Origin: Xiphias gladius | Lineage: Eukaryota; Chordata; Actinopteri; Istiophoriformes; Xiphiidae | Direction of reading: 5' to 3' | DNA length: 64,000 bases | NCBI RefSeq assembly: GCF_016859285.1 | Contig: NC_053407.1 | Coordinates: 6,276,357-6,340,356, forward strand | In this document: piece by piece, positions 1 to 64,000 of the stretch | Layout of the letters: every line of letters starts with the position of its first letter | Numbering within the stretch: the first letter of the stretch is position 1 | Position numbers and translations under genes: made by a program | The notes under the pieces: generated by a model | The model's input: only the letters and a program-made list of their open reading frames with translations | What the model was told of the DNA's origin: nothing | Database searches by the model: none

Positions 1-535
1 GAGAAAATAAAGAGTGAAAGGAAAAGAAAGGACAAAAATGGAGAAGAGACAATAAGGACGGAAAGTGAAACGGAAAAGGGGAGAGGGAGGGGAAAGAAAA
101 ATTTGAAGAGAGGTAAGGAAAAGATAGAAGAGCAGGGGTTGTATGTGGGGAAAGAAAGGACAAAAGAGTAGATGAATGGAAATAAGAAAGGGAAAATTTG
201 GAAAGGAAAAGAAAGGAAAGGAAAGGAAAAAATAATGAAGGAGAGGAGAGTAAATAGAGTGAAAAGAAAACAAAAAAGAAGAGAGGGAAGGAAAGGAAAA
301 GAAAAAGGAAGGTATGGGAAAGGAAAGAAAAGAAAACGGGGAAAGGGAAGGAAAAAACAGGATAGGATAAAGGAGAAAAAAGGAGAAAAAGCTAAGGCAA
401 GGAAAGGCCGAGGGGAAAAAGGAAAGAAATGAAAAAGGGAAAGCAAAGGGAAAACAAAGAAAAGGGGTGGAAATGGAAAGGTAAAAAAAGGGAAGGAAAG
501 GAAAGGAATGAAAAAAATCGGGAAGAGAATGAGAG
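1..535 (+). repeat. purine-rich (GGAAA)-like tract
   Basis: Nearly pure A/G for over 500 bases, with GGAAA/GAAAG units, no fixed period and many interruptions. It extends to the window edge. The 86-codon ORF inside is a repeat artefact. Confidence 0.9.
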
Positions 536-539
536 AGGA

Positions 540-3369
540 GCAGAGAATGTATTCTATGGATGCTTGTGGCTACAAAATATTAAGGACTCCTGAAGTCCAA
601 AGATTCAAGGCTGCAAAAAAATTAAGACAGATGCTTTCTAATGTTTTGTCTAGTCAGTGTTAATTGTGTTGTTTTACTGCTACAGCACACAGACCCTTGT
701 GTTCTTGCAACCACTCAACTGAATTCTGCCACAATTCTGCCACATCTGCCCTTGTGGCATTTGGATTTACAAGTCCCGGCCGCTAGCAATCAACCTCACC
801 AGTTACATATGACGTAAATTAAGCATAAAGGCTCTGCCAGTCATACATTATGTCCTGTATCAACACAAGAGTTCATCCTGACCTTCATACGAATAGAGCC
901 ACTGCAGAAAAAAGCAAATTATTGGTCACTATCAGCTCTTGTCCCTTTAATGGTTCAATTCAGACAATGAAATGCAAAACCCCAAATACATTTGAATCTT
1001 TCTATCATAGCTCAGTCAGAATTATTCAATTTGAATTTGAATTCAAGTGTTAAGCATTTCCTAAAAAATGTGGATTGAAAAGGAATGTGATTGATTACAT
1101 GTTGAGACAGGAGAGTGAGCTGGGAAGCCGACTGGGTTGCAGATAAATCAGCTTTGATATATAATACACAGGATATATGCAGAATAACAACAACACCTGT
1201 GGAATATAATGTGATCCGAGAGAACATCCTCACAATAAATCCTACATTTATGAAGCTTATATTGCTCATTTCTGCTTTTTATGTCTGAGGACTTCATTTG
1301 TAATCATGTTAAGTTAGATTGCATTATATTTCAAAGTGCACCTTTCATTTTGTCCACCTCCTGTCGTGTCATCTGCAGGCATTATTAATTTATTTTGAAG
1401 CCCAATGCAAAGCCCCTGCATCATCATCACATTAAGAGCCTTTTTCATATGAAGTGGCAGCATAAATTAAAATAAACTCCTATGGGACAAGGGAGACTCT
1501 TTATGCATGTCATTAACATGAAATCTTAACTTATTTGAATTCATCATCATGAGCGAATAGTTAATGATTTGATTAGTTTACCATATATGTGGAGGGAAAT
1601 TATTCACATTAGATATGATGGAACATGATAAAAGGATACCCCTCTGTATAAGAATAACATTTCACTAACTGGCCTTGACAACCTAATTGAACATTAGTCT
1701 AATATAGAACATTACCAGAAGAGAAATGAAAGCCTGCTGTCCTTGAGCACTCTCAGCTTCATTGGGAACACTACTGTCTTCTCCCAGTTATTTCTCTCTT
1801 CAGTGCTGAGTGAAAGGACCTTCATCCAAAAGTGAAGAGCATAACTTAGCCTGCTCTAATGATATAGAACTATTCAGCAGGCTGCCCATAATTGTTGGAC
1901 CAGGGCTAGGAGAATAATAGTCCCAAACTCTCACCATACAAGCTTTTCTTCTGCACATGTCTGAGTACATGCAGTAACCTAAGTCTTCCAGAAAGACAGA
2001 GAGACAGCGATAACTAGAGCCAGTAAGTTATGTGAACTATGGGGAGCCCATTATCCCTTAATATGCTTTTTTAATGTGAAAATTAGAAGCAGACTGGATG
2101 TGGAGCTAATTCCTAATGTGTCATTCTGGGTGTGTGTGCGTGTGCATGTGGGTGGTTGTGTGGGGGGGTTCAGGGGTTGAACCAGGCAGCATGTCCTTGT
2201 GTGGCGATCATCAATGTTCCTCGGCTAATACCTGTAACTCAGTGGCTGATACTGGACGTTAATGAGTACTGAGAAGGGCACACCTCGCCACACAGAGAGA
2301 GAAAGATAGAGAGGAGGAAACAGAAAGAGCGAGAGAAAAGATAAAGAGAAAGAAAGGAGAGCAGTGCTGGTATAATGAAGTCATAGCTTGCTGTATGCTG
2401 TCAGTCTCCTGCTCTGTGCTGAGACCTGGACAATTCAGCCACATTGTTGCCCCGGCATTGTGTGCGCTAACCCAGGCAGACAGCACCCCATAGAGAATGA
2501 ATGGCTCTTGTAACTTAAACTTGGTGGTGGTGCCGGCCAGCAAAGGCAGATGTCATTCTGAATATTGTTGTAGCCTCTGATGAAGGTATTGTACAGAGAG
2601 AAACTCAGCAGAATGGCAGAAAACTACAGACAGAACATGGTGCAATGTGGAGGCTGTACAAGTTCACCACGAGATGATAAAAATGTATATCTAAAACTGC
2701 AGCAACTAAAAGAACAGTCAAGTACTGTACAAAAATTATTTGAGAGGAAGGGTGGAGTCAGACAAAGGGGAGCATTTCATATGTTTTCTTTTGGCTAATG
2801 GGAGGCTAGTTTTAAGTTTTGTGTTCTTCTTCTCGTCTTTTATTCACTTATTTTTATTATGGATTGTATTTATTATTTTAGCTTGAGTTAATTACATAAA
2901 TAGCTAAATCAAGTTCATGTGACATTGTGCTGGTTGTGTGACAGACGATTATACATAAGTGTTAATGTCATATGATCCATTTGATATTTATTTTTAAAAT
3001 TTGGAATTTGGGGTGGGACAAAGAAATAACAGTCCCTCAGTGTTTTCAGAACATCCACCTGTGCCTGGGTCATGTGGTACTTATAACTTAATTATTTATT
3101 ACTAGCTTGTTATTCAAAAATAGAGAGTGAATTTTCAACATGTTCTCAGGTTTGTGATGCCATAAATTATTCAATTTCAGCTTTTAATGTGTAGATTGTT
3201 CCAGATAACATACTGAGATTTTAATTGGGATGCATGTTTTAACAAGCTGTATCGATTCAGTACTGTGCAGTAATATTTTGAGATATTGGGATGGTGTTTT
3301 TGTTCTTTTTTTCCAAAACACATTAATAACACAGGGGAAGGTCTTGCATTTTCATGAAAAGAAACATGA

Positions 3370-3370
<1 letters not shown>
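540..3370. other. gene-free, AT-rich single-copy stretch
   Basis: No recognisable exon on either strand. 1,330-1,700 is unusually rich in TAATTA/ATTTGCAT-like homeodomain and POU words and looks like non-repetitive, possibly conserved noncoding DNA. 2,105-2,175 is a degenerate GT-rich patch. Confidence 0.5.

Positions 3371-3457
<87 letters not shown>
3371..3457 (+). repeat. (CA)n microsatellite
   Basis: About 43 uninterrupted AC units. Confidence 0.98.
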
Positions 3458-3459
<2 letters not shown>

Positions 3460-4471
3460 CTCCTCTTAATCCCTAAACCAGCGATGACTTTTTTATGACT
3501 TTATTATGACTATTCTTGTGAATGTCAGTTGTGCCATGCTGTGTTATAATTTTGAAATAAAAACTTCTCTCAGATTTGCCTTATGCACATCTGGTAGAGA
3601 GGTGCTAATTAAAATGAAATTAAGTGAGAGATAAAGTTCAATTCCTGTATGACGTGAGCACTGAGTTTATTATACAATGTTTCAGTCGTGGACCTTCATC
3701 ATGCACCGCTTTCACAATATAAACATTTATATCTTTAAACCAGAACCACAGGCTGCAACAACCAATGAAAAGGGGAATCACATCTCATACACCTGTGGCA
3801 GTTGTTCTTATTTTAAACAAACTCCATGAAAAGACCAGCGGTGTCTTATTCTGTCCAACAGTATTTTCTAACTACCCTACTGTGTCTGTGGCACTAACCT
3901 AACCATTTTTCGCCAGTGAAGACGTACATTGTTAAACTAAATAATTTTAGTTTAAGTTTTAAAAAGGGCTCAGTAATTTCCTTAAACAGCTGGGCATTGT
4001 AGTTTTTTTCATACATTACTCAAACAGGAGTAAATGCTGTCTGTTTTGGGGACTGTTTTTAGCCGTGGATTACATTTGGTGTTCTAGTGAGCATTTACAG
4101 CAGGATGGTGGGATGACTCAAAATTAACTAAAGTGTCTATGTTCATCATAATGAAGGTCACCCAGTGCAACAGTGATCATCCATGTCATGGATAAAATAG
4201 GAATTTATTACTTAATTCCTGTGGGAAAATATTTGGTGCTTCTCTGAGATATGAAGTTTTCCTCCAGCTGTAGTAATATACGGATTTTAAATTATACATT
4301 TAATAGCTCAGCAGCCCCGGGTTCTGCTTCTTAATGGGCTTTAGACTGAGGTTTGATTGGGACCTGTAGTGTCTCAACCCCAACGATGTCCTGAAAGGCT
4401 CCGGAGAGTAGAGCACCCAGAAATCAGGGACATGAATAGCATGAATAGAAAGGTATTGAGGGTCTAAAGAG

Positions 4472-4472
<1 letters not shown>
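3458..4472. other. gene-free stretch
   Basis: AT-rich; no exon, RNA gene or named repeat recognised. Confidence 0.5.
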
Positions 4473-4546
<74 letters not shown>

Positions 4547-4556
4547 TGTGTGTGTG
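4473..4556 (+). repeat. (TG)n microsatellite
   Basis: Long TG array with one TTTG interruption near its end. Confidence 0.98.
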
Positions 4557-4698
4557 GTTGTTCTTTTCAGGTCTTAAGAGCTCTTATCCCCGAGCAGTAA
4601 AACATGGTGCTCAGCACTCCCTGACCCTGCCGGTCATTTCATCTACTTCCAAATGTCACAGTGTCATAGACCTTTGTTGAGATCAGCAAGGAGGGCAC

Positions 4699-4700
<2 letters not shown>

Positions 4701-4739
<39 letters not shown>

Positions 4740-4765
4740 TGTGTATGTCTATGTGTGTATGTATA
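4701..4765 (+). repeat. (GT)n microsatellite
   Basis: GT array decaying into GTAT/CTAT units at its 3' side. Confidence 0.97.
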
Positions 4766-5109
4766 CTGTAGACTACACATGATTTACCTGACAAACAAGG
4801 TTAAAAAAAAAGAGAGTGAAAAAAGAAAAAGAGCACAAAAAACACTCAAAATTGACAACTTTATTGCTCTGCTGCTCTCTGCTGTGCTTCTGCTTTGCAA
4901 CTGTCACATTAAAAACATCAGACCAGGGAAGATGGCCACCATTAAAAGAGACACATCTCTACCATTTTGGCCATAATTACAGAACAAGAATTCACTGAGG
5001 CTTGAAACAGGTTGGAGCAAACAAAACGAATGATAGAGAAACATTACAAACATCGTAGAAAGTCCACATCTTCAATAAATTTCAGAGAAAGAAGTATTTT
5101 TTTTTGTTC

Positions 5110-5345
5110 TTTCTACTCCTCCAGGACAATAATGAGGCGGGAAAGCCATGGTGGTCAGTATATGGCACGGGGCCATTTACACGACATTAAATATTAATAG
5201 AAATAGAGGAACGGCAGAGAGGTCATCGAGGCTGAAGCCAGCGATATTAACAGGAAATAGGATGGAGCAGAGACGCTGTAGGTGGGCTACAGCTAAACAA
5301 GCCGTTATCATTCAATTACAGGATATTTGTCATTCGCAGCACAAC
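5110..5345. other. candidate conserved noncoding element
   Basis: Balanced, non-repetitive sequence with TTATCATTCAATTACAGGAT and TAAATATTAAT words, between repeat arrays. It has the texture of vertebrate noncoding elements. This is impression only and needs alignment. Confidence 0.25.
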
Positions 5346-5424
5346 CTGCACCCACAAATAGTGTTGTGATGTTTGGCTTGAATAACTGCTGAACATGAAC
5401 ACACTTATTTTGCCACTTTATTCT

Positions 5425-5930
5425 CACTCATTTACACTTTCCTTTCCTTTTTTCCCTTTCCCACTTATTTTTTCTCTCCTGTCCTCTTATATTCTCTTGT
5501 TTACTTTCCTTGCCCCCTTTTTCCTCTTTTTCCTTGCCTTTTAATTTTCTTTTCATTCTTTTCTTCTCCTCTTCTCTCCCTTCCTTGCCTTCCACCTTTT
5601 CCTCTCCTTATCTTTCCTTTCCTTTAGTTCTCCTTTTTTCCCTTTCCTCTCTTTTCCTCTTTTTATGGTTCCTTTCCTTCAATTCGATCCATTTTCGATT
5701 CTCTTTGTTTCCTCTCCTCTCCTCAGCTCTTCCCTCCTCTTCTTTCTTTTTCTTTTCTTTTCCTCCTCTATACTTTTCTTTTCTTTCATTTTCACCTCTC
5801 TTCTTTCCCTTTACACCTTTTATTTTTAATTTCCTCTCCCCTTCTATACTTCCATATCCTTCTCCCTTTTTCCTTTCCTTTCCTTTCCTTTCCTTTCCTT
5901 TCCTTTCCTTTCCTCTTCTAGCTTTACTCT
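5425..5930 (+). repeat. pyrimidine-rich (TTTCC)-like tract
   Basis: About 500 bases almost purely C/T on this strand, ending in roughly nine TTTCC units at 5,872-5,913. It is the strand-inverse in composition of the purine tract at 1-535. Confidence 0.92.
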
Positions 5931-6028
5931 TCCTTATCCTGCAGAGATCCAACTTTATTGGCAGAGCTTTAGAGAACCAATTCCAAGAGATTAAACTTGT
6001 GTCCTTTTACTCTGTCACAACTGCTCAG

Positions 6029-6159
<131 letters not shown>

Positions 6160-6232
6160 TGAGATCTCGCTCCTCACTCTAGCCCAGCTTATAGCAGAGT
6201 GGGATCCACACTGAAATATCCACAGTGAGACT

Positions 6233-6233
<1 letters not shown>

Positions 6234-6312
<79 letters not shown>
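6234..6312 (+). repeat. (TG)n microsatellite
   Basis: About 39 TG units, 75 bases after the previous array. Confidence 0.98.
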
Positions 6313-6319
<7 letters not shown>

Positions 6320-7869
6320 ATATGTTTGCATGTTTGCTGTAGTTATCAGTGCATTATAACCAGCTCCCAGGCAGCTGAGACGCTCTCCTACATTAATCAA
6401 GGTTGCTTCATCTCTCCCATAGTATGTTGTTTCTTCGCTCTCCTGTTTGCATCAACACATGCAAAATCCAAAGTGTCTTAATTTCCCTTGATGTTTACAT
6501 TATATGTGATATATGAATAAAGTCATTGTGATTCACGTAATGCAATGAAATAAAGTGCAAACATATTTAGGTCAGTTGAGTGGTTGAGTGTGTTGTGACA
6601 TTGTTTGTATAATGTCTTTATGTGACTAGCCTTAAAGTATGTATTGTAAGTATTAATAACGTCCTCTCTTTAGAAATATGATCACTGATGTTATTACATA
6701 TTTGATTTCACATCATTATTAACAATCCACACTTTTCGTGGCAAGTTTCAACTCCTCACTTAGTCCTGTTGATTCCTCCACTAATGAGCAGAAATAAAAT
6801 CTTTTTTAATCAAGAAAATCCTCAATTATTATGTCACACCTCATCTCATTTACAGGGCTGCTGTGGATAATCAGGGTCCAGTATTGTGACTCTTGAGAAG
6901 ATAGTCAGAACATAGTCTTCAAATCCATTTTTTGGTAAAAGTAAAAAGCAAAGTCATGAAAACAACCCTTTACATTACTCTCTCCACTATAGTGTGACAC
7001 ATTGTGGAAGACTAGTGATTTTGTTGTTGTAAACTCACGTTCTTGACAACAAGTCACAGTCTACCTCAGTGAGTCATGCCTGCACTTCCTCCCTCTCCTC
7101 CACTTTCAGTTGTTTCCGTTTTGTATTTGCCTGCTTTTTTGACTTCCAAACTGTGTCCATACAGTGGCTACAGCGTACAATTATAATAGGCGTCCCTGAA
7201 ACTAAATATGGTCACAAACAAAACTCAGACTGAACCCAAATACCTGTGCCTTTGTGGCTTGTCTCAAATCACAGTTTTATTATCTATATTCATGTATTTT
7301 GTTAAGGAGTGTACGAAAAACTGAAGGAAATATTAAAGTTATATTTAAGGTAAGTAGCCTAATTTTCTTTCCTGCTAATGAATTTATGTCTTTGTTTATG
7401 TATGTTGTTGTGTAAAGAGAATATATATATATATATATGGAAAACTGTACTTTTAAAAGAGAAAATGCCCTGGTAAAACTGCACTACTATGCTCATGGAT
7501 GAACAGTTTCTTGTGCACATGTGCAGAACTGCAAGGCAACACTACCAAGCATCTGCCAAACCCAAACAAAAATGGAATATTGTCTCTTTCTTTGCTGTCA
7601 TCTGTTGCGTATCACTTGTACTGTATACATTTTCTACTGTACCTGAAATAAAATGAGAGCCTGTAGCCCGTTCGTGTGAGCTGATTAATGTTCTGCACTC
7701 TCTATATTCCACACCATTGTACATCTCAGCCAGACTCCAACTGTGGCAATCAATTCAATCAGCAGCGCTTATGAACCCATTACAATCTAGCTGAGAGCAG
7801 GTGGGAGCTGCATCCTTCAACTGGCCTCAGTGTAATTACTATTTAGTCAAGTCAAAAAGGATAGAAAGA

Positions 7870-7918
7870 TGGATGGATGGATGGATAGATAGATAAATAG
7901 ATAGATAGATGATAGATG
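7870..7918 (+). repeat. (GGAT/GATA)n microsatellite
   Basis: GGAT units grading into GATA units. Confidence 0.95.
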
Positions 7919-8052
7919 GTTAGGTAGACTAATAAAACATGTCCCTAATGACTTCTATGTGACTATGAATATGTATTACAGCGACTGGGCAAAAAGAGTG
8001 GGTGTTGTGTTATTTACACCCCACCTCTCCCCTTCTGAGAACGCGGTAGCGG

Positions 8053-8085
8053 GTTTCCATGGCAACTAACGTGTACCATAGCAAC
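8053..8085. promoter_or_regulatory. two adjacent X-box-like sites
   Basis: GTTTCCATGGCAAC (8,053-8,066) and TGTACCATAGCAAC (8,072-8,085) lie six bases apart. Each has a good right half-site (RGYAAC). No exon was recognised nearby, so the target is unknown. Confidence 0.4.
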
Positions 8086-8518
8086 CACACTGAATGTTTC
8101 ATCCCAGTTCTGAAGGCCAGAGGTCTCGCAGCACTGTGAGAATGTCTACGGGCCTTGAGGGCGTAATATATGATACTGGAAATTCATTGGCTGCAACGCT
8201 GACAGAGGCGGCCCACCACTCTAACCTCATGCATAATTACAGGCTCAGCTATCCATCTGCACATAAAAAGGGGATTTAACAGTGTTCCAAGTGAAATTTT
8301 CAAGTATGTGTTTGAACCACTAACCTCTGGATGACCAGCATGTATTTCACTTGACTGGTAGTTGTAGTGCTGCTGTTGTGTGTGTGCTCATATCGGAGTG
8401 CACAGTAATAATGGTCTGGGGTCGTATTATCACTGATGACGCATTTATTGTTTATTGCTTGTTTTTAACACCACAACATCCAGTTTTTGCCGTTTATTTC
8501 CCCTTAGGTAGCTTTGAT

Positions 8519-8556
8519 GTTTCTGACTTGTTTCATCTCAGAAACAAGTCAGAAAC
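8519..8556. repeat. perfect inverted repeat, 16-bp arms
   Basis: GTTTCTGACTTGTTTC at 8,519-8,534 and its exact reverse complement at 8,541-8,556, with a 6-base loop (ATCTCA). Confidence 0.95.
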
Positions 8557-9474
8557 TTGATGTTGATGAATGAAACATTGTATCCATTTTAATGTGAAGC
8601 TCATTGAGCTTACTCATAATGAAAGCTGTTATATAAATAACATTGCCTTATGGCATAGGTGGGAAATACAGATAGCTTTTGTCATCTTGTTTGATGACAT
8701 AATAGTTACAATAGATTACAAAATAGAAATGCTTTCTTCTATCACTGCCAGTGCAAAATGAAGCTCGCTTTATCATTAAAGCTCAGTCAAACATTTTAAG
8801 ATCCATTTTGGCAACTGAGGGCATTGTGTTGGCCCCCTAGGTTCAGAAGAGACAGTCTGGCTTGTGTTATAATAAATGGAATAAATTGTCAAAGATCACT
8901 GGAACAACATATCAGTTCTGTTTCAGGGTATAGGAAGCCAAGACTCAGATCTGTGATGTCAATAAGTAACAGTTTCTTTGGAGAGCAGCAGCAGCTCTGC
9001 TGAGTAGTAGCCCTTTTAATTCAGAGCAAATTGTTTTAAAACTGAAATAATGATTCACAGGATTGCCATTTAAAAAAAAAAAAAGACATTTAATGAAGCA
9101 GCAAAAAAAGCTACGTAGTTTAGGCTGTAGGGATATATTTTAGACAGATAAATTTTAGACTTATAGATTTACATAGTAAATTCAATAAAGCTCCTAACAG
9201 CTTACTTGTGAAATCTGCTTTGCCCCACATAATGATGAACATATGGTTGGAATGGGATAGAAAATGAGTAAAGATTTTGATATGATTTAAAAGGTCTGAG
9301 CTAACCTGCTGTACCACAATTACATCACATACTTGACAGACAACATACTGTAACTGGAAAAACACTAAACTGAGTTCTCCATCAAACAAGCACTCCAAAT
9401 TAAAAGATAAAATATGTCATTCTTCAGTAGCATGTCTGTGGCTTCCAAAACTTACAAATCACTTTATTCTTTCA

Positions 9475-9509
<35 letters not shown>
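9475..9509 (+). repeat. poly(A) tract
   Basis: About 35 consecutive A, possibly the tail of a retro-inserted copy. Upstream sequence not identified. Confidence 0.9.
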
Positions 9510-9513
<4 letters not shown>

Positions 9514-9524
9514 TTTTATGATGT

Positions 9525-9720
9525 GACGAGGTTATGGTTAAGGTCTGGTCAGGTTTAGGCACATAAGCAACTTGGTCAGGTTGAAGGAAAGATCATGGTT
9601 TAGGCCAAGTAAGTCCTTATTTAAGGTTAGGGATCAACATGGTTTAGGTGATGACTACTTGGTTAAGGTTAGGGGACCTTCATCATCATGGTTTAAATAA
9701 TACACATATGGTTAAGCATG
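9525..9720 (+). repeat. degenerate GGTTAAGG/GGTTTAGG-rich repeat
   Basis: Repeated words such as GGTTAAGGTTAGGG and GGTTTAGG at irregular spacing. A dispersed teleost repeat rather than a true telomere. Confidence 0.7.
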
Positions 9721-9724
9721 TCCA

Positions 9725-11125
9725 TACTACGTGGACTTTTTCGCTGAAACAATTGTGAAACAATTTTTGTAGTTTTGCCTCTTGACACCACCAAAATGCA
9801 TTTGAAATGAAGCCATCAAGATGTGACTGAAGTGTAGACTTTCAGCTTTAATTCAGGGGGTTTAATAAAAATATCACATCAACCTTTTCGGAATTACATC
9901 AATTTTTCTACATCGTACCTAATTTTCAGAGGCTCAAAAGTAATTGGACAATTGACAATTGATCAGTTTCATGGCCAGGTTTGGCCTGTTTCCTTGTTAT
10001 TTTGTGACAAATTAAGCAGATAAAAGGTCTGGACTTTATTCCAATTGTGGAATTTGCATTTGGTAGGTGATCATGGGACCTCTCAATATGGCGTCCAAAG
10101 AGATATCAATGCAAGTGAAAGACGCTATGATTAGGCTGAAAAAACAATACAAACCTATCAGACAGATAGCAGAAAGCAGGTGAGTGTATCATCGTCAAAG
10201 TCTACAATCAAGAGATGCCTTCTTTTATGAGTATACAGAGGGTTTACCACAAGGTGCAAACCACTGGTAATACTCAAGAACAGAAATGCCAGATTAGAAT
10301 TTGCCAGAAAACTTCTAACAAAAGCCCGTCCAGTTCTGGGAAAAGATTCTATTGATGGATGAAACCAAGAATAATGGCTCATGATCCAAAGCATACCACA
10401 TCATCTGTCATACATGTTGGAGGCAGTGCTAGGCCTGGGCATGAATGGCTGCCAATGGAACTGGGTCACTGGTGTTTATTGATGATGTGACTGGAAATAG
10501 CAGGATGAATTCTGAAGTGTATAGGACTATACTATCTGCTCAGATTCAGCCAAATGCTGCAAAACTGATAGGATGGTGCTTCACAGTACAGATGAATAAT
10601 GACCTCAAACCATGAGCTTCTCAAGGCAAAGAAATGGAATATTCTTCAAAGGCCAAGCCAGTTACCTGACTTCCACCAAACTGAGCATGCTTTTCACGTA
10701 CTGAAGACAAAAAAGAAGGTAGAAGACCCACAAACAAGCAGCAACTTACGGTGGCTGCAGTAAAGGCCTGACAAAGCATCTCAAGGGAGGAAACTCAGCA
10801 TTTGGTGATGTCCATGGCTTCCAGACTTCAGGCAGTTATGGACTGCAAAGGATTTTCATCCAAGTATCAAAAATAATCCTGATATTTATTATAATGTTGG
10901 TATGTCCAATTACTTCTGTGCCTCTGAAAATGAGGGACTATGTATAAAAATAGCTGTAATTCCTAAATAGTTAATGCAATATTGTTGTTAAACCCCTTGA
11001 ATTAAAGCTGAAAGTCTACACTTCAATCACATCTTGATGGCATTGTTTCATATCCATTGTGGTGGTGTACAGAGGTAAAAATACAAAAATCGTTTCACTG
11101 TCCAAATACTTATTAACCTAACTAT
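9725..11125 (+). mobile_element. Tc1/mariner-like transposon, decayed transposase
   Basis: Terminal inverted repeats over 100 bases long: GTGTAGACTTTCAGCTTTAA at 9,833-9,852 recurs inverted near 11,000, and ATCAAGATGTGA and GACACCACC also mirror. Between them the plus strand carries a transposase-like frame broken by many stops: a helix-turn-helix start near 10,120, an LLMDET-like motif near 10,345 and a C-terminal RPTNKQQL/VAAVKA/ISREETQ region near 10,720-10,800. Frameshifts and stops rule out activity. Confidence 0.88.
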
Positions 11126-12954
11126 GATATTTTGGAGAACTGCCTGAAACAGCTGATGCTGTTGTTCCTCCTGGGAGGACAGACTTGATCGACAGCATGC
11201 GGTGTCCCACAGGGCTATATTCTTGGTTCTCTGATGTTCCTATTCAATTGGCCTCACTACTGCATCAAAAGTGTGATTAACCCTTATTGCTTGATTTTCC
11301 CTATCCTCACTTACTGCAAATTATTCCCATTTGAATATGTTTTTCGTCATCTTGGCATTTTTGTAGTTTTAGTGATTTGTTTTAAACATTTTCACGCATT
11401 ACATTGTCATTTTGCATTTGCTTTTGTAAAACTGGGCATTACACTATAACTGTGTTTAACATACAAACAGATTATTCATGTTTGGGATGACATTAAATGG
11501 TAAGAATGTGCAGTGTTTCATCTAGATTAAAATTTGATGAAAGTAGCACATTTTGTGTGTGTATCTTTTTATCTGTGGGATATGATTACAGATTGGGAAA
11601 ATGTGTAAATTAAGAAACGTATGAAGTCATACCAAAGAGGATTTGGGATATAATATCTAATAGCACCATATGTTTGGCTAAAGATGTATAACATGAACTG
11701 AGTAAAACTGATTTTAAAAAAGTGTTCATCTGAGGATGCCTCTCTGTGCTGTGAGGGTAATGTATTCTCCAACATCCTTATGCCCTCTGCTGTACAACTA
11801 CTGAAAAACATTTGAGTGCAACACAGTCCATCAAAAATAACATTCATTGTGGAAAACTAATAATGTGACTGTATGTACCAGCGGTTTTCATAAACTTAAC
11901 TTTCTATTCAATACAGCAATATCTTAAAGTAACATTGACTAGACACACAAATGGCTATCTAACAACGGACCTGTAACAAACACAGATTTTGTTATACTCA
12001 GGTGTCATGTATTAAGATGCAAAATAAATGATTTATTCTTAAAGCAAACATAGTGATTCTTTAATAGATTTATTTTACTTTGAAAACTGCCTTTTATTTC
12101 TAATTTCACAAAAAAAATCCTATAGAATACCCTACATGATTTATTTAGGTTTCGATTGACAGACATTAAATATTACAATATTAGCCAGATAATGATACTG
12201 CATTACCATTTTGTTTCACTTTATGTGAATCTCTAAAAAAATCTGAGATGTAGGCAGTGATGCAGAGATCTGGAACCAGGCTACTTAACAATGTATGGTC
12301 TGTCCAAAATGCAGACAATTGATAATATGAGCTTATAGATCCAGTTTACTGAATTATTGTTGCTCACTCAAAAAAAGTTGTTTTTTTTCAGCTAAAGTCA
12401 GGCCAGACATGCTTACAATTTCTCTTTAAATGATGTAAACTACAGAGGCCTCTGTGTCACATTTGCAATATTAAGCATTCATTGAAATAACACACAGTAC
12501 AAATCATGAAGACTAAACACCGCTGTACATACATAGCTTTACTAAATCGGCCATCAGATGAGGAGGATCCATACAATTTTGATAGTCTGATAGGCAATAT
12601 TGATATTCGTGATGGATAGAAATAAGCAGGTAGACTATTCACGTAGACAGCTGGGGATGTCAGCAAGCTCCCAATATGCTGGAGGGTGATTTTTTATTTA
12701 AAAGTCTGCTTCTGATCTATTGTGGCCTTTGTGTCTAGATTTAAGAGAACCCCAAAAAGACCTTGTGGTAGTGATGCACCCACAGTTCAAGTCAGGGTTG
12801 ATAAGGCCAAGGGTCCAGGGTATAGAAACAGGAAACATACTAGGGCAGATCTCCCAGTGGCCTCAGTTTTATGAACTAGTTTCAGTTTGTTTCCACACTT
12901 TTATGACATTTTGGGGAGACCACTTCTCACAGGAAATATCACAGTTATCACTTT
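11126..12954. other. gene-free stretch
   Basis: AT-rich; no exon recognised on either strand. No named repeat seen. Confidence 0.5.
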
Positions 12955-13258
12955 TGGGGAGGCTGTGGCTCAGGAGGCAGGAGGCAGAGCGGGTCATCCA
13001 CTAACTGGATGGTCGGTGGTTTGATCCCCGGCTCCTCCAGTCCGCATGTCGAAGTGTCCTTGGGCAACATACTGAACCCCAAATTGCCTCTGATGTATCA
13101 TCAGTGTGTGAATGTGTTTGTGTGTGTAGAAAGCGCTGTTTGTATAGAAAAGCGCTGTATGAATGTGTGTGAATGGTTGAATGTGGCAGTAGTGTATAGC
13201 GCTTTGAGTGGTCAATAAGACTAGAAAAGCGCTATATAAGTGCAGTCCATTTTCCATT
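12955..13258 (+). mobile_element. tRNA-derived SINE
   Basis: A-box-like GTGGCTCAGGAGGCAGG and a B-box-like GGTTTGATCCC at 13,017-13,027. A body with AGTGTCCTTGGGCAAC and a tail with AAAGCGCTATATAAGTGCAG follow. This is a familiar teleost SINE arrangement. Nearly full length, plus orientation. Confidence 0.9.
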
Positions 13259-16200
13259 TACTTCAGGGCTGCTCCATAGTATACAAGCCACCAACACTGC
13301 TTCACATGTGTTAAATAAAAACAGGAGATCAAAATATGCTTATGGATGTATTTTATTAAAAATAAGTCTGTCAAAATTAAACAGAATACAATATTTCTTC
13401 TTTAACATGTTTCCAGTACATATGTATTTTTTTCAATTATCATTTTTCCTTTTTTATATCGTTTTAAAGGTTTTAAAAGTCATGCTAAGTAGAGGGTAAC
13501 TCATCTCACAATTGTTTTTTTGTTTTTTTTTGCTAAAACCCAAAAGTCAAAATATGAAATTAAAATCATGATAGAAGTCAACTGTGCACAGCTTGTCTGC
13601 GATGCCTAAATCAGTTTCTCCGGCCTCTCCAGAAGAAGTCCATGTGGCTTCAGAAGCCTCGGGGCCCATTTCCAAAAGTGTTCACATCCCTCCTTTCCTT
13701 ATAACAATCACTGATCACATCAGTGGCTATGTCTATGCAGGGAGTAGAGGAATGGTGCGTGGTAGCAGTGCTGAGACACAGCCCAGGCTCAAACACAAAC
13801 GAGACTTGTTCCCTACAGGTATGCAACAGAGGTTGTTCTTTCACGTACAGGTGTGAGTGTGTGTGTGTGTGTGTAACAGAAGTCCTTTACAGTTGTAGAA
13901 GCAGATGTCAAGTGTGTACTTTATGTGTAGTTTTTAGAATAGTTCCTATGATAGCAGATGATGCATTTATAAAAAACAGTTTGGTATAAATTTTTACCAC
14001 ATTCCCTGTAGTAAAGCCCGCACTGCATACACACATCTCCAGTATTATATTTATCCATATTTCTCTACCATAGACTGGAATTCTCTCACAAATGGAAATA
14101 TACACTTCAGGGTGGATCCAAGAGCCATTTCCCAGGTCACAAAAAAAGCAGCCGGAGTGACAGTTTGCCACCAGTCAGACAACATTCAGTCACTGCTATT
14201 TGGTAGAAAATAAGTCCTGTGTAAAAACAAAATAAGTAAAATGTTTTAAATGTTTTAGATAAAGCTGAGGTATGGAACAAAAGCTTTTTTTTTTTGGTAA
14301 TCAAAACCCAATTAGGCTAATGATTCACATGGAAATGGGGTGCAGTGGAGTCAGAGTTGTAATTTTGCCATGAACCATAATTTGTTTAGATATATAGAGG
14401 CAGAAAGCAGATGATGATTTTGACCTCCCAAATTAACAACTGCTTAATCACTGAGATGAAGAATACACAATTATAATGGTGCAAGGATAAAATGCCAAAA
14501 TTAGATTTGAGCTTCTAAAAGAGGAACCAACATGTTCAATATCAAATAAATATTTAAAAGAAGTAATTTAATTAATTATCAAAACTTAACTCATGTGTGA
14601 CTTTCTCTGAGAAACATTTTCATAATCACAACACTGCCGAGGTAACTCAGCTAATGTTAGCCGCTGCCGTTAACACTTTGATGCTGAGAAATAAATCCAG
14701 GCTCACAAGCCAGCCTAGGTAGTTAGGCAGCTAGGTAGGTAGCATTTGTACCCTTGTTAAGATGAATAAAAAGAGTGTGTTTATTGGTAGCAGCAACTAG
14801 TTGGGTTACTCAATATTACTAAGTAGCAGGTAAGTTGGCTTCTAACAAATCCTTGAGCCTGCCAAGAGGAGCTGGAGGGTTAAAAGGTGAGGGGGTGAGT
14901 AACATTAAAATAATTGAACTTAAGTTCTAATAATTTATTACATTATTTCACAATTTATAGTATATTTTCAATCAATTTTTTCATATGGATTTGTATGATA
15001 TTAGATATTTATATTTATTTGATATTAAACACTTTGGCGTCAGACAGTGAGGAGTGGTTCACAAAAGATTCTGTAACTGTAATTTATGTTGTTGGGAGCT
15101 GTACACGTAGTTTTGTTACTACTGATCTGACTCTAAAACACAAACTCCTGTACAGAAGCAATGTAATGACTTCTTTGTAAATCTCATAGTGGCCAGCAGC
15201 AAACCTGAACAATAAAAAGATCCTTGCTTTCCACCTTATTTTCATGTTATTGTACAGGGTGAAAAATATTCTGGGACAATCTTGTGATTTTGGGCTACAT
15301 ACTGTAAATATATTTGACTTGATTATGTCCCTTTATCCAACAGCAGGGAGAACAGTCAAGTTTATGGTCATTAGAGAAATGGAGTGGTCTGTGTGAAAAA
15401 AAACAGCCTTTTCCCAACAAACAGAACTGGTTTTCATGACCTTTAAGTGGTTGAAATCAAAATGAAAGAAAGACTGTGATATAATTATCTACCCTGAAAT
15501 TTAAAACCTTCCTGTTTGGCAAATTAATTCACCCCTTTATTTGTAATTCTAATTGCAATAGCACATACAAAGAGCAGGTCAGACTGTGGACTATGTAAAA
15601 AAAAATAAAAAATAAAAAAATAAATAAAAAGACCCATATGGTGTCTTGACTTTTAGCCATACACACACTGTGCTTTTTAGTCTGCCTTTGATACTGCTTT
15701 TCTCAATGCTGGCATCAAGGTGACCATGATAATAGTGTTAGGCTCGTCCTGAGAGCAGGTGTTGTAGGTGCTGAGCTCTGCCACCTGCAGCCATATCACT
15801 GATTGATCGATGCTGTGGTATTTACAGCAAAATTAAGGCTTCAACACCTCTAATACTCCAATTTAATCCCTTGACATCAACCTTTTCCGCTGGTTACTGG
15901 CAGTGTTCGCCACTACAAAGCCCCATCAATTATGTTTTATACACAGGTGATGTTTTTCAGGATATATCCTGTTCTTTGGCTACTAACATGTTAGCTCACA
16001 GTATTTTATTCTTAATAACATTACATAACTATGACATTATAAATTTTTATTTCCAACTTTCTGGAATAATTGGGGACTCGCATTTTTCACTTACATCAGT
16101 CCATTTTCTCAGTGTTAGTGTTCACTCCTGCACTGCATTAGCCTTGAACAGAGCTAATGATCTGCTCCACACAATCAGAGGTGTTTTTCATTCAGAGGAC

Positions 16201-16659
16201 TTTTTTGTTCACTCTATTTCAAGACATGAATGCAATTCCAAGTGGATATTTCAGGGGAATAAAGGGCTTAGAGAGTCTGTTTGTCTTCTTTATCTTATTA
16301 AAGATGATGTAATATACCTCAGGTTTTGTTATGTTGACCTACACTTGTGGGGTCTCACAATGGTAAACAGCTTTGGGTATTGTGGTCTGTGATATGATGA
16401 ACAACAACAATGTGTGTAAAACACTGATTGTAGGGAATCAAAATCCACTCATTAAAACAGAGGAAAAAATAAAAAGGGGAATTACAATTTGTTTTGTCCA
16501 TGATGAGCACAACAAACTGACAAAAAGAACTAAAAAAAAAAAGGCTAGATAAACAGAATAATAATTAATTATTTTTAAATAATGTCACACATTTCTTTAT
16601 TTGATAATACTAAATTAAAAGGAAGCTTTCTTCTCTCTTGCTCTCCTCCGCTCCTCTGT
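13259..16659. other. gene-free stretch
   Basis: 13,580-13,860 is balanced, non-repetitive sequence with open frames on both strands but no recognised protein. The rest is AT-rich. A 173-codon ORF at 15,871-16,392 has no recognisable domain and starts at TTG. Confidence 0.45.
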
Positions 16660-16811
16660 CTGTGCCGCTGACTTGGTCTGATGGACATCCAAACACACCA
16701 ATCACACGCATGCGCTTTCCTCCGTCGCTATGACAACTACCTGCTGGACATGCCTTCTCTCAGTGCTACTTAACATTAACCTGTGGAGAGATGGGTAATC
16801 ATCTAAGCAAG
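16660..16811 (+). promoter_or_regulatory. promoter-like cluster with a possible 7-codon first exon
   Basis: A CG-richer island in AT-rich surroundings. It has CCAAT (16,698), an NRF1-like palindrome CGCATGCGC (16,707-16,715) and an X-box-like GTCGCTATGACAAC (16,724-16,737). About 50 bases on, ATG at 16,791 opens MGNHLSK and ends at AAG|GTAATT (16,811), a plausible short first exon with a myristoylation-type start. No following exon was recognised on either strand. It could instead serve a gene to the left. Confidence 0.35.
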
Positions 16812-17334
16812 GTAATTAATGAATGTAGCAGGATTAAAACAGCTTGCATTTGTATTTTTGTACAGCATAGATATACTGTTTTAGTATTTTCACCTTGTTT
16901 GGGAGTAATTGTTCTTTCCTTTAAGTGTGTATCTTGTCCAGAAGTTTTTAATTTTATGCATGTATGCACAGTGTAAGCAATCATTTTACAATGAGGTGTC
17001 CCACTGAAGGAAAATAATGAACAGACACTGTTGTGTTACACCCTCTGTCTATACAATATTTCCATTGTTATTCCAGTAACATCTATAAAGGACACCCACC
17101 TCGCCATTGTCACGTGTCACTTACCAAAGAAAATAAAGCATAAAAGCTAAAATTGGTTTAAAATTATTGATTAAAGCATTGCTTTAAGCATTAGACAGTT
17201 TTAATGATAAGAGTTAACCCACCAACCACCAACATTGTGTAAAGCATCAATATTGTTGCTATGGTTACTTCTAAATGGGTTAGTCCACCATGAGCACTGA
17301 TTCAGAGTTGTGATCACTGTTGACTAACACAACA

Positions 17335-18312
17335 CTGGGCCTCATGCAAGAATTTTTTTTTTTTCTTATCGTAAAGAAAAAATACTTAATCCTAAACCTA
17401 TCTGTAAAACAGCTTCTTTCAACCTAATGAAAACCACTTGTAAATGAAGAGGCGGGCCTTGTGAGATTTGATTATTAGCATAATCACCACCCTTAAATTG
17501 ATGCATAAGGCTACCTATTCTGCCCCATTGGTGGAAAAGTTTCAGTGACAAAAACTTTCACACTGCGGAGTTCTGCTGTTGGAAATCAGATGACAACATA
17601 ACAAATTAGGCAGGAGTCATATTAGAGGACCTGAAACAAGCAAAAAGCAATAATAGCACAGCTTACATCATGTCATCAAAAGAGAGCCAAATTGTGTCAG
17701 AATTAAAAAGGGTCTTGTTTGACATGAAATTAGATATTAAAAGTAGTCCATGACTTAGATAGGAGGTGGTCAAATGAGTGTCTAAGTCATGAAGATGGAT
17801 GAGAAAAAATTTTCCATTACACGCTAGGTAATGTTACACTGTTAGGTTCAACAGAGGATGATTGTAGACAGCAACTCACATAAAGTCACTGAGGCAGCTG
17901 TTGGAGTGAGAGAATTTTCCTAGCAATTAGTGAACAGTGTACAGTAAGTTGCTGTGCCAAAATATGTCAATAAATTAATAAACGAATTTTTTTAAAAAGG
18001 TGGTTGAAACCTCTCAAACCTTGTTGAACATCTCAGAAAAAATATATTTTAGTTAAAATTACTTTTTAGTTTATTACATTATTAAACTCCAAATTCATTC
18101 AGATTAAGGCATTATAATTTTAATTCAAACAAGTATTTCCCCCTGTGGACAAAGGAAGACTCTCTATACATGACTCATACGACAGGTCTGGACCACTTCT
18201 AAGTATGAAAGAATTGGTGAAAGCTACAAAATCTCTTAAATTACTCATACTCATACATGCCAATTAAGAATAAATCTGTTCGATTTGTTTGTGGTTACTG
18301 CATGAGGCCCAT
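17335..18312. mobile_element. nonautonomous DNA transposon (MITE-like)
   Basis: Ends are inverted: TGGGCCTCATGCA at 17,336-17,348 and TGCATGAGGCCCA near 18,298-18,311. About 980 bases, no transposase recognised. It abuts the ranbp10 3' end and contains the candidate polyA signal. The superfamily is not settled. Confidence 0.75.
18070..18075 (-). terminator. candidate ranbp10 polyadenylation signal
   Basis: AATAAA on the minus strand about 355 bases past the ranbp10 stop codon. It is the first clear hexamer I noticed in the 3' UTR direction. It lies inside the MITE-like element at 17,335-18,312, so the 3' end may be transposon-derived. Position only; no transcript evidence. Confidence 0.4.
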
Positions 18313-18429
18313 TATGTATGATATACTGTACATTTTTAACAAACATCTGCCAACTATTTACAAGCAAGTATTGTCCATATCTATGGTATAAATATCTTAA
18401 AGACCATATTTCACTCACCTGGACTGGGG

Positions 18430-49745
<31,316 letters not shown>

Positions 49746-50513
49746 TTTTGGCCTCTGTTTTGTATCTTATTGTTCGTTTCTTTCTATCCAAAACCCCGTC
49801 TCAGTCCGCTGGAGCTGTAGGCTGAGAGTGAGAGGGACTGAGGGGAGAAAATAGCAGCGGTGTGACATCCCCGGATAAGCAGCAGAATGTACTCTAGATG
49901 CTAACAGTGCCGTGTGGGTACTGTAGTTCAGCTGCACGCTCGCTTTTATGCTAATGTCTCTAGAAATGACTACACAGCTTCACTATGGGGACCCTGGTTT
50001 AGGGGTTCCCACTGAGAAAGATAGCTAGGAAATGTAGTTTTTCAGCTTTTAAATTTACAGGCAGTTTGTTTTTAGAACATTATAAAATTTTATCTAATTT
50101 CTTATGTTATCCATACGTGGCATGTGCATGAGAGAAAGCCGAACATAAATATATTTGCTAGCTAGATGAAAATGTATTGACAGGTTTAATATCCCCATTA
50201 TTTCCAGATGTGGAATTTGGTGTTTTTCTTATTTTCTCTTCTATCACTTCTATATTGCACAGCAAGTCCTGGAAGTTGCAGTTTTGTGTGACATTTATAA
50301 AGTAGGTTACCAATTTGATTATTTATTTATCATACATTTGTTACTGGCACTACTCAGGGTAAATGGCTAATATGCAGGTTTAAAAACTGCACTTTTTCAT
50401 GGTTACAAAGTGTCTATATTCTATTTACGAGGAAAGTTTTTTGTCTTATGCAATTTGTAAAGTAATTTGGCGCGCCACGGTGAACTCTGGGTCTTGCTGC
50501 GTGCCCCGTACTC

Positions 50514-50527
50514 GTTACCATGGAAAC
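50514..50527. promoter_or_regulatory. RFX X-box-like site upstream of tsnaxip1
   Basis: GTTACCATGGAAAC matches the imperfect-palindrome X-box consensus (GTNRCC, 0-3 nt, RGYAAC) with one mismatch in the right half. RFX factors drive ciliary genes, and TSNAXIP1 is expressed in ciliated and testis tissue, so a site here is plausible. Motif match only. Confidence 0.5.
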
Positions 50528-50621
50528 TCTGCTACAATGCTATGACCTGTGATGCCAAACTCAAGTTAAAAAGAGCAAGAGCTTGTTATGTTATTATTTA
50601 GCCTTCATATAATCACTAGAG

Positions 50622-50662
50622 ATGTCACCGCACAAAGATATAAAATTTCCACCTTTAACGCC
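50622..50662 (+). other. possible tsnaxip1 first coding exon
   Basis: An ATG at 50,622 opens MSPHKDIKFPPLTP before an in-frame TAA. A weak donor (CC|GTCTTA) at 50,663 would leave two bases, which fit the phase of the exon beginning at 50,810. The donor is far from consensus, so either this is not the exon or its donor has decayed. Low certainty. Confidence 0.25.
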
Positions 50663-50809
50663 GTCTTAAAAACAAAAGCAAGTGATAAATAGATTGCTAT
50701 ATAAAGATTGTAACTATTGTATTATTACATGTATATATCGTGATTAGCGTAACTAGCTAGTTAAATTACAATGTTAAACCTAACTTATCTCTGTTCTTGA
50801 TTATTTAAG

Positions 50810-50918
50810 ACTGACACGTGACCACAGTATTCAAAATTCCACTATCCAGACATCAGAGGAAGGGCAAGAAGGAGAAAGCGCTGGTACTGTTTTTGTCCAG
50901 CCATCTGCAGCGAGAAAG
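50810..50918 (+). pseudogene. tsnaxip1: tsnaxip1 exon, N-terminal Gln/Ser-rich part
   Basis: 109 nt after acceptor TTATTTAAG, to donor AAAG|GTAAGC. Frame starting after one base gives RDHSIQNSTIQTSEEGQEGE and ends VQPSAARK in phase 0. No ATG in this exon, so a further upstream exon must supply the start. Not conserved enough to align with mammals; assigned by phase and position. Confidence 0.55.
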
Positions 50919-51153
50919 GTAAGCAAACCAGCAACAGGTTGATCAAACCTGTGATGATTTCACTCATGGTTAGCTTACTTTATGTTACTGAATATGAATA
51001 GTAGCTTAGGTATTTTGATTTCTGTAAAGATGATTAGTCAAAATAGCTAACCACTAAGGGGGGTACCTTTTCCACTGTCTTAGCAAAGTCGAGTACTCAT
51101 CTTGCCCTTTGTGTGTGTGTGTCTGTGTGTGCGTGTGATAAACCCTGCCCTAG

Positions 51154-51294
51154 TTGTGCTGGGCAGGAAGCGCTTACATTTATGCAGGCCTGGAGAGAAA
51201 GCCCCAACTGCTGATGCACCTGGAGAACTATGTGAACAAGGAGCTGCATACTATCAGCCCCAATGAGCCAAAATTCCAGGAACTGAAGCTACAG
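51154..51294 (+). pseudogene. tsnaxip1: tsnaxip1 exon with LENYVNKEL segment
   Basis: 141 nt, acceptor CTGCCCTAG, donor CAG|GTGCTG, open throughout. Encodes GLERKPQLLMHLENYVNKEL and ends FQELKLQ; human has LEELENYLRKEL and QELRLQ at this place. A second acceptor at 51,166 exists but would change phase. Confidence 0.85.
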
Positions 51295-51443
51295 GTGCTG
51301 TGGTTTATTTTCACAAAGAAAAAACAGAAAAAAGTACCATATATACACTACCATACAAACCATACTACCAGAAGCACATTCTTTGTTATATTAAATATAG
51401 ATACATAAAGAATATTACATGTCACCATCTGCTTTGGCCACAG

Positions 51444-51551
51444 GTCTACCGTGATGTCTTTGGTTGTTTCATCAAAGAGTTCAAAACCTACCAACCCCTT
51501 CTATCTGCCATCAAAAAGGAATATGAAAACACAGGTCCTTGGAAAACACAG
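51444..51551 (+). pseudogene. tsnaxip1: tsnaxip1 exon with FKTYQPLLS segment
   Basis: 108 nt, acceptor GGCCACAG, donor CACAG|GTCAGT. Encodes VYRDVFGCFIKEFKTYQPLL and SAIKKEYENT. Matches human PYREIFEFFIEDFKTYKPLL. Intact. Confidence 0.88.
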
Positions 51552-51892
51552 GTCAGTAGCTCTGTGAGTAAACCTGCGTTATCATTTTCTTCTTAAGAAG
51601 AATTACCCTAGTATACATTAATACTCTTTTGAATGGATTCTGTAAGTGCTATAAGATAAAAGGAACAGGGGCCTTTAACATTAGGAGAAGTTAAGTTCAA
51701 CAAAGAGTTAGTTCTGTCAGAAAAATTCTGTCTTTGAGGCACATGAGAAATAGCATACTGCCATGCTATGGAGAATTGCTTACATTTCTGTAAGAGAATG
51801 TTCATTTGATTCACATTGTGTCTATGGCGTCCACGTAAACCAACATTTTTGAAAGCAAATCTGGGTAAAGAGGTTTATGAACGCAGGGCCAT

Positions 51893-52200
51893 ATTGACAA
51901 ATAGTGTAAACAAATAAATGATCAGACTCTCAGAGAAATGCCCTTTTTTTCAATAAACTTGTAGACAGTTAATGTAGTTTGGTACAATCTAAATAGCACT
52001 GATAAGTTGACCTGCTAGCCCCTATGATCTTCTATGAGCTACATTTAAGACACTAGGCAGGAAAAACTTAAAACATTGTAAAATTAGAGCAGTTAAGATA
52101 AAAATAATATGAGGAATCAGTCAGAGCCAGGTTACACAGTTTTCTAATTATTTATTTTAATAATAGAAAATATTTAAAAAATTGTATTCTGCATCAAAAT
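51893..52200 (+). repeat. copy 1 of a ~300-bp dispersed duplicate
   Basis: In tsnaxip1 intron 3. About 300 bases match 57,262-57,562 in direct orientation, e.g. AATGTAGTTTGGTACAATCT, GCTAGCCCCTATGAT and GAGCTACATTTAAGACACT, with substitutions and small indels. Confidence 0.9.
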
Positions 52201-52814
52201 ACATAGTGAGTGACAATCATGGGAGACATTTACAATTTAAAGTGCAGTACTTCTTGAGAAAATGGCAAAAAAAATATGACTCAAAGTTAAACAATTTCAA
52301 TGAAATTTATAAACAACTTTATGATAAATCTTGCATAATAACAGACAAACAAACAAATAGGACAAAAACACAATCTCCTTGCGGAGGTTAAAAGACTTAA
52401 TCACTGGAATAAACTTGAATTTATATTAGCAAGTATAGTAATTGTATATAACATATAGCTAACATTTCTAAGTTTTTTTTTTTATTAGTGATTAATCTAT
52501 AATATTTTTATTGAATTATTCTATAGTCATTTAGCTTTTAAAATGTTTAACATAATGACAAGTGTCCACAAGTTCTCAGATCATGAAGTGACTGATATCT
52601 TCAAAGTGCTTATTTTGTCAGTCAGAAAATCGTAAACAGTTAAATTTAAAATTACACAAAATGAGAAAAATAAAGCAAATCTTTGAGTTGGAGAAGTTTA
52701 TTATAGGACTAATTGAATAAATCAACTGTCCAAATTGTCATCAATAAATCGTTTCAGCCCAATATTTTGATTATAGATCCTTATCATGCGTTATACATCT
52801 GTTCAGCCTATCAG

Positions 52815-53004
52815 CAGGCTCAAATCCGAGAACTGGAACCACTGCGATCCTATCTAAGGTTGGTGACAGAGGAATGTGACAGGAAGATTCAAGCTCGCTG
52901 AGGAGAGGAGCAGGCTGAGATTCGAGCCTTGAAGAGGGAGAAGCAGCAACTGCAGAGGGACATTCAGGCCATGACGGAGAAAGAAAAGGCCATGCAGGCT
53001 GTGG
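52815..53004 (+). pseudogene. tsnaxip1: tsnaxip1 exon carrying TGA stop and frameshift
   Basis: Acceptor CTATCAG, donor TGTG|GTACAT. Reads QAQIRELEPLRSYLRLVTEE CDRKIQAR, then TGA at 52,899-52,901, then GEEQAEIRALKREKQQLQRD in the same frame. Human has an Arg-like position (AMRAEE) there, so CGA to TGA at a CpG is the simple explanation. An extra A in the run at 52,979-52,983 then shifts the frame, leaving phase 1 before an exon that needs phase 0. Confidence 0.82.
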
Positions 53005-53277
53005 TACATTACATAGTTGTAAAGTGGTGTTCTAGCTGCTATTTATATATTAATTCTTGTAACTTTTTAGTGAATACAACTTGGTGTGATTAATTTCCAC
53101 ATGAATTTCTGATTTTCCATTTTTTTTTTTTATGTACAGAACTGATCTCATACATGTGTGTGAAAAATCCCTAGCATCGAAGCATGTTTTGTTTGAAGTT
53201 CAGTTCAGAATATAAGGTCAATGGTAGATTATCATTATCTTGCATCAGTCAGCCCACTGTCTTCCATTCCTCTCCAG

Positions 53278-53419
53278 GTGGAACATCTGCAATATGAACT
53301 GTCCAACCAGTATGTGAAGTATCGGGAGGAGCGTGATGCCCGCAAGTTGATGATCTGGCAGCTCAGTGACCTTAAAAGAGCCTCTCTGAAGGAGGTCCAC
53401 CCTGCAAATAAAAATACAG
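53278..53419 (+). pseudogene. tsnaxip1: tsnaxip1 exon, coiled coil
   Basis: 142 nt, acceptor CTCTCCAG, donor ACAG|GTGAGC. Encodes VEHLQYELSNQYVKYREERD ARKLMIWQLSDLKR. Human has LAEEYLHYLSERDACKILIADLNEL. Intact. Confidence 0.85.
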
Positions 53420-53721
53420 GTGAGCCCAGGCAAGAATTCACATCAGTGTTCATTTAATTTTTTTGTTGTACTCCTTTAGAACCTTACCCACTGACTCACT
53501 ATTTCTGGTCAAGGCTCTGTTAAAATAGAGCCTTAATAATAGATTTAAAAAATTTTCTCTGCCTTTAAAAAATAAAGCATTTAAATACTAAGCAAAAATA
53601 TGATTCCTGAATGATACCTTTTATGTTCATAGTTTATGAATAAGAGACTCAACCGAATATCTATATATAAACATCCAAAAACAAGTTTATTTTGTTCTGA
53701 GTTTTGTTTGCATCGTGAAAG

Positions 53722-53888
53722 AAGAGGCTAAGGACCCACTGAAACTACAGCTTGCCCTGAAGATGTGCCGGGAGGACCTGACTAAGGCCCAACAGGAGCT
53801 CAACAAGATGAAGGCAGAGTACTGGGATGTTGTGCCACGACGCAACTGGGACACCCTGCAACAAACACACAAACAGACATTCCTTCAG
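53722..53888 (+). pseudogene. tsnaxip1: tsnaxip1 exon with DVVPRR motif
   Basis: 167 nt, acceptor CGTGAAAG (weak polypyrimidine tract), donor CAG|GTGGCT. Encodes DPLKLQLALKMCREDLTKAQ QELNKMKAEYWDVVPRRNWD. It is the best-conserved tsnaxip1 exon in the window. Intact. Confidence 0.88.
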
Positions 53889-54027
53889 GTGGCTCATATA
53901 GACAAATGTACTTTACACACAGTATACTCATGCATACACAGAATTCAGTATTTAAAATCTAAAACTTTAAATGTAAAATCTTCACCATAGTCTTGTCTTT
54001 GCATTTGTATTTTTTTCTGCTCTCCAG

Positions 54028-54141
54028 TTGAAGACGCTGCAGGGTGACTTTGATCAGTTGAAGAGCGAGTATGTCACCCTGCTGGAGCTCCTTAAAACAG
54101 GCAGAAGACAGGCTGAGACACATGACTCCACTACTGAACGG
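54028..54141 (+). pseudogene. tsnaxip1: tsnaxip1 exon, last coiled-coil segment
   Basis: 114 nt, acceptor CTCTCCAG, donor CGG|GTACAG. Encodes LKTLQGDFDQLKSEYVTLLE LLKTGRRQAE. Aligns with human LDTLRASYEEVRKEHEILMQL. After this exon the mammalian protein continues with a domain of roughly 170 residues that I cannot find here. Confidence 0.82.
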
Positions 54142-54333
54142 GTACAGTATGTTATACCAATGGTTTCAAAAGTGGGCACAGCATGTTGTGGTGATTTTGT
54201 GTGGAATTGTGTGTCTCCAAATTGTACAGTGAAGGTGATCATGATCAACAACCCCAAGAGACCCAAAAGACCGTTAATATTTGACCTTGTATATGTGCAC
54301 AAATTTGTATCAATAAACTATACTAATAAATAT

Positions 54334-54915
54334 ATAAAGGAATAGTTCGACATTTTGGGTTATAAGCTTTCACTTTTTTGCCTAGAGTTGTATGACAGGA
54401 TTGATATCGCTCACATATCTGTTTGTTCACTTTGATGATGAAGCCAGCAGCAGCTTAACTTATGTTAGCATAAAGACTGGAAACAGGGGAAAACAGCTTG
54501 CATGGCTCTGTCTAAAGTTTTAAAAAAATCTGCTTACAGCACCTATAAAGTTCACTAATTAACATTTTATTCCTTTTTTCATCTATAAAAAAAGAAGTGT
54601 AAAAATGACAAGTGGTGATTTTATGACGGGTATTATCATTTTAAAATTCAGTCCCTGAATGGATTCAACAAACAAGATATAACGTGTCAGTTACCTTTAG
54701 GTTCTGGTAGGCAGATTTATTTATTTTTTAACCCTTTAGACAGATCCTGGCTAGCTATTTTCCCCCGTTTCCTGTCCTTATGCAAAGCTAAGTTAACCAT
54801 CTCCTGGCACCAGCTTCATATAGAACAAACAGATACAGTTTAAGACATGTATCAATCTTTTCATCTGATTCTCAGAAGAAGAGAAAGTAAGTGTATTTTA
54901 CAAAATGTGAAATTG
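54334..54915. mobile_element. MITE of the GGAACAGTTTGACATTTTGG family
   Basis: Begins AAAGGAATAGTTCGACATTT and contains GCATAAAGACTGGAAACAGG, like the nested copy at 27,873. Its right end mirrors the left (ATTTTACAAAATGTGAAATT). It occupies most of the intron where the missing tsnaxip1 block would be expected. Confidence 0.65.
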
Positions 54916-54946
54916 TGTACTTAAGAAGCTGTTTGTTGTTTTTCAG

Positions 54947-55056
54947 ATGGATGCGGGTGGGTCTGAAGAGCAAAGCCAAATTCAGTCCAGCCAGCTAAAA
55001 GAGCCAATCAACTCTGATACCCCTGAGAGACACACACTCACTGTCCAGGAGTTTAG
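54947..55056 (+). pseudogene. tsnaxip1: tsnaxip1 exon bridging to the C-terminal segment
   Basis: 110 nt, acceptor TTTTTCAG, donor AG|GTTACA. Encodes MDAGGSEEQSQIQSSQLKEP and ends HTLTVQEF, which resembles the human LLTMEQF just before FNTVLKSTFPL. The first part has no match that I recognise. Confidence 0.65.
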
Positions 55057-55097
55057 GTTACATAAATCAATGCACAAAAAAGCACACACACAACTGC

Positions 55098-55205
55098 AGT
55101 CAAGTCAAGCCAGTTTTATTTAAATAGTCCAAAATCACAAATTTGCCTCACGGGGCTTTACGATCAGTACAACATACTGTACAACACCTTCTGTCCTTGA
55201 ACCCT
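55098..55205 (+). repeat. dispersed teleost repeat fragment
   Basis: AGCCAGTTTTATTTAAATAG, CACAAATTTGCCTCACGGGG and CTTCTGTCCTTGAACCCTC in order form a frequent fish interspersed repeat. It lies between two tsnaxip1 exons. Confidence 0.6.
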
Positions 55206-55322
55206 CAATTCATAAAAGTAAAAACTTAACCATTAAAAAGACCTATAGATAGATGAGTTGTTCTCTGGTGCTCTGTTTCTATGTCAAAGGAGAGTTGTTT
55301 GTGTACATGTGTGTATGTATAG

Positions 55323-55446
55323 GGCAGTCCTGAGGACAGTGTTTCCTCTGAGGTCAAATGAGGAAATAGATGAACTTGTGTTGTCAGTTAAGAGTGAACG
55401 GGACAGAAGCAATGACATCAACTCCTCCCAGAGACTCAACAGCCTG
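55323..55446 (+). pseudogene. tsnaxip1: tsnaxip1 exon with VFPLRSNEEI segment
   Basis: 124 nt, acceptor GTATAG, donor CTG|GTACGT. Encodes AVLRTVFPLRSNEEIDELVL and RSNDINSSQRLNSL; human has TVLKSTFPLKTEEQIQEL and ADLLNYRSL. Phase joins correctly with the previous exon. Confidence 0.83.
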
Positions 55447-55720
55447 GTACGTACCAGCAGGGGTTTCACCATTTCAGTCTGATGTTACTTGATGCAATTT
55501 ACAAAATGTGACTCCCAGCCCACAGGGTATATGGTAATGAAAAAAATCCTTTTATTAAGCCTATTTGTTTAGTAAATGTGACCACCTTGATTAATGTTGC
55601 CATTATAGTGAAGAAATGTTAAATATTTTTTTATGTCTGTAGAGACACGAAAATTACAGTTTTGATAGCCTCCCGCTCCTTATCTAAAATTTTGCTCTCA
55701 TGATTTTAATGTTCCAACAG

Positions 55721-55810
55721 CTTGCAGAATCTGGTGTGGCAACCTTACCTCCAGCTCTTGATCAATCAGAAGAAAATGCTGCATCAAATAATTTTCCAGA
55801 CAGAAACTGA
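55721..55810 (+). pseudogene. tsnaxip1: tsnaxip1 putative last exon
   Basis: After acceptor TTCCAACAG, phase 0 reads LAESGVATLPPALDQSEENA and stops at TGA 55,808-55,810. The +1 frame of the same exon (LQNLVWQPYLQLL) resembles the human FVQKLWEQYMDEKDEYLQQL better and stops at 55,820, so another frame loss is possible. Confidence 0.5.
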
Positions 55811-56250
55811 TATGTCATAGTATGCATTTTATTAATTAAGAACGTAGTCTACCTTGCCAATTTAGGGACATGTAACCAAAAAAAAAAAAGGTGAACAGAA
55901 CATTAATTCATGAATCACAATTTATTGATTGTCCCTGCAACACATCAACAGTTCCTGATATTTAAATAACTGTAAATGTATGCACAGTAATATAGCAGTA
56001 TGATTGTCTTTTATTACTGACCTAAAATAAAACAAATGCCATTCACCTCCATTGTAATGGGACCAGAACTCCAAAACTTGCCAAACAAAATTGAAACAGT
56101 CAAGTATGCCATGTAGAATGGGTTAATGTCATCCTGCCAAATGCAACATATCAAAATATAAATAACTATAAAATATGATTTTTGGTCATTCAGATGGCTT
56201 TTTTTATCTGTATTTGTCTTGCACTCAAACTATTTATCATAAAATACATT

Positions 56251-56684
56251 TTAAAGGTTCTCTGTGAAGTTTTCATGTAAATAAACAAAAAATATGTTTA
56301 CATTAAGTGTTACTCACCAAAATGCATCATGTGTATCCTTGAGTTCTAATAAATGTGTTGAATGTATTTCCTTCCTCACAAAAGCTGATTTTTTTAAGTA
56401 TTTTAAATCTTGCATTGTTCACATCCATGTAAACAATCCATATTTACTAGCTTGCAGCCTTCTTCTTTGCCTTCACTCACACATCGCTACATTTCTTAGT
56501 GTGTTGCAGACACCTGTAGATCACTGGAACAGTGTCAAACCATTGGCAGGACTGTGTATTGTGTACATCTGTACAAGTGTGCAAGCATGCGCATCCTTGT
56601 GTGTGCATGAGAAAAGTAAAACTGGACCTACACGACAATGTCATAGCGCTACTACAGGTAAAAAACTCCACAGGGAACCTTTAA
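56251..56684. mobile_element. TTAA-bounded MITE
   Basis: Left end TTAAAGGTTCTCTGTGAAG, right end CTCCACAGGGAACCTTTAA, inverted over about 20 bases and both including TTAA (a piggyBac-type target). It contains GTAAACAATCCATATTTACT. The 162-codon ORF there is a by-product. Confidence 0.75.
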
Positions 56685-57261
56685 AATCCACTGTATTTGC
56701 CACTTTGCATGAAATTTTATTTTACCTGATACCCAGAGTTCTACATTCAATCCCAGACTGTATGTGTCCGCGTCTGTGCTAGGCAAACCAAACTTGACAT
56801 TCAATGCACTCTGCTTTAGACAACTCTTTACCTGTTACAACCTTCAGCGCATGTCTTACTTAACCAGAACAACCAATGTGACAATTTCCTGTTAAAGTAA
56901 CCCTGAAGACCCTCCCAAAGCCTCAAGCCAAGGCAACGGAGTTGGATGTCAGCACATGGTAGAGCACTGTTTGATTTCGCATTATTCTTAACAAGGTTCC
57001 AATTGGGGCACAAAGCCTTTAGTCACTGGAGGCCTGAGTCTCACACAAATCCAAGAACTGTTGGTTCATAAGAGTGGGAGTGGAGACTGAAAAAAATCTC
57101 TATGCAATTCTGAAAAATTCAAATCCTACAAGAACATAACTTAAACATGGACAGAAGTGGACTGACAAAGGTCAGTTCTCACATAAAGTATTTGGATTAA
57201 GATGATTATATTGAGTAGCTGACATACAATACTGTACAAAGGAAGTGCCATAGGGACACGT

Positions 57262-57562
57262 AGTGTCAACAAATAGATGATAAGACCCTCAAAGAAATGC
57301 CCTTGATTTTTTTTCAATAAACTTGTAGACATTTAATGTAGTTTGGTACAATCTAAATTGCACCAATAAGGTGACCCGCTAGCCCCTATGATTTTGTCTG
57401 AGCTACATTTAAGACACTGAGCCAGAAATACCTAAAACACTAAAATTAGAGCAATTGAGATAAACATAATATGAAGAAGTAGTCAGAGACAGGTTACACA
57501 GTTTTCTAATTTTTAATTTTAATTATAGAAAATATTTAAGAATTTTTAATCTGCATCAAAAT
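57262..57562 (+). repeat. copy 2 of a ~300-bp dispersed duplicate
   Basis: Direct-orientation partner of 51,893-52,200, 5.4 kb away, downstream of the last tsnaxip1 exon. Confidence 0.9.
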
Positions 57563-58316
57563 GCAAAGTGACTTTCATGTGTACTTACTTTCACCATAGC
57601 CTGTGAAACATTAACAGCTCACAATAACGATTCTTGTGAGCAAAAAAACAAATAAAAAAACAAGACAAAAAGATGTGTGTGAAGCTTAATTACTTGAGTA
57701 AGCATTTATGTTTGTATTACTTACAGCTTGGAAGCAGATTTCAGAACATAAAGTGAACATAAAGGACTGTATCTGCATGAAGAAAGTAAGGGATCCTACC
57801 GGGCTCTGTACCCTTGAAGTACAGTAAATGGATGACTGAGCTTTTGTCTCACAGGGATTACTTTTATGTGTTTACTTCATTATTTCAAACTTTGGCCACA
57901 TTTAATATGAACATTATATATATTACAGAAAATAAGGAAATGCATAATACTGTAGGTCCCCCTTTAATGAATGCGCTGTTACTGATAAAGTGGCCACCCC
58001 AGATAAGCTCCTTTCAGACATTCACAGTAATCTGTAAATGCAAATTTTACTTCACATGTTGATATCATGTTTGATAATGCCCTCCATTTTCTGTTAAAGT
58101 TGCTCAAGGAATCTGCCTACTCAGCACCTAGTAACGTTTATGAAAATTCTTCTCCACAGTAGCTCAATCTCTCCACAGCAAAAGTGACCATAGCTGCATT
58201 TTTTGATGGACTTCCTGCTGCACACTAATTGGAGAGATTTAGAGGAAGAAATTTCAGACTGTCAACAAATCCAATAACAAGAACCACTTTTGCACACACA
58301 GAAACAAACAATGTAC

Positions 58317-58498
58317 CATTGATGTGAAGAAGTTGGTGTAGAAGTCCAAGGTCAGATAAAGGACCTGTCTGGGGAGTTTGCTGAGAACCAACTCAAGGTT
58401 ATGGCAGAGTGCTTTGGCCATGCCCTCACCAGCCTCTTTGAGCAGATGCCAAAGTTTAGGTAAAAAGCCTTTTGTGGAATCACAAATGACCAGCAGCC
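58317..58498 (-). pseudogene. ltn1: ltn1-like piece 4
   Basis: 182 nt, acceptor TTACTTTAG, donor ATG|GTACAT. Encodes KGFLPKLWHLLKEAGEGMAK and LSKLPRQVLYLTLDFYTNFF TSM; human has VFPKLSTVIREGGRGLA and LDFFKNFLTSL. Open, but 2.6 kb from piece 3 with the intervening conserved exon missing. Confidence 0.8.
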
Positions 58499-59075
58499 CT
58501 AAAGTAAGAACAAAAAAATGAAAGAACACGTACAAGGTAACTGATTGGGTCAAGAAAAATTGTGTCTAGTGAAATAAAGCAATTCAAATTTGAATTCCAC
58601 TTCCTTTAAAAAAATTTTTAACAAGGATGGATGACACAACGTATATACACAACATACCTAACAGCATGTAACAGCTTTAATTAAACCTCTCCCCTTTTTT
58701 TTTTCTTTTTACAGTTTTACTTACTGCTAAGATTAATTTGTGACAGAGAAGTAAGTTTTCTTTCTGACAGTTTGCCTTTACAAGTCACAAGAGAATGGAT
58801 AAACCAAAGATAAATTCAGATTCTTTATACATATTTGCTGTAAAACAAGAATCTATAGGTATACTAGTGGTTCAGTTAGGCTCTGAAGGCACAATGTCGC
58901 CTTCAGCTTAATGCTAACATCCGCATGCTAACATGCTCACTATTAAAATGTTAAAATGCTGCATTTTTTACATATACCTTTCAAGCTGATTTAGTGAACT
59001 TGTCATCAAACGTATTATTTACACATACAACAGATAATCAACTTTAGCATACATTTGGAGTCGTGTCTGAATGTA

Positions 59076-60046
59076 CTGTGGCAAGAAAAAGTAACAGCCA
59101 TTTGGACTTACCTGTATTTATGTATAAATTTGTCTTAAAATATGGTCAGATCTTCATCTAAGGTAAGATTATGAACAAACAGAACCTATTTTAACTAATA
59201 ACACATAAATCATTGTATTGTTCTTGTCCATATTGAATACAACATTCAAACATTCACAGTGTAAGTTGAAAAAAGTATGTGAACACCTAGGCTAATGACA
59301 TCAACAAAGGCTAATTAGTTCTAGTTTAGATATTGATCAGTCCACAGTTAGAGAAACTGCCCATGAAGAGAGACGATTTAGTACTGTGGATACTCTTCCT
59401 AGAAGCGGGTGCCCAGCTGAGATGATTCTAAAGGCACAACGCAGAATGCTCAATAAGGTAAAAACAAAGCCCAGAGTAACAGCTAAATGTTTAAAGGAAT
59501 CATTGGAGCTGGTTAATATATCTGTTCATGAGTCTACCATATGCAACTCATTGAACAGGCAGGGTGTCCATGGCAGGACAACACGGTGGAAAATGCTGCT
59601 CCAAAAAAAACATCACTGCACACACAGTGGATGGGGGCATCATGAGTTGGGGCTGTTTTGCTGCCTCTAGGTCTGGACAGCTTGTCATCATAGAGGGAAA
59701 ATGAAGAAAATTAATTCCCAAGTTTATTAAGATATCTTATAGCTAAAGCAGTTCTGTTTGGAAGATTGATCCAAAATTCCTCCTGAACATTTTGCAGGTT
59801 TGATCCACAGCTACCGAAAGCAGTTGTTTGGAGTTATTGCTTTTTCCACCAGCACCGTGAATGTTTAATGGGTGTTTTCAATAAATACACAACAGACTAT
59901 AATTGTTTGTTTATTTTTTTCTTAAGCAGATGTATTTGTTATATACTTGTGGTCTAGTTAAAGATCAGCTCACATTTTATGACCAATTAATGCAGAAAAT
60001 CTAGTCATTCTAAAAGGTTAATGTACTTTTTTTGCCACTATATATC
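59076..60046 (+). mobile_element. Tc1-like transposon, internally deleted
   Basis: Ends CTGTGGCAAGAAAAAGTA and, inverted, TAGTGGCAAAAAAAGTA, each beside TA. Plus-strand remnant at 59,330-59,690: a helix-turn-helix region (TVDTLPRSGCPAE, KTKPRVTAKCLKESL, ESTICNSLNRQGVHGR) jumps directly to a GWGHHELGLFCCL catalytic-core piece. The element lies within the ltn1-like pseudogene. Confidence 0.82.
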
Positions 60047-60589
60047 CAATATTCATTCCCCTTTAGCTCTGTTTTGGTCTCCACCAGTTCCTGAAGAAAA
60101 TGTATGGCTTTTTTAGTTGCTAAAAGGAGCTACTTGCTAAGTTTTGTTTTTCTGCCGTTTCGGGGGCAGGAAATTGACAGTGGGCTTATTACTGGTTTTC
60201 CACTAAAAACAGCTGCCTACTACTGCTAGAAATTATGCTTATGAGAGTAGTGAGAGTGAACCAAAAAAGTAAATTTGCGAGCCGGAAAACCGAGACACCA
60301 ACTTGAAAGACACAAAAACAGTCAGCAGAGCTGAGGGGAACTGCAGAATTGGGTGATAACTATGTGGGTTCATCACTTCTAGCGACCTCTTTCACATACA
60401 CATGGTCATTTGATTCACTGTTACAAGAGTAAATGTGCGACCATGCTAGCAGCCATGCTACTTTTGACATTCACCATCTATATAATAACCCCACATTACG
60501 TCAGGTCCAAAGGCCCTTTTTGACTTTTAAGCCACACTAACAGCATGGCTCTACAGATGGTAATGCTGATCAGTCATATGGTCTACAAC

Positions 60590-60930
60590 TTCAGTCCTGA
60601 CTGATATATCTCAAGAAATATTGAATGGATTGCCATGAAATTTTGGACAGACTTAAACTGTAATAACTTCAATGATCCCCTGATTTTTACATCTAGTGCC
60701 GTCATCAGGTCAAAATTTGAATTTAAATACTTTGGTTTATGACTGAATACCTGCTAATTAATAGCATTCGCATTAGCCTCAGGTATGTTGTACATTAGCA
60801 CATGCTAACACGCTAAACCAAGATGGTGAACGTGGTAAACATTGTACCTGCTAAACATAGATATACTAGCATTATAAGTTTGCATGTTAGAATGCCGATG
60901 TTAGCATTTAGCTCAACGCACCGTTGTGCA
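60590..60930 (+). repeat. dispersed teleost repeat (GCTAACATGC type)
   Basis: ATTGCCATGAAATTTTGGAC, CACGCTAAACCAAGATGGTG, TGTTAGCATTTAGCTCA in order; a widespread fish repeat. A shorter related piece lies at 58,890-58,960. Confidence 0.65.
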
Positions 60931-61065
60931 TAAAGTTCAAATGTAAGTATAAACATTTAGTCCCTTATTTTCTTAGAGAGAAACTACATTTGTGGAATAA
61001 CAATTTAACATGTCATGTATTAATGTCACATGCATTCAAACCTCTGTTACAAACAGTGCCATTAC

Positions 61066-61181
61066 CTGTAATGTCTTGTGTTTGCTGCACTTCCAGAACT
61101 TTGCAGAGCTTTAGAGTCTTTAGAGAGCTGGTCAGCATGCACACATACTGTATACTTTCTTTTTCCTTCTCTGCCACATAG
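61066..61181 (-). pseudogene. ltn1: ltn1-like piece 3
   Basis: 116 nt, acceptor TCTTTAG, donor ACAG|GTAATG. Encodes EKEKESIQYVCMLTSSLKTL KLCKVLE, resembling human [22 protein letters not shown]. Open, with phases that fit piece 2. Confidence 0.75.
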
Positions 61182-61342
61182 CTAAAGAACAGACAAATTG
61201 TGCTTCAGTAAAAGACTCAGAATGAGTATATAATCATGTTGAGTTCACAGTGATGGTAAGGACAGCAAGGTAGGTAAGTTTTACTTGTTTATTTACATTT
61301 CTCATTGTGCCTAAGGTTTCCTTTAAAAAAGAATCTCAATAC

Positions 61343-61673
61343 CTGCAAAATAACAGAAACAGTTGAGGAAGGAGAACAAGATGTTGAATCACCTCCTTGC
61401 TGTACAGTGCATATCCCCTTGTCCTCACTAATGCCACCACTACATTACAAATCTCATCCCTGCAGAATATGAGGGCCTCGAGCTCTTTGAGAAGGCAACT
61501 TCAAAAGCCTGGCAGGCAGCAGAGGCTGCAGGTGTGTAGGTGTCACACTGGGCCAGAAGCCAGTGGCCCATCAAGCTCTTAAGAAAGCTGGCCAAGCTGT
61601 GATGCACTTTCAGCACCAGTTTCTCAAAGATTGGCTGTGTAGCCGCCCTCACGTGCCAATCAGGGTGCAGTTG
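61343..61673 (-). pseudogene. ltn1: ltn1-like piece 2 ([19 protein letters not shown]), frameshifted
   Basis: Reads [20 protein letters not shown] through AFEVAFSKS, then loses one base near 61,478. It resumes in another frame as [14 protein letters not shown], matching human PEAIAFCKDEI, and runs to donor CAG|GTATTG. The upstream border lacks an AG acceptor. Confidence 0.85.
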
Positions 61674-61835
61674 TTTTTAATTACGACAAAAATTTCTTAA
61701 TGTAGACACACCTGTAGTGTAGACAACCACGTGCTTAAAAAAGTCCTACTGAAAGGCCTTAATTTGATTGTGTATGATGAGCATCTCTGGTTCAGAGATA
61801 TTCCATAACTTGCTTAACACTGACATCTTATACTA

Positions 61836-61907
61836 AATCTTTGACCAGTATGGCAGGACTCCTTTAACCTCTTCAGCATCATTTTCCTGACACATGGACC
61901 GAAATTC
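61836..61907 (-). pseudogene. ltn1: ltn1-like piece 1 (KGVLPYW)
   Basis: After acceptor TGTGCAG, 24 codons read [24 protein letters not shown], then TAG. Human listerin has [21 protein letters not shown] followed by an aromatic residue where the stop is. YKMSV after the stop resembles the human CKISL, so translation once continued. Confidence 0.82.
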
Positions 61908-62136
61908 CTGCACACAAAGAGGGAAAAAAACCCCCAGATAAAGGTTCTGTTTTGATGGGTGTTGGATGAATAAAATTCAGTCTATTCCAGTAAATCAGTA
62001 ACTGTTGCAGTTACACCTAATTTTTCAGTCTGGTCACAGTAATCCTCTTCAGTACTTTACTGAGCACCACACGGAAATTAGGATCTATCAGATTTTCCAT
62101 CTCCTCTGCTCCATTGGCAGCAGGGATGTACACCAT

Positions 62137-62183
62137 TCAGCCACAACATTAAAACCAGATACCAGTTTTAATGTTGTGGCTGA
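62137..62183. repeat. abutting transposon ends (perfect inverted repeat, 18-19 bp)
   Basis: CAGCCACAACATTAAAAC at 62,138-62,155 and its exact complement at 62,165-62,182, spacer 9 bases. The CCACAACATTAAAACCA sequence is a known type of fish transposon terminus, so this looks like an element that lost its whole interior. Confidence 0.85.
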
Positions 62184-62561
62184 TCAGGTAATTTATCTGT
62201 GATATGGCGGAGGAGCTGAAACTCACCAAAACCCTGGGATGACACTACTCTCTCTGGTCAGCCCTGCATAAGGAGGGCTAGCGGTGGGGCAGAAAGGTTT
62301 AGTGTTTTGGTCAGTGTTATGAAAGACCACAGCCATATGTAATCTAAGTTTACATTATCCTTTGCTTAACCTGGTTTGTAGCAAGCTGAATTATTTTAAC
62401 ACTGAAAATCAGTGTTGGAAGCATTACGAGTTTTTACTTACAATTTCTGTAAAAGTATAGAAGTATTAACAGCAAAATGTACCTAAATATGAAAAGTTAA
62501 ATATAGAGAATGACTTCTGTATTACTATATATATAAGTAAAAAAAGTATTTTTTTATATTA

Positions 62562-62562
<1 letters not shown>

Positions 62563-62600
<38 letters not shown>
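62563..62600 (+). repeat. (TTA)n microsatellite
   Basis: About 12 TTA units. Confidence 0.95.
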
Positions 62601-62601
<1 letters not shown>

Positions 62602-63359
62602 GTATAATTGATGGATTAACAGAAATTCAAAGGTTCCCCCCTTCCCCTTTTTTCAGTTTTCATGGGGACTATGTTTTTAGTAGAAAGTAGCCTCCATGAA
62701 AACTATTGACACTGTGTTTGGTGGATTATCCAGAGTAATGGGGACATTGTTTTTGTTAAGATGCTGTTGTTGAAATTTTTAAATATAATTTTTTTCAATT
62801 TGCGCTAACCACAAACAAAATCTTATTCAGAAATATAAAAAAAAAAAAAATCTCAGTAAACATTACATAACGATGGGTCATTTAATCTACATCAAGGTAA
62901 CACAGTTTATAAAGTAGTTATATCTAAAAATAAAGTCAATATAAAGTCAATCTGCAAAGTAGTCGCTATGGCTGTCAAATAAATGTAGTGGTGTTAAACC
63001 TTTGCCCTCTGATATGAGGTCGAGTAGATGTATAAAGTAGCATAACCTGGAAATAAATAATAATATAATAATAATTATAATAAATTCCAACCATGTTGCC
63101 AGATAATTGTGGTGAAGTACAGAACTTGAATAACTGTACATAGTTACTTTCTACCACTGTTTGAAATTGCAAATCGGCACTTATCTGCACGTTTCCTTTG
63201 GTTAGTTGTTTATTCCCACTATTATTCACCGTCTGCTTTTTGTAAATAACAGTATGTAGTAGTTGTCGCATTTTTCGCATATAATGCAGAGAGTACCAAA
63301 AACAAAATACAAACATGACAAGATATAAATATTAAAAAGTTTTAACATATAAAGACTAC

Positions 63360-63465
63360 AATCCCCACAACCCACCAAGTCGTTTACGGCGCCGATTACG
63401 TGCATTCGTAGCGGAGCAGACACTGCACTGTGCGATCGTGCAGCCGGCCTCGGCGTTGGTTAGAG
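63360..63465 (+). promoter_or_regulatory. possible 5' noncoding exon of the next gene
   Basis: A CpG-containing segment (GGCGCCGATTACG, GTGCGATCGTGCAGCCGG) in otherwise AT-rich DNA ends at a strong donor, TAGAG|GTAAGTTT. No start codon in a long frame follows before the window ends. In human the genes after TSNAXIP1 are CENPT, THAP11 and NUTF2, but nothing here identifies which gene this would belong to. Confidence 0.45.
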
Positions 63466-64000
63466 GTAAGTTTTTATTACTTATTTTTAGAAATTCCTTC
63501 TATGGAATAGTGAATGGAAATATATGGGAAAACAAAAAGCGCTAGTTTAACCTGACATTTGAACAAGAATAACGGAGTAAAAGTAGTTCAATGGACTACT
63601 CCTGTCCGGTTTAGGGCTAACGTTGGGCACGCCTATGTAGGGTAGCTGCCCCGGGTTCCAGAGCTGTGTGCGCGGGCCCGGAGGAGGCATCAATACTTGG
63701 AGAAGACGGGGTATTTTTAGCAACCAGTGAAAAGGCCAATGCCAGCCAATCAGTTAGCTAACGTTTGGAAATATAATTTATCAGACGTCTAGCCTCAACA
63801 GGCGAGAGGGCATGCTAGGTATATGATCTGCCTTTGCGAACGCAGGCTGAGTTAACGTTAGCAAACAAGACAGCTCATGAGCTAGTTGTAGCTAGTTAGC
63901 CAGCATTAACTAGCCATAAATGAGGTTTCCTATTTATTAACGTTACTAAATACGCTTATTTTGCCGTCTCTCTAGCCTTAATTGTATTTACTTGGGCCTA
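63466..64000. other. start of a putative intron to the window end
   Basis: After the GTAAGT donor the sequence is non-repetitive, with GCTAACGTTAGC-type words; no exon recognised. Confidence 0.4.

Follow-up and report, generated by a model that had tools for sequence, protein, structure and literature searches.

The tsnaxip1 locus and its neighbourhood

The window (the whole stretch of 64,000 nucleotides of Xiphias gladius DNA analysed here) lies on a 31.65-Mb contig, where it occupies positions 6,276,357–6,340,356, and carries tsnaxip1 on its plus strand, from about 51.2 kb to 55,810, together with a divergent gene of the RanBP9/10 family on the minus strand (19,191–49,766). tsnaxip1 was modelled as nine exons whose intervening sequences open with GT and close with AG, and these introns led to rejection of a processed retrocopy. 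The TSNAXIP1_N domain starts in the coding exon at 51,188–51,294, whose acceptor is uncertain (AGs precede 51,167, 51,171, 51,188, 51,196, 51,198, and 51,202). After coding exons at 51,444–51,534 and 52,807–53,003, which are treated below, come an open exon that starts in phase 0 (53,278–53,419; VEHLQYELSNQY...), four open and phase-compatible exons (53,722–53,888, 54,028–54,141, 54,947–55,056, and 55,323–55,446) and a last coding exon (55,721–55,810) that ends at an ordinary TGA stop (55,808–55,810). No clear start exon was found; 69 open 5′ models were enumerated within set limits, with 31 of them listed, and none was judged compelling. In the interval that separates the RanBP9/10-family gene from the first exon assigned with certainty to tsnaxip1, an ATG begins a 15-codon open frame (MSPHKDIKFPPLTPS) that runs to a TAA (50,622–50,669); within the set limits, none of the 69 open models starts at ATG 50,622.

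The first-pass annotation had named the gene tsnaxip1, an identity upheld by its domain and by its neighbour. The Pfam profile PF15739 (TSNAXIP1_N) matches the translation at 75.2 bits against a cut-off of 27, with residues 12–121 covering profile positions 1–110 of 111. The piece upstream of the in-frame stop described below scores 66.7 bits for TSNAXIP1_N when searched alone; the piece after the stop, searched in Pfam alone, gives no TSNAXIP1_N match and nine weak matches to other families (E 0.0063–0.94). The copy of the PDB that was searched holds no TSNAXIP1 chain, and its single match (E 0.67) is a chance one. As to gene order, human TSNAXIP1 presumably adjoins RANBP10, and the corresponding neighbourhood was found here at the level of the RanBP9/10 family. 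The gene thus resembles TSNAXIP1 in having a nearly full-length N-terminal domain and a divergent RanBP9/10-family neighbour, and differs from it in having a TGA inside that domain.

The neighbour's first coding piece lies within 49,542–49,766 on the minus strand. Four of its pieces, when joined, match both RanBP9 (9.2e-109) and RanBP10 (1.9e-105), so that the gene is assigned to the RanBP9/10 family and not to RANBP10 as such; 215 residues from these four pieces align closely to residues 132–371 of the RanBP9 chain, leaving 230–244 (15 residues) and 306–323 (18 residues) uncovered. Two of seven minus-strand pieces gave Pfam matches, to SPRY (50.6 bits) and, below the cut-off of 26, to CTLH (21.0 bits). 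Elsewhere in the window, an open frame at 59,299–59,670 encodes a Tc3-type transposase helix-turn-helix domain, and fragments at 32,407–32,962 resemble a reverse transcriptase/RNase H (32.6 bits) and, at a sub-threshold 17.3 bits, a retrotransposon gag.

An in-frame TGA within the TSNAXIP1_N domain

The third modelled exon (52,807–53,003, plus strand) has its acceptor at 52,807 or at 52,815/52,818 and its donor GT at 53,004, in phase 0. Translation of 52,815–53,004 in frame 1 reads QAQIRELEPLRSYLRLVTEECDRKIQAR, then a stop, then GEEQAEIRALKREKQQLQRDIQAMTEKEKAMQAV; the stop is a TGA at 52,899–52,901 on the plus strand, flanked by the residues ECDRKIQAR and GEEQAEIRALK. The TSNAXIP1_N match spans this codon and runs 24 residues past it without a change of frame, so the in-frame TGA that had been described is real as a reading of these letters. 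The first 18 bases about the exon start (52,813–52,830) recur 96 bp on, just past the stop (52,909–52,926; 83% identity), with an in-frame AG inside the recurrence.

Beyond the TGA the coding frame continues for 282 codons without a stop, whereas the other two frames over the same stretch hold 16 and 25 stops. In 20,000 first-order simulations of the downstream sequence the mean was 13.4 stops and no simulated sequence was stop-free, and all six downstream junctions are phase-compatible; these figures are flattered, because the exon ends on which they depend were picked by eye with the reading frame in view. The TGA therefore interrupts a frame that codes, or coded until recently. An origin from the CpG-containing arginine codon CGA had been proposed; a single CGA-to-TGA transition would fit, but TGG (Trp) is also one transition away and may instead have been the source.

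The first-pass annotation had placed two disabling changes in this exon, of which only the nonsense change stands. The second, an extra A in an A-run that would shift the frame, proved to be an off-by-one at the exon end: the 190th base of the interval 52,815–53,004 is the first base of the intron, and the supposed extra base at 53,004 is the G of the second of two GTs. Counted from 52,815, the exon is 186 bases long if it closes before the GT at 53,001 and 189 if it closes before the one at 53,004. Three divides both lengths, and the exon that follows (GTGGAACATCTG..., beginning at 53,278 with GTG GAA CAT) is in phase 0, as had been claimed, so there is no frameshift. The A-run itself (AAAGAAAAGG) consists of in-frame codons (K-E-K). 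A frameshift there was accordingly rejected, since exon ends at 53,000 and 53,003 both leave phase 0; of the GTs further on, those at 53,016 and 53,019 are also in phase 0 and those at 53,024, 53,027, and 53,029 are not.

The stop-bearing exon, searched as DNA, has one match in the whole 690.8-Mb assembly of 1298 contigs. A protein search of the same assembly gave nine matches from 13 scored candidates, all nine of them at this locus, and the one match of the nine that holds a stop is the stop-bearing exon, with this TGA as its only one. A paralogue or haplotig standing in for the gene was rejected at the sensitivity of these DNA and protein searches, all of whose matches fall at this locus; because the protein search scores the best candidates only, a distant paralogue could escape it. 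Scans for relatives returned 150 pattern matches in a collection of prokaryotic contigs and 64 in a collection of viral contigs, none of which was confirmed, as expected for such collections.

An error in the assembly's consensus base, with the animal's gene intact, would leave the downstream frame and junctions in the good order seen here, as in any intact gene. Yet the change is a substitution, and the adjacent indel once claimed does not exist. Long-read errors are usually recognized as homopolymer indels, and that signature is absent from a substitution with no indel beside it. The frames of the RanBP9/10-family gene also align closely to RanBP9 over four pieces, which speaks against poor local base quality as a weak control, since these pieces were cut from stop to stop and lack stops by construction. 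A base error is consequently unlikely, though it is the strongest of the alternatives to the reading preferred below, and we infer that the base is real.

That the coding frame continues past the stop is also what would be seen if the UGA were read through or recoded, by selenocysteine insertion or by editing. Selenocysteine was rejected on the failure to find a SECIS element at 48–60 kb: none occurs among RNA-family matches at E up to 1 across 48,000–60,000, where the only matches are to mir-3149 and Yar_1 (49.3–49.8 kb), far below cut-offs. Editing within a stable hairpin was rejected as well, because the fold of 52,800–53,010 is no better than those of its shuffles (z 0.51; 138 of 200 shuffles at least as good). 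The known context for readthrough is UGA-CUA, unlike the GGA that follows UGA here. Recoding of any kind is thus very improbable, the most so of all the readings considered.

A duplicated splice donor upstream

The donor of the exon that precedes the stop-bearing one is duplicated by a 13-bp exact direct repeat on the plus strand (GAAAACACAGGTC; 51,525–51,537 and 51,542–51,554, spacing 17), a feature that the first-pass annotation does not mention. Donor 1 (CAG|GTCCTT at 51,535) ends the exon at 51,534 in phase 1 and pairs with the acceptor for 52,807; donor 2 (CAG|GTCAGT at 51,552) ends it at 51,551 in phase 0 and pairs with the acceptor for 52,815 or 52,818. When donors and acceptors are paired crosswise, both of the combinations tried shift the frame. 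Because the repeat supplies two donors of different phase, the join to the stop-bearing exon is ambiguous. The earlier description of neighbouring splice sites as intact therefore holds in part: the preceding donor is duplicated, the stop-bearing exon might begin as early as 52,807, and its own donor (53,004) scores low.

Splice sites were scored by a simple consensus with approximate site frequencies. On this scale donor 2 scores 4.56 and donor 1 −2.66; the stop-bearing exon's donor at 53,004 scores −1.62, against a median of −4.9 and a 90th percentile of 0.11 for 544 GTs, and a GT inside the same exon (52,859) scores 1.08. The downstream donor at 55,057 scores −3.69, so weak scores also occur at sites that are not in dispute. 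TSNAXIP1_N scores are 75.2 bits for the donor 1 model, 76.5 and 74.3 bits for donor 2 with its two acceptors, and 55.0 bits for the frameshifted model. The main in-frame models score alike, so that Pfam favours neither donor and the 13-bp repeat could be usual in this lineage; it could also be a recent duplication.

The repeat and the uncertain 5′ end leave room either for splicing that bypasses the stop or for further lesions and hence older decay. Under the former, the stop-bearing exon or its 5′ part would be omitted. Donor 51,552 and the exon at 53,278 are both in phase 0, so the stop-bearing exon could be skipped in frame, and the model that joins them is open, without a stop, to the ordinary end of the gene. 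The score of donor 2 over donor 1 (4.56 and −2.66) and the low score of the skipped exon's own donor (−1.62), both by this simple consensus, point the same way, as does the in-frame AG at 52,912–52,913, within the diverged copy of the exon start, which might serve a shortened exon. However, skipping from donor 1 shifts the frame, any skip would remove part of the TSNAXIP1_N domain, a comparably low donor score (−3.69 at 55,057) occurs at another tsnaxip1 junction, and the pyrimidine tract before the internal acceptor is poor (0.31). Bypass by splicing is accordingly doubtful, and somewhat less likely than a base error. Less likely than either is that the donor duplication and the stop are linked, such that the nonsense change is buffered by the new phase-0 donor and a shorter protein is made without the segment; that reading is improbable.

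A gene decaying for longer should show several independent lesions. What was found is one certain stop, no second lesion where one had been claimed, a duplicated donor and no clear start exon. The stop, the duplicated donor site and damage near the 5′ end might together make a pseudogene, inasmuch as the 13-bp repeat creates two donors of which the higher-scoring (51,552) shifts the frame when joined to the first acceptor (52,807), and no compelling open 5′ model emerged. Against this, no lesion is seen across the 282 codons and six junctions downstream; the main in-frame junction models have similar Pfam scores (75.2 and 76.5 bits), so that the repeat may be the lineage norm; and the uncertainty at the 5′ end may merely reflect a missing comparison. 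Older decay thus ranks a little below bypass, and is also unlikely.

A probable nonsense allele of tsnaxip1 and its significance

The locus probably reflects one nonsense change, by substitution, in a tsnaxip1 exon that is conserved. This would be either a null allele that segregates in the species or a loss so young that no other damage has followed. The first-pass annotation had left recent loss, a segregating null allele and sequencing error side by side, and these options are upheld. The allele would be a loss-of-function one of the usual sort, with translation ending after 96 codons, counted over the exons modelled here, inside TSNAXIP1_N. A premature stop upstream of exon junctions leads to nonsense-mediated decay, and because this stop precedes six further junctions, the tsnaxip1 mRNA would be expected to undergo it. 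Reference genomes often carry single stop-gain alleles, and the present case resembles them in having one stop, a gene otherwise open and no second copy found; the duplicated donor upstream is peculiar to this one.

The sperm head reportedly requires mammalian TSNAXIP1 for its formation (Sultana et al., 2023, Reprod Med Biol 22:e12520). In other reports, the Tsnaxip1 transcript was decreased in testes of MTMR14-deficient mice, and TSNAXIP1 took third place (P 0.069) when genes carrying rare disruptive variants were tabulated for familial testicular tumours. None of the three reports is about fish, and loss of tsnaxip1 in fish was not the subject of any title or abstract opening among the literature matches listed. 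The sperm-head study was reportedly carried out in mice. Loss of Tsnaxip1 in that animal would be analogous to the loss proposed here.

If the TGA is carried by one allele only, or is a base error, it is relevant just to annotators of this genome. If it is real and fixed, this fish would have lost a gene of which no second copy was found, and the question would become whether fish need tsnaxip1 at all.
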